Source: Euphorbia lathyris (lineage: Eukaryota; Streptophyta; Magnoliopsida; Malpighiales; Euphorbiaceae). Taken from it: a stretch of DNA of 64,000 nucleotides. The notes below the pieces were generated by a model. The model made no database searches. It saw nothing but the letters and a program-made list of their open reading frames with translations, and had not been told where the DNA came from. The translations under genes were made by a program, and so were the position numbers. The number at the start of each line of letters is the position of its first letter. Position 1 is the first letter of the stretch. Below, piece after piece: positions 1-64,000 of the stretch. The stretch covers positions 17,016,001 to 17,080,000 of the forward strand of contig NC_088917.1 in NCBI RefSeq assembly GCF_963576675.1, given 5' to 3'.

Positions 1-953
1 TCAAATTCCTCTTCATCTTCCTCATCATCATCTTGGGCACCCAAACCTTGAGAACTTGAAGCTTCACTATCCATGGTAGCAAAAACACGTCTTATACGAG
101 CTTCATAAGAGATAAAGGTGGGCGGTCCCATTTTCTTCAATAAATTGGCCCTTTGAAGTGCCGTGAGATCCAAGGAAGGTAAACCAACATGAGGCATATT
201 TTGATAATCCACTAATTCACCCCGAGCACCCAAAACAATGCCGATAATTAAATTACCTATCGGCACTTGCTTATAGCGGGACTTGGAGGCTCGAACTAAA
301 TTAGTAAATATCATCTCAATACTATCAATGGTCAAACCCTTAAAAATACTATCCAACACAAACAAATCACGAACTTGCACCTTTGAACTTTCAACCCGAC
401 CAAATAAGGAAAATGATAAAAACTTGTGAAAGAAGAAGATACAATCATCCTTAAGTAGCTTACTAGATGTATTCTTTGGATTAAAAACATCTAAACCGGT
501 TAAAGATTGCCAAACCGTGTGTGAATTAAAAGGCTTTGGTTTGGAATAAAAATTCTGAGTAGGAAGTCCAAACCATCGGTTCATGGCCGCATACCCAACG
601 TCAAAACGAACTCCATTATTCCGAAAAGAGATAACTCCTTTCTTCTTGTCATAGGTTAGAGTAACCAAAAATTCAATAATATGCGATTTAATACTAGGAA
701 AACGCATACTAGAAAATCTTTTCCAACCAAGAATGAATAAATATTCATCAATACGTTCGGTAAAAGAAAATGTGTTTACCGTGTCGGTGTCAAGGAAAAG
801 CATGTCGACGAACTCAACTTGGCTATTAGAAAAACGGCAAAATTTGCGTCCTTCGGCTTCCGTCGCAATATCGAACGGTGCTCCATATTGAACCCGTAAT
901 CGATTGACTTCAGTGGCCTTAGTTTTGTTAGCAACGGTCTTTTGTCTAGGCAT
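1..953 (-). CDS. Athila extra ORF, second copy, open at window edge
   Basis: The ATG is at 953-951 and the frame stays open for 317 codons to the edge. The protein starts MPRQKTVANK and runs through a globular region matching the Athila ORF1 family (motifs such as ILGW, NRWFGL, LFGRV, IVLGARG) into an acidic Asp/Glu tail at the edge. It lies downstream of integrase, where other retroelements carry env-like genes. Its function is unknown; no signal peptide or clear membrane segment is visible. It is clearly paralogous to the copy at 1660-2588. No stop or frameshift is seen in the visible part. Confidence 0.8.
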   Translation of the reverse strand, partial: MPRQKTVANKTKATEVNRLRVQYGAPFDIATEAEGRKFCRFSNSQVEFVDMLFLDTDTVNTFSFTERIDEYLFILGWKRFSSMRFPSIKSHIIEFLVTLTYDKKKGVISFRNNGVRFDVGYAAMNRWFGLPTQNFYSKPKPFNSHTVWQSLTGLDVFNPKNTSSKLLKDDCIFFFHKFLSFSLFGRVESSKVQVRDLFVLDSIFKGLTIDSIEMIFTNLVRASKSRYKQVPIGNLIIGIVLGARGELVDYQNMPHVGLPSLDLTALQRANLLKKMGPPTFISYEARIRRVFATMDSEASSSQGLGAQDDDEEDEEEF

Positions 954-1659
954 TTTGTTTGTGAAATTTGGTGAAAGAGATGAAGAAAATATGAAAGGAT
1001 GAAAGGAAGAGTAAAAGATAATGGTGGTGATTTAGGGAAGAAGAAGATGAATAGGGTAAAGATTTATGGGGAAGATGAGTGAATCTTGGTATTGGGAAGA
1101 GAAAAGATGATTGATTGGTGTAAAAATAGGTGATTTAAATAGGTGTAAGTAATAGGTATTGATTAGGATGGATGAATAGGTAAGTAATTAGAGTAGGAAT
1201 AGGAAAAGATGCAAAATTCGCCCCTAATCCCGTCCTTGGAAGTCGCGACAGCAAGTATGCAAGGGGGTCGAATTTGGCCTGAAAGTTGCCCTGTTACTGT
1301 CTCAACTGAGAATTCAGAATCTCAACTAAGGTTCTGAAATTTCTGGGTAAAAACGGGACTGTTTTTTACAATTTTAACACGACTAAACCAATTCCTCTTA
1401 TAATTAAGTGACATTAATGTGAATATTAATCCCTGAAACTGAGATAAACAAAACTGAAACATTAAATTGAAGGAAAAACCAAGGGTTGTTCCTTAAATAA
1501 AAGAAATAAAATAAAGAATTAATGCACATTTATTAATTATAAAGAAAATATAAACAATACCTTATATATGTACAAAAAATCATCTTACTCATAAAAAAAA
1601 CTCAAAACATAAATAAACACTCATATATACAATAAACAACAGACACTCAAATTATATCC
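954..1659. other. Athila noncoding spacer between the two extra ORFs
   Basis: About 700 bases with no coding potential. Purine-rich near 960-1200 and A-rich near 1470-1640. It carries degenerate copies of a CTCAACTGAG motif (around 1300-1330) that recurs at 2831-2905. Confidence 0.6.
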
Positions 1660-2588
1660 CTAAGTAGTTGACAAACGACGTGCATTGGCCCTGTTAATCT
1701 TCGTTTGAATGAAGACTTGCCTCTCTGGTGTAGAAAGGAATGTTGGACCAGAACGAAAAACTCGTTTGACAAGCCCTTCGTTCTCCAAGAACTCGTAGTC
1801 AAGAATAGGGAATGGTTCCGTATCAGTCCAAGGGACAGAAATGGTTCCCTTGGCTCCTAGAATGATTCCACAAATGATATTGGCGAACCCAATCTTCCGG
1901 TTCTTCGAACGGGAAGCAGCAACTAACCCCTCCATTAGAATCTTTGAGGAGTTCACTGAGTTGCCTTGGAAAACGTCGCCTAACACATAAAGATCAGTAT
2001 CTTTCACAACATTACTACTGACTCGACCAAAAAGACTATGACAGAGGAATTTGTGTAGATACAACATGGAGTTAGAATTTATGGATTTGTTGAAGGCAAG
2101 ACGTGGATTGAATCGCCAAAATCCTGTTAACATCCTCCATATGTCTGTAGAAGTCATATCCCGTCCAGGATGGTGTTGAGTTGTGTCTCGGGGTGGAAAT
2201 CCAAACCAATTATGAAGTTCTGGAAATCCAAAAGTGAATACCTGCCCCTCACAACGAAAATTGAGACGAACACGTCTCTTATTGACGAATCGAACGGTGG
2301 ATAAAAACTCTAAAACCCAATTCCCAATTATAGGAAATTTCATAGAAGCAAATTTGGTCCATCCCAAATTAGTCAGATAGCGATCTATGTCTTCGCTTAT
2401 CCCAAGTTCCTCGTTCAGAAACTCGTCCATATACATCATGCCAAAGAATTGAGCATATCTGAACTGCAGAAAACGTTTCCCTTCGTCATGATTATAGATT
2501 GGAAACCATGACCATAACGATCAGAGATATCAATTTTCCCATTTTGAGCAGAAGAGTGTTTTCGAACATTTTTCAAAGACTTAGTCAT
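1660..2588 (-). pseudogene. Athila extra ORF, first copy, frameshifted
   Basis: The long ORF from 2439 is the body of an Athila ORF1-family protein: it shares the order LGW, NWFGFPP, LFGRV, ILGAKG with the copy at 1-953. Homology continues upstream of the apparent start in the same frame (EGKRFLQFRY, matching EGRKFCRFSN in the other copy) and then moves to another frame up to an ATG at 2588. One frameshift near 2500 therefore breaks the gene. The stop is at 1660-1662. Function is unknown; it sits between integrase and the second copy. Confidence 0.75.
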
Positions 2589-3188
2589 GTCTGTGAGAGA
2601 AAAGAAAATGAAGTCTGTAGGCTTGAGAATTTGAGAAGGAAATTCAGAAAGATGAAATGAAAATGGAATAAGTTTGATCCTACATGAATATATAAGACAT
2701 GTAAGTAAAAGGTTGTGTCTGTTAAAAAGAAAAGATGCAAAAGTGATACCTCTTCGATTCAATTGACAAAAATTTTAAAATCAGATGGCTGTAATCCCTT
2801 ACAGTTATTTCAAATTGGAAAAGACAGAAAATCTCAACTGAGATTTTCAGAATCTCAACTGAGATTTCCAAATCCTGAAACATGGAAAATCTCGACTGAG
2901 ATTTCTGCATATTTAATTTCTCAATAACACTTAACACTTAATGAAATCATTTTCAAAACATGACTAGATTAAACTTTTAATGTTGACAAAACTTATTTGT
3001 ACACAAAATAAAAATAAAAATAAAAATTAAAGTAAATAAAATTAAAAATAAAAATAAAATAAAAATAAAAATAAATAAATTAAAAAGAAAAAATAAAAAT
3101 TATGAACATAAAATATAATAACTATAAATTAAAAACATGAAAACTAAATAAATTATTTTTCATAGAAGTAGTCCACGGATCCAATTGC
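2589..3188. other. Athila spacer with motif cluster and A-rich run
   Basis: 2831-2905 holds three close copies of an inverted motif of the form AATCTCAACTGAGATT, in the gap after integrase. 2999-3150 is a degenerate (AAAAT)n low-complexity run. No gene is seen. Confidence 0.65.
2999..3150. repeat. (AAAAT)n low-complexity tract
   Basis: Repeated AAAATAAAAATAAA units with interruptions inside the Athila element. Confidence 0.75.
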
Positions 3189-4250
3189 TTAAATTGGAGC
3201 TCCGTCGAAATAAATCTTGCAACGATTTCCATTGATCTTAAATCGATCGTCATTGGACTTTTCTAGCTCCAAAGTTCCGTAATCAAATGTTTTAACAACC
3301 AAAAATGGCCCAGTCCATCTACATTTTAGCTTACCTGGAAATAACTTTAATCTCGAATTAAAAAGTAAGACTTTATCCCCAACATTAAAGTTTTTAATTT
3401 TGATTTTGGCATCATGCCACTTTTTAACTTTTTCCTTATAAATTCTTGCATTTTCGTAGGACAAATGGCGTAATTCATCCAACTCGTTTAAGTCGAACAA
3501 ATGCTTTTTCCCTGGGCGTTGCAAATCATAATTAAGGGTTTTTATAGCCCAATATGCTTTATGTTCTAACTCAACCGGCAAATGACAAGCTTTACCATAG
3601 ACTAATCTATAAGGTGTCATTCCGATAGGTGTTTTAAATGCAGTACGGTATGCCCATAATGCATCGTTAAGTTTATGTGCCCAGTCTCTTCTAGAAGATG
3701 GAACTGTTTTCTCAAGTATCCATTTGAGTTCTCTATTTGAAATTTCCGCTTGACCATTCGTTTGAGGATGGTACGGCGTAGAGATACGGTGGTGTACTCC
3801 GTATTTTTTCATAAGTAGCTCAAAACTTCTATTTACGAAATGAGTACCACCGTCGCTTACCATAACTCTAGGAACTCCAAATCGACAGAATATTGCATTT
3901 ATAAACTTAACAACTACTTTAGAATCATTTGTCGGGGTTGCAATTGCTTCAACCCACTTTGAAACATAATCTACGGCTACTAATATATAATTTTTGCCAG
4001 AAGAAGTAGGAAAAGGACCCATGAAATCGATCCCCCATACGTCGAAGATTTCAACTTCCAACATGTTCGTGAGAGGCATCTCATCTTTCCTTCCTATATT
4101 CCCGGTTCTTTGACATTTATCACAGCGGACAATAAATGAACGGACATCTTTAAACAAAGTAGGCCAAAAGAATCCGCATTCAAGTATTCTAGCTGCTGTT
4201 TTGCTTACGCTATTATGACCTCCGTAAGCGCTAGCATGACATTCCAACAT
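3189..4250 (-). pseudogene. Athila integrase
   Basis: A 353-codon ORF covering the HHCC zinc-binding domain (CDKCQRTG) and the rve catalytic core: the first Asp in GIDFMGPFP, the second in VSDGGTHF and the Glu in [12 protein letters not shown]-terminal region follows (WTGPFLV). The enzyme would insert retrotransposon cDNA into chromosomes in the nucleus. The N-terminal part of the zinc domain lies upstream, past a stop near 4257, in the same frame. The domain itself looks undamaged, but it is cut off from a polyprotein. Confidence 0.88.
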
Positions 4251-4262
4251 TATAGAGTCATA

Positions 4263-4821
4263 TTAAAACTCACTAACACATCTCCTAAGTATTCCATCGC
4301 CGCATGTTTTGAACAGAAATGGATCTTCCCAAAAATATCTCTTAACCTCTGAAAAGAAGTTCTTCTTTTGCTGAGGATTCAATCCATCTGGCACAACATG
4401 TGCAGCTAAGTAATTGGCTATATCCGCATACCATGGAGCTATGACACTTTGTACTTGCATGAGATGTTCATCGGGGAAATCATCTCGAATGCCCAATGTT
4501 TCACCGATGGGACCATTTTCATCCTCAAGTCTTGATAGATGATCGGCGACAAAGTTTTAAACTCCCTTTTTATCTTTAATCTCTATGTCAAATTCTTGCA
4601 ATAATAAAACCCATCTAATAAGACGCGGTTTTGCATCTTTCTTAGCAAATAAAAATCGTAAAGCTGCATGATCTGTATAAATGATGACTTTAGATCCTAA
4701 CAAGTAAGATCGAAACTTATCACATGCAAAAACTACTGCTAACATTTCTTTTTCAGTTGTGATGTAATTTAACTGTGCACCGGACAATGTGTGACTCGCA
4801 TAATATATAACATGAAGTTTC
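4263..4821 (-). pseudogene. Athila RNase H and integrase N-terminal linker, broken by a stop
   Basis: Two ORFs in one frame (4557-4787 and 4263-4496) separated by a stop at 4557-4559. The first is retroviral-type RNase H ([20 protein letters not shown], then IYTDHAAL); the second begins after the conserved ADHLSRLED motif and runs into the integrase zinc domain. A frameshift near 4800-4822 separates this piece from RT upstream. RNase H would degrade the RNA strand during cDNA synthesis. Confidence 0.82.
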
Positions 4822-5364
4822 TTATCCTTCCTTTGACCTTAATACACATCCTACAGCTAAGTCACTCGCATCGCACATAATTTCGAAAGGTAGATTCCAA
4901 TCGGGTTTCGATATTATAGGTGTACTGACTAAAGTCGTTTTCAAGGTATTGAAAGCTTGTAAACAATCCTCATTAAAATCAAAAGTTGAATCTTTCATAA
5001 GCAAATTAGTAAGTGGTTTGGAGATTACAGAAAAGTTCTTTATAAACCTTCTGTAAAAACCTGCATGACCTAAAAATGATCTTACTCCCTTAACAGTGGT
5101 TGGTGGGGGTAATTTTTCTATAACTGAAGTCTTTGCTCTGTCCACTTCTAAACCTTTTTCAGATATCTTATGACCTAAAACAATTCCTTCGTCTACCTTG
5201 AAATGACATTTTTCCCAATTTAATACTAAATTCGTTTCCTCACATCTAGACAACACTTTATCTAAGTTCTGTAAACATGCATCGAAAGAATCTCCATAAA
5301 CTGAAAAATCATCCATGAAAACTTCCATTATATCTTCAATGAAGTCATTAAATATTGTTGTCAT
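4822..5364 (-). pseudogene. Athila reverse transcriptase, catalytic C-terminal half
   Basis: 180 codons with the catalytic box FMDDFSVYG (two Asp), LGHKIS, the GHAGFYRRFI motif of gypsy RTs and the start of RNase H (IMCDASD). It follows the upstream RT piece in the same frame after a single stop at 5365-5367, where an Arg-type codon is expected between ATFQ and CM. Confidence 0.88.
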
Positions 5365-5367
5365 ACA

Positions 5368-6987
5368 TCATTGAAATGTTGCTGGTGCATTACATAGACC
5401 AAAAGGCATTCTCCTATATGAAAATGTTCTGTAAGGACGCGTGAAGGTTGTTTTGTCTTGGTCATCCGGGTAAATGTAAATTTGAAAGAATCCGGAATAA
5501 CCGTCTAGGAAACAGTAAAATGCATGACTGGCTATCCTTTCGATCATTTGATCAATGAAAGGTAGAGGAAAATGATCTTTCCTAGTTGCTTTGTTTAGGT
5601 TCCTATAGTCTATACAAACCCTCCAACCGGTGGTGGTTCGTGTAGGTATCAGTTCACCTTCATCATTTCTTACAACAGTTGTGCCTCCTTTTTTAGGTAC
5701 ACAATGGATTGGACTAACCCATTCACTATCCGAAATCGGATAAATGATTCCATTGTCGAGAAGTTTAGTAATCTCATTTTTTACTACTTCTTTCATGTTC
5801 GGATTTAAGCGTCTTTGCCTATCCGCTTTAGGTGGCTTATCCTCTTCTAAGTGAATTCTATGCATTACGATACTAGGATTAATTCCTTTTAAGTCTGAAA
5901 TTTGCCATCCCATACTTCCTATCCTATTTCTAACAACTTCTTTCAATTTTTCTTCTTGATCATTTGTTAATTTGTTAGAAATAATTATAGGTAGAGAATC
6001 GCCTTCGCCTAAGAAAGCGTACCTCAAATGACTGGGTAACTCTTTAAGTTCTAATTTAGGGGGTATTACAATTGAAGGCGGAACTGGTCCATCTTCTCGA
6101 ATCAAAGGCTCTGGGTCCTTATCTTCTAATTCCTCACCTATTATAGGTTCAATTATTTCTTCACTCTGAATAACGTCATTGACACATTCCTCGACTAAAT
6201 CAAGTTTCATACAAGCGAATTCCTCCATAGGGTATTTCATCGCTTTGTTCATATTAAACTCGATCTTATCTTCTCCTATCCTTAAAACTACCTTCCCTTC
6301 CGACACATCTACTAGAGCGCGTCCCGTGTTCATAAACGGTCTACCGAAAATTAAAGGGCAATTTACATCATATGCAAAGTCTAATATAACAAAATCGGTA
6401 GGAAAAATAAATTTATCGACTTTGACTAAAACATCTTCAATTATACCATATGGTCTCTTAGTGGTTTGATCCACTAATTGCAAAACCATATTGGTACGTT
6501 TGATATCTTCTTCTAAACCTAACTTGTAAAAAATAGATAACGGCATTAAGTTTATACTTGCTCCTAAATCACAAAGACAACTTGGGAATTCAATGTATCC
6601 CAACTTACACGGAATAGTAAAACATCCGGGATCTTTGAGTTTAGTGGACAAATTACTTGACACGATTGAACTACAGTCTTCAGTTAACGAAATGGATGAA
6701 ATGCCTTCCCAACTGATTTTCTTTGAAATTAAATCTTTTAAAAACTTACCATAGTTAGGAATTTGTGTGATTGCATCCATAAACGTTAAATTGATGTGCA
6801 AATTTTTAAGTTTATCCAAAAACGTTAGAAGTTGTTTGTCATAGTCCTTATTTCGGACTTTGTGCAGAAAAGGTGGTTTGGGTACAAAAGTTTTGGTACT
6901 TGTGTCAAATGGTGAACTATTTGTGTTTAAGATATCTTCTTTGGACTTTGGTAAATCAGTTCCTGGTAATGTTGCATCTTTGGGCAT
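5368..6987 (-). pseudogene. Athila protease and reverse transcriptase N-terminal half
   Basis: 539 codons. Residues about 130-230 are the aspartic protease, with CDLGASINLMP and the flap-like IFGRPF; the D-L-G-A-S form is usual for Athila/Tat. From about 390 on it is RT: KKGGTTVVRND, WRVCIDYRNLNKAT, LDGYSGFFQI and [13 protein letters not shown]. It lies in gag's frame after one stop, so gag and pol were one ORF. It ends at the stop dividing RT into two pieces. Confidence 0.88.
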
Positions 6988-7011
6988 TTCCGGCCCTTGA
7001 TAATTTTTCCC

Positions 7012-8436
7012 TCAACGAAGAGTGATAGCCTTTACCTGCTCTTTCGTATTTTCTTCCGTATGGTTGGGAAGACTTCCCTCTTTTCGGGATGGAATTGATT
7101 TAGCAAGTTGAGCAATTTGAACCTCCAAATTATGGATGCTAGATGAGTGGTTTTTAATAAGCTGATCGAATTTATTTTCGATCCGTTTAAAACCATCGTC
7201 GTGATTACTTATTTTTCCACTGATAGCATCTATAAACTTGTCGATTTTAGAAGATAAAGTGCTAATCGTATCTCTTGACTGATTTTGATAATTAGTGGTA
7301 CGATTTTGATTAGCACTTGCATTATTGTTATTGTTTTCTTTCCAGTTAAAGTTAGGATGATTCCTCCATCCAGAATTATAAGTATTAGAATAAGGATTAT
7401 TAGTTTGGTTTTGCCCTTGGACAAAATTTACCTGTTCTATCTCACTCATGTTTTCGTAATCCACATCCGTTTGGGTTGGATTACCATTGGTATCGCGTGG
7501 TGCCATAAACTTATCAATTTTGTGCGATAAAGCAGAAAATTGGGCTTGTAACATCGCGACTGGATCAAGTTCCACTATACCTTTAACTGATGGTGTGGTT
7601 GAGGATGATGGTTTTTCCACCGGTATATGTCCACGTTCCGCGGGCCACATACTGCTGTTGATTGCCATTTCCTCCAAAAGTTCTCTTGCTTGGGCTGATG
7701 TTTTCTTCATAAATAGCCCTCCCGACATAGCATCTAATGAACCCCTAGTTGTAGGATTTAGTCCATTGTAAAATGTTTGCATTAAAAGTTCAGCGGGTAA
7801 TTGGTGGTGTGGGCATAAACGTTGAAGTTCTTTAAAACGTTCCCAAGTTTCATAAAAAGTCTCATTATCATTTTGAGAAAAAGATGTTAACTCTTTTATG
7901 AGTCTTGCGGTTTTTGCTAAAGGAAAATATTTCGATAAAAATGCTTGGGCTAATTGTTCCCAAGTGGCAAAAGTTGCGGCTGGCATAGAAGTTAACCATT
8001 CTTTGGCTCTATCCTTCAAAGTGAAAGGAAAAAGGCGAAGTTTGATTGCTTCTGCAGTCACATCTGGGATTTTAAAAGTGTCACAAATTTCAAGGAAATT
8101 TGTTAAATGGGTGTTAGGATTTTCGTTAGGTAACCCGTAAAATGTTACATTATTTTGCAACATATTAAGCAAAGCTGGCTTAATTTCAAATTGGTTTGCG
8201 GTGATTCTGGGTCTAACGATACTATTGGTCACACCGGCCACACCTGGCCTAGCGTAATCCATAAGTGTTGGTGGATCTGCCATTTTTTCTGGCCCGGTAA
8301 ATGTTTTTACTGGAGTCTTATTTTTGTTTTTCTTGTTTTTCTTATTCTTCCTAATGGTTTTCTCAATTTCTGGGTCTATAGGGTCTGGTACAATGCCTAA
8401 ACTTCGAGAACTGCGCATGAACCTGAAATCTTGCAC
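7012..8436 (-). pseudogene. Athila gag
   Basis: 474 codons from the first ATG (8436). A Lys/Asn-rich start is followed by the retrotransposon gag core at about residues 110-240 (AKEWLTSMP, FLSKYFP, ETFYETWERFK). The C-terminal third is Asn-rich, then helical. There is no CCHC knuckle, as is usual for Athila. It would form the cytoplasmic virus-like particle. The frame ends with a TGA in the AITLR*GKNY context that joins gag to pol; Athila elements normally read a serine there, so the stop is probably a later mutation. Confidence 0.88.
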
Positions 8437-8586
8437 GAACCGAAACTACCTACAAAACAGAATTTGAAAAATAAATAAATTAGTAAATTAAAATTAATAA
8501 ATTATAAAAGTTAAAATAAGTATTTTTAAACCTAGATTCGAAATAAAACACGAAAAATTTAAAATTTTGTCAAAAATTTTGGCATT

Positions 8587-8603
8587 CCCCGGCAACGGCG
8601 CCA
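8587..8603 (-). promoter_or_regulatory. tRNA-Asp primer binding site of the Athila element
   Basis: The plus strand reads ccccggcaacggcgcca, which is the 3' end of plant tRNA-Asp including CCA, so the minus strand can pair with it. It lies 7 bases from the LTR edge. Confidence 0.88.
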
Positions 8604-8610
8604 AAAAACT

Positions 8611-9178
8611 TGTTGAGCGATTTCCGCAAGTGCACGGTATACGTTTGTAGTAATAAAAGATATCGAACCCACAGGGAACACTTTTTAACTAAAACCTTAT
8701 TTGATTCAGTTTTATTCACGTGTTTAGGTTTAACAAAAGAAAATCGTTTAATTGATTGAATTGGTTCGGGTAAATTAGGATTAGATAAGAATATTATATT
8801 GAGGTTAGAGAACAATTCCGTCTTCAGATTTTGATTACAAGACAGATACTTCCGTAATTGGAATAAATAGAAGGTATAAAACTTATTTTCATAAAGCAAA
8901 GAAAACAACTTTAACTTTGGTAAGATTATGGACATGTAATAATATAGGAATTTATTCAATTGAATGGCTTTGAACTGTAGAAATCTCTCTAGTTTGGAGC
9001 AGATTTCTACCTTAATCAGATTAGTATTTTATATCCGATAAGCCGCGATCAGCGATCATATCATCCGTAAAAACTAATTTTGTCAAGTGTTCAACAAATT
9101 TCTTATAAAAATAAGATGGAATAGAACGTTTTAATAAAAACACCAATTTATCATTTTGAAAATCATTTTGTCAGAACA
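8611..9178 (-). repeat. Athila 5' LTR, 3' portion only
   Basis: Starts TGTTGAGCGA next to the primer site. It aligns end to end, with moderate divergence, to the 3' part of the solo LTR at 43579-45091 in reverse orientation (shared blocks: the first 28 bases, gcaaagaaaacaacttt, ccgataagcc, aagtgttcaacaaa). The solo LTR is 1,513 bases, so about 950 bases, including the promoter, are missing here beyond 9178, where Copia LTR sequence starts. Confidence 0.82.
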
Positions 9179-9179
9179 A

Positions 9180-9569
9180 TATCATATATTAGTCCGTTAA
9201 GTGGTCTAATTTAGTTTATGGACCTAAGGCATATATAATGGGTATGGGCTTATTTATGTGTAGATACCCAGTTGTAATATACTAATTCTTTGATGGGCTG
9301 AATAGTAATTACAACAGTTAGGTTTTCACTATAAATAGAGGGTTATGGTCCCTAGGGCATAAGCATTCTAATTCTACAACCTCCCCCATCAAGTGTAGAT
9401 GTGCTAGTTGCTTTTAGCCTTAGAACACCAATCAACCTAAGGTGTCTCTGATTCTCTTCAATCCGCTGCGCTATGTATTCAGGTATGCTTCCGTTTTAGA
9501 TCTTAATGGATTAACATGAGTTTATGATCTTGTGGTTTGTGGATCTAATTCCAATAAGTAATTCCAACA
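9180..9569 (+). repeat. Copia 5' LTR, missing its first 59 bases
   Basis: From TATCATATATTAG it matches 25189-25577 with about eight differences. It contains a TATA box (tataaatag, 9330-9338) and ends in CCAACA before the primer site. The intact right copy shows that the true start would be TGTTGGATTT. Confidence 0.92.
9330..9338 (+). promoter_or_regulatory. TATA box in Copia 5' LTR
   Basis: tataaatag in the LTR, repeated at 25339-25347 in the 3' LTR; the expected position for a Pol II promoter that would transcribe the element. Confidence 0.6.
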
Positions 9570-9571
9570 AG

Positions 9572-9583
9572 TGGTATCAGAGC
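9572..9583 (+). promoter_or_regulatory. tRNA-iMet primer binding site of Copia
   Basis: tggtatcagagc, complementary to the 3' end of initiator tRNA-Met, two bases after the LTR end. Confidence 0.93.
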
Positions 9584-10059
9584 AACTCATGATAGATTCA
9601 TTGAGATTTTGTTTTACTTCGATGAAAAGTTTTTTCTTTTGGTTTTCGCAAACCTTATGCTAAGGATTTAAGAATCGAGATTATTTGATTCAGAGACATT
9701 CAGTTGAATATCAATATTCGTTTAAAGTTGGTATTCTTATGTTATAGTTTATTAATGTTTTCAGTACATTGTGTTTTTTCCTTGTTTCTAAACATGGAAA
9801 AATCTTATGGTCTTGCTCTTGGATCAAGTTTTTTTACTTATTTATTATGGATTTCATAATCGTTTATGGTATTTATTTTAGGTTTTAAACATTGATCCGG
9901 AGACTTTAATTTGATGAATTCTTCAAACTTTTTAGTTGATTTGTTTTATTACAGATCAGAAGTTTTAGACATTAATGCCTTTTGTATTGTTTTTAAATCA
10001 CAAAATTTCACTGTTTTAGACTTTTTGAAATTTTTGTGTTTTAATATTTCGGTTATAAA

Positions 10060-10500
10060 GAATATTTGTAACAACTTTAGTACTTCGATTAAATTAAGGT
10101 TTTGGTTACAATTTTTTTGTAACAACTTTGATATTTTGGTTAAATTAAGGTTTTAGTTACAAATATTTTGTAACAACTTTGGTATTTTGGTTAATTAATG
10201 TTTTGGTTACAAATATTTTGTAACAACTTTGGCATTTCGGTTAAAATACAAATATTTTGTAATAACTTTGGTATTTCGGTTAATTAATGTTTTGGTTACA
10301 AAATTTTTGTAACAATTTCGGTATTTATTTCCTTACATTAATGTTTTGGTTATAAACTTTTGTGATAACTTCAGTATTTATTTCCTCATATTAATGTGTT
10401 GGTTACAAATTTTAATAATAACTTCAGTTTTCCTTACATTAATGTTTCAGTTATAACATTGCTTTGTAATAACTTTTGTATTTATTAAACATTAATGTTT
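10060..10500 (+). repeat. Diverged tandem array, unit about 45-60 bases
   Basis: About eight units of the pattern TTTTGTAACAACTTTGGTATTT followed by a GGTTA..TTAATGTTTTGGTTAC segment. Left units are most alike and the array decays rightward. Confidence 0.75.
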
Positions 10501-10572
10501 GGATTTTGAAATTGATTTATGGTTCGGTTTTAAGTTCTAAAAAAAATTTCAAATCATGGTATAGATGTCAAT

Positions 10573-10798
10573 TAAATATGTAACAATTATTTGGGTTTCC
10601 ATGTAAATATTAAACTTATCCAAAGATATGTTTATTATTTGATATGATTTATTGTTAATATTTGATTGATACAATAAGATTACCACTTACAAGCTAATAT
10701 TTATGTCTAAAGACAAAATATTAATGTTGTGCTAAGTGTCTTATAATGAGATTAACCTTGATTTGATTCTTTTTATTTGCCCAATTTTCTGATAATAA
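10573..10798 (+). repeat. Direct repeat copy 1 in Copia leader
   Basis: Shares long blocks with 11206-11425, for example AATATGTAACAATTAT, TTATTGTTAATATTTGATTG and AAAGACAAAATATTAATG, in the same order and orientation. Confidence 0.8.
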
Positions 10799-11205
10799 AC
10801 TTTTGTAATTTTATTTGTGACAAATATATAATATTGAGCGATTATGTGAATTAAAGAAAAAATATTTTGGGCATAATCATTTTATGCAGTTATTTAGTTT
10901 CGATAGCCATATTTTTGTTATGAGAGTTTGTTATGACTAAATATTTATATATTATCAAAAATATTTTTGGTTTTAAATATTAAAGTTTTTTTATGGTCAA
11001 TTATGTACTTGTCTCATCTGTATTCAAGTCATGGTTATAGACATTTTATATAAATTAGTTTAAGCAACATCCCTCCAAAGTGGGCTCTCTTGTGGAGATT
11101 AATTTGATATATAACATCTATTCAGTTTTATGTGTCTGTTAATTCATGCGGATATTACCCGGCCCAAAGGAAGGCTAATATTTGGCCAAATTACATGCAC
11201 ACCTG

Positions 11206-11425
11206 TGACAATAAATATGTAACAATTATCTAATTTTCCATGTGAATAATAAATTTGTCCAAAGATGATTTATTATTTGACAGGACTTATTGTTAATATT
11301 TGATTGCTACAACAAGATGACCACTTACGAGTTAGTATTTTTTGTCCAAAGACAAAATATTAATGTCGTGCTAGGTATCTTGTGATGGGATTTGCCATGA
11401 TTTGATTTTTCTGTCTGCCCAAATT
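11206..11425 (+). repeat. Direct repeat copy 2 in Copia leader
   Basis: Partner of 10573-10798, roughly 80% similar by eye, about 630 bases downstream. Confidence 0.8.
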
Positions 11426-11671
11426 CAAATATATATAACTTATGCGAGCTTGTTAACTTCTTTGTTATTGAATTTACTGCCATTATATTTGCTCATAATT
11501 CATTCAATTTGCATATTGAACGATGTTATTTAAGGTTTGAAAGAGAACATTATGTTAGTTCTCAATATGAAGTTTTGAAAGAGAACATTATGCTAGTTCT
11601 CAATATTGTTGATCTGGGCATTGTATTAGGAATTGATTAACTCACTGTCGTAATGACATCCGGTACTGATA

Positions 11672-12034
11672 ATGATAAAATTCATCATGGGAAGTGAGAA
11701 GATCAAATTGCATGAGTCTGATGATCATGAAATGTTTCATTCTAGAAGTTTTAAGGGCATTATATTGACTTATGAGGTATCTACAGATAAGGTTTCTTTA
11801 CTGAAATTGAGAAAAGATTTGCAAAGAATAAACATGATGATACCATTAAGGATAAGGAAAATGAAACATTATGGAGCACATTATAGAGATGTCTCATCTT
11901 GCTTTTAAGTTAAATACACTTTAAGTTGCAGTTGTCTAATGACATGCTCGTGTATAAGGTTGTAATTTATCTTCTTGTACAATTTGATAAATTTAAGATG
12001 AGCTATAACTGTCATAAGGTCAAATGGATATAAG
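11672..12034 (+). pseudogene. Copia gag remnant
   Basis: Broken gag of the UBN2 type. A reading-frame fragment near 11920-12025 (LQLSNDMLVYKVV, then FDKFKMSYNCHK) matches the conserved end of the Copia gag core. The following part that should hold the zinc knuckle is absent here: the sequence passes directly into the protease region at about 12035. A displaced gag C-terminus with a knuckle is found at 22335-22535. Confidence 0.65.
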
Positions 12035-12383
12035 ATGGGCTCATTTTCTGAAGTTAATTTATCTTCAGTACCTGGACATACTTGGTGGGTAGATTCTGGT
12101 GCTACTACTCACATTAGTGTGTCCATGCAAGGTTGCTTGAGCTGCCGAAAGCCAAAGGATGGTGAAAGACACATTTATGTGGGAGATGGCAAGGCAGTAG
12201 AAGTAGAGGCAATAGGCATATTTAGATTACTTTTGAAAACTAGTACTTATTTAGATTTGAATGAGACATTTATTGTACCATCTTTTAGACGGAATTCGGT
12301 TTCTATTTCTGCTTTGGACAAGTCTGGTTATTGTTGTTCATTTGGATATGGGAAATTGAGTCTTTTTCAAAATTCAGTTACCA
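12035..12383 (+). pseudogene. Copia protease region, copy A, interrupted
   Basis: An ORF from 12035 with the retropepsin motif WWVDSGATTH, followed by the usual Copia region before integrase (GERHIYVGDGK, YLDLNETFIVPSFRRN, SISALDKSGY). The catalytic Asp is in DSGAT. The frame is cut at QNSVTIG by the Tekay-like insertion and resumes at 22107 with TGSLSIYDNLY. The protease would release mature Copia proteins inside the particle. Upstream gag is broken, so this piece survives only by chance. Confidence 0.88.
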
Positions 12384-12387
12384 TTGG
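12383..12387. repeat. 5-bp target site duplication, left copy (attgg)
   Basis: attgg directly before the left Tekay-like LTR, matched by 22102-22106 after the right LTR. Removing the element plus one copy restores the Copia reading frame. Confidence 0.93.
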
Positions 12388-14722
12388 TGTCAAACCCGAT
12401 CCAAAATAGAATCGGATATGACAGTGAGACATTAACACAGACGTGAACGAGTTGGAAGTAACATCTCACAATCAAAAGTTAAGAATTACAAATCATGTTT
12501 GAACTTAAAAACGTTTTCTACATATACTTTTACATTTGTAAAAGGTCGAAAATCATTTATAATTTCCAATTACGAATCCTTTTCTCGTGTGTTTTACCAA
12601 AACGAGTTCGAAACATAGAAAATTACTCCAATTTTGACTTGTTAACTTTTAATTTGCCTAATCTCACAAATTAACACCATACTTGGACATTCAAACCAAA
12701 ATCCGGCATACCACAACTTTATATTCGATTCAAATGGGCGACGTAAGTTCCTACATATTCACAAGCTCACAAAAAACGCCTATATCTACATGTACAAAAT
12801 GGTATGCAATACCCTAGAAGACGACTTGGACAATCGTGGCCGTATCCTATCCTCGCCCTAGTGTCGAACACTTCCCTCAGTACCTCGTACTTCTTCGCCT
12901 AAAAACATTAAAACATTTGAAAATATGAGACAAAAATCTCAGTAAGCAACTATCAACTATAAAAACTAGTTTTTACGTAAAATAGCTATATGTATACATT
13001 TGTGAAAACATTTAACCAAACCAAACCTTAAACTTATTAACTTGTAAACAACATCAAATTAAAATAGAATGTTAATCAATAACCTCAAATCAACCTTAAT
13101 CAAAACACAACGATTCTTATATAAACATTTACTAAAAACCAAAGTTCGAATCAAATTCAATATTGTATCCATCACTGAGTATCCCCTCGTAAATCGATCC
13201 ACAACACGTAAACATAATCGAGACGTCTCTTTAACCATGCCTAATCCCGTATTGGTCTTACCCAACACTTCGCTGCCAATACCCGACTAGGTCTTTAGAC
13301 TGTGTACACAGGCCATGTTCCTCACTGAACATGGTCTTCAAATATCAAACCACCCGTCCGGACTACTCCTGATGGATACAAACTTTACCTAAAATCCAAC
13401 CAAACTTCAATTTCATCAAATAGATCCAACTTTACTACAATCATCAATAAATCGAAATCCAACATTTACTGAACCAAAATAGCAATTGAACCCTGAAGAA
13501 ATCCAAAATATCCTTAAAACCCTTAAAGAAATCCAATTGAACATTAACTGAACCAAAATAACATTAAAACCCTTAAAGAATTCCAATTGAACACTAATTG
13601 AACCAAATTCCAATTTGAACACTAATTGAACCAAAATAACATTAAAACCCTTAAAGAATTCCAATTGAACACTAATTGAACCAAATTCTAATTTGAACAC
13701 TAATTGAACCAAAATAACATTAAAACCCTTAAAGAATTCCAATTGAACACTAATTGAACCAAATTCCAATTTGAACACTAATTGAACCAAAATAACATTA
13801 AAACTCTTAAAGAAATTCAAATCAACATCAATTGAACCCAAATAGCACTTAAACCCTTAAGAAAACCAATTCAACATCAATTGAACTAAATATCCCTTAA
13901 GCAAACCAATTCAATATAAATTGAACTAAATAATAATCAAACTCTTAGGAAGAACCAATTCAACATCAAGGTAAAACCAATTCAACATCAAGGTAAAACC
14001 AATTCAACATCAAAATAGTTCAATATTACCATTGTGAACTCATTTCCTTCAAACTTGAACACAATCTCAAATCAACAACCAATACTCAAATAATTTCTAA
14101 GAAAACCCTTAGGAGACAAATTCATGGAGATTTATAGCTTAATATACATATATTTATACATGCAAACCAAAAACTAGTTGATAGTTACTTACCTTAGCCT
14201 AAATTTGAGATTAACACCACAAAACCCTAAATCTGTCTTAAAATCTGCCTAGCCCGTATTCTCTTCTCACACCTCTAAATCAAAATCCCTCCAGTCAAAA
14301 GTTGCTTCTATGTGTCTAGAGTCTCCAGTTAAAATTTGAGGTCATTTGAACGGTTAGATCTCCGGCAATACCCAAAACGGTGGAGCTGCCCTATTTTTGG
14401 TGGTGGTTGAAGGTGGAGGAGAAAGGAGAGAGAATGGAGGAGAAGAAGGATGTAGAAGCAAGAGTTTTGATCAAAATGATCTATCATTATGAATTAATGT
14501 TATATATAGACCTTGATGTGAGTGGATAATTATGCACTTTGGTCCTCCAAAAATCTAATTCCTTTTAAAACTTACCCTAAACTTATAATTATTACAAAAA
14601 TGTGCAATTACCGTCAAAACTATACCCGTAACATCTAATTAATCAAACAATCCTAAAATGAATATAATATAACTTACAGTTCGGGATATAATAAATAAAA
14701 AATTAAGGACAGGGATGTGACA
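12388..14722 (-). repeat. Tekay-like 3' LTR (left copy)
   Basis: Begins TGTCAAACCC and ends GATGTGACA on the plus strand. The first 200 bases differ from the right copy at about seven sites. A TATA-like tatatataga at 14501-14510 reads on the minus strand as the promoter. It contains the 78-base minisatellite. Confidence 0.92.
13560..13793. repeat. 78-base minisatellite in Tekay-like LTR, three full units
   Basis: Units start AACATTAAAACCCTTAAAG at 13560, 13638 and 13716, with partial units on both sides. The period is divisible by three, so an apparent repetitive ORF appears on the minus strand (26-residue period); it is not considered a gene. Confidence 0.9.
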
Positions 14723-14737
14723 ATTCTCCCCACCTTA
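14723..14737 (-). promoter_or_regulatory. Polypurine tract of Tekay-like element
   Basis: The minus strand reads AAGGTGGGGAGAAT directly before the LTR start TGTCACA, the expected priming site for plus-strand DNA. Confidence 0.88.
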
Positions 14738-14758
14738 GAGAATTTCGTCCTCGAAATT

Positions 14759-15811
14759 TTACTTACCTGAAGAAGTGAACAAATGAGGGTATTGGTGTTT
14801 CATATCCGCTTCTCTTTCCCAGGTTGCTTCCTCCCGAGAATGTCTGTGCCACAATACTTTCACCAGTGGTACTGTTTTATTCCTTAACACTTTTTCCTCT
14901 CTAGCCAAGATTGCTACTGGTTCTTCTTTATAAGTCAAATCCTCTGAAAGTTCGATTGGTTGCTCCTGGATAATGTGATTTGGATCACTTCTATACCTCC
15001 GCAACATTGACACGTGAAAAACATCATGAATTTTTGAAAGATTTTGAGGCAAGTTCAAATGATATGCAACAGGTCCAATTCTTTCCACAATTTCATACGG
15101 ACCAATGAATCTGGGGCTCAACTTTCCTTTCTTGCCAAATCGGAGTAAACCCTTCCACAGTGATACTTTCAGAAATACTTTATCTCCCACACTGTACTCA
15201 ATCGGTCTACGTTTCAAATCTGCATAACTCTTTTGTCTGTCTTGAGCTTCTTTCAGTTTCTGCTGGATAATTTGTACCTTTTTAGTCGTCAATTGCACTA
15301 TCTTAGGCCCCAATAGCTGTCTTTCACCCACTTCAGACCAACATAACGGAGTCCTACACCTTCTTCCATACAATGCCTCATAAGGTGCCATATCAATGCT
15401 AGACTGATAACTGTTATTATATGCAAACTCCATTAAAGGCAAATGCACATCCCAGCTACTTTGGAGATTTAGAATACTAGCTCTTAACATATCCTCCAAA
15501 GTTTGAATTGTACGTTCACTTTGACCATATGACTGTGGATGGAAGGCAGTACTGAAGTTCAATTTAGTTCCCAATGCATCTTGAAAACTAGGCCAAAATC
15601 TTGATGTAAAACGAGGATCTCTATCAACCACAATAGAAACTGGCACACCATGAAGTCTCACAATTTCTTTGACATACAACTGTGCCAACTTTTCTAACGA
15701 GAAAGTTACCTTCACTGGCAGAAAATGGGCTGATTTCGTCAATCTATCTACAATTACCCATATAGCATCATTACCATGTTGTGTACGAGGCAATCCACTG
15801 ACAAAGTCCAT
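14759..15811 (-). pseudogene. Tekay-like integrase core and chromodomain-like tail
   Basis: 350 codons. The rve core shows Asp in MDFVSGLPRT, Asp in VVDRDPRFTS and Glu in YGQSERTIQTLE, followed by the GPF/Y-type module (FIGPYEIVERIGPVAYHL) and a C-terminal segment ending LWHRHSREEATWERE, the chromodomain remnant of Tekay/Del elements, which probably guides insertion to heterochromatin. It follows the zinc domain in the same frame after two adjacent stops (15830-15835). HPQSYGQSE differs slightly from the usual HPQTDGQSE. Confidence 0.9.
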
Positions 15812-15832
15812 TGTAATGTGCTCCCTCTTCTA

Positions 15833-17017
15833 TTATGGAATACGAAGCAGTTGCAAAGTACCAACAGGTTGTTGATGTTCGGCTTTGACTTGTTGGCAAC
15901 TCAAACATCTACTCACATATTCAGCTATTTCTCTTTTCATCCCTTTCCACCAAAAATGACCACGAAGGTTTCTGTACATCTTTTTACTCCTAGGATGCAT
16001 TGCATAGGAGGAATCATAAGCTTCTTCTAATATCTCCTTCTTAATATCACTAATATTTGGAACACACATTCTATCTCCAAACATTAGCATACCATCTATT
16101 GAAATCTTGTAATCAGTACACTTTCCTTGCACAACTTCATCTTTAATCCGCTCCAAGAACTTATCTTGACTCTGAGCTTCTCTGATTCTATCCCTAAGAA
16201 TTGGTCTCACTTTCAACATTGCACATAACACTCCTTGATTTTCACAATTCAACTCTACATTCAAAGCCCTCATTTGAAGTAACAAAGGCATTTTTACAGA
16301 TTTAATATAACTCAAACTTCCAACATTCTTGCGACTCAAAGCATCAGCTACAACATTAGCTTTACCCGGATGATATTCAATTGTCAGATCATAATCTTTC
16401 AGTAGCTCAATCCATCTTCTTTGCCTCAAATTTAATTCCTTCTGACTCATTATGTACTTCAAACTCTTGTGATCAGTGAAAATGCGACATTTCTCACCAT
16501 AAAGATAGTGTCTCCAAATCTTCAAAGCGAACACAACAGTAGCTAATTCAAGATCATGTGTTGGGTAATTCAATTCATGTGGTCTTAACTGTTGTGATGC
16601 ATAAGCAATTACTTTATCATTCTGCATCAACACAATTCCAAGACCTTGCCTTGAAGCATCACTATATATTGTATACCCTTCACCCACTACAGGTAGTGTC
16701 AACACTGGAGCACTAATCAGTCTTGACTTCAAAGTATCAAAACTGTTCTGACACTCGGGTGTCCACTTGAATTTTACTCCCTTTCTTAGCAACTGCGTCA
16801 TTGGAGAAGCTATAAGTGAGAATCCATTCACAAACCTTCTGTAATACCCTGCTAACCCCAGAAAACTACGCACTTCATGTACATTCGACGATGCTTTCCA
16901 GTTAGCTACAGCCTCAACTTTCTTAGGATCCACTAGAATTCCCTTAGCTGATACCACATGCCCCAAGAACATAATTTCATCAAGCCAAAACTCACATTTA
17001 CTAAATTTGGCATACAA
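15833..17017 (-). pseudogene. Tekay-like RT thumb, RNase H and integrase zinc domain
   Basis: 394 codons beginning [11 protein letters not shown], just after an in-frame stop that replaces a Gln codon. The order is RT connection ([10 protein letters not shown]), RNase H ([10 protein letters not shown], then [18 protein letters not shown]) and the HHCC zinc domain ([14 protein letters not shown]). The usual H of the zinc finger is seen in [12 protein letters not shown]. The ORF ends at a TAA-TAG pair where Glu-Trp codons are expected. Confidence 0.9.
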
Positions 17018-17929
17018 CTACTTCTCTCTCAGAATCTGCAAAACTGTCCTCAAATGCTTGCTGTGGTCTTCCTTACTCTTAGAATACACAAGAATATCAT
17101 CAATAAACACAATTACAAATGTATCTAAGTAAGGTTTAAATATTCGATTCATCAGATCCATAAATGCAGCAGGTGCATTAGTTAACCCGAATGGAATTAC
17201 CAAAAACTCATAATGCCCATATCGAGTTCTGAAAGCTGTTTTCTGAACATCTCCTTCTCTGATCTTCAACTGATGATATCCGGTTCTAAGATCAATTTTT
17301 GAAAATATTATTGCCCCTTGCAGCTGATCAAACAAATCATCGATTCTATGCAACGGATACTTGTTACGGATTGTAACCTTATTCAACTGACGGTAATCTA
17401 TACACAACCACATTGTTCCATCTTTTTTCTTCACAAACAACACCGGAGCTCCCCAAGGTGACACACTAGGTCGTATATATCCCTTATCTAACAACTCTTG
17501 CAACTGTATTTTTAATTCTTTCATTTCTGCCGGTGCCATTCTATATGGTGCTAGGGATATAGGAGCAGTACCCGGCTGTAAGTCAATTGCAAACTCGACT
17601 TCTCTTTCTGGTGGTGACCCTAGTATCTCATCTGGGAACACATCTGGATATTCATTCACAATTGGCACATCTTCTAATTTAGGAGGTTTTTCCCTGCTGT
17701 CTATCACATATGCTAAGAAAGATTCACACCCCTTCCTTAATATTTTCAAAGCTATCATAACATAGTCTATATTTCTATGTACACCTCTCTCGCCTTGAAA
17801 CACATATTTTTCCCCATTAGCAAATAACAGATTAACGTTCTTCCTACAACAGTCTACCAAGGCTTGACACTTACATAATGAATCCATGCCTAATATCACA
17901 TCAAATGTTTGAACCATTAAAGGTACCAA
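17018..17929 (-). pseudogene. Tekay-like protease end and reverse transcriptase
   Basis: 303 codons: the end of the protease (FDVILGMD), a linker, then RT with [45 protein letters not shown] and the catalytic box [10 protein letters not shown]. The frame continues into 15833-17017 after a TAG at 17018-17020. CAG-to-TAG at this and the knuckle stop is what deamination of methylated cytosine in silenced DNA would give. Confidence 0.9.
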
Positions 17930-17947
17930 ATCCGCATGTATAAAGGA

Positions 17948-18505
17948 CTATCCTAATTTTACTTCACAATTAGGATAGACATGTGTACATACTAAAGATT
18001 CTCCCATAGGCATGCTAACAATTAAACATTCAGGCATCAATTTCGACTCCCACATTACATCAGACATAAATAAAGGTGACACAAAGGAATGCGTAGCACC
18101 AGGATCAATAAGCACATAAGCATCTTTTCCAAATAAAGAAATCGTACAAGTGATAACTTCTGCAGATGCAACAGCTTCTTGTGGAGTCATAGCAAAAACT
18201 CGAGGTTGAGTTGCAGCTCTATCCGACTGAGTACCCTGATTTCTAGCTCCCTGAGAAGTATTACCAGCTCCTCTGGCCATATTGGTACCTCTACCATTAT
18301 CACGACCATTTCCTCTTCCAACTGAATTACCTCCACTTGTTCTGTCACCCTGTGATCCTCGACCTCTCCCAACAGTGTTCAATTTAGGACAATTAGTACG
18401 TACGTGCCCTTCTTCACCACACTCGTAACATGAAATTCTTCTTTTAGATTCTGTTATCCTCCCTGATGACGGGCAATCCTTTTTCAAGTGACCCCTTCCT
18501 CCACA
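17948..18505 (-). pseudogene. Tekay-like zinc knuckles and protease N-terminus
   Basis: The first CCHC knuckle is itself cut by a stop (CY*CGGRGHLKKDC); the second is intact (CYECGEEGHVRTNC). A Gly/Arg/Asn-rich linker leads to the protease active site, which reads DPGATHSFVSP instead of the standard D-S-G-A-T. Pro for Ser in the catalytic loop is likely damaging. The ORF ends in a TAG at 17948-17950. Confidence 0.88.
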
Positions 18506-19624
18506 CTAATAACATCCCAGAGATCTTTTCATGCATTCTCCAGAATGAAATTTCCCACACTGAACAAATTTTGGACCATTACCACTACTAGCAATGGAAG
18601 GGCTATACGAAGCTTGGCTAATAGTATCAGATACTCGGAAATGAGTACAGCTCATAAGTGCTCCTCTTGTGTCCTGACTCTGAGTTTGACCACCTCGAAA
18701 CTGAGATGCTCCCCCTTTCACAAACTTGGATCTCCCAATATCCCCTGACTGCTTCTGACTTTTCTCAGATTCTACCTTGCCTTTCAACTTTTCTTTCTGC
18801 AATGCTTTTTCCACCCAGCCTCGGTAATGTGTACCTTCATACAAACTCAGTTCATTCTGATAAAATGCACTCAGACCATCTTTGAACCTTTCACATTTAA
18901 CTTGCTCAGTGGGAAACCACTGACTTGCATAACGGTATAAATCATCGAACTTATCCACATACTCCTTCACAGTCATAGTTCCCTGTTTCAAATTAAAGAA
19001 CTCATTCCTCTTCGCTTTCTGAAATGATTCAGTCAGATATTCTTTCATGAATTCATGTTTGAAAACATCCCAGTTTAAACCTTCAGGATACAAACCCCTA
19101 ACTCTAGTTAACAATGTATCTGCTGGCCCATGTAATAAACCAAACACGGTCTTTACTTTATCTTCAGTACTTAACTGCATAGTACTAAAGGCTTTTTCTG
19201 TAGCTTTTAGCCAATTATCAGCTTCCTCAGGTTCAATTGTACCCCTGAAATCAAATGCCCCACAGTTTTTGGCATCTTCAATTAACTCACTAGGCCTTCG
19301 ACGTGCCTCACGTGTTTCCATCATAGTTACTAAAGCTTCAACTAATGTTCGGGATTCAAGCTGCAGGATTTGTGCAACTTGTGGCATTGCAGCTTGTGGA
19401 GTCACAGGTGGTACACGATGTTCAGGTTTGGGTGGTATTGGTGGAGGATTAACAGGTTGATTTTCTGGTGGTTGTCTTTGAGGTTGGGAAATAGGTGGAA
19501 CTCTAGCATCAGAGGCTACACTATCCTCTGTGCTCACGGGACCCCATCCCAATTCTCTTCTTTCTGCATTTCTACCTCTATGCCTATTTAGAGGTGGTCG
19601 GCCACATTGTCGTCTTGGATGCAT
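18506..19624 (-). pseudogene. Tekay-like gag
   Basis: 372 codons from MHPRRQCGRP at 19624. A Pro-rich segment (residues about 45-80) precedes the gag core with ADNWLKATEKAF, VFGLLHGPADTL, FKHEFMKEYL and LKQGTMTVKEYVDKFDDL, a chromovirus pattern. It ends within the first zinc knuckle at a stop replacing a Gln codon. It would form the particle shell. The ATG lies 147 bases inside the primer site. Confidence 0.9.
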
Positions 19625-19732
19625 CTATATGATGAACAAACTATTACAATTTATATATGTGATATGCATGAATAATATTTATTCAACTTCTCAATACACT
19701 TTAGTAAGTTATATACTTGACACGGATATACC

Positions 19733-19752
19733 TATATATATATATATATATA
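19733..19752. repeat. (TA)n microsatellite
   Basis: An uninterrupted TA run in the short leader of the Tekay-like element. Confidence 0.8.
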
Positions 19753-19770
19753 CTTATGGACCAACCTATT

Positions 19771-19782
19771 GCTCTGATACCA
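19771..19782 (-). promoter_or_regulatory. tRNA-iMet primer binding site of Tekay-like element
   Basis: The plus strand reads gctctgatacca, so the minus strand is tggtatcagagc, three bases from the LTR. Confidence 0.92.
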
Positions 19783-19785
19783 AAA

Positions 19786-22101
19786 TTTCAAACCCGATCC
19801 AAAATAGAATCGGATATGACAGTGAGACATTACCACAGACATGAACGAGTCGGAAGTAACATCTCACAACCAAAAGTTAAGAATTACAAATCATGTTTGA
19901 ACTTAAAAACGTTTTCTAGATATACTTTTACATTTGTAAAAGGTCGAAAATCATTTATAATTTCCAATTACGTATCCTTTTCTCGTGTGTTTTACCAAAA
20001 CGAGTTCGAGACATAGAAAATTACTCCAATTCTGACTTGTTAACTTTTAATTTGCCTAATCTCACAAATTAACACCATACTTGGACATTCAAACCAAAAT
20101 CCGGCATACCACAACTTTATATTCGATTCAAAATGGGCGACGTAAGTTCCTACATATTCACAAGCACAAAAAAAAACGCCTATATCTACATGTACAAAAT
20201 GGTATGCAATACCCTGGAAGACGACTTGGACAATCGTGGCCGTATCCAATCCTCGCCCTAGTGTCGAACACTTCCCTCAGTACCTCGTACTTCTTTGCCT
20301 AAAAACATTAAAACATTTGAAAATATGAGACAAAAATCTCAGTAAGCAACTATCAACTATAAAAACTAGTTTTTACGTAAAATAGCTATATGTATACATT
20401 TGTGAAAACATTTAACCAAACCAAACCTTAAACTTATTAACTTGTAAACAACATCAAATTAAAATAGAATGTTAATCAATAACTTCAAATCAAACTTAAT
20501 CAAAACACAACGATTCTTATATAAACATTTACTAAAAACCGAAGTTCGAATCAAATTCAATATCGTATCCATCACCGAGTATCCCCTCGTAAAATCGATC
20601 CACAACACGTAAACATAATCGAGACGTCTCTTTAACCATGCCTAATCCCGTATTGGTCTTACCCAACACTTCGCTGCCAATACCCGACTAGGTCTTTAGA
20701 CTGTGTACACAGGTCATGTTCCTCACTGAACATGGTCTTCAAATATCAAACCACCCGTCCGGACTACTCCTGATGGATACAAACTTTACCCAAAATCCAA
20801 CCAAACTTCAATTTCATCAAATAGATCCAACTTTACTACAATCATCAATAAATCGAAATCCAACATTTACTGAACCAAAATAGCAATTGAACCCTGAAGA
20901 AATCCAAAATATCCTTAAAACCCTTAAAGAAATCCAACTGAACACTAATTGAACCAAAATAACATTAAAACCCTTAAAGAATTCCAATTGAACACTAATT
21001 GAACCAAATTCCAATTTGAACACTAATTGAACCAAAATAACATTAAAACCCTTAAAGATTTCCTATTGAACACTAATTGAACCAAATTCCAATTTGAACA
21101 CTAATTGAACCAAAATAACATTAAAACCCTTAAAGAATTCCAATTGAACACTAATTGAACCAAATTCCAATTTGAACACTAATTGAACCAAAATAACATT
21201 AAAACTCTTAAAGAAATTCAAATCAACATCAATTGAACCCAAATAGCACTTAAACCCTTAAGAAAACCAATTCAACATCAATTGAACTAAATCTCCCTTA
21301 AGAAAACCAATTCAATATAAATTGAACTAAATAATAATCAAACTCTTAGGAAGAACCAATTCAACATCAAGGTAAAACCAATTCAACATCAAAATAGTTC
21401 AATATTACCATTGTGAACTCATTTCCTTCAAACTTGAACACAATCTCAAATCAACAACCAATACTCAAATAATTTCTAAGAAAACCCTTAGGAGACAAAT
21501 TCATGGAGATTTATAGTTTAATATACATATATTTATACATGCAAACCAAAAACTAGTTGATAGTTACTTACCTTAGCCTAAATTTGAGATTAACACGATA
21601 AAACCCTAAATCTGTCCTAAAATCTGCCTAGCCCGTATTCTCTTCTCACACCTCCAAATCAAAATCCCTACGGTCAGAAGTTGCTTCTATGTGTCTAGAG
21701 TCTCCAGTTAAAATTTGAGGTCATTTGGACGGTTAGATATCCAGCAATACCCAAAACGGTGGAGCTGCCCTGTTTTTGGTGGTGGTTGAAGGTGGAGGAG
21801 AAAAGAGAGAGAATGGAGGAGAAGAAGGATGTAGAAGCAAGAGTTTTGATCAAAATGATCTATCATTATGAATTAATGTTATATATAGACCTTGATGTGA
21901 GTGGATAATTATGCACTTTGGTCCTCCAAAAATCTAATTCCTTTTAAAACTTACCCTAAACTTATAATTGTTACAAAAATGTGCAATTACCCTCAAAACT
22001 ATACCCGTAACATCCAATTAATCGAACAATCCTAAAACGAATATAATATAACTTACGGTTCGGGATATAATAAATAAAAAATTAAGGACAGAGATGTGAC
22101 A
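19786..22101 (-). repeat. Tekay-like 5' LTR (right copy)
   Basis: 2,316 bases, near-identical to the left LTR. Its inner edge reads TTTCAAACCC instead of TGTCAAACCC, so the terminal CA of this LTR has mutated to AA. TATA-like tatatatag at 21880-21888. It is shorter mainly because one copy of an AACCAATTCAACATCAAGGT unit is missing. Confidence 0.92.
20961..21194. repeat. 78-base minisatellite in the right LTR, three full units
   Basis: Units start at 20961, 21039 and 21117, the same count as in the left LTR. Confidence 0.9.
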
Positions 22102-22106
22102 ATTGG
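22102..22106. repeat. 5-bp target site duplication, right copy (attgg)
   Basis: Matches 12383-12387. Confidence 0.93.
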
Positions 22107-22350
22107 CACTGGTTCTTTATCTATTTATGATAATCTTTATATGATTGGTGTTGTTTCTTCTTATAATGAAACCTTGTAAACTAGTACACGTGGTATGAAG
22201 AGAAAATTAAAATTATGAGAATTCTGCTATTGTGGTATAAAAAATTAGGACACATTTCTGAAGAGAGAATTGAAAGGCTTGTGTCATATGGAATTCTCAA
22301 TTCCATTGATTTCTCAAATTTTAATATATGTGTCAATTGCAAGAAGAGGA
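22107..22350 (+). pseudogene. Copia GAG-pre-integrase, copy A
   Basis: Continues the interrupted protease frame (TGSLSIYDNLYMIGVV, RGMKRKL). A second frame then gives WYKKLGHISEERIERL and DFSNFNICVNCKKRK, the GAG-pre-integrase domain and the start of the integrase zinc region. The sequence then switches into gag C-terminal sequence instead of continuing into integrase; see the next entry. Confidence 0.8.
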
Positions 22351-23111
22351 AATACTTCAGCAAGAGAGATCTGAATGTATTTATAAGGCATCCACCTCAA
22401 ATGATAAAGTTAAGAAAAGTATTAAAGATGCATGTATTGTGTCATTAAAGTGCAAAAAAGACAAAATTCAGAAACTACTTGTTTCTTATGCAATAAATTT
22501 GGACACAATAAAAAGAATAATGTTAAAAAAAAATCATGTGCTTGGCGTATAAATAAAGGTACACTCCTTTTGTTTGTTCTAAGGTTAATTTTTGTGCTTG
22601 AACACACTTGATGAATTATATTTTTGGTATTATTATTCATATTGATGTGTTTGTGCGAGGTTGTTTAACCTAACATTCATTTGATGGTGAAAGATACATC
22701 TATATGGAAATGTTAAGGTAGAAAGTATTGACAATATACATATTAAGATTACATTTGAGGACCTGTGTATATTCATATTTGAAGAAGACTTATTGCACCA
22801 CCCTGTTAGGTGGATTTTGGTTTCCATTTTAAACAAATTCAAAAATATTTGTTTAAGTATAAGAAGTTGTCTTTATCAAAATTTAGTTATGATAAACACT
22901 ATACATTTATTTATATTTGGTAATCTTTATATGTTTGATATTGTTTTCTAAAATATTGAAACCTAGCAAACTGGTACACATTTTGAGAATATTAATAAAA
23001 AGAATTTTAAATATAAGTTTCATTTCTCCAAAGAGAATTGAAAAGCTTATATCAGATGAAGTTCTCAAGTTTTTAGATTTCTCAGATTTTAAAATCTGTG
23101 CCAGTTTTTAA
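22335..23111 (+). pseudogene. Copia gag C-terminus, protease region and pre-integrase, copy B
   Basis: A second, more decayed pass through the same genes. 22335-22440 matches the end of Copia gag (QEEEILQQERSECIYKAST). 22470-22535 encodes a zinc knuckle, CFLCNKFGHNKKNN, with the last Cys replaced by Asn. 22630-22900 aligns with copy A of the protease region (GATGGTGAAAGATACATCTA; the repeated sense of the YLDLNETF and RRNSVSIS blocks), though DSGAT is lost. 22917-23111 repeats the pre-integrase motif (ISPKRIEKLISDEVLKFLDF). Stops and frameshifts are everywhere. Confidence 0.72.
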
Positions 23112-25118
23112 AAATGAGAACAAACAAATGTAAAAATAAAAGCTACCAACAGACTTGTGGCCATTTCTTAACACATGTAGTTGACATGAATATTGCAGGT
23201 TATATTCTAATTAAAGTACCAATAAAAGAAACAATTTAGACCCAAGCATTAGGAAGGTGTAAAAGCCTAGCTTAAACACTTAATGTGTGGGGTTGTCAAC
23301 CTATGGTTATGTATATAGACAAATTGAAAAGAAATTGGTTTTGAAGAATGATTGTTTGTTATTTTATTGGGTACTGTGAATATAGGGGTTTCTAAATTCT
23401 ATGTTCCCACTACTAAGAATTTATAAGACAAGTAATTCAAGATTCTTTGAGGATGTTGAGCTGGCAGGGGGAAATATGGTTAAGTGATTCCTCATCCAAA
23501 AGAACAATCTCAACAACCTCAAGAATAATGGTAAAGTGAAATTCAGTAGAGAAATGAGAAATACAATTTTTTATTCATTATTTGGTATATCTCTAGGAAC
23601 ATAAAGATGATATTGAGTTTATCATGCCATAAGGAGTTCCAATTCTCAATTATGGGTTAATGTCCAACCTCAAGAATAAGTGCCAGTAAAGTGAAATTCA
23701 CCAGAGAAATGAGAAATACAATTTTTGATCATTATTTTGTATATCTCTAGAAACATAAAGATGGTATTGAGTTATCAATCTCATAAGGAGTTTCAATTCT
23801 CGATTGTGGGTTGATGCCATTAATTTAGAGTTTTAAAATCTTGTCAATTTTCTCAAAGGCAATTATAAAAGGATATAAGGTATTTATTGTTGTCAAAAAC
23901 TTCAGACGAAAAGAAGATATTATTTGTGAAAAGCTTTCTTTCTAGTTTCATTGAAAGATTATTTAATGTTATAATGACATTGCTAACTGGTTATGATCAC
24001 GAATTTCACTAAGTTATTGTCTCATTGATTTTGAGAAGAATTTGTTTGATAATTATGTATATTCTGGATTCAGTGGGAGCAAATTTATTTTTCTGTTTGA
24101 GAGACCCCCAAACTAGGTGATACCCTTATGATTAAAGGAGACGATTTTAGTCTCAAATAGTGCCCAAACAGTTATACATTATTTTTGTGTGCTCAAGTAC
24201 GTATGCATTCTAATATGTATTCATATTTGAGGTAATGAGCAGATATGCAAATATTTTAGTTTTGAAGTTTTAGAAAAGCACCTAATAAGGTCATGCGCTA
24301 TTCACATAGAATAAAGCTCGCATATATGTCAGAGTCAAATCAAGTAGATATCATTATGTATACTTATTCTGATTATATCGGATGCTCATTTTGTTTAAAG
24401 TTAATTTCAGTTTATTAGATGGGTGAATCATTTCTTCCATCATAGCAGCTATATCTATAGCGCATTATGAGGCATCTAGTTTTTTGGTTGAGTGTGAAAT
24501 TGTCATTAGGCTGTAATTCGGATATAGAAAGATAATATATTATGACAATAAGTCAACACTTATGTTCTACTAGTAATTAAATATCTAGTAGAAATTTCAG
24601 AATGGATCGGTGTCTAATGAGCATATTAGGACAAACTGCATGGATCCGCTCAGTTAATGATTATTGCCCATGATCTTTCATGAGCATATTGCTCATTTGG
24701 GTGTTGAATTGCTTAAGGAAATTTGAGTTCAGTGGGAGTTTGTATTTTGGATGCTCTTTAGTTTTAGACACGTTTGTTTGTTCGGTACCGATTCCAGTTA
24801 ATAAAGTTTTAAGTTTATTCCATTCTGCAAGTGTTATAGTCTTGATCTGACTAATGTGGACCAATTGGAAATAGACATGTTGAGATCACATTACATGTAA
24901 TTTCCATGCTACACATCCATACTTGATTCATGTCATTTGGTTATGCTAACATATGTGATCATTGTTGGTAAGGTCACACTAAAGGTCACTGATTCTGCTT
25001 TAGTTCTATATTGGTATGATTAATGGACGGAATTGTTGATATATGCATATAGTAAATATGATAGTGTATTTTGACGTCATAAAGGTTTCATAATTTTCAG
25101 GGATATACATGTTTCGCC
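23112..25118 (+). pseudogene. Copia integrase, RT and RNase H remnants
   Basis: Frame-broken traces: RFFEDVELAGG and CYFIGY, typical of the Copia integrase C-terminal region, lie at about 23250-23480, directly after only the first part of integrase, so most of the catalytic core is deleted. 23512-23825 holds a tandem duplication of about 160 bases (AAGTGAAATTCA...GAGAAATGAGAAATACA twice). The rest has only short hints of RT/RNase H. No catalytic YVDD box is readable. Confidence 0.6.
23512..23825 (+). repeat. Tandem duplication, two units of about 160 bases
   Basis: Both units carry GAGAAATGAGAAATACAATT, TATATCTCTAG.AACATAAAG and a shared end ATAAGGAGTT.CAATTCTC; a local duplication inside the Copia pol remnant. 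Confidence 0.8.
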
Positions 25119-25130
25119 CAAGTGGGAGAT
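25119..25130 (+). promoter_or_regulatory. Copia polypurine tract
   Basis: CAAGTGGGAGAT just before the 3' LTR start TGTTGG; the standard site for Copia. Confidence 0.88.
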
Positions 25131-25577
25131 TGTTGGATTTTTTATCCATAATGTGGGCTTTACATGTATAATATAGTAAATTATGGGCTATCATATATTA
25201 GTCCGTTAAGTGGTCTAATTTAGTTTATGGACCTAAGACATATATAATGGGTATGGGCTTATTTATGTGTAGATACCCAGTTGTAATATACTAATTCTAT
25301 GATGGGCTGAATAGTAATTACAACAGTTAGGTTTTCACTATAAATAGAGGGTTATGGTCCCTAGGGCATAAGCATTCTAATTCTACAACCTCCCCCATCA
25401 AGTGTAGATGTGCTAGTTGCTTTTAGCCTTAGAAGACCAATCAACCTAAGGTGTCTCTAATTCTCTTCAATCCGCTGCGCTATGTATTCAGGCAGCTTCC
25501 GTTTTAGATCTTAATGGATTAACATGAGTTTATGATCTTGTGGTTTATGGATCTAATTCCAATAAGTAATTCCAACA
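25131..25577 (+). repeat. Copia 3' LTR, complete
   Basis: 447 bases from TGTTGGATTT to TTCCAACA, with a TATA box at 25339-25347. About 98% identical by eye to the left copy where both exist, in contrast to the ruined interior. Confidence 0.93.
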
Positions 25578-26259
25578 CAATTTACATATATGGTCCTCAT
25601 ATGTATATTTTCAATTAATAATGGGGACAAATATATTGATGGTCTTCTTTTCTCTTTTAAGTTACAACGGGGAACTTTTAATATATGGAAGGAAGATAGA
25701 GCAGTTTCTCTTCCGGAAAAAGAAAAAAACTTCCCATTCATTCTTCATCTTCTCCTCCAAATCGAAGTGGATCTACTTTGAGGAAGAAGGAAGTCCTTCT
25801 TCCTCCTCCCACCGGGTTAGGTTTTCTGTTTTCTTTTTATTGTTTTTTTTCTTTTTAATCAGTGCCCATATACTTTTTCAGATCTCTCTATCTGCCTGGA
25901 TTGTATTTGCTTCCAATTATTTCTTTATAAACCTTCTTCGGATTTAACAAGAGCAGAAACGATTTATTTTATATGTGGATCAATAGATCTATGTGGTTGC
26001 AACAAAAAAAAAAGACTTTTATCCGAATGTTCGAAAGGGTCTAAGTGATGAAGATCGGATTGCAGTTACTCTTCTCTAGATTTTGATTTCCAATAAGTAT
26101 ATGTTTCATTGTTTTTGTGTGCTTTTTATACCTTTTATGGTTTTTCATGCTCTTTATAGTCATTTTGTTCCCTTTGTGGATTTTGTAAGGTTTTATTCCT
26201 TTTGGTTTTCTTATTATATTTGTATGTTTTTCATCTAATGAAAATATAAGCATTTACAT

Positions 26260-26305
<46 letters not shown>

Positions 26306-27564
26306 TTACAACCGGAGACAAATATATGTATAAATAAAGTAATTTGCTTTTTGAGAAAAATATATTTGAATAATTAGAAGATATCCTCTCTATACTTCTG
26401 TCACCCATATAACTCCTTACTTTCTTTTCTCTCTCCTTCAGGTCGTCTTCTTTCCCTGTTTTGCTATCTTCGCTCTTTTTACTCCGGCATCTCCGACTAT
26501 CACCTCCCTCTCCGTTCATTCGTCTCCTTACTTCCTGTTCCTTTCTCTAGTCACTCCTCTCTGAGTTTCTCTTTCAAAAACATGGGTATTTGTTCTTGCG
26601 TAAACAGACGGCAGAATTATTTGCTTGCAACCTCATGTGGGCGATGAGGCAGGAGGGAAATCTAACTCTAGCGATGGCCAAGGGTGGTTGGGGAAGGTGT
26701 GGGTTTGTCCAATTATTGAGGTATTTTTTTGCGATTTCTTATCTACAGATAGTATATTTCAGTTTCTGGCTCTCACCCATGAAGTTCAGTTTCATATTTA
26801 TGGGTTTCCTATTTTATCTGCCTCTAATTTCTTCCATGTCACGCGCTCTTTTCCCTAGTTGTGAATGTTAGGGTTTCTTTCACATTCTGCGATTCTTGGA
26901 TGTGCAACCGCTGCCCACTTCATCAAATTCTATGCTTGGTAGGTTAACAATTCATTAATTTTTCATATCTCAATTATTATATCTTTGGGTTTTGCATATT
27001 AATGATTATTATCAATTTCAGGATTGTTTTTCCTCTATTATCTTAAGTCGCTCTTGTATTTCAATACATATCTATGGAATGTGAATTTGAACAATGTTGT
27101 CTCCAACTTACTCTAAGTTATGTTGGTTCTATGAATTAGATGATTTCTGATGCAGGTATATGCTACAATTTTAGTCATGAAAAGTCTAATATCATGAAGT
27201 ATAAACATAAGTGATGTAATTTGCTGTCTCGATGAACTAGGAGTTCTGAATCCTGGCAGTTAATTTTTTTTTTCTGTTTGAATATTCAAAATGCAATTTG
27301 ATAATGTCTTTACCAAAAATAGATCAATTTTTTTTATTTATTTAAGCTCAATTTCTGGTTTGTTTTTCATATTTGTAATTGCTTTATTATTTAGAGAATT
27401 CTTTTGAATGTCAATCGTGAATATATTTGTGCGCGAGGTATGGGTTGTTAGTAAAAAAATTGATTACCTGGTTGGTAAGGAATGAACTCTGGTGATTTTA
27501 ATGTGTTAAGTTGTACAAGTCTGTCTTGATGGTAGTTGGTTTAAACTATAATAGGATCCCTTTT
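25578..27564. other. Unassigned sequence between Copia and CACTA elements
   Basis: No confident gene. 26395-26585 is pyrimidine-rich like a plant 5' UTR and is followed by ATG at 26582 (MGICSCVNRRQNYLLATSCG, then stop), with a possible donor near 26720; this may be a lost first exon, but I do not recognise the protein. Overlapping short ORFs (26590-26871, 26625-26858) show no known domain. The stretch 26100-26260 plus the A run looks like the tail of a retroposed transcript. Confidence 0.4.
26261..26302 (+). repeat. 42-base poly(A) run, possible retroposon tail
   Basis: Pure A after a T-rich 3'-UTR-like stretch (TCTAATGAAAATATAAGCAT), resembling the end of a 5'-truncated LINE or a retroposed mRNA. 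No flanking duplication was established. Confidence 0.55.
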
Positions 27565-27580
27565 CGGTGCCATATATTGT

Positions 27581-28030
27581 CACTTGTGCCACGGTTAAAA
27601 TCGTGGCACAAGTTTAAAATTTCCGTAGCTACACTACGTAGCCACAGAAATTCTTCCGTGGCACAAGTGATCGTGGCTAAGTAGTTGCCACAGAAAAATA
27701 ATGGTCGTGGCGTAAATGAGTTCTTATGCCACATGAACGTCCGTGGCTAATCACATCCTTTTCCACGGGTAAACTCGTGGCAAGAATAAAATACATGTGG
27801 CAAGTAATAGCAACCCGTGGCAATCAACCCAACATAGCCACGAGCAAAACCGTGGCAAAAGTAAAATAATTATGGCTAGAAATCTTGTTTAGCCACGAGC
27901 ATAACCGTGGCAAAATAGAACCTGTAGCTAGAAATTTTGTGTGCCACAAGCATAAATGTGGCAAAAATAGATTCGTTGTGTCTGTAAAGATTTCCTAGCC
28001 ACGAACATCATCGTGGCAAACATAATCAGT
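27581..28030. repeat. Left subterminal repeats of outer CACTA (CGTGGC/GCCACG)
   Basis: About twenty copies of CGTGGCA-type and GCCACG-type motifs in both orientations, the arrangement bound by TNPA-like protein in En/Spm elements. The same motifs recur at 42960-43240. Confidence 0.82.
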
Positions 28031-28368
28031 GGTAATTTATTTTAATTTATTATTATTATTATTATTATATGATCTTTTAAAGACTCAAATTTCAACCAAT
28101 CTTCTCAAAAATAATATTTATTAATTAAACATGAATCTTTCTAGCTATCAGGAAAAGAAAATTTATCAAAAGTATCCAATAGAAAAAAATTTCCCCATCA
28201 CTACCATACAAATAATAATAGAAAAAATCATAAGAAAAAATGACATTCGCAGCAAGCTTCCAAACATTGGAGTTACCCCACTTGTAGTTGAAGAAACCAA
28301 ATGGTTTAATTCACCAACTGTTACAAAATCAACAATCAAAGTTAAGACAATATTTATATACATTAATA
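28031..28368. other. Outer CACTA internal sequence without clear genes
   Basis: AT-rich; a (TTA)n stretch at about 28046-28065. The minus strand contains a possible further exon near 28260-28320 (GVTPMFGSLL), not confirmed. Confidence 0.45.
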
Positions 28369-29150
28369 TTACGAAAGCAAACAATGAGAATGTGGACCGA
28401 TCTCATTACCATCCTCATCAAACTCCACATTAATTTTTTCCCCGGGAGGTAATGCTGTAAACTTTATGCAGTATACAATGCCTCTGGTTTTTCTAATAGT
28501 ACCTAGATATGTAGAGAGATCAAAATATGTAATTAATGCAACACACCAAATCTTTGAAAATTTGAAAGCCAGTGATAGAAAAGATGGAAGCAACATGAAA
28601 TAGCCAATCATCATAAACTTCTATAAAATTGAATTGTTGAGGATTACTAGCAAGTAGCAAGAAGAGAAATAACAGAAATAACAAATCAGTTCATACCAGG
28701 AAGATTAAGTTCTCCTTCCATATTTGCAGGACTTGAACCGCTCATCGCTTCACCATCAACATCATTAGGAAAAGTATCTTCAATTCCAGCTCCTCTTCGA
28801 AATTGTCCAACTTGATCATAGCTTGTCTCCAAAATGTATATCTTCTTGATAATCTGTATTGAAGAAAACATTTAAATGTTTAACGAAAACAATAGTTCGT
28901 TAAATCAATGACATAAATAAGATTTCAACATGTCTTAAACCTTTCTCTATTTCAGCATCTTCGTGCCCATTAGATTCATTCTCATTGAAATCTTGGCTAC
29001 TTACATCAGAAAAGGAAAAAAATAAATAATTGTAAATATATCACATGGACACCTGGTATTATATGATAATAATTCTCACATGGCCCCATGGGGGTTGCAG
29101 GACAGTAGTTATCTTCATTGTCAATATCTTCACACGTTTGCTGCTGAGTA
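28369..29150 (-). pseudogene. Exons of a CACTA TNP-type accessory gene
   Basis: Minus-strand exon-like pieces with splice-like borders. About 28530-28385 gives KTRGIVYCIKF, LPPGEKINVEFDEDG and NEIGPHS, the motif preceding the conserved core of plant Ptta/En/Spm (TNP1/Transposase_24-like) proteins. Upstream, 28871-28700 encodes an acidic segment (QFRRGAGIEDTF, LNLPG), about 29003-28945 another (SQDFNENESNGHEDAE) and about 29140-29045 perhaps a fourth (CEDIDNEDNY). The protein would bind subterminal repeats and assist excision. The rest of the gene is cut off by the inner element at 29213; a candidate first exon is at 41945-42075. Confidence 0.6.
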
Positions 29151-29209
29151 CTAAAAGATGCATTCAAAAACATATTTGTACTTGGATCCCAAAGTTATAT
29201 AAATTGAAG

Positions 29210-29212
29210 GGA
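29210..29212. repeat. 3-bp target duplication GGA, left
   Basis: GGA before CACTACACC; matched at 39745-39747 directly after the right terminus. CACTA elements make 3-bp duplications. Confidence 0.85.
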
Positions 29213-29510
29213 CACTACACCATAGATTGCCTATAGCAACTAATTTTCAAAAATCGCTACCGTCAATCGTTGCATTTTCTTGCATTACCAAATTTTATTT
29301 TATTACTCATGTTTATGTAAGTCTAATGCAACGATTATGCATGAAGTGTTGCTTTCGATTTATTTTTAATTGCTTAATTTGAAGAAAGGCAACAATAATA
29401 TGATATTTACGACATGTTGTTGCCTTATTTAACTTGGTAATTAGATAAAGCAACGACGTACCATGTGAAAATACTATTCCATCGTTGCATTTAAAAAAAT
29501 GCAATCACTA
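29213..29510. repeat. Left terminus and subterminal repeats of inner CACTA
   Basis: The terminal repeat at 29213-29240 is followed by scattered GCAAC/GTTGC motifs (for example near 29270, 29328, 29347, 29388, 29451, 29482), mirrored at the right end. Confidence 0.85.
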
Positions 29511-29884
29511 TACCTAATTAATTTGATAAATTTAATTTCAACACTTAATAATTATGATTCTATACATAGTTTGTAAATAATTTCCTTTATTGACTAATAA
29601 AAATAGAGTAAAGTTGTATAATAATTTTTTTATGCAGTAATAGAAAAAAAACTAAAAAAACAACTAAAAAATTTGTATTTTAAATTATATTATTTATTTA
29701 TTATGAAATTAAATGAAATTAAATTAAATAAAATTCTATTATTCTCTATATAAATAACAATTATATTAACAATCTATTTAATATAATTGAATATAAATAA
29801 TATAATTAACATAATTAATTTTACTTAACTTTATTTAATGATAAGTTTAATAAATTAATTAATAAGTTAAAAAGTAATAAAATA
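29511..29884. other. AT-rich internal sequence of inner CACTA
   Basis: Very AT-rich, no coding potential or clear repeat structure. Confidence 0.6.
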
Positions 29885-30466
29885 GGGTTAAGGTGCAAAA
29901 ATATCCCTAACGTTTTGAGTTAGGAGCAATTTTACCCCTAACGTTTAAAATGGTGCAATTTTACCCCTAACGTTGGAAACCAAGAGCAATTTTACCCCTA
30001 ACGTTAATAAATTGGGTCAATTTGAGAAATAATTCATCAAACTGTCTTCTCGGTCATGAATCTTGTTATCTACACTTCATACATGTGTCATTTTATCAGT
30101 AACAAATCACAAACATTTGTTAGGATGTGAAAAAAATAAAAAAAATATACTGTCTTTTTGTACGGATTAGACAAAAAAATTCAAAAAATCTACCGAATTT
30201 ATAAATATTAATCTCAAATTCTATTATTAAATTATAAAAAACATGAAATTCTTTTTTTTAGAACAAATTGTTATGGAATTGGTGCAGAATAATGAATAAA
30301 AATTTATGTGTTTTATAATAGTGTCTAAAATTGATCCAATTTATCAACGTTAGGGGTAAAATTGCTCTTGGCTTCCAACGTTAGGGGTAAAATTGCACCA
30401 TTTTAGACGTTAGGGGTAAAATTGCTCCTAGCCCAAAACGTTAGGGGTATTTTTGCACCTTAACCC
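29885..30466. mobile_element. Mutator-like MITE with long periodic inverted repeats
   Basis: 582 bases flanked by the 9-bp duplication aataaaata (29876-29884 and 30467-30475). The inverted repeats are about 135 bases long, start GGGTTAAGGTGCAAAAATA and are themselves built of a 20-base unit of the form GCAATTTTACCCCTAACGTT repeated about four times. The centre is AT-rich and noncoding. The 9-bp duplication indicates Mutator-type transposase acting in trans. Confidence 0.92.
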
Positions 30467-30475
30467 AATAAAATA

Positions 30476-31436
30476 ATTAAATATAACTATTATTTTTTAA
30501 TAATTATAATAAAATAAAATAAATTAATAAGTATAATTTGTAAAAATTTATAAACTCTTCTTATTAATAATTCCCCAATTTTTTTTTGTCCAATATACAA
30601 TCCTCCCAAAAAAAATTGGATTCCCTCCAAAATTATATCAAATATATTTGGACCATTTTTTAGGCAAAAAAAAATTAGTCAAAAGAGAATCAAGTTGTTC
30701 TGAACCCCTCTCTCCCCTCTATCCTTTGTGCGATCTCCTCTCTCCTCGAGTCTGATCAGCCTTTAATCCAAATTGTTCTGAACCCTAAATATTTGCATTT
30801 ACAATATTTTCTCAAAAGTCTTCATACCCATAAAGGTAGGTTCACGCGTTCAAGGACCTATTGAAGTCGAGGCTCTTCCGCAGTTGATGTGGGGTTGTAT
30901 CTGTATCCTCTTTTTTAATTGATTCGATACAATAGGGGAAAAGAGCTCATGCCTCATCTTCCCTTCATTCTAAGGCTAAATCCAGGTCTGATTTAGTTCA
31001 GTTCCCCAACCAAACATCATGCCGCCGGTAATCACCTCCATACCATCAGCTCTGGATGTCGACCTCCACTGACTTGCTTTTCCTGGTTCAGATTTGAATA
31101 ACAATCATAGTCAAAGATCGATGATTTTCCAGTTAGTTCGGTTAGTTTATTAGTTTAGTATAAATTTCAATTGTGTATTTACTGATATTACAAATTTATG
31201 AAATTAGGGCTCATTACCCGGAATTGGAAATTTTGGATCAAAGATTTATTACAGATGCACTGTTATCAGCTCAACTTCTTGAATACGAAATTTCTCTCTC
31301 GTTTATTCAATTTGCATTGTTTCAATGTGAATTTATGGAGTGCCTATTGAATAATCCTTACATTGAAGCTGGATTTGAAGGGCTTCAGCGCTAAGCTCTG
31401 AATCTGCCAAAAGGTTTATTCAATTTCTCATATGTA
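30476..31436 (+). other. Probable promoter and 5' UTR of the CBL gene
   Basis: 30700-30800 is CT-rich like a plant 5' UTR. 31197-31394 contains an open frame (AHYPELEILDQRFITDALLS...), which begins just after an acceptor-like AG; I do not recognise it, and it might be an exon of another captured gene or chance. No clear TATA box was fixed. Confidence 0.4.
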
Positions 31437-33015
31437 ATGGGTTGCATTTTTTCAAAAAGAGTAACGAGAGCTAAGAGAGCTGAGTTGGAGGATTCTGTTA
31501 TTCTTGCTGATCAAACACCTTGTAAGTTCCCAACCTTTCATTTGTTCCATTGTCTAACCCAAATTTATTGAAGCTTTAAGCATTTTAAGGCAGAAAAACT
31601 AACAAAGATCGGTTTCCTTTGACCAGTTTCCAGAAATGAGATTGAAGCTTTACATGAGCTATATAAGAAACTAAGTACTTGCGTTGTCAAAGATGAGTTT
31701 ATCCAGAAGGTTGCCTCTTATCACCAAGTAATTTTAGTTGCTAAGCAAGGCACTTATATTATATCTTAATAGTGATTTCTCCACTTTTGACTCTTCATTA
31801 ATTTGCTATTACTTTTCTGAAAAACAGGAAGACCTCAAGTTTGCCCTTTTCAGATATAACAATAAGCAGAACCTCTTTGCAGATAGGGTATGTGCCTATG
31901 TGGTGTTAATTACATTACATGTTATTTTAACTCATAATTATAGACATGATTAAGCTTCCTTGTTAGGGATTTTTTAGAATTTTACCTGTAATGTGACATC
32001 CATTATTGCAGATTATGCTTAAGCATGTCTATAACTATTGAACAAAGAACAATTGATTTATGACATCTTTATTAAAATGCAAAGTTTAGTAGTTGTTTCA
32101 ATTCAGATCATGTGGTTTGTCTTCAATAATCATTCATCATTGTTTGTCCAATGAAGATTTGCTCCCTATAGGCTATATCATGTTGAATGTTTGGAGATAT
32201 TTGATCTTTTTGATGTCAAACGCAATAGGCATATTGACTTTGGAGAATTCATCCTTTCTTTGAGTGTGTTTCACCCAAAAACTCCTGATGCAGTCAAAAT
32301 TAAATGTAAAAACTCTTTCAGTGGTTTTATAACCTGCATATCATTCGTCAGATATTCTTTATGTTGCAAGTTAGTTAATGTGTTGTAGCTACTAAAGCAG
32401 AAAACCTAATGTGGCAGATGCGTTCAAACTGTATGATCTGAGGCGTACTGGTTACATTGAGTATGAGGAGGTGCATTCTTTCTTCCCGTCCCGTCCCATT
32501 TTGCTGCCATTTCACTCAGCTCTTGCTTTTTGAAATTTGTATAAATTGAAGTAATTTTGATTTCCTTTAGTTGGTTTTTGTCCTTCGGTTATGTCTACTT
32601 GAAACTCACAATCAGGTTGCTTCCAGATTTTTATGAGATTTTTCCAAGAAAGTGTATTAACTATGGGAGTGGAAACACTGATGATAATGTTGACAGTTGA
32701 AGGAGATGGTATCTGCTCTATTGGAAGAATCCGATTTGCATATATTTGAGGATGTTATTGAAACAATTGTAGACAAGGTATGAAAAAATGTGAGATTATA
32801 CTCTTGAGGGCTCTACTCTCACTTTTGTTTCCGGACTTGTGGTTTTGATGTTTATAATCTCTGCTTTGTCTATTATTTAGACATTCAATGAGGCCGATAC
32901 AAAAGGCGATGGACGGATTGATCAAGAAGAGTGGGAAGAATATGTGGCGAGGAATCCATCGCTCCTAAAGAACATGACACTACCTTATTTAATGTACTCT
33001 AAAAACTTACAATGA
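31437..33015 (+). CDS. Calcineurin B-like (CBL) calcium sensor, missing the normal last exon
   Basis: Seven exons fit with GT/AG introns: 31437-31521, 31627-31709, 31828-31887, 32197-32305, 32418-32470, 32697-32777, 32881-32993. The 60, 109, 53, 81 and 113-nt exons are, as I recall, the sizes conserved in plant CBL genes. The frame is open for 194 codons. MGCIFSK fits N-myristoylation plus palmitoylation, so it would be membrane-bound. EF-hands include [27 protein letters not shown] and the canonical [14 protein letters not shown]. CBLs bind Ca2+ and activate CIPK kinases. The C-terminal exon with FPSF is absent: reading on stops at 33013-33015, or an alternative exon at 33114-33177 adds 20 unrelated residues. 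Closest in feel to CBL4/5/8. It lies inside the inner CACTA, so it is probably a captured copy. Confidence 0.85.
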
Positions 33016-33470
33016 AAACTTATTTTTCAATTAACCATCTTTTACTTCTATATTGAAATCATGCTTCTTTGCAATCAGATTACTGTTTTTGCTTCTTTTC
33101 GTGTTTTTACCAGAGTCAAGGAATTAGAAGTAAGCAGAAGAGGAAGGCTCGAAGCTTTTAGGTCAGAATTGATTTAGGTCAATATAGCTTTTAGGTTGCT
33201 GATTAGAGAATCGATGGAGTCTAGGGTCCTATTGTCATCAACATAGAGGCTTGCCGGATTCCAGTCAAACAGAATCAAAAAGGTAAACTCTCGTTCTTTT
33301 GATTTGAAAAGTTTCATACATTTGATAAGCATGAGGATTAATTTTTAGTTGCTTGGATGCTGTTACTTTGGAAAAGGACTAGAATTCTTAACATATATTC
33401 TATTGTATAATTTCATCATAAATTTTATTGTATAATTTCATCATAAATGAAAATGAACCATCCTGCTTTA
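33016..33470 (+). other. Sequence between CBL and PPR pieces
   Basis: Includes the possible terminal CBL exon 33114-33177. Otherwise noncoding, with a short repeat (TTTATTGTATAATTTCATCATAAAT near 33396-33448). Confidence 0.45.
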
Positions 33471-33660
33471 GCAAATCAATGATATAAATTGCAAATTCCT
33501 ATGCTTTGTTCTAGAATAAGGATTTGTTTTTCTCCCATGTATGCAATTCTAAAGTAAATGTACTGATGCCTTCTTACATGCAATGACATTTAAGCTTGCT
33601 AAATGTCTTTGAGAGATCATTCACATGTAGAATATTATATTCCCAGTACACATGGTAGAA
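33471..33660 (+). repeat. Direct repeat before the PPR fragment
   Basis: Matches 34837-35025 (TGATATAAATTGCAAAT, ATAAGGATTTGTTTTTCTC, TGATGCCTTCTTAC, GTCTTTGAGAGATCATTCAC). Same orientation, 1.37 kb apart. Confidence 0.88.
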
Positions 33661-33707
33661 TATTTGTTGAGGTTCAACCGGTCATAGACAAAAAAAAGGC
33701 ATTCACA

Positions 33708-34670
33708 ATGTCTCCTACGATACTGCCTCCAATGTCGTTCTACCGTCTGTCTCTTTTCTGCTCTTATCTTGCATCAACAATAAATCCTTACCACAGGGTA
33801 AACAACTCCATGCTCTTATTATCTCTATGGGATTTGAGCAACACCCAGTTTTGGTACCCAAGCTTATTGCTTTTTATTCACAGTTCAATATGCTAGTTGA
33901 TGCTCATACTGTAACTGAGAATTCAGACATCTTAGATCCTCTTCCTTGGAATATTCTCATCTTGTCCTATGTTAGAAATACACTGTATGGAGAGGCTCTT
34001 TCTGCTTATAAACAGAGGAAAAGTAAACGTATCAGACCTGATAATTTCACTTATCCATCTGTTCTTAAGGCCTATGGTGAAACAATGGATCTAGCCTTTG
34101 GAAGAGAGGTTCACACGTCTATTATTGCTAGCAATCAACTGTGGAGCTTGTTTGTGCATAATTCCTTGGTTTCCATGTATGCAAAAACTGGTGAATTAGA
34201 CATAGCTCGTTGCTTGTTTGACAGTATGCTAGAAAGAGATGATGTCTCTTGGAATGCTATGATCTCTGGTTATGCCTCCAACAGAATGTGGAATGAAGCA
34301 TTTGATTTGTTTGAAAAAATGCGGGTTGAAGGTGTTGAAGTCAATGCTATAACTTGGAACACCATAGTTGGAGGGTGCTTGCAGTTGGGAAACTTTAAAG
34401 GGGCACTTCATTTGCTTGCTCAGATGAGAAGTTGTGGTATTCATTTAGATTTAGTGGTAATGGTAATTGGTTTGAGTGCATGCTCCTACATAGGGGCCAT
34501 TAAATTAGGTAAAGAGATTCATGGTTCAGCAATCCGTAGCGTTCGTGATAGTGCTGATAATGTTAAAAATGCACTGATCACTATGTATTCTAGATGCAAA
34601 GATCTTGAACATGCTTATATTATGTTTCAATCAATTGAGACTAAGAATATAATCACTTGTAACTCTATGC
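33708..34670 (+). pseudogene. PLS-class PPR protein fragment
   Basis: The ORF from 33827 encodes pentatricopeptide repeats: PLPWNILILSYVRN, PDNFTYPSVLKA, DDVSWNAMISGYASN, ITWNTIVGGCLQLGN and NALITMYSRCKDLEHA are classic P, L and S motifs. Upstream homology (LFCSYLAS, then GKQLHALIISMGFE) continues in another frame, so one frameshift lies near 33797. After NIITCNSML the PPR pattern stops at about 34670; the remaining ORF to 34849 is unrelated. The last PPR and any E/DYW region are missing. Relatives act in organelle RNA editing or processing. The overall pattern reminds me of the At1g71490-type protein. Confidence 0.82.
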
Positions 34671-34836
34671 TTCCGTGCCTCCACCTTTGGGCCCAACTGA
34701 AACAAAAATTGCTCCATGTATCCTTATCTAGGCCAAAATTGCTCCAATTTGGTAATGTTAATGACAAAATTTTATTATTTCTTATGTTGGAGGAAAGAAC
34801 ATATATCACAGAAGAACAAGATGCAAATGACCCAAA

Positions 34837-35025
34837 TCAGATGATATAAATTGCAAATGCCTATGCCTTGTTCTAAAATAAGGATTTGTTTTTCTCTCCT
34901 TAATGAAATTCTAAAGTAAATATATTGATGCCTTCTTACCTGCAATGACATTTAAGCCGGCTAAATGTCTTTGAGAGATCATTCACAGGTAGAACATTAT
35001 ACCCCGAGTGCACATGGAAGAACTG
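34837..35025 (+). repeat. Direct repeat after the PPR fragment
   Basis: Partner of 33471-33660. Confidence 0.88.
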
Positions 35026-36217
35026 GGTGGTAGTCAACTTGTATAACTGCCCTCGACCAGTACGAACCTGTAGTCTCTTAAGCTAGGTGCGAGAACACTA
35101 AAGGGAGAGTGATCAACGTCTCTCAATCAAACGAGGTAACAAGTACAGCAAAAGAATAAGATTAATCAAATGGCCCTTATTCACTTAACTGAGTTCCTTG
35201 TAAGAGTTTGTAGGTTTGGTATTTGTCTGTGCCAATGGTATTAGGCTTTTTCCAGCTTTCTTGATTTATCTGAAAAGCTAAATAATGTCATGTTGGTAAA
35301 TAATGTCATTTGTTCTACTTGCTTTATTTATGTGTTGCAGCTTGTTCCTTTGTGTTAAGTGTATCCAAGGTTTCTCACCTTTATTTAGCCGAGGATGGAG
35401 TTTTTGTTGGTAAATAATGTCGTTTGTTCTTGCTTTATTTATATGTGTTGCAGCTTGCTCCTTTGCGTTAAGTGTATCCAAGGTTTCTCTCGTATTGCAC
35501 ACCAAGCTTGCAAGTCAATTTTAGGTTTACTACTAGCGTGTGAAAACTAATTGACAATCAGCCATATAAGCAATAAGCATATCTGGTTCTCACTGACTGT
35601 TCAAGTTTATCCTTCTCTAGAGCTTGGAAGGTATAGTCCTTTTTGTTATTTTTCTAGTATCCAAACATGTAGTTTTACATATATTTCCTGCTTTGTATGC
35701 TGTATTTTTTATCCTTTTTGCAAAAACTATTGTTTATTTATTTATTATGGTAGGCTATTGCTTCTTTTGCATTTCTGGGAAGATGATATTCGATAATCAC
35801 TGAACTCTTTTTATCAATTAGGATTTTGGTTTTAGCCTTAGGCACTATGTTAAGGCTTGATTGTTTATTACACATGCTTTGTCATTTATGTTTTAGCCTC
35901 CTCTTTTGTTATTAAAGGCAGCCCTGAGGCATTCATAGGTGAAATTGGTTTCTTGATTGGTTTTACTAATGGACTTTTTTGAAACCTTGGCTTGCAAGCT
36001 AATTAATTCATAGCCTCCTATCTTAAAACTGTTAATTGGACGAACTACCCTAAAGAGAATGCATAAATTTCCAATTTACTATTGAAGTTTATGTTTTTTG
36101 AGTTTCATTTACTCTATTCTAGGAAATGGTGTGGAACACTATTTTGTTTTTCTTTTTGGCTCTGAATTTGTAGCTCCCCCTGATCTTACCTATTATTGTT
36201 GTTCTATTATGCTTTAG
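35026..36217 (+). other. Spacer with a tandem duplication, no gene identified
   Basis: 35294-35385 and 35410-35500 are two tandem copies (TAAATAATGTC.TTTGTTCT ... GTGTTGCAGCTTG, GTGTATCCAAGGTTTCTC). The rest shows intron-like T-rich sequence before the SAC exon. Confidence 0.6.
35294..35500 (+). repeat. Tandem duplication of about 115 bases
   Basis: Two adjacent copies described by the shared blocks TAAATAATGTC, GTTGCAGCTTG and AAGTGTATCCAAGG. Confidence 0.8.
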
Positions 36218-36530
36218 GATCATACTTAATAGTTATAACCGAACGCGAATGTGTTGGATCGTACTTGGGACATCCTATCTTCAAGGTCACAGCATTGAAG
36301 ATTTTGCCTTGTGACCATTCTGTGAAAGATTCTCCAGCAGGCCAGGTACAGCTGCTGCCTTATTAGTATGCATTCTTTTCTGGTTATGTGAATAGTGAAT
36401 GATTTCGACTGCGATCTTTGCACTGATTATTTGGCAGAAAAAAGGTGGAGACCGAGTTTTCTGGGCTGCTTAATGTTGCGGAGCAGACTTCGGGTCTGTA
36501 TTTCTCATATGACACCAATTTAACACTCAG
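36218..36530 (+). pseudogene. SAC-domain phosphoinositide phosphatase, two exons
   Basis: Exon 36218-36345 encodes GSYLIVITERECVGSYLGHP, then FKVTALKILPC; exon 36438-36530 encodes VETEFSGLLNVAEQTSG and LYFSYDTNLTL. Both match the N-terminal part of SAC phosphatases (plant SAC6-8/RHD4 group, ER-associated, acting on PtdIns4P). Splice borders are AG/GT. One extra A in the six-A run at the start of the second exon puts it out of frame. The catalytic CX5R(T/S) part is not here. Captured fragment in the inner CACTA. Confidence 0.78.
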
Positions 36531-37347
36531 GTGAAAAATTGATCTGCATTGTTCATTTTCATCTATCTACATTTGTTTACGATCTCCATTTTGTTTTAAA
36601 TTGTTGTGGCAAACCTTAAGAACGTTCTTAGATGATCATATACCTATTGCATTCTTTTTCTTTTCTTCTTTGTTCTCAAAAACTAGTAAATAAAGAAAAA
36701 GTATAGTAGAAGGAAAATTTTGTCGTAAGCATGTTTTGGCTAGAAGAAAGACGTTTATTTCTTAATTACTTATAAGAACAAAAATATGGAAACTTATAGC
36801 AGTTTGCTGATTGAAAGATTAGTGAGAATCATACCTTCCTTCAGATTACTTTGACCCGGGTTGATATGTGGTTGCATAAACAGAGGTAACTATCAGGCAT
36901 ATGAGGTAATTATAAGTAATTAATTTATATGAAAGCTTACTTGTAATTTATAAGGTAAATTTGGTCTTTTCTTTTTCATTATAAGTGGCATGAAATTTAA
37001 GTCGCCCAATTTTATTATAATGTTTTTTGGTCTTTTCTTTTTCATTTAAGTTGCTTCTCAGATAGTTGCTTTATTTTGTAAAGCTTTATTATTATTATTT
37101 CCATAGTTCTTTGTTATAGTTGCTTCTGTTAGGTAAAGCTACTAATTGTGAAGTCTTTATGGCAATCCATTATTGCTTTATTTGTAAAGCTTTATTTTCT
37201 TTTTACATCATTGTTATAGTTGCTTCAGATTAATAATGAAGCGAAATGTAAAGTCTATATATGTGGCAATCCATTATTGTTAGTTTCGTTTAACCAACAA
37301 TGCACATTAGGTAAGTCTCTGATATCATTATCTCATATGTTTCTCAG
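36531..37347 (+). other. Noncoding spacer between SAC and BELL pieces
   Basis: AT-rich with several short repeats (GCTTTATT, TTGTTATAGTTGCTTC near 37090-37230). No coding match found. Confidence 0.5.
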
Positions 37348-37408
37348 GTATCCAAGCAATACTGATAAGCATCTATTAGCTCAACAGATTGGTTTATCAA
37401 GAAACCAG
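37348..37408 (+). pseudogene. BELL-class homeodomain exon fragment
   Basis: A 61-nt exon between CTCAG and GTACAT. Read with a leading G it gives 20 codons, YPSNTDKHLLAQQIGLSRNQ. This is the start of the TALE homeodomain of BEL1-like factors, which place a 61-nt exon exactly here before VSNWFINARVR. The neighbouring exons were not found, so only a single exon survives. BELL proteins pair with KNOX factors in the nucleus. Confidence 0.78.
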
Positions 37409-38200
37409 GTACATTTTTCTATCTCTCTTTTTATATATATTTAAAGATCAGTGTCAAAGTTCTCATATTTGGAGATTGATTTATATTTGTATACACTGCA
37501 CTAAAATTCAATTATTAAAAAAGGTTTTCCATAGGCAGCAACATATAGGTTGCGGTCTTCGGCAACTTCACTAGCTGTTATTGCGAAAAACAACACTACT
37601 GTCCCCGACATCGACCTTGACCCCAACAGCAATTGTTCGGTTTTCTTCTTTGAAAAATTCTATGGATGAAATTTTGATTTCCATTTTTCTAAAATTATAA
37701 ATTAGTCTCTGTTTCTTTCTTAATTGTTTTCCTACTTAATTTACTATTTTTCGAGTTAAAGATTGTTTTCCTACTTTACAAAATGTTTTCGACAGGCAGT
37801 AGCATATAGGTTGCTGCCTTCGATAGCTTCACTAGCTGCTATAACGGTTGTAGTCCTCACTTAACAAATTGTTTTCCTAGATTCTGATAGGCAGTATTTT
37901 GGCAGCTTCACTAGCTGTTATCATGGACAACAAGACATTGACATCAATGTCAACATTGACCCTCAACCCGACCCGACCCTCGCCCATGATCCCGACCTTA
38001 ACCCCAACCATGATCATGACCTTGACTTTGATTAAAGTTTTTCTTTTGTTCTTTATTAATTCCATTCCATTGACTTCCATTGTAGTAAATTACACCAACG
38101 ATCAATAAGTGTTTCAAACTTGCTTCGGATTAGCTATCGCAAAGCAGCAGTTGCTGCATTGACAATATTTGTTGATGGAGATTGGTTGAAGTGAAAATAT
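37409..38200 (+). other. Repeat-bearing spacer before transposase remnants
   Basis: Three related blocks containing GGCAGCAACATATAGG / GGCAGTAGCATATAGG / GGCAGTATTTTGGC followed by TTCACTAGCTG.TAT lie at about 37523, 37785 and 37880. 37965-38030 is a CCCGACC/CCATGATCATGACC simple-sequence stretch. No gene found. Confidence 0.55.
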
Positions 38201-38413
38201 TTGTGTCTAATGGGCCATGATGATAATATTTGGTTGGAACTTCCCAAGTATAGTGAAGAGTATGTTAATGGAGTGAAGTCATTTGTTCATAATGCGTTTG
38301 CTAAATATGCTTATGGAGACCAATTGTTTGCATTTCCGTGTCACTCTTATTGTGTTTGTATTTATATACTTGTGTGGTCAGTAATGAAAATTCATATATT
38401 TGCTACTTTATGA
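38201..38413 (+). pseudogene. CACTA transposase-associated domain remnant
   Basis: WLELPKYSEEYVNGVKSFV followed by HNAFAKYA matches the N-terminal transposase-associated domain of plant CACTA TNP2-type transposases (usual form W-x-L-P-R-x-S-x-E-Y-x-x-G-V). The following Cys-rich C-P-C motif is degraded (FPCHSYC). The DDE catalytic region is missing, so the element cannot transpose alone. Confidence 0.72.
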
Positions 38414-38640
38414 AGCATTTAAACAACTGTATCTTTTTTAGACCTTATGGCTTCAAGGACCAAAAACTTCTAAAGTTTATGGTAGAAATTGAATCGATAT
38501 AAGAACTCAGATGCTTCTTTATTTAAATCAGATTTTTTTTGTTTTCTTGTTCCCATGATATTTGTTGGTTTTCTTGTGCCCATGATATGTGTTGGTTATC
38601 TTCTGTTTGTTTTCATGTTTTAATTCTACAGTCAAGGATT

Positions 38641-39000
38641 GAAGAGTTGTCGTCTACCGGGGGGAAAACATTGAACAGATTGATGAAATACTCGGAGGCT
38701 CGTGATGTCATGGTCGTGAATATCTAGTTGGTAGGATAGGCTCCATGAAGAAAACAAAAAGTTATAGGAGAGCCGAATCTTCAACTACTACAAGTAAGAG
38801 CCCCATGTCTGAAGATGCAAAAGAGCAATTCAAAATGGAAATCAGAGAAGAAATCAGAGAGGAAGTGAAGAATGAACTATAAGCTCACCTTGAATTTCTT
38901 GTACAGAAGTTGAGCCTTATGAACCCATCACTCAATCTAAATTTGGATGGTGTTCTTCCTACAGTTCCTTCCAATGAATGCCACGACTCATTTATTTATC
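38641..39000 (+). pseudogene. CACTA TNP1/Transposase_24-like C-terminal remnant
   Basis: Frames read RIEELSSTGGKTLNRLMKYS, then after a short break GRIGSMKKTKSYRRAESSTT and an amphipathic stretch EQFKMEIREEIREEVKNEL before a stop. A basic linker plus Glu/Arg helix is the usual tail of the accessory DNA-binding protein of plant CACTA elements. It is near the right end, as expected for a plus-strand gene of this element. Confidence 0.55.
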
Positions 39001-39089
39001 CTTGTGATGATACTTTAGGATTTGAGATTTTATTATTTAGGTACTCTTAGATATTGATATTTAGGCACTTTTGGATTTTGTTGCTTGAG

Positions 39090-39744
39090 GATATTTATCT
39101 AAACAGGCGTTGCCTTCTAGATTATAAATATCATCGTTGCCTTTTTGTTATAAATATTGTTGCCTACATTTTACAAACATCGTTGCGTTCTATTCTAAAC
39201 ATCGTTGCACTTGTAAACAAAATATCATTGCCTTTGTTCTAAAAATCGTTGCATCTATAAAAGAAAATTGTTGCCATCATGTTACAAAGCGTTGCATTAT
39301 TTAGAGAAATATTGTTGCTAAAAATTCAATCCGTTGCCTTTGCTGTAAAATTGTGTTGCTTTTGCTAACAAAAAACCCGTTGATTTAAAAAATAATTGTT
39401 GCATTAGACAACTAAACTGTTGCCTTAAGTTTGAAATAGTGTTGCCCTTTATAACTAAAGGCAACGACTAATAAATGTAAACGCGTTGCTTTAGGATTCT
39501 TGTTTCGTTGCCTTATAGTTGTATCCTTCAACTGTTGCACTTGCTAAAAAAAAGCAACGACGTCTTAATTGTTGCATTAGAGAATATTTCGTTACCTTTG
39601 AGAGAAAAAGCAACCGTGAATTAACCAACGAAAATAAATTGATCAAAATCGTTGCCTTAGCCCATTTTTAGCCATAATGCAACCATTTTTTGTGCCTAAC
39701 GTAACGAATCATCATCGTTGCAATAGGCATTCTATGGTGTAGTG
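39090..39744. repeat. Right subterminal repeats and terminus of inner CACTA
   Basis: More than twenty GTTGC/GCAAC motifs (CGTTGCCTT, TCGTTGCA and similar) in both orientations, ending in the terminal repeat 39717-39744, which reads CACTACACCATAGAATGCCT on the minus strand. Confidence 0.88.
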
Positions 39745-41944
39745 GGATAAGGTACCAAAATAGGCCTAAGGTTTTTGGGGAAGTATCCATTTAGGCTCAA
39801 CGTTCAAAATAGTACCAATTTAGACTTAACGTTTACAACATAATATAAGTTGCAGATGATGGGATATTAGTTATTCCCACAGTTGCAGATCCTCCCTTGA
39901 AGCTTAATACAAAGAAAGGGTATTCTGCAGAGTCTCAAGAAAGGGTGTGCCAAAGAAAAATTTATGTTAATTAACATCAAACTAACACATATCAACATCA
40001 TCATCTTCATGATTTGTATCTTAGATGCTATCAATTTGTTGCTGCACTGCAGATGAACCATGGCATCTTGTAGAGCTCCTATTTGATCTAAGGGAGCCAG
40101 CATATATTATATATGTATGTATAGCTATCAAAATGAAGATGAGTATGAATACTAGTGTTGCATCAAATAAACCAGCATTTAATTAAATTTAATAAACAAA
40201 AGCTTCATATTTTGTTAATTATGACAGTGTAGAATTCACTTTCCTAGCTAGGGCTGTTGATTTTAATGAAGAAATAATGAAATTAATCTAAAAGTTTAAG
40301 CTGATATTCAAGATATAGGATTTCAACCTTCAAGATCTCTATAGCATGTAAAGAGTATTTATATTACTTGTGAGACCACAACCGACAGTTAAATAGTGTG
40401 AGATGAAACCCAGAGTTCCCCAAACAATTCAGTGGATAATAAAAAGAATCCCCAATGAAGTGATCAGGAGAACTCAAGGTCACAGCTGACATTTTCTCTT
40501 TTATGTGCACTTTCTTTTGTTTGTTAAAGATATCTCCTCCTATTTATACACATTGTTGAAAAATATGAACTCCCATTTCAGTTAATTTTAAGTGCTGTAA
40601 CAATCAATTTCCCAGTGAATATGCATAGCATTTGTATTATACATTGGAAAAGAGGGGACCAGAGAGAAAGAAGGATTGAACTTGGTTAGTATTTTAGATA
40701 ATAGGAAGAGAGAATAATCAGGTATTCAAGTGGTCACAACCTCTTCTAAAACTATCCCTTTCTGTATTGTTTTTCGCTAAATCTGCAATCTGCACTTCCA
40801 TTTCGTTAAGAAAAGATGGAAAAAGATTATGTGCAAAGAGAATAGGCACCCAAACAATTATTCCCTATATATATCTCCAATTAATCTTTTCATTGTTTCT
40901 GTCCAGATTCACTTCCACCACTTTCAGAAGTCAACTAATTATTTCAATATATAATGTTGCAACAAAAGCCATAGGCTAACAAGACAAAAAAACCTAAAAG
41001 AGTGAATACTTCAGCACCTTGAAAGAAGCGACTGTTCTTAAATTCTAAATTACAAATACCAGAATTCTATAAAATGATGAGAGACATAATATCCTAAAAA
41101 TAAAATTTCATGGTAATGAATTCTGAAAAAGATAAAATTGAACATGCTCACCTAGTCCAGAATCATATTTTACCATGCATTAAACAAATCAAGCATCAAG
41201 TGTTTTCCATTACTTCATTAGGACATGCACCAAACAAAATGAAAGAGTAGTTCCAGTGAAGTCAGATCTAATTAAAATGATGGAGCAATAGATGTTTTAT
41301 GTTTATATTAACCAATTAGATAACTCATAATAATTAAGATATTTAGTACATGCTAGTTTGAGTATTCTAGACCCTATGTCAGCAATGCTTAATCGCAGAC
41401 TCTGGACATCCATCTTTACAAATAATTGAAACATTAAAATTGACTACAAAAGAACATTAAAATTGAAGCATTAGTTGAATAATCAAACACAATTAATTAA
41501 ACATTAGTTGACTATTTTCAACTTGTGTTTTTCAACTAATAAATATTCATTACTTGTGTAAAGCTTAAGCAGAACTAATAAAATTGAAATTTTCAAAACC
41601 AACCTTACAGTACTAAAGCTTAAGCAGAACTTAAAAATATAACTAAATAGTCAGCATTGACATTAAACCATACAACTGCAGACCAACGATATTACTTGTT
41701 CATTAGAAAGAATTGTTTTCAGTTCCTTCTTTCATCCATGCTACAAAACATGATAAATTAATTGAAATGAAAGAGAGAAGAAAAACAACATCATCTTTAA
41801 ATTTAACTTGTTGCAGAAACAGACCCAGGAAGAATAATGTGTTGTTAAATTAATTTCACAGAAAGAGAAGCAAATTACCGAAACATAAATCTACAGCAAT
41901 ATCATTTCATATACCCAACAACTGAGTGAGTGAGAGCGAAAGAG
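39745..41944. other. Outer CACTA internal sequence, no clear gene
   Basis: 39750-39840 has a TAGGCCTAAGGTTTTT / TAGGCTCAACG / TAGACTTAACG series resembling the end of a small Mutator-like element. Otherwise AT-rich intron-like DNA. An ORF at 39867-40103 (minus) has no recognised domain. Confidence 0.5.
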
Positions 41945-42075
41945 ACATACCAGCGACAGATGAACAGCAGCGCCGGCGCCGGCACCGGGTATGAGTGAGA
42001 GGGACATGGAGGCGCAGAGATGGAGGCGCAGAGATGGAGGCGCAGAGAGCAGGGGATGAAAAAGATGCGATAAAT
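41945..42075 (-). other. Candidate first exon/5' leader of outer CACTA gene
   Basis: On the minus strand a TATA-like GATAAATAGGG context (42066-42076 on the plus strand) is followed by a GC-rich leader with CATCCATAG, three copies of a 14-base unit (plus strand ATGGAGGCGCAGAG, 42006-42047) and a donor-like GTATGTCTC near 41950. It fits the start of the gene whose later exons lie at 28369-29150, now separated by the inner CACTA. Confidence 0.45.
42006..42047. repeat. 14-base tandem repeat, three copies
   Basis: ATGGAGGCGCAGAG x3, perfect. Confidence 0.9.
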
Positions 42076-42221
42076 AGGGTTTTTTTTTCTATGGATGGAG
42101 GCGTGATCTGTAGAAGAGAAATAAGAAAATAAATACTTTATATTTATACTCTATCTAAGAAATGTCATTGTTAACCCTAGAGTAGAATATATAATTTTTA
42201 ATTTATTTTAATTGTTTCCTG

Positions 42222-42384
42222 TCGGTTAACCGAAACCGATGGTTAGTAAATTACCGAAACCGAAAATCGAAAATTTTAAAATTAAAAACCATACACTGGT
42301 CCATCGGCGGTTAACCTTCTTTTCGGTTTGGTTACGGTTCGGTTTTATGGTTTTTTGGTTTTACGGTTTTTAATGTGCACCCCT
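42222..42384. repeat. CGGTTAACCG-rich transposon-like patch
   Basis: TCGGTTAACCGA palindrome, several CCGAAACCGA/CGGTTTGGTT blocks and a terminal TGCACCCCTA. This pattern is common at the ends of hAT-type elements and derived MITEs; no partner end or 8-bp duplication was found. Confidence 0.5.
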
Positions 42385-42954
42385 ACTATTTTAAAAGACC
42401 CAATTCTAAACAAGTATTCATTCAATTAGACAAATAATATTAATCTATAAATAAATTTCAAAAGGAAAAGTAAGATTAGAACAACAAAGATGTTGAATTT
42501 AACAATAATATTCAATTATAGATTTCTATTTCTACATATGCAAGCGGGCTGAAAAAGGAGACAGTACTAACCTTCTTCCTACCACAACGATCCACCAGCA
42601 AAAATTATAGAGAACACAGACGTAAAAATTAACTGAACCGGAACATCGGCTATTTAGTTGACTTAATTGACGAGGGAATGCGGCAATTGGTGAGGGCAGG
42701 GAATGAATATCCAGATCGTAATAGGTAGATTGTGGGAGTGAAAAGGGTTTGTTGGAAAGACTCTACTGAGATGTGAGTGAACGTGACCTAGAGGAAAAAC
42801 AATCTTTTTTTTATCTTTTAGATGGAATATATTTTTATTAATTTAATTTCTTTTAATTTTCCTTAATAAGGCGGCAAAAATAAAAAAAATGGAACAAAAA
42901 AAATGGAGGAAAATAATATTAAAGCGGGTACATAAAAAAAGTGAAAATTTTACT

Positions 42955-43252
42955 ACATAATAAATTATTGTTTGCCACCAAATGAATTACTCGTGGCATT
43001 AGTAAGTTTATGCCACGCTTAAACTTTTCCCGTGGCATAAACAAGTTCAGCCACACAAAAACAAAATACCGTGGCAAGATTCGTGGCATAAGTATATGTT
43101 TGCCACGTAATAAACTTAACCATGGCATAAATACATCAAGTGATCAAAATTTTATTGTGGAATCCATTTTTTCCGTGGCTATCTAAAAATATGCCACGAA
43201 CTTTATATTCTCGTGGCATGATTCGTGGCACAAGTGCCCATTTGTTGTAGTG
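42955..43252. repeat. Right subterminal repeats and terminus of outer CACTA
   Basis: About thirteen GTGGCA/GCCAC motifs, ending in TTTGTTGTAGTG, the inverted CACTA terminus. Confidence 0.85.
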
Positions 43253-43573
43253 TGAATTTTGTCAAGGTAGATGCTTATATTAGTTGAATTGTATTATGGT
43301 TTAGTACTTAACATGCCAAAGAGGAAAGTTATTAAACAGTATTTGAATTTTCTTTTTATCTATGCTGGCAGAAACTTAATCTTGAATATTTAATTATTTT
43401 ATGTAAACTCCAAACCTGAAATGGGTTGGGAGATTGTTTAAATTGGGAAATTGGGATCGCGAGGTGCAATATTCTTATTTTTATTTTCCTGATTCTTCTG
43501 CTTATAAGGTGTATAACTTGAGAAATTGCTTAAATTTGGAAATAGGTTAGTTTGAAAGTTTCTGTTTATTTAA
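43253..43573. other. Unassigned AT-rich sequence
   Basis: No gene or element recognised. This is the host side of the outer CACTA's right end and the left flank of the solo LTR. Confidence 0.5.
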
Positions 43574-43578
43574 CCTAG

Positions 43579-45091
43579 TGTTAAGTCCAAAATATACCTA
43601 AAATATCACCAATATTTACATCAGGTTTGCTACGAATTTGTGCTGTTTATATCTATTTAGAGTATTTTTACGTCCGAATATGTTTATTTCATGTAAGGTA
43701 CCTAAATATTTGGTAAAATCCAAATAGGAACGAAAAGAGGTCAAAACGAAGGAAAAACCCTACGAAAAGAGTCAAAGACGAAGAAAATCAAACGCACCGA
43801 AACGAAGACGGAAAACGAAGTCGATGACGGGAATAATCACTTGTGTCGCGACCGAGATTCCCTAATCTCGGTCGTGACACGCTAAAGTCCAGCACTTCTC
43901 CTCTTGCGTTCGAAAGGCTGAAAATTGATCCCTCAATCTCGGCTGAGATTCCATGATCTCTGTAACATCAGCAGATTTTCCAGCACTATCTTCACATGTT
44001 CAAATTCAAAGAAACGCGTCCGTTCGGGTGGATAGAAACATCTCTTCACAACGGACAAGACGTCTGAACACGACTCTTCAACATCTATAAATAAAGGGTT
44101 GATTTTAGAGTTTAGAGAGGGTTAGATTATTAAGATTAGTACAGAATTTATTTCAGAAATTCTGAGTCAGAAAAGATTCAGAGAGTTAGAAGTTCGATTT
44201 TGTAAAAACGATATGATGTACACACATTGTTTATTCATTAATTACAAACACAGTATCAGTTAGATTTAGATTAAGATCTGTTCGAAGATTAATTTACATT
44301 TTGGTAGTAGAAGAACCATCTCTATTCCGAAGATTCAGTGAGAAGATTGAGTAGCGGATTCGACCCCGGAGCTTGACAAACTCTAACGAGGTTTGAGGAA
44401 GGATTGACAACCCGGACTCACTAAGTTCTCTTGAATGCTCCCATGCTTTTTATTCTCTGTAAACTTGTATCAAATTCACACTTCATCTAATAAAGTTCAT
44501 TCAATTCAATATAATTTTATGTAGCACTTTGGTAAAGGATCCGAAGTGAGTTCTGGTATTTTCATTAAAACGTAGTTAAATTCAATATCTTTACAAGGAA
44601 ACTTTGTTGAACACTTAGGCAAATTCATTCTTAAGGACGATATGATCGTTAAGTCGGCTTATCGGAAATAAGTATTAATTTGGTTAAGGTAGCAATCTTG
44701 CCTGACCGTAGGAGGATTGTCTGCGGTTCAAAGCCTTTTAATTGAAGGAGTTTACGTTATTACACATTTATAATTTATACAAAGTTTAAAGTTGTTTTCT
44801 TTGCTTAATGCAGACGAATATAATTAATCTCTTATTTTAAACACTAAACGTTTCTGTTTTGTAATTCATATTCAAAACAGAATTGATTTCTAACATTCTT
44901 CATATGTTCTAACCTAATTCTTATTTAATCAATCTTAAAACCAATTTCAAATAACGATTATCTATTTTATAAACCTTAAGTCATATTTAAACTACATTTA
45001 AATAAGTTTTTGTGAAAAAAAACGTTTCTGTGGGATCGATATCTTTTTATTACTACAAGGGAAACCGTGCACTTGCGGAAATCGCTCAACA
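43579..45091 (+). mobile_element. Athila-type solo LTR
   Basis: 1,513 bases from TGTTAAGTCC to CGCTCAACA with the 5-bp duplication cctag on both sides (43574-43578, 45092-45096). Its 3' third matches the Athila LTR at 8611-9178. A TATA box (tataaata, 44096-44103) is present. A perfect 10-bp hairpin with a 4-base loop lies at 43850-43873 (GACCGAGATT / AATCTCGGTC). No internal region remains, as expected from LTR-LTR recombination. Confidence 0.92.
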
Positions 45092-45096
45092 CCTAG

Positions 45097-46309
45097 CCAT
45101 TTCATTTTATTTCAAGTTGCCTAATTCTGCCATTTCTCTCTTATCAGAGTTCAGAAATCATTTCATGTATCTGCTATTGTAACATTGAAAAATAAGTTCA
45201 AGTTGACTTTCTCAAGGAAATCGATGTGGTTTAATGTAAAGGCAAACTTAATTGGCAATTTTGTGATTGAGTTAATGAATCTATAGTTTGGATGAATTAT
45301 TAAAGGCTATAAATGCAACTGAATATAGGTAGAAAGGTTTTTACATTGAACTTTTCTCTAAGGTGTTAGAGAGTTTGGATTATATCTTATCTTACAAATT
45401 TGAACCTTATAGTGACACCTATGATGATATGGTCAATCATGTGTGTAACAAGATAATGACTTTCGTATTCATTTACTAATTTAGTTTTTAATTTTGGGTT
45501 ATTGTTTTAATTCAATAATGTGGGGCTAAAAGGTTTTTTGCTTCTCTTTTGAACACAATTTTAGTGTAAACGAATTCACCTATAGATTTGGAGGGTGCAT
45601 TCACATGTAGATTTGGAGGGTGAATGAGGATTAGGCTTTGCAAGTGGGTTCTCTTAAAGGTTGTCTTGTACTAAGGAAAGAATCATCTAGTGTAAATCTG
45701 CTGCAACTGCTGGAAAAATTTCAACACCTTATTGATTTTTAGCTCATCTTTACAATAATTGGATCTTGCTATCCAAGACACAAATTTTTACAGGTATATA
45801 TAATATCATCATTGCATACTAGTTTAGTGCTTATGGTTAAACATTTTATTGCCTTCAAAACTCACTTTGTCAATAATTTGTTTTCGAATATGTTTAGTCA
45901 AGTGTTGTTAGCTGATGTAAATGATTTGCTTGGTTTAAATGTCATGTATTTATAAGTTTCTTTATAACATTAGGATGATGTATTGTTTTCAAGGCTTGAA
46001 CATTCTAGAGAAAATTTCATGACTTATTTATACTAATGGTTGCCATGTGGTTTGTGTTTATAAATACTTTTGTACCAGTACTTCTATTCATAATTTTTAG
46101 ATTATATGTTAGATTGGAGTGTTCTTTTTCGTTGTATTCATGTCACTTATCTCTGCAATTGATATACTAGCTTTTAATAGTATGTTATCTATATTGTCTT
46201 CTTATAATATGTTTCCTACATGTGTTGGTGCTCTCTTCAATCCAAATAACTTTTTTTGTTGGTTTGTGATCGCGATTCGTATCTTTATTTGAGTACAAAT
46301 AATTATCCT
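45097..46309. other. Unassigned sequence right of the solo LTR
   Basis: AT-rich without an ORF of note. An imperfect pair of GATTTGGAGGGTG segments lies at 45586-45624. It may be the remainder of the target that received the solo LTR. Confidence 0.45.
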
Positions 46310-46736
46310 CCAAGGAAGGGACAAAATAGGTCCCCATTGCATGGGCACGACAATTGTCCCATTTTTTAGAGACAAAAAAACCCGTCTCCTATGAATAGAG
46401 ACAAAAGTCGTTCCCTTTGTATGGGGACAACAATTGTCCCGTTTTTTCGGAGACAAAAAAATGTCACCTGAGAATAGGGCTAAAATTCGTCTCATATGCA
46501 CGAGGACGACAATCGTCCTTCAGAATGGGGACGTCAACCGTCTTAAAAAATGGGGACGACAATTGTCCCACAAATGGGGACGACACCATCCTTTTCGTCC
46601 CCTATAGAATAGGATATGCTCGCATATGGGACGAAACAAGGAGACCATTAAAACTGTCCCCCAAAAGTATAGGGGACAAATTTTTCTATTTTTGGGGACA
46701 ATTTTAACCGTCTCCAATAATCATTTTTTTGTAGTG
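46310..46736. repeat. Orphan CACTA-like terminus with GGGACGACAATTGTCCC repeats
   Basis: The minus strand starts CACTACAAAAAAATGATTAT at 46736. About fifteen GGGAC/GTCCC motifs follow inward, several forming the palindrome GACAATTGTC. No matching left terminus was found to the left in this window. Confidence 0.65.
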
Positions 46737-47221
46737 ATTGTTTTCTAATCCCAGATCGAAGTGAAATTTTTTGAACTTTTCAAAGATTATCTTATACTCT
46801 TTAATTCAACTATTCTTGGCAGGATGAAATTTCATGATGTATCTTGTTGTTAGGCATTTTAATTTTAGTATGCCTCTCTAATTTATGTTATTTATCTCCC
46901 ACATAACAAATTGTTGGTCAAAAGGGTTTTCTTTCAACACTTCTACGGCTCTTCTTTACTCTTACTTATAGCAGTACAAAATATTTAGATTATTCTTTTG
47001 CTTCAAAGCAGTATCAAATATCCAGATTATTCTTTTGCTTCAAAGCGTAATTTCATTGTTCATTCCCAATTTTACCATTGAGCTCTCTCATGTCTTGTGA
47101 TGTTTCACTTCTAGTTGTCAGTTCTCATAGATCAGTACTCTATTTGAATTGGAGTGAGGTAGCATAGGTGAATTCAACTCCCAACCAATAATAGTGGTGT
47201 CAAATTTTGCTCGGGCTAGGT
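46737..47221. other. Unassigned sequence before the Reina-like element
   Basis: T-rich, with a short tandem repeat (TTATTCTTTTGCTTCAAAGC at 46990-47046, two copies). It could be intron of the gene whose exons resume at 52406; no upstream exon was identified. Confidence 0.45.
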
Positions 47222-47628
47222 GGATAGGTCCCAATCAGAACAAATAGAATAATATTCTTTTAGGGTAAGAATTCACCACAATTTGTTTGGTTGAATGATC
47301 ATACCTTTCCATTAACTTCAAGGGATTTAAATACAAAAGCAAATAACAACTGCATCCTGTTTTCTGAGAAAGTAAATAACATCAGATATGGCTTCAACAG
47401 CCATATTCTATTCACTCAACTAACTCCTTAAATCAAGGATCCCTTAATGCCCACTAAAACAAACACTAACACCTGCACTAATTAAATAACATAAACAAAT
47501 ACTAATAAAAGGAAATGGTCCACGTGAAACTTGACTTGTGGAATATCAGTCCATGTCTTCTTTCTTCAACTTAATCCAAATACTTAGGATTCTTTTTAGG
47601 CACCATTTGTGATTTCCGAATCCTAACA
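47222..47628 (-). repeat. Reina-like 3' LTR (left copy)
   Basis: Ends TCCTAACA. The pol ORF stop at 47571-47573 lies inside this LTR. Confidence 0.9.
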
Positions 47629-48275
47629 TTACCCTCCCCATTAAGAGCAACCTTGTCCTCAAGGTTGGTGACAACAAATTTTTCAAGTAATTCTTCCGTA
47701 TTTTCCCACGTGGCGTCTTCAATAGGTAAGCCTTTCCACTGAATGAGGCTTTTCTCAACATCGACACTCCCTTGCTGAACCCACCGATTTTCAATTATTG
47801 CTGCAGGTTGAGGTGCTATTTCTCTATTAACTGTCAATGGAGGAAGAGTAGGATTGGTTTGCATATGATCGCCCACAAATTTTCTGAGCAGAGAAACATG
47901 AAAAACATTGTGAATTCTGGCTCCATCTGGCAACTTTAGTCGATATGCTACTGTCCCAATTTTGTAGATAATCTGGAATGGCCCATAGTAGATGCTAGCT
48001 AGCTTGTGACAAGCTCTTTTGTATACGGAAGTTTGGCGAAATGGCTGCAACTTCAGAAACACATATTCTCCAACTTGGAATTCTATGTCACGTCTTTTCA
48101 GATCAGCCCTCTGTTTCATCTGGTTGCGAGCATCATGGAGGTTTACCTTTAGCTGCTGTAAGATCACATCCCTATCAGCTAGCATTTGATCCACTTCATC
48201 CACCTTAGAAGTTCCTGGTTCATATGTTGGTATTCCTGGAGATGGACGACCATACAATGCTTGAAATGGAGTCAT
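47571..48275 (-). pseudogene. Reina-like integrase C-terminus with chromodomain
   Basis: 234 codons. MTPFQALYGRPSP marks the end of the integrase core, YYGPFQIIYKIGTVAYRL the GPF/Y module and IIENRWVQQGSVDVEKSLIQ with WKGLPIEDATWENTEEL a complete chromodomain, expected to bind modified histone tails and steer insertion. The frame ends 58 bases inside the 3' LTR, so the last residues are LTR-encoded. It continues the upstream frame after a stop near 48366 and a short gap. Confidence 0.9.
47629..47641 (-). promoter_or_regulatory. Polypurine tract of Reina-like element
   Basis: The minus strand reads TAATGGGGAGGGTAA next to the LTR. Confidence 0.82.
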
Positions 48276-48365
48276 CTTGGTGGGGGCATGGAAAGACGTG
48301 TTGTACCAATATTCTGCCCAGGGTAGGAAGGTGGTCCATTTGCGGGGCTGTTGAGCAGTGAAGCA

Positions 48366-49394
48366 TTAGAGATATTGTTCAAGACAGCGATTTGTGACCT
48401 CTGTTTGGCCATCAGTTTGGGGGTGGTAGGAAGAGCTCATATTTAATTTGGTACCGGAAAGGTTAAAAAATTCGCGCCAGAAATTACTAGTAAAAGTTGG
48501 ATCACGGTCACTTACAATTGAGCGTGGCAGACCATGCAACCTGATCACATGATCAATAAATTTCTTAGCGATGACCTTTGCAGTATAGGGGTGGGAAATT
48601 GGAATGAAGTGGCTGTATTTGGTAAGGCGGTCAACGACTACGAGAATTGTATTGAAGCCATGGGAAGGGGGCAGGCCTTCAATGAAATCCATGGAAATAT
48701 CTTCCCACACTTGACAAGGGATAGGGAGGGGTTGTAATAGGCCGGCGGGGTGTTGGGTAAGGACTTTGTTTCGTTGGAAGATCTCACAAAAGGTGATGTA
48801 TTTCTTTATAGTTTGATGCATGGATAGCCAATAAAATTGGCTGGCAATTCTTTTGTAAGTTCGCAAAGTACCTGAATGACCGCCGAAGGGCAAGTCGTGG
48901 AATTCTTTCAGTAAAAGCTCAATAAGTGTGGACTGTGGTGGAATAACAACTCGGTTTTTATAATAAACCAGACCATTCCTCCATGAATATGGTTCTCCTG
49001 GTTTCTCATGGGCATGCTTGGTAATAGATAACATATATGGGTGGTTCTCCGCTTCCTTCTTCAACATGTCCCATAGGGAAGTCATGGGTATAGAGATGTT
49101 GTTCAAACACGGGCTGCCATTCACCCTTGACAATGCATCAGCAGCTTTATTTTCTATCCCTGGCTTATATATTATTTTATAGTCGTACCCTAAAAGCTTG
49201 GCCACCCACTTTTGTTGTTCTGGTGTTGCTACTCGCTGCTCCAACAGAAATTTCAAGGCTCGCTGATCAGTATGAATAAAAAATTTCCTTCCAAGCAAGT
49301 AGGGACGCCATGTGCGGATTGCTTCGATAATTGCCAACATTTCCTTGGTATAGGCCGACCAGGTCTGTTTCGCAATTCCAAGGGCACGACTCAT
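48366..49394 (-). pseudogene. Reina-like RNase H and integrase
   Basis: 342 codons: RNase H (KEMLAIIEAIRTWRPYL, FFIHTDQRALKFLL, ADALSR), the integrase zinc domain (HSGTLRTYKRIASQFYW, CEIFQRNK with the second Cys replaced by Phe) and most of the rve core (Asp in SMDFIEGLPPS, Asp in VSDRDPTFTSNFW, Glu in DGQTEVTNR). The TAA at 48366-48368 cuts it at CLEQYL. The Cys loss in the zinc finger is a second defect. Confidence 0.9.
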
Positions 49395-49406
49395 GTAGGC
49401 AATTGG

Positions 49407-50230
49407 TCAGAATTGCTGCATAAGGACTGCTCCGATGCCGCCATGGGATGCATCAGTCTCTATAATGAAGGGCTGCTCAAAATCTGGCATGGCTAATGTT
49501 GGGGTGCTGGTCATAGCATTTTTCAACTCCAAGAATGCATGATCTGCTTCTTGTCCCCATGTGAATTGCCCCTTTTTCAATAAGTTGGTCAAGGGTCGGG
49601 CGATAACTCCATAATTCCGCACAAATTTGCGATAGTAACCTGTCAAGCCTAAAAATCCACGCAATTCTGAAACATTAGTAGGACGGGGCCATTTTACCAT
49701 GGCCTGAATTTTTGATTCATCCACCTTCACCCCATGGGAAGTGACAATATGGCCAAGATACTCAATTTCTTGTTGCCCAAAAGCACATTTTTTTAGTTTC
49801 ACATACAGCTCATTATGCCTCAAAATTTCAAAAACCTTTTTTACATGTTCAATATGCTGGGACCAATTGGGGCTATAAATAAGGATGTCATCAAAGAATA
49901 CGAGGATGAATTTTTTGAGATACGGATAAAAAATGGAATTCATAAGGGCTTGGAAAGTTGAAGGTGCATTGCAAAGGCCAAACGGCATAACTAAGTATTC
50001 GTAATGGCCATTGTGGGTTCTAAATGCGGTTTTAGTAATGTCAAAGGGATGAACTCGTACCTGGTGATATCCCGCCCTCAAATCGAGTTTGGTAAAGTAA
50101 GAAGCTCCATGTAGCTCATCTAACATGTCATCAATTGTTAGGATATGAAAACGATCTTTAATAGTAACAGCGTTCAAAGCTCTATAATCCGTGCAAAAAC
50201 GCCAAGAACCATCCTTTTTTTAACAAGTAA
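49407..50230 (-). pseudogene. Reina-like reverse transcriptase
   Basis: Main ORF from 50177 with [27 protein letters not shown] and the catalytic box [10 protein letters not shown], then [11 protein letters not shown] and the start of RNase H ([10 protein letters not shown]). Upstream, [11 protein letters not shown] precedes in the same frame. A run of seven T at 50215-50221, where eight would be needed, shifts the frame from the protease side. It ends at a stop (QF*) just before PIAYMSRAL. Confidence 0.9.
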
Positions 50231-50314
50231 AACAGGAGAGGAAAATGGACTAGTACTAGGACGGATTAACCCCAATTGTAGCATATCATGAACTTGTTTT
50301 TCAACTTCAGATTT

Positions 50315-50998
50315 TTAAAAGTAGGCATACTTGTATGGGCGCACGTTCATTGGCTCAGCTCCTTCTTTGAGAGTAATTTTGTGCTCAATTTCTCGTTGGG
50401 GGGGAAGCTTATTTGGTTCTGTAAAGATATCCCCAAATGCATCCAATAAATTCTGCATATATGTGGCAATTTGTTGTTCCCCGCCGTCACGAACTGTCTG
50501 GATGCTTATGACATAGACAGAGCATCCATGTTTTGAATTCTTCAGCACTGACTTGGCAGTAGATACCCCAAGAGGAGGACTGTCCAACCCGTGGAGCTGA
50601 TGTTGTTTCCCACCCCACATAAAATCCATGGTCATCTTCTTCCAATCACATGTTACTTTCCCCAATAACTCCAACCAATGTATTCCCAAAACCATATCCA
50701 AACCCATTAAAGGCAAGGCATAAAGAGTAATTGAGAATGGAATACCTTGAACAATGATCTTCACGTTGTCAAAACGGCGTTCGCACGTCAAGTTGTTGCC
50801 ATTAGCAATTTTCACAGCAAAAGGGTGTGTGGCTAGGATAGGTAATTGCAGAAATTGGGCCACTTTATCATTGATGAAGTTGTGTGTGGATCCACTGTCA
50901 ATGAGAACATTCAGCACATGTGAGCCAATCTTTGCCTTGACCCTCATAGTTCTGTTCCCTGCGCAACCTGATAAGGCATGTAAAGAAATCTCTGGCAA
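50315..50998 (-). pseudogene. Reina-like protease
   Basis: 227 codons containing the retropepsin site LIDSGSTHNFI (catalytic Asp present) and the second conserved strand DMVLGIHWLELLG, then the linker to RT (PLPPQREIEHKITL-type segment with REIEHKI). It lies in gag's frame; a single stop at 51011 separates them, and another TAA at 50315 ends it at KYAYF. Confidence 0.88.
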
Positions 50999-51010
50999 TC
51001 CCTCCTCAAC

Positions 51011-51883
51011 TTACAAGTCATCAGTGCCCAGATTGTCGTTATCCTCAGCTGTTAGTAGCAATATTTTAGGAGATTGACATCGATGGCCTGGTGTGAATCT
51101 CTCATCGCAATTAAAACATAAACCTCGTGCCCTCCTTTTCTGCATTTCTTCCCAAGTGAGGCACTTAGTAGGCGTGGTTATAGCCTTCTTGAGTGGAGAA
51201 GTCTCAAAGGATGCTTGGTTGAATGGTTTTGAAAATTGACGTTGTTTCTGTAGCTGCTGATCTTTCATTCTAGCATATTCAATCGCGTCTTTAAGAGTTT
51301 TTGGTTTAAATAACCGGATTGCATCCGCTATTTCTGGTTTGAGACCTCCCAAAAACATCCCTACCAAAGCCTTTTGTGTCCATCCATGAACCCTGTTCCC
51401 CAGCTTCTCAAACTGCCTCTGATATTCTCGCAACGAACCTGTCTGCTTTATTTTTGATAAAGCTTCATCGAAATTTTCTCCCTCTGCTGGACCGAACCTC
51501 GCCCATAGCTCTTCAACGAATGTTTCCCATGTGACCACCCTGCCATCATTTTTGTACGCCTTCTTAAGCCACTTCCACCATTCATTAGCTTCACCTTCAA
51601 AATGATAAGAGGCTAGGGGCACCTTTTTAGACTCAGCTGTCATTTGAAAGTCGAAGTATTGTTTAGCTCTGGTGTGCCATATAGTTGGATCATCTCCTTG
51701 GAATTTTGGAAATTCCAGTTTAGCTGGTCTGGATTCGAACATCGGCCTGTGTTCGTCATCTGTTCCTTCTTTTTTGAGTGACGAGGTCTCCGGGTCTGTT
51801 GCTTTTTCTTCCAATATCACGTTGGACAGTTTAGTGATAGTGGACTCCAGCCTTTGCAATCTCTCCACGAGACTATTTTCCAT
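51011..51883 (-). pseudogene. Reina-like gag
   Basis: 290 codons from MENSLVERLQ. A predicted helical N-terminus (LQRLESTITKLSNVI) leads to the gag core (PKFQGDDPTIWHTRAKQYF, LASYHFEGEANEWW, FVEELWARFGP), and the C-terminus carries GLCFNCDERFTPGHRC, a CX2CX8HX-C variant knuckle common in Reina. It would form particles. It ends at a TAA before VEEGLPEISL. Confidence 0.88.
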
Positions 51884-51962
51884 GGAATTGAACCCTTGCT
51901 GTAAGAGCTCAATTTCTCTTCTGCTCTCTCAATTCTTTCTTTGTTTGATGCCATAGTAAACT

Positions 51963-51974
51963 GCTCTGATACCA
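51963..51974 (-). promoter_or_regulatory. tRNA-iMet primer binding site of Reina-like element
   Basis: The plus strand reads gctctgatacca, next to the LTR at 51976. Confidence 0.92.
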
Positions 51975-51975
51975 A

Positions 51976-52382
51976 TGATAGGTCCCAATCAGAACAAATA
52001 GAATAATATTCTTTTAGGGTAAGAATTCACCACAATTTGTTTGGTTGAATGATCATACCTTTCCATTAACTTCAAGGGATTTAAATACAAAAGCAAATAA
52101 CAACTGCATCCTGTTTTCTAGGAAAGTAAATAACATCAGATATGGCTTCAACAGCCATATTCTATTCACTCAACTAACTCCTTAAATCAAGGATCCCTTA
52201 ATGCCCACTAAAACAAACACTAACAGCTGCACTAATTAAATAACATAAACAAATACTAATAAAAGGAAATGGTCCACGTGAAACTTGACTTGTGGAATAT
52301 CAGTCCATGTCTTCTTTCTTCAACTTAATCCAAATACTTAGGATTATTTTTAGGCACCCTTTGTGATTTCCGAGTCCTAACA
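51976..52382 (-). repeat. Reina-like 5' LTR (right copy)
   Basis: TGATAGGTCC to TCCTAACA, the same length as the left copy. It ends 23 bases before the first surviving AFG1-like exon. Confidence 0.92.
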
Positions 52383-52405
52383 AAAGTATAGCTGTACACA
52401 TGCAG

Positions 52406-55111
52406 GTTCACCATTTCTGGCCATTAGATAACAGTGCTGTGAAGGAGTTCGAGAAAATGTGGCATCAGGTCATAGACCAATTGGGAGGAGAAATCACATC
52501 TGCAACTGTGCCAATTATGTTTGGAAGGTACTCCCACGCATATTTAAGCAGTGTGTTCTGTTTCCATTTAGAAAGTTGGAGGTTTCCCAAAGCTGTAAAG
52601 GAGTGGGAAGATTCACCTTTGAGTATCTATGTGGTCAGCCGGTATTGCTCTCTAGTAATTTTGATTATCTGTGACTTTACTTTTGGTTAATAGAATGTTT
52701 TTGGTTTTTATGCCAGTGATACGCTATTTGCTCATTTATCTTGTGAAAAGATTTGTTGATAGAATGTGACTTTGTTCAACCATTTATCTGTTGTAAATTC
52801 ATCCAATGTTTTTGGAAGTATCAGATTACCATGAAAAAAATGTGAAAAGATAAGCAAACAAGTAAATCTAGCAAAACAACAAGTAATGATATCAAAATAG
52901 TTTTTCCATGCATAAGAGAGATGAGCAAAGCTGCCTAAAAATCTCTTCTAAAAAATTGGGATTCAAAATACTGGGTGAGGTACAATTTTTTTTTTTTTAT
53001 CTTCAAAGCATACTTGATGAAAAAGAAAGCTACATAACTTTAGCCTCTGAATTTGGAAAAAATTTCGGTAATATGAAATTTCTGGTTCCTCTTTTTATTT
53101 CAACTCTTGACAATTTCAAGGATATTGAAAATTTAGCCTTTTTATATGTGTTGACTTGCCTTATTATTTTGATTATATGCAGCGCTGGGCAGCGGATTAT
53201 ATTGCAGTTGCAAAAAATTATCACACTGTTTTCATCTCTGACATTCGAACAATGAGCATGCGAATCCGTGACAAAGTAATGTCATTTCTTTTTACTATCT
53301 AAAGAAATATTAATATACTTGCATACAAGACCTGGAAATTAAAAAGGTATTTGCGGATGTTTAAGGTCAAGCTAAGTGAAGAAGTAGAACTCTTACATCA
53401 CATTATGTGCAGAGTTTTAAGCATTAGCTTCAGATCATTTATATATATTATGGAAAATTCAGAATCTTCTTCAAATCAAATAATAAATTCCATTTACTGG
53501 TGATTGATCACTCTCGTAGATGAGCTGTACAATCATCATCGCTGCCTCTAATGTACTGCAGCTTCATCAATTGATGACCTGTTTCAAGGAACCGACGAGG
53601 GTACACTTTTTGATTTGGAAAGGTAGTTCAATTCATCCTTTTTGTTTGTCTTGGTCTTGATTGTGACATGAGACAAGGGACTGAGGAAGCATTTGAACCT
53701 TCTGCCTCTTTTCCTTCATTTAGTTTCAATATAAACATATGGTCGATGTCTTTCAAAAGTATGACAACCCTACCATTCCTTCCTCCTGAAGCAGGGTTGT
53801 CTATTTCTTACACGAAAATATGATCCCGTCTGACATGATTATCATTTTTATTTTTGCATTTATATATCATATATAATCATGCGGAACATATAGATCACAT
53901 AACACACGATTATGATACAGTAACTCGTTTTGACACTCCTATTCTTAAGTAGAGATAATTAAACAGTTTGCTCGTTTACTTTGGGTTTTGCAGTTTTCAA
54001 TTTGAAGCGGAGCTAGAAGGTGCAAAACTCCGTAGAGATGTCTTAGCTGAAGGCAGTGTGAGTTCTGTGGGTGCACCAGCTGGCATAGTTTCCATGCTAT
54101 CCGGCCAAGAAGAGATATGTTTGCCTTTCGTCGAGCAGTAAGTGCTTCTAAACCTTGTCTCTTGTCTCTTTTCTCTATTTTTCTTTTTATCTTTGGTGAA
54201 AATGAAAAATTATCAGCAATATTTATATTATGTGAAAAGTACAAAAATTAAGGCATGTGGTTTTAGGGAGTTAAAATTATGGATTTGAAAGTGTAAGAAT
54301 GTGATTTTTTTTTGTTGCAAATGAAAAAATATGCTTTACACTATTGGGGAAAAAAAGGAATTGCTTAATGCATATCTAGCTCCCTCTACTTGTGTAGAAA
54401 AGTCAACTGCTCCTTTGTATTTTAGAAATGTTCTATTTACCTCTTGAACTTGTCTAAAATGATCTATTCATTTTCGTAAAGTTATCCATTAGCTGTCTGA
54501 ACTTGTTTAAAGTGATCTACTTATTTCCGTAAAGTTATCCATTAGCTTCCTGAACTTGCTTACATGGATTAATTGGACCCTTGAACTTGCGTAAAAAGGT
54601 ACACACTTCAAGTTGTCCTAAATATCCCATTGTTCTACCAAGTGGATTTTAGAGAGTCAATAAGTCATTTAAAGCAAGTTTGGGGTAAATAGGACATTAT
54701 CAAATAGAAGGTATGGTTAGACTTTTCTAGACAAGTACATGGGCTAGAGATTATTAGGCCAAAGGAATTTGACTAACGAATATTAGTTTTCCATGATGTG
54801 GCATATTGATTTATTGATATGGCTAAATGTGTAATACATATAACCTCTTTTGCAACAAAAATTACATCATTCCTTTACTTGCAATCCAATGAGACGAAAC
54901 AACATGTTTAAAAGAGTTGCTAGAAAAGTAAAGTGATTATTTGTTCCATATCGATAATTTCTGTATCATTTGGAAGCTTTCTCTGCAGGTTTCACCGTTG
55001 ATTGAAATGCAGACACCTCTATACCTGGAAGGTGTTAAAATGCTTCATCCTTATTTCCAAAGGCAACACCAAACACTTGGAAGTGACATTTCAATGACTT
55101 TACAACAATAA
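52406..55111 (+). pseudogene. AFG1-like ATPase gene, 3' half, decayed
   Basis: Six exon remnants with AG/GT borders: 52406-52527 (HHFWPLDNSAVKEFEKMW, ATVPIMFG), 52572-52641 (FTFEYLCGQP), 53183-53275 (ADYIAVAKNYHTVFISDI, MRIRDK), about 53498-53622 (ITLVDELYNHH, ASSIDDLFQGTDEGTLFDL), 53994-54137 (FQFEAELEGAKLRRDVLAEG, IVSMLSGQEE) and 54989-55111 (LIEMQTPLYLEG, stop TAA). These match the C-terminal half of plant AFG1/LACE1-type mitochondrial AAA ATPases. A TAA interrupts the fourth, whose start is also ruined, and two extra bases frameshift the fifth. The Walker A/B half is missing; the Reina-like element stands directly upstream. Confidence 0.85.
54360..54790. repeat. Short repeats in AFG1-like intron, MITE-like
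   Basis: Between the last two exons: about 55-base units (CGTAAAGTTATCCATTAGCT, GAACTTG.TTA, TGATCTA) repeated two to three times, resembling a MITE of the kind with CTTGAACTTG motifs. Termini not established. Confidence 0.5.
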
Positions 55112-55749
55112 TGGTAATGTTATTCATAATTCACTCCTCACAAGTTATACATATACTATGTTATGTTAGTTCTAAGTAGATACATACTTGGAACTAACAA
55201 CCAATAAGAACACACCATTAAACATTACGATAATGGTCACGTTATTCGCTCCTAGTCTAGTTAAGGCCCCTTTCATACCACTGCCTAATAATTTCTCCAT
55301 TTTTTCCCCAGTATTGTCCAGTAATTTTAGTGATTTCTTTACTCAAAAAGTGGGCATATAGACTACATGATTTAGGATGCAAAAAAATAAAAACTTAGTA
55401 ATGAATGATTCTTCTTGGCTAAGCAATATCTGTTATAGAATGGACACTGTATATATGTAGTTAAAGGTCCTTATTCCCCCATATATTACTGTTTTTGTTA
55501 CTACTTTACTTTGTTATAATTCAAGACACTTTAAGGTTTGGCAACCATTGATGTTTTGTAAGAAGAATTTATGAGCAAAAATAGTGTTTAGTTTCAGTAG
55601 CTTAATTTTAATTCTTGTATTATTAGCTTTGTTTGTTATTAACATTCTTATTATAATATGACAATGTAAATGAACTTAAAATGATTGTCGAACACCTCAA
55701 AATGCAATAATTTAAAAATTAAAATTGTTTAAAATTATATTTATTATCA
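55112..55749. other. Sequence between AFG1-like remnant and LINE
   Basis: Possible 3' UTR then AT-rich DNA; a short inverted motif around 55150-55230 (GTTAGTTCTAAGTA / TACTTGGAACTAACAAC). No gene. Confidence 0.5.
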
Positions 55750-55764
55750 AGGTTTTTATTATTT
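55750..55764. repeat. 15-bp target duplication of the LINE, left
   Basis: aggtttttattattt, identical to 61985-61999. Confidence 0.9.
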
Positions 55765-55932
55765 TTTTTTGATAGAAATTGGGACGAGACAGAACTTTAT
55801 GGGGTGAGCACCCATGTCCCAAGAACTGACAAACCCGCAATATATTAATAAAAGAAAATTTGAGTATTTGAACAAGAGAAGAGGAAGGAGAACAAACAAG
55901 AAGAAGAGGGAAGGAGAAAGGATTAGGAAAGG

Positions 55933-57731
55933 TCAAGAAAAACGCAAGTGAGAAATATTACAAATGCCATCATTGATAAACCTGTGGCAAAAAGCAGGAG
56001 CTGAAGGCCACCAATTGATCACTGAGGAAGAGACTCCAAACTTTGTCAATGCATCAGCAACTCAATTTCCTTCCCTAAAGATGTGAGTAAAAAGAATGTT
56101 GATCCTAGAGCAAATGCTGAGACAATGCAACCACTCTTGTCGAATACTCCAAGGAACATCCATGGAACGATGTCTAAGCAAATTAACTACGTATATGGAG
56201 TTTGACTCAACCCAAAGCTGATGCCAATTTTTCTCCCAAGCAAGTTCAATTGCGAAAATAGCGGCTCTCAATTCAGCCATATAAGCAAAACAAGGAGGGG
56301 TAGAAAATGCAAAACAACCTTTGGAAAAGCCACAATAATTGCGAAATATACCTCTCGCTCCAGCCTCTCTAGGAGTGCCAAAAGTAGAGCCGTCGACATT
56401 GACTTTAACCCAGCCCGGAGGAGGTTTAAGCCAATGGACCGGAATAATGTTGGGAGCTGGAGGCAGCCTAGGAGAAGCCAGAAGATGGGATAAGATAATA
56501 TCATCGCCCCTCGAAGAGCAAAAACCTTTAGAAAAGGCAAAGGAGAGGGTGATCTTTGAGTGTTGAATAGAAGGAGAAACTTCCTTAAAGGTTGCTTCAT
56601 TCCTGCAATGCCAGATTAACCAGGTGCAAGTAACAGCGACAACATGCCAGATCATCGACACCTGTGAGCCAAAATAAATGCTACGAAGAGAGCTGAAGAA
56701 GTGGATGAATTGGGAATGACAAGGCAAAGCGCAGTCAAAATGAATCTCAAGGGCCTTCCAAAGAGAATCTGCAAAAGAACAGCTAATGAATAAGTGGTTA
56801 ATGGACTCAGCATCCCTACCACATAGAACACAACGAGAGGCAAAAGAGAATCCAAGACGCTGCAGGAGGTCGTGAGTCGGAACCCGGCCATGCAAAACTC
56901 TCCAGAAAGTGATGGAACGAGAAGGGGGAGTGTGAGCATTCCAAACAAATTTATACCAGTCCACCGAGGAGGAACGAGGACTGATAATTGAATAGAACTC
57001 TTTGGTAGAGAAAATACCCTTCGTAGAGGGTTGCCACACGCAGAAGTCAAAATCATCTTTACCCCTATGAATAGAGCGAATACTATCTTGAGCAACCGAA
57101 GGAAGATTGCCCAAGTCAAGCCACTCTGAATTTACCAAAAAATCATTAACAGAATTAAAGCGTGAACGCTTATCCTGATGATCAAGACCCAATCTGTCCG
57201 CCACTGACGGAATGATCCACATATCAGTCCAGAAATTGAGCGATGAAGATTGGCCAATCCGCCTAAAGGTCTGGTCCCAAATGGATGAATAAACAAACTT
57301 ACAAGAAGACCAAATCGAGGAAGGAGCAATGGTAGCTTTAGGCAAACCAGAGACATCCATAAATCTAGACTACATCAGAGAAATAGCTAGATTGGATCCT
57401 TGAATTAAGTCCCAACACATCTTACCCAAGAGATCCTGGTTAAAGATCCTAAAGTCCTTAATGCCCAAACCTCCACCCTCCAAACTTTTGCAACAAGTTT
57501 GCCAGGGACCGTGATTAGCTTCCTCTGATCAATACAACCCGTCCAAAGGAAATTCCTAACACTTCTATTGAGCTTTTTCAACAAACCCACCGGCCACTTA
57601 TAGATCAATAATGAGTGAACCAGAGAGCCAGTAATAGCAGACTTAATTAGAGTTAAACGCCCTGCAAAGGAGAGAGAGAGAGAGAGAGCTACATTTCCAC
57701 TTGCTAAATTGAGATAGAAATTTGTCAGCAA
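55933..57731 (-). pseudogene. LINE ORF2: RT tail, zf-RVT and RNase H
   Basis: 57405-57731 continues the RT thumb (FAGRLTLIKSAITGS, SRNFLW-type motif). 56062-57360 carries zf-RVT (FWRVLHGRVPTHDLLQRLGF, CVLCGRDAESINHLFISC) and an RNase H fold with WVKVNVDGSTFG, AELRAAIFAIELAWEK and LWVESNSIYVVNLL; the usual Asp in the last motif is Asn, probably inactivating it. A TGA near 56062 interrupts FREGN, after which VADALTKFG continues to the natural stop at 55933. A GA-rich simple repeat (57667-57688) lies near a frame change. Confidence 0.85.
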
Positions 57732-58909
57732 GGCAACTAAGATGACGAGCCCTAGGAGCTCCTTTAAATAGAGGAACTCCTAGGTAACTGAAAGGGAGAG
57801 ACTCCAAACGGATGCCAAGACATTGAGCAAGCCGAACCCTCCTCAGAGGACTCACCTGAGAACCAAAAAAGATAGCAGATTTGTCCCAACTAACCTGCTG
57901 ACCGGAGATCTGTCCATAGAGCAGGAAGAAATCCTTGAGAGCATGAAAATTGCTCAGGGATGCCACTCCAAAAATGAGCATGTCATCAGCAAAAAGAAGA
58001 TGAGAGGGAAAAGAATTTCCGCCAGAATAATACATAGGAGAATAAGTACCTAGCCTCACCATCTTAGTAAGCCAACGAGAGAAAAAATCCTCAGCAATGT
58101 CAAACAACACAGGAGAGAGGGGTCCCCTTGTCTAACCCATCTAGAATAAGAAAAGTAACCCTTTGGAGAACCATTAATCATGACAGAAATACGAGCAGAT
58201 GCCCAAATGTTTAGGATCCAATCTCTGAAAGTGAGAGAAAAACCAAAGGAATCCAACACAGCCAAGAGGAAGTTCCAATCTAAAGTATCAAAAGCCTTAC
58301 GAATATCAATTTTTAAGGCCATGTGTCCACCAAAACGTTTTCTGTCAAGCATATGAACTCCTTAGAAGCTAAGGCAATGCACTAATGAATGCTTCTACCT
58401 TTAAGGAAACCATACTGGTTGGGAGAGACAATCTTTGCAGCAATAACTGCAAGGCGATCGGCAAGAATTTTTGAGATGATTTTGAAACCAAAGTTACTCA
58501 TCACAATTGGACGAAAATTCTCAATTCTGTCAGCTTCAGCAACCTTAGGAATTAGGGCCATAATACTAGAGTTTAAACCAGGCAGGATGCAACCATGATC
58601 AAAGAAAGCCTGAACCATATTGCAAACATCCTTCCCTACAATATCCCAAAAGAAACGATAAAAGATTCCCCTAAAACCATCAGGGCCAGGGGCACTGTCA
58701 GGATCCATGGAAAATACCGTTTCTTTAATAGCTTCAATGGAAGGTTTAGAAATTAATTCCTCATTTTCCACAGAAGTTACTAATTTGGGAATTACCTCAT
58801 TAATTGGAGAAAGATCAATATGCTTCCTAGAACTACTGAAGAGATTAGAGAAATACTCAATTACATGATCAGATAATCCAACCGTGTCAGATGTGGGACC
58901 CCTCATCAT
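57643..58909 (-). pseudogene. LINE ORF2: reverse transcriptase
   Basis: Pieces at 58382-58909, 58056-58352 and 57643-58110 follow the non-LTR RT order: DSAPGPDGFRGIFYRFFW, IPKV, NFRPI, ILADRL, NQYGFLKGRSI, then IDIRKAFDTLDW, WVRQGDP and the catalytic box LLFADDMLIF (both Asp kept). The fragments are linked by a stop after GRSIH and by frameshifts near 58100 and 57700. The enzyme would copy LINE RNA at a nicked target. Confidence 0.88.
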
Positions 58910-60043
58910 CGATCCTTAAATGATGAATGACGACCCAAGTCTTTCTAACTTGTGCAGATCTTTGGAAAAAACTAGTGTTCCTATCCCCTTCTTTAAGCCA
59001 CTTAACACAGCTTTGCTCTCTGTACATCATCTCCTGCCGAAGAAGTTGTAAATCAAGGTTGGAACAGGCGGTAGAAGCAGCACTACTCAACTCTGGAGAA
59101 TCTCTTTGCTCTGAAATTTGCTTTTGAATATCGGCTAGAAGAACTTCAGCCAGGTGGATATTAGAATCAATTCTGCCAAACACGTTTTTATTCCAATCCC
59201 TGAGAATAGGCCTGAGAGTGCGAAGTTTATGACATAATAGTTGTGCATGAGGGAGAGAGATGTGGGATGTTGTCCAGTGATTAGCAATTACCCCCTTTAA
59301 AGAATCATTAGTGGTCCATATTGCATGGAATCTGAACCTAGCAATCCTTGGTTCCCCAATTCTGCATTGAAGGAGCATCGGGCAATAATCAGAACTATAC
59401 CTTTCCAAAGCCGAGCACGAGATAGAGTCCCAAGAATCCAAAAAGCCCTCAGACACTAAAGCTCTATCCAGACGACATTCAACATGAGCCGCCCCATACC
59501 GACCATTGGACCAAGTAAACCTCTGCCCCAAAGTATCAATATCAATAAGATCACAATCATTAATAAAACTCCTGAATTCCCTGCAAGATCCAACAGCAGG
59601 AGGGGAACCAAGCTTCTCATGGGAGCCCGTAATAGCATTGAAATCCCAAACACCAACCAATTATTATTTGGAAAGGCACAACTATAAAGAGAAGACCACA
59701 ACTCCCTTCTTTCTGAAGCTAGATTACTGCCATAGACAAAAGAAAGCAGAAAAGACTTACAACCCATCTGGTGTTGAACAGTAACATGTTGGGCATGAGA
59801 AGAATGAAGAGAAAGAGAAGAAGCATCCCTAGAGAGAAGCCAAAGAGTCGGCGAATCCTTATCATTCCAGGCAAAGAGAGAAAGACCCAGAGATCACCAA
59901 AACTGATCAGCAGTGTCACTAAAACAAACAAGTGGTTCTGCAAGACACAAAAAATCAGGACGGTGTTGTTGGCACATAAGCTTCAGGGTTCGTTGAGTGC
60001 GATCATTACCGATACCTCTACAATTCCCAAATAACACAATCAT
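58887..60043 (-). pseudogene. LINE ORF2: start and endonuclease
   Basis: ORF2 starts at ATG 60043 (GNCRGIGNDRTQRTLK). A stop appears near 59895 (DQFW*SLG) and a one-base shift near 59660, between NNWLVFG and DFNAITGSHEKLG. The endonuclease motifs of the EEP fold follow: the DFNA box, QRFTWSNGR, RLDRALVS and SSDYCPMLL (the S-D-H site reads S-D-Y). This nuclease nicks the target. A helical linker to RT follows (REQSCVKWLKEGDRNTSFF). Confidence 0.85.
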
Positions 60044-61483
60044 TGAAACCGCACAGGCGGCTTGCTATGCCGTTTACCACTAACCTCAAGGGGAATGTTG
60101 TTATCCTTATGCTTCTTCCTTTTCTGGACTTTAAACCAAGTCTTTTCCTCAGTATCTTTAACCACATGCAAACAGTCACAGTTTGCTGAATGCTTAATGA
60201 TCTGCAAATTAGGAAATTCAGAATCCTGAGAAATGGGGTGAGAGGTTTGCCAACCCAAGACTCCCAACTCTTTGTTAAGTTGATAAGAAGGAAAGCCAAC
60301 AGAAGGAGAGGTGGGGGACGTTCCAGAATCAGAATCAAGAACCGACTCACATATCTTGACAGAACTATGAAGTACCACCTGCAAGTCACATGAATTAGTT
60401 TTGTCAAACTCTCCATTAGGAGGAGCCCCTTTAAAGGTTTCACCAGAATCAATGTGAACTCCAGGTTTCTATTGCCAAATCCGAGTAACAGACCTACCTC
60501 GGGACTCGGGAGATCCCATCTTTTGCTTCCCATTTATTTGCTTTACAACATGTTCTTTACGACGAAGGTTCCTCCTACAAGCTCCAGTAGAATGACCAAT
60601 GGAATGAAAAATGGAGCATAAGTTAGGAAGTCTTTCATATTCCAGGGAAATCCGATGCATTGAGGTGTCAGTATCCACCCTTAGCTTGTATTGAATTTCC
60701 TTAGACAGTTCCACATCAATCAAGATACGAGCATAATGACCCATTTCACCTTCCACAGTATTCTTGTCAAAATGAAAGGGCACCCCAATCGCCCTTGCAA
60801 TGCTTGCCATGATCCGCTTATCCCAGAATTCCCAAGGAAGGTTGTAGAATCAGACCCAGATTTGAGCAGATGTGGATTTATGAGAGTCCGGATTAAATCC
60901 CGGACTCCAAGGAATGAAATGCATATATAATCCCAGGCCTGAGAGCAATGGCACCACGACTCCAAACAGATTGAAGAGCCTCTGTGGACGCAAGAATGAT
61001 GTGGTAAAAACCTCTACCCAGAGAAATCAATCTCCAATTAGGAGAGCCACCCCAAATAGTTGAGAGTTTGGCCTTTAAGTCTGGTTGCTTCCAAGGAGAT
61101 TCCCCTTTAGCAAGAGTGATACGCCCGATAATAGAATGCTTACAAAGATTGAGTCTTTCATTGTAAATATCTTGCTGAATTTTGACGGCCTTAAAGTCGC
61201 CTTCTTCAGAAATAAGAGATCGATCCACGGAGGCAGGAACATCAGGAGAAATAGCCGCATAAGGAGCAGCACCAACAAGAGTAGCCGCATAGGACCTAGG
61301 TCCAGTAGAAGACACGGGTCTCGAAGGAGGATCAACACGAGGTCCAGACAAGGTATGTTTCAAGAAAGAGGATCTAGAAAAAAGATGTGCAATGGAGCAA
61401 TCCATCTCCATCAGATCAACGAGAACCGACCAAGCAACTGGTGGCGGTGAAAGGGCAGCGGCGTCCGAAGAGACAAAACCCAA
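60040..61483 (-). pseudogene. LINE ORF1, RNA-binding protein
   Basis: From 61483: a variable N-terminus, then the DUF4283-type fold (GRITLAKGESPWKQPDLKAK, WRLISLGRGFYHIILAS, WSRGAIALRPGIIYAF), a frameshift near 60920 and a stop near 60855, then MASIARAIG, ARILIDVEL and a zf-CCHC_4 region where CSIFHSIGHSTGAC has lost its second Cys. Another stop lies near 60468. The C-terminal basic tail ends at TGA 60042-60040, overlapping the ORF2 ATG. The protein would coat LINE RNA in the cytoplasm. Confidence 0.82.
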
Positions 61484-61984
61484 TCCTAATCGTCAACCCC
61501 TTTTCAAAGGAAATTTAATTAATCAATCACAATTATTAATTTAATAATTAATTTATTATTACTATCATGTTGGATAAATAAAAAAAGGTACAGATTTTAA
61601 TTATATAGAACACGGCAGGCAGGTGGAGCAGATCCACGAGCAGACGTGATCGACGGTGGAGGCGGTGAAATCGCGGCGACCAGATCCTCGAATAGGGCAG
61701 ACCGGCGACCAGATCAGCGAAAACCCCAGCGCCTAATAAGAAGAAACGCGGCTACGGAGGAGAGAAGAAGCGACGGCAGCGGCGGCTAAGGGAGAGCGTC
61801 AGCGGCAGAGAAACGCAAACCACGAGATCCCAAGCACCGATATAGACCGACGGCGAGGGAAAGAATTGAGACGGCGAAGGTGTGAAGAAACGACGGCAAC
61901 GGCGGCGAAGGGAAGAGAGGCGACACAAAGCGAACCCTAGCAGAGGTGGCACAAAGCGACGTTCCTCAAATTAATTTGTACCTC

Positions 61985-61999
61985 AGGTTTTTATTATTT
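61985..61999. repeat. 15-bp target duplication of the LINE, right
   Basis: Identical to 55750-55764. Confidence 0.9.
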
Positions 62000-63097
62000 A
62001 AAATCACCATTTTCGAGTTTTCTTTTCTAAGCAAACAAGACTTAAAATGACTTCAATATCAACAAGCTGCAAAACTCAAGTTAAAATTCTTATTTTCATT
62101 ATCTTTATAATGGAGAGTTACCTGATATTACACTGATCTAAATTTGAGGGATTTTTATGTTGCCTTTTAGATTTTAATATCGATAATATTAATAAAGGCC
62201 ACCCATAAGTGTAACTTTCGGCTTTTAAAAGTCACAAATTTTGGAGGATTGATGAATTGTTCCTTTTATTTTTTGAAAAACCGAATCACCACCCGCTTCT
62301 TTAATAATTACATATTTGAAGAATAATAACCCACAAGAAAGAGGGGTTTAAAAAAAACTAGCTCAAGAGGTCCTTTGACTCCTTGTTTTGAGAAATGGAC
62401 TTAGATTCTCTTGGGTTTTCCTTTGGTTTATTTAATTATTATTTGACTTGAGTAACTGATCTTAGTCCAATTTTTAATAGACGGTAACAAACGTTAAAAC
62501 TTTATAATGTATTTTTATTTTTATTATAATAAACACTAAAGACTTTTTAATGTATTTTTTATTTTTGTTACAAATACCTGTTAAAAGTACTATTTCGTCA
62601 TTCACCTATCTAAAATGTTGATTTTGTATTAGTTATTAACATAAAAAAAATGTAAACAAAAAAAAACATGAAAATGACCTCTTGTCTTTTCACTATTTTA
62701 CAGTATTCAAATAGTCCTATGTTTGATAAAAAAAAAATCACTGTATGTAAGCGTCTCTGTCCAGATAAATGCTTGTTTCAACATATATCTTTTAGGGTCT
62801 TGGTAAAATATATAAAATTAATAAATTATGAATAAAAAAAGAAAATCGAATGTGAAAGCAAGCCTACATAAGAATAAGGGAATATGACTAATAATTTGGA
62901 AGTATGAGCTAGAGAATACACCAATGTTTGCTTATTGGGTATGTTTGGGAGCTAATTGAAATTCCAGAACTAATATATATGAATAAATGACAGGTTCCTT
63001 TTATTTAAAAGAAAAGTAGAATAAAAGAAAAAAAAAAAAGACTGTATACTCTTTATTTTCATGATAAATTTAATTTTGTTTTCTTCTATTTTTTTTT
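62000..63097. other. AT-rich intergenic DNA
   Basis: No ORF, RNA gene or clear element. A diverged duplication GTTAAAACTTTATAATGTATTTTTA / AAGACTTTTTAATGTATTTTTTA lies near 62491-62560. Confidence 0.5.
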
Positions 63098-63507
63098 GGA
63101 TAAATTACATATATGGCCACTACATTTTACCAATTTTCATGGTATTACAACTAAATTTCAAAAAACTACAACTAACTCCTCAAAATTAGCATTACCAGTC
63201 TCAAAATAAATATATTCAAGAAATAAAGTTGTTCAGAATAATATTTACCATGAAACCACAATTTTTATTTTCTAAAATAACAATTTTTGAAGCTTTCTCT
63301 CTCCTCCAAACAACACTTATATGATTTCAATTATATTTTTCAAGAACTAAAATTTTTTAGAACATTATTAATTCTTAAATTTTTTTATTTTGAGATCGTC
63401 AACAGTTATTTTAAAGTGTTGATTGAAGTTTAGTAGCTACACACTTAACAAAGTGTTAAGTTCAGACCATACTGTGAAAATTAGTAAAGCATAGGTGTAA
63501 TTTATCC
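63098..63507. mobile_element. MITE-like element with GGATAAATTAC inverted ends
   Basis: The left end reads GGATAAATTACATATATGGC, the right end inverted reads GGATAAATTACACCTATG; both then share CAATTTTCA/CTAATTTTCAC. The edges sit in T runs, so a duplication cannot be fixed. Confidence 0.55.
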
Positions 63508-64000
63508 ATTTTTTTCGCGATATATTCATTTTCTATATAATTTTAATTGATATAACCTAATAAATAGGGAATCAATGAATGAAAATACATTAGAATTTAC
63601 AGCGTTTTTATAAGTTACAAAAATATCTCCAATTTTGATTGTCAAAAGTAATTTAACTTTTAATAGTGAAATTTTATCATAACGTTAATAAGTTTAGTCA
63701 ATTTCAAACAGATTGAAACTATTTCTTTTATCTGTCATTAATCTTGTTGTCTCCCGTTTTTGTATTTTTTTCATTTGCCACATTTTTTTCATTTTCAAGT
63801 TTCCTTTTCCCCATTTATTTGCAAAAAGTATAATTAAGCCCCTTAACTTTATCTATTTTAAGAATCAAGCTCTTAATCAATTATTTTTCCATATTGAGCC
63901 CCTAATCATTGATTTTGTTATGGATTTGGCCCTTACTTAACTTTTCCGTTGAGTTTAGGAGATAAGAACATCGATTTGACGATTCTAATGTTGAAAATCA
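63508..64000. other. AT-rich DNA, possible edge of another small element
   Basis: 63825-63960 has AAGCCCCTTAACTTT and TGAGCCCCTAATC motifs of the kind found in terminal repeats of Mutator-like MITEs; no partner in the window. Confidence 0.4.

Follow-up and report, generated by a model that had tools for sequence, protein, structure and literature searches.

A CACTA element of 10.5 kb occupies positions 29213-39744 of the window, the 64,000-nucleotide stretch of the Euphorbia lathyris genome that we analyzed (C8:17016001-17080000). Between its terminal inverted repeats lie pieces of host genes and segments of native CACTA sequence, along with the remnant of a transposase gene (Table 1). The host pieces and the remnant all lie on the plus strand, as an earlier note on this DNA had said. 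Here, C1, C2, C3, C5 and C7-C10 are chromosome labels, and L011-L047 are labels for loci compared with the element. The genome searched comprises 1.02 Gb in 33 contigs.

Table 1. Features of the CACTA element in window coordinates; percentages are nucleotide identities
Feature	Position	Strand	Details
Left terminal inverted repeat CACTACACCATAGATTGCCTATAGCAAC	29213-29240	+	GGA target duplication at 29210-29212
Native left end of the CACTA family	29213-29673	+	matches relatives
Nested MITE-like element	29885-30466 (approximate)	.	long inverted arms, 9-bp duplication AATAAAATA
Sequence 5′ of CBL, common to the C5 sister	30467-31436	+	94.8% over 30467-31154, 95.4% from 31152 on
Captured CBL4-like gene	31437-33107	+	seven exons; the break lies in the intron preceding the last exon
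CBL exons	31437-31521, 31627-31709, 31828-31887, 32197-32305, 32418-32470, 32697-32777, 32881-32993	+	
Native CACTA segment	33112-33660	+	collinear with L047 1059-1476; 33112-33341 at 78%, 33486-33660 at 90%
Captured PPR fragment	33708-34672	+	965 bp, 96.9% to the C7 gene, frame still open
Second native CACTA stretch	34674-35282 (start approximate)	+	matches L037, L038 and L039; 34848-35282 corresponds to L047 1302-1741
Probable SAC fragment	36101-36541	+	exons 36218-36345 and 36438-36530, borders by eye; C2 copy 96.8%
Probable BELL homeodomain exon, 61 nt	37348-37408	+	AG before, GT after, borders by eye
Native CACTA interior	37518-38326	+	L016 80% over 37518-37843; L047 75% over 37716-38326
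Native right part, broken reading frame, dense CGTTGC subterminal repeats	38321-39744	+	74-92% to relatives
Right terminal inverted repeat	39717-39744	-	GGA target duplication at 39745-39747

The matched 28-bp termini and the GGA duplication described in the earlier note are confirmed: 26 of 28 bases are complementary, and GGA stands on both sides. The termini begin in the CACTA/CACTR fashion that marks the CACTA (En/Spm) superfamily. The two ends are the sole matches in the window at up to three mismatches, and 100 shuffles yielded none. Three base pairs is the classic length of a CACTA target duplication, and duplications of this length flank all four relatives in which both ends were seen (GAT in L011 and L016, AAA in L017 and TCT in L019). 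Subterminal repeats are another feature of the CACTA (En/Spm) superfamily. The sequence CGTTGC, counted on both strands, occurs 18.6 times per kb in the last 700 bp of the element and 8 times per kb in the first 500 bp, compared with 0.08-0.17 times per kb away from its ends. For sets of maize and rice elements, the target duplication is given as 5 nt in the excerpt of PMC8903248 available to us.

A Helitron or Pack-MULE origin of the mosaic would fit the fact that such elements carry gene fragments too, and a MITE with a 9-bp duplication is indeed nested inside the element. However, this origin is hardly credible given the CACTA-type ends, the 3-bp duplications, the tnp2 frame in a relative and the CGTTGC subterminal repeats; it was rejected on the ends and duplications. 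The nested MITE-like element is itself younger than its host. A sister of the CACTA element on C5 does not have it and carries a single AATAAAATA there.

The element belongs to a large family. Its native left end is 81-86% identical to that of nine relatives, 78% to that of L036 and L047, and 96% to that of the C5 sister. The first 300 bp found 160 candidate places in the genome, and the 40 that were scored, which include the window itself, are all 83-100% identical. No intact transposase is present: a tnp2 frame that starts at 38210 is cut short near 38340 (Transpos_assoc, E 1.5e-4, 22.3 bits, below the Pfam cut-off of 27.7), the frame in the right part is broken, and the longest open frame within the element is that of the PPR piece. 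The remnant can be aligned to the beginning of the tnp2 frame of L047, on C10, which opens with a nearly identical peptide and has 508 open codons within the stretch read (Transposase_21, E 2.7e-90). L047 is a possible source of transposase and not a proven mobile copy, because its left terminus is damaged, without the outermost CACTA bases, and the stretch read stops before its right end.

The element is a non-autonomous Pack-CACTA (Pack-TYPE) element of the CACTA (En/Spm) superfamily. It is a new mosaic of a class already known, and resembles Tgm-Express1 of soybean. Literature searches on Pack-CACTA in Euphorbia and on CACTA and CBL4 in Euphorbia lathyris found no report of it, among matches that were viewed in part for CACTA. 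A search for RNA families gave one match, outside the element, and a search for tRNAs gave none.

The first host piece is a CBL4-like gene, whose exon borders we set by eye to fit CBL proteins. Its six introns all have GT/AG borders, and the spliced sequence has 584 nt and 194 open codons, with the last exon missing. If the frame is read through unspliced, a stop follows after seven further codons. The spliced sequence matches plant CBL4 proteins. Among the 120 of 1071 matches listed, the top one is CBL4 of Euphorbia peplus (78%), and the top E. lathyris protein is CBL7 (72% over 92% of the query).

Relatives of the CBL piece lie on C1 and C2. The C1 relative has exons 4-7 and the last exon, and matches 32024-33107 at 93%. 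At C2:27.57 Mb, the relative retains exon 7, the last exon and a remnant of exon 6, and it is located roughly 7 kb from a gene with exons matching E. lathyris CBL7. Since both relatives run past the window's break at 33107, are homologous to each other beyond it and possess the last exon, 33107 is a capture junction. At the other side of the piece, 30467-31436 may represent 5′ flanking sequence of the captured gene; apart from the C5 sister, a genome search from 30700 on gave one match here, of 61 bp on C9 (85%).

The next piece comes from a PPR gene (Pfam match E 6.8e-35), and its donor is an intact 729-codon gene of the At1g71490 type on C7 (L046 1271-3460). A Euphorbia lathyris record matches the protein of this gene at 100% identity. 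Fragment and donor differ at 30 of 965 bp (3.1%). In NCBIfam, the one match beyond PPR was weak and also fell in the PPR frame. The search for parent loci suggested in the earlier note gave an intact donor for PPR and relatives for CBL, and its view that the pieces are captures instead of resident neighbors holds for these two. A cluster of resident genes was rejected on account of the PPR donor and the CBL relatives on other chromosomes.

Capture at the DNA level, also proposed in that note, is supported by the six CBL introns and one SAC intron that were kept, and capture of reverse-transcribed copies was rejected on the same ground. The PPR piece is uninformative in this respect because its parent is one uninterrupted frame.

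The remaining two identifications are less firm. The earlier note counted four host genes; CBL and PPR are solid, while SAC and BELL are probable host gene fragments whose Pfam scores fall below the curated cut-offs. The SAC piece matches Syja_N with E 7.4e-6 and 26.0 bits, just below the 27-bit cut-off, and its second exon alone has no Pfam match. The BELL exon, the weakest identification of the four, matches Homeobox_KN with E 2.3e-4 and 21.4 bits, below the 24-bit cut-off. A search of solved structures gave none for SAC up to E 1, and one for BELL at E 0.55 that we took as noise. These scores would suit chance or transposon-derived matches, with CBL and PPR as the only real host captures. 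We nevertheless find this rather unlikely, given that AG and GT border the 61-nt BELL exon as well as two successive SAC exons, the latter in a stretch also present on C2.

The earlier note raised the matter of the same mosaic at other sites, and it does recur, in part. The sister at C5:57.52 Mb matches the left end at 96% and 30467-32600 at about 95%, then jumps to 38067-38726 (93%), and thereby carries CBL exons 1-5 beside a CACTA left end. A further insertion of 5.9 kb interrupts it at 31152-31154, with AGTGT on both sides (duplication by eye). No right end was found in the stretch read of this sister.

A copy at C2:71.64 Mb joins 32678-34053 to 36101-36541, each at about 97%, so that the 3′ part of CBL is followed by the native segment, PPR and SAC, the order seen in the window. 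A short, nearly shared stretch marks the deletion join (34053 to 36101). The copy is antisense inside a Copia-type element (Retrotran_gag_2, E 7.8e-16; RVT_2, E 1.3e-32), between the gag frame and a long repeat that we interpret as the 5′ LTR. No CACTA-family ends were found around it in 12 kb at up to five mismatches. Over 346 PPR positions compared with the donor, six differences are common to the window and C2, eight occur in the window only and four in C2 only. The six common differences point to a single capture for these two PPR pieces. The C2 PPR piece has a stop codon (by eye).

A different history applies to L036 (C3:90.31 Mb), which has the same left end as the window element and carries another piece of the same PPR gene. 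This piece starts 198 bp further upstream and matches the donor in two stretches, one of 585 bp (91%) and one of 137 bp (96%). Its native setting and its junctions are unlike those in the window, and it is most simply explained as an independent capture. Repeated capture, as the earlier note had envisaged, is also in keeping with the different junctions that the CBL and PPR pieces of the window form with native DNA. Among twelve further family members for which some 3 kb or more was read (C5:57.52, L011/12, L013/14, L015, L016, L017, L018, L019, L027, L028, L036 and L047), at least four have host-type pieces. The four are C5:57.52 (CBL), L016 (a PPR-type frame), L018 (an ABC transporter exon) and L036 (PPR); frames of at least 95 codons were scanned in six of the twelve.

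The CBL piece could conceivably be a resident, possibly working gene that was invaded by CACTA sequences. It is nearly complete and open, with good splice sites. In addition, a genome search with the CBL region (45 candidates, 40 scored) returned exons 1-3 at high identity nowhere but in the window and the C5 sister, the CBL7 locus reaching 66%. However, the same piece accompanies the same left-end CACTA sequence on C5, the remnants of the host gene elsewhere extend past 33107, the piece lies inside one pair of ends with one target duplication, and its substitutions lack any sign of constraint. A resident gene is therefore very improbable. Capture is the better reading, and the ordinary CBL4 donor has apparently decayed; the copies found look broken, and no intact CBL4 turned up elsewhere in the single DNA search of the genome.

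Purifying selection on the captured CBL and PPR pieces was looked for by comparing substitutions, and was not found. Differences between the CBL piece and the C5 sister affect 6 of 390 exon positions and 25 of 1059 others (Fisher P 0.42). The corresponding counts are 4 of 194 and 4 of 236 for the C2 copy, and 11 of 356 and 26 of 711 for C1 (P 0.72), where the codon changes comprise eight non-synonymous and two synonymous ones. All nine indel events relative to C1 are outside exons (about 0.03 by chance if evenly spread), which might be a faint hint of constraint. For the PPR piece against its donor, dN is 0.027 and dS 0.050, with 20 non-synonymous changes, seven synonymous ones and no stop. 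Recent capture is enough to explain the open frames of the cargo.

Native CACTA sequence also lies between the captured pieces, a feature that the earlier note does not mention (nor does it mention the nested MITE-like element), and this arrangement makes the footprints of stepwise assembly unusually clear. In L047, the left part (22-506) is followed by 1059-1265 and 1302-1476, and the sequence continues to 1741. In L047 coordinates, the window has the left end, CBL, native 1059-1476, PPR and native 1302-1741. Two copies of segment 1302-1476 (33479-33660 and 34841-35022) thus flank the PPR piece. Each copy is 88.5-91.2% identical to L047, L037 and L039, and the two are 89% alike. Being 11% apart, they were already distinct when the PPR piece, only 3.1% from its donor, came between them. 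Among CBL, PPR, SAC and BELL, it is the PPR piece for which this footprint of a flanking repeat was seen.

We consider it likely that the cargo of this Pack-CACTA element was built stepwise at the DNA level, with PPR acquired by fusion of neighboring elements. Fusion is favored because native copies so far apart flank a piece so close to its donor. The element would be a cut-and-paste transposon that depends in trans on the tnp2-type transposase of family members, and it would have gained its cargo over several steps. For PPR, the likeliest step is that two family members inserted so as to bracket part of the host gene. The inner ends of these flanking elements would then have been lost, and the outer ends would have mobilized everything between them as a single unit; no inverted end left over from such inner termini was found in the element. 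The setting of CBL is similar: part of the left end precedes it, and the native segment that follows it is found in L047 at a distance of about 1 kb from the left end. The mosaic would subsequently have spread and been trimmed differently at other sites.

The native repeat has another possible source. The two copies could stem from an old duplication within one element, into which PPR was later copied by repair synthesis. More generally, each host fragment of the same Pack-CACTA element might be a copy made, without any fusion, when a gap left by excision or an internal break was repaired with template switching. The donor gene of PPR is still whole in the genome, and the short, nearly shared stretch at the C2 join is typical of end joining or template switching, both of which agree with such copying. 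By itself, however, gap repair gives no account of native copies 11% apart around a piece 3% from its donor, and we regard it as a tentative alternative, on the unlikely side.

Cut-and-paste transposons of plants often capture genes, by a mechanism that is mostly inferred. The comparisons that follow draw on excerpts of the cited reports. Tgm-Express1 is a soybean CACTA element with five host gene fragments; it sits in the intron of a gene, and its chimeric transcripts have been demonstrated (PMC1947982). Like it, the Euphorbia element holds exon and intron pieces of several unrelated genes. Unlike it as described there, the Euphorbia element has partial mosaics at other sites and is known from DNA alone. 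A chimeric RNA of the Tgm-Express1 kind is plausible for the Euphorbia element because splice sites are kept and all four pieces point in one direction.

For Arabidopsis Pack-CACTA elements, which are also non-autonomous and carry captured coding DNA, a model of neighboring insertions has been put forward (Catoni et al. 2019, as relayed in parts of PMC13317346 and PMC8903248). Native sequence beside the CBL and PPR pieces is what this model predicts. By contrast with the Arabidopsis elements as presented in these sources, the native copies flanking PPR are demonstrably older than the capture. Wheat chromosome 3B has many CACTA captures, including two cases of one gene in two CACTA families, which were attributed to DNA exchange between families (PMC4290129, in part). 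In Euphorbia, two members of one family instead contain parts of a single donor gene, joined at different junctions. Captured gene fragments in Chenopodium CACTA elements lie in the 5′ part of the element, as they do here, with fewer genes per element in the available text (PMC8978399).

With a PPR piece 3% from its donor set between native segments 11% apart, the order of events can be read within one element. The CBL piece may have a further significance. From the sequence, it is conceivable, if improbable, that in Euphorbia lathyris a near-complete CBL4 (SOS3-type) gene survives in the CACTA family alone, with 3′ remnants all that is left of the chromosomal copies. The captured copy has its start, seven exons with splice sites and an open frame; transcription beginning in the CACTA left end might then still yield a calcium sensor without the normal C-terminus. 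If CBL4 is confirmed to be lost elsewhere, this would be a transposon that preserves most of a host gene.

Parts of the mosaic carried by the window's CACTA element, and pieces of its PPR donor gene, recur elsewhere in the E. lathyris genome. On C2, the 3′ part of the CBL gene, native CACTA sequence, PPR and SAC lie antisense in the interval that separates an LTR-like repeat from a Copia-type element's gag frame. The ends of the window element's CACTA family are missing from this C2 stretch. C7 also has a locus with rearranged pieces of this PPR gene (91-97% identity). Next to them lies an open frame of 292 codons that contains kelch repeats (Kelch_1, E 7.8e-25). Host-type cargo is present in other members of the CACTA family too: L018 has an exon of an ABC transporter, and L016 a PPR-type frame.

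Outside the element, a match to the Rfam family snoR71 (57 bits; cut-off 40) is on the strand opposite to the gag-like frame of an LTR retrotransposon. It could be a snoRNA that was captured, or else the match to this family is misleading.

Locations of the features
Feature	Location	Strand
snoR71 match	window 7799-7905	opposite to gag-like frame
Partial mosaic	L044 3412-5219; L048 (C2:71640001-71652000)	antisense
ABC transporter exon	L018 4402-4701	
PPR-type frame	L016 2656-3213	minus
Rearranged PPR pieces	L035 (C7:72812926)	
CBL7-like 3′ piece	L030; L031; C2:42711048; C2:131236451; C3:108113352; C3:1976541	
5.9-kb insertion in C5 sister	L009/L010, at the position of window 31152-31154	
Abutting family ends	L004/L013 (C7:15.698 Mb)	opposite orientations
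Nested MITE	window 29885-30466	

The C5 sister, which shares the left end and CBL exons 1-5 with the window element, contains an insertion that starts with TG, ends with CA and is flanked on both sides by AGTGT. It looks like an LTR-type insertion, and matches neither the window nor the other loci compared. At another locus, a stretch like window 39120-39744 lies directly against a left end of opposite orientation; one family member adjoins another or is within it. The C5 sister has an empty site where the window element has its nested MITE. Sequences like this MITE occur close to the left end in six relatives (L011, L013, L017, L018, L027 and L028), and this region of the family is perhaps a preferred target of such elements.

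The 3′ piece of a CBL7-like gene was found repeatedly. Its copies in L030 and L031 are each ~96% identical to L026, and these two stretches are 94% identical to one another across 2.65 kb, which suggests further capture of a CBL gene by another mobile element.
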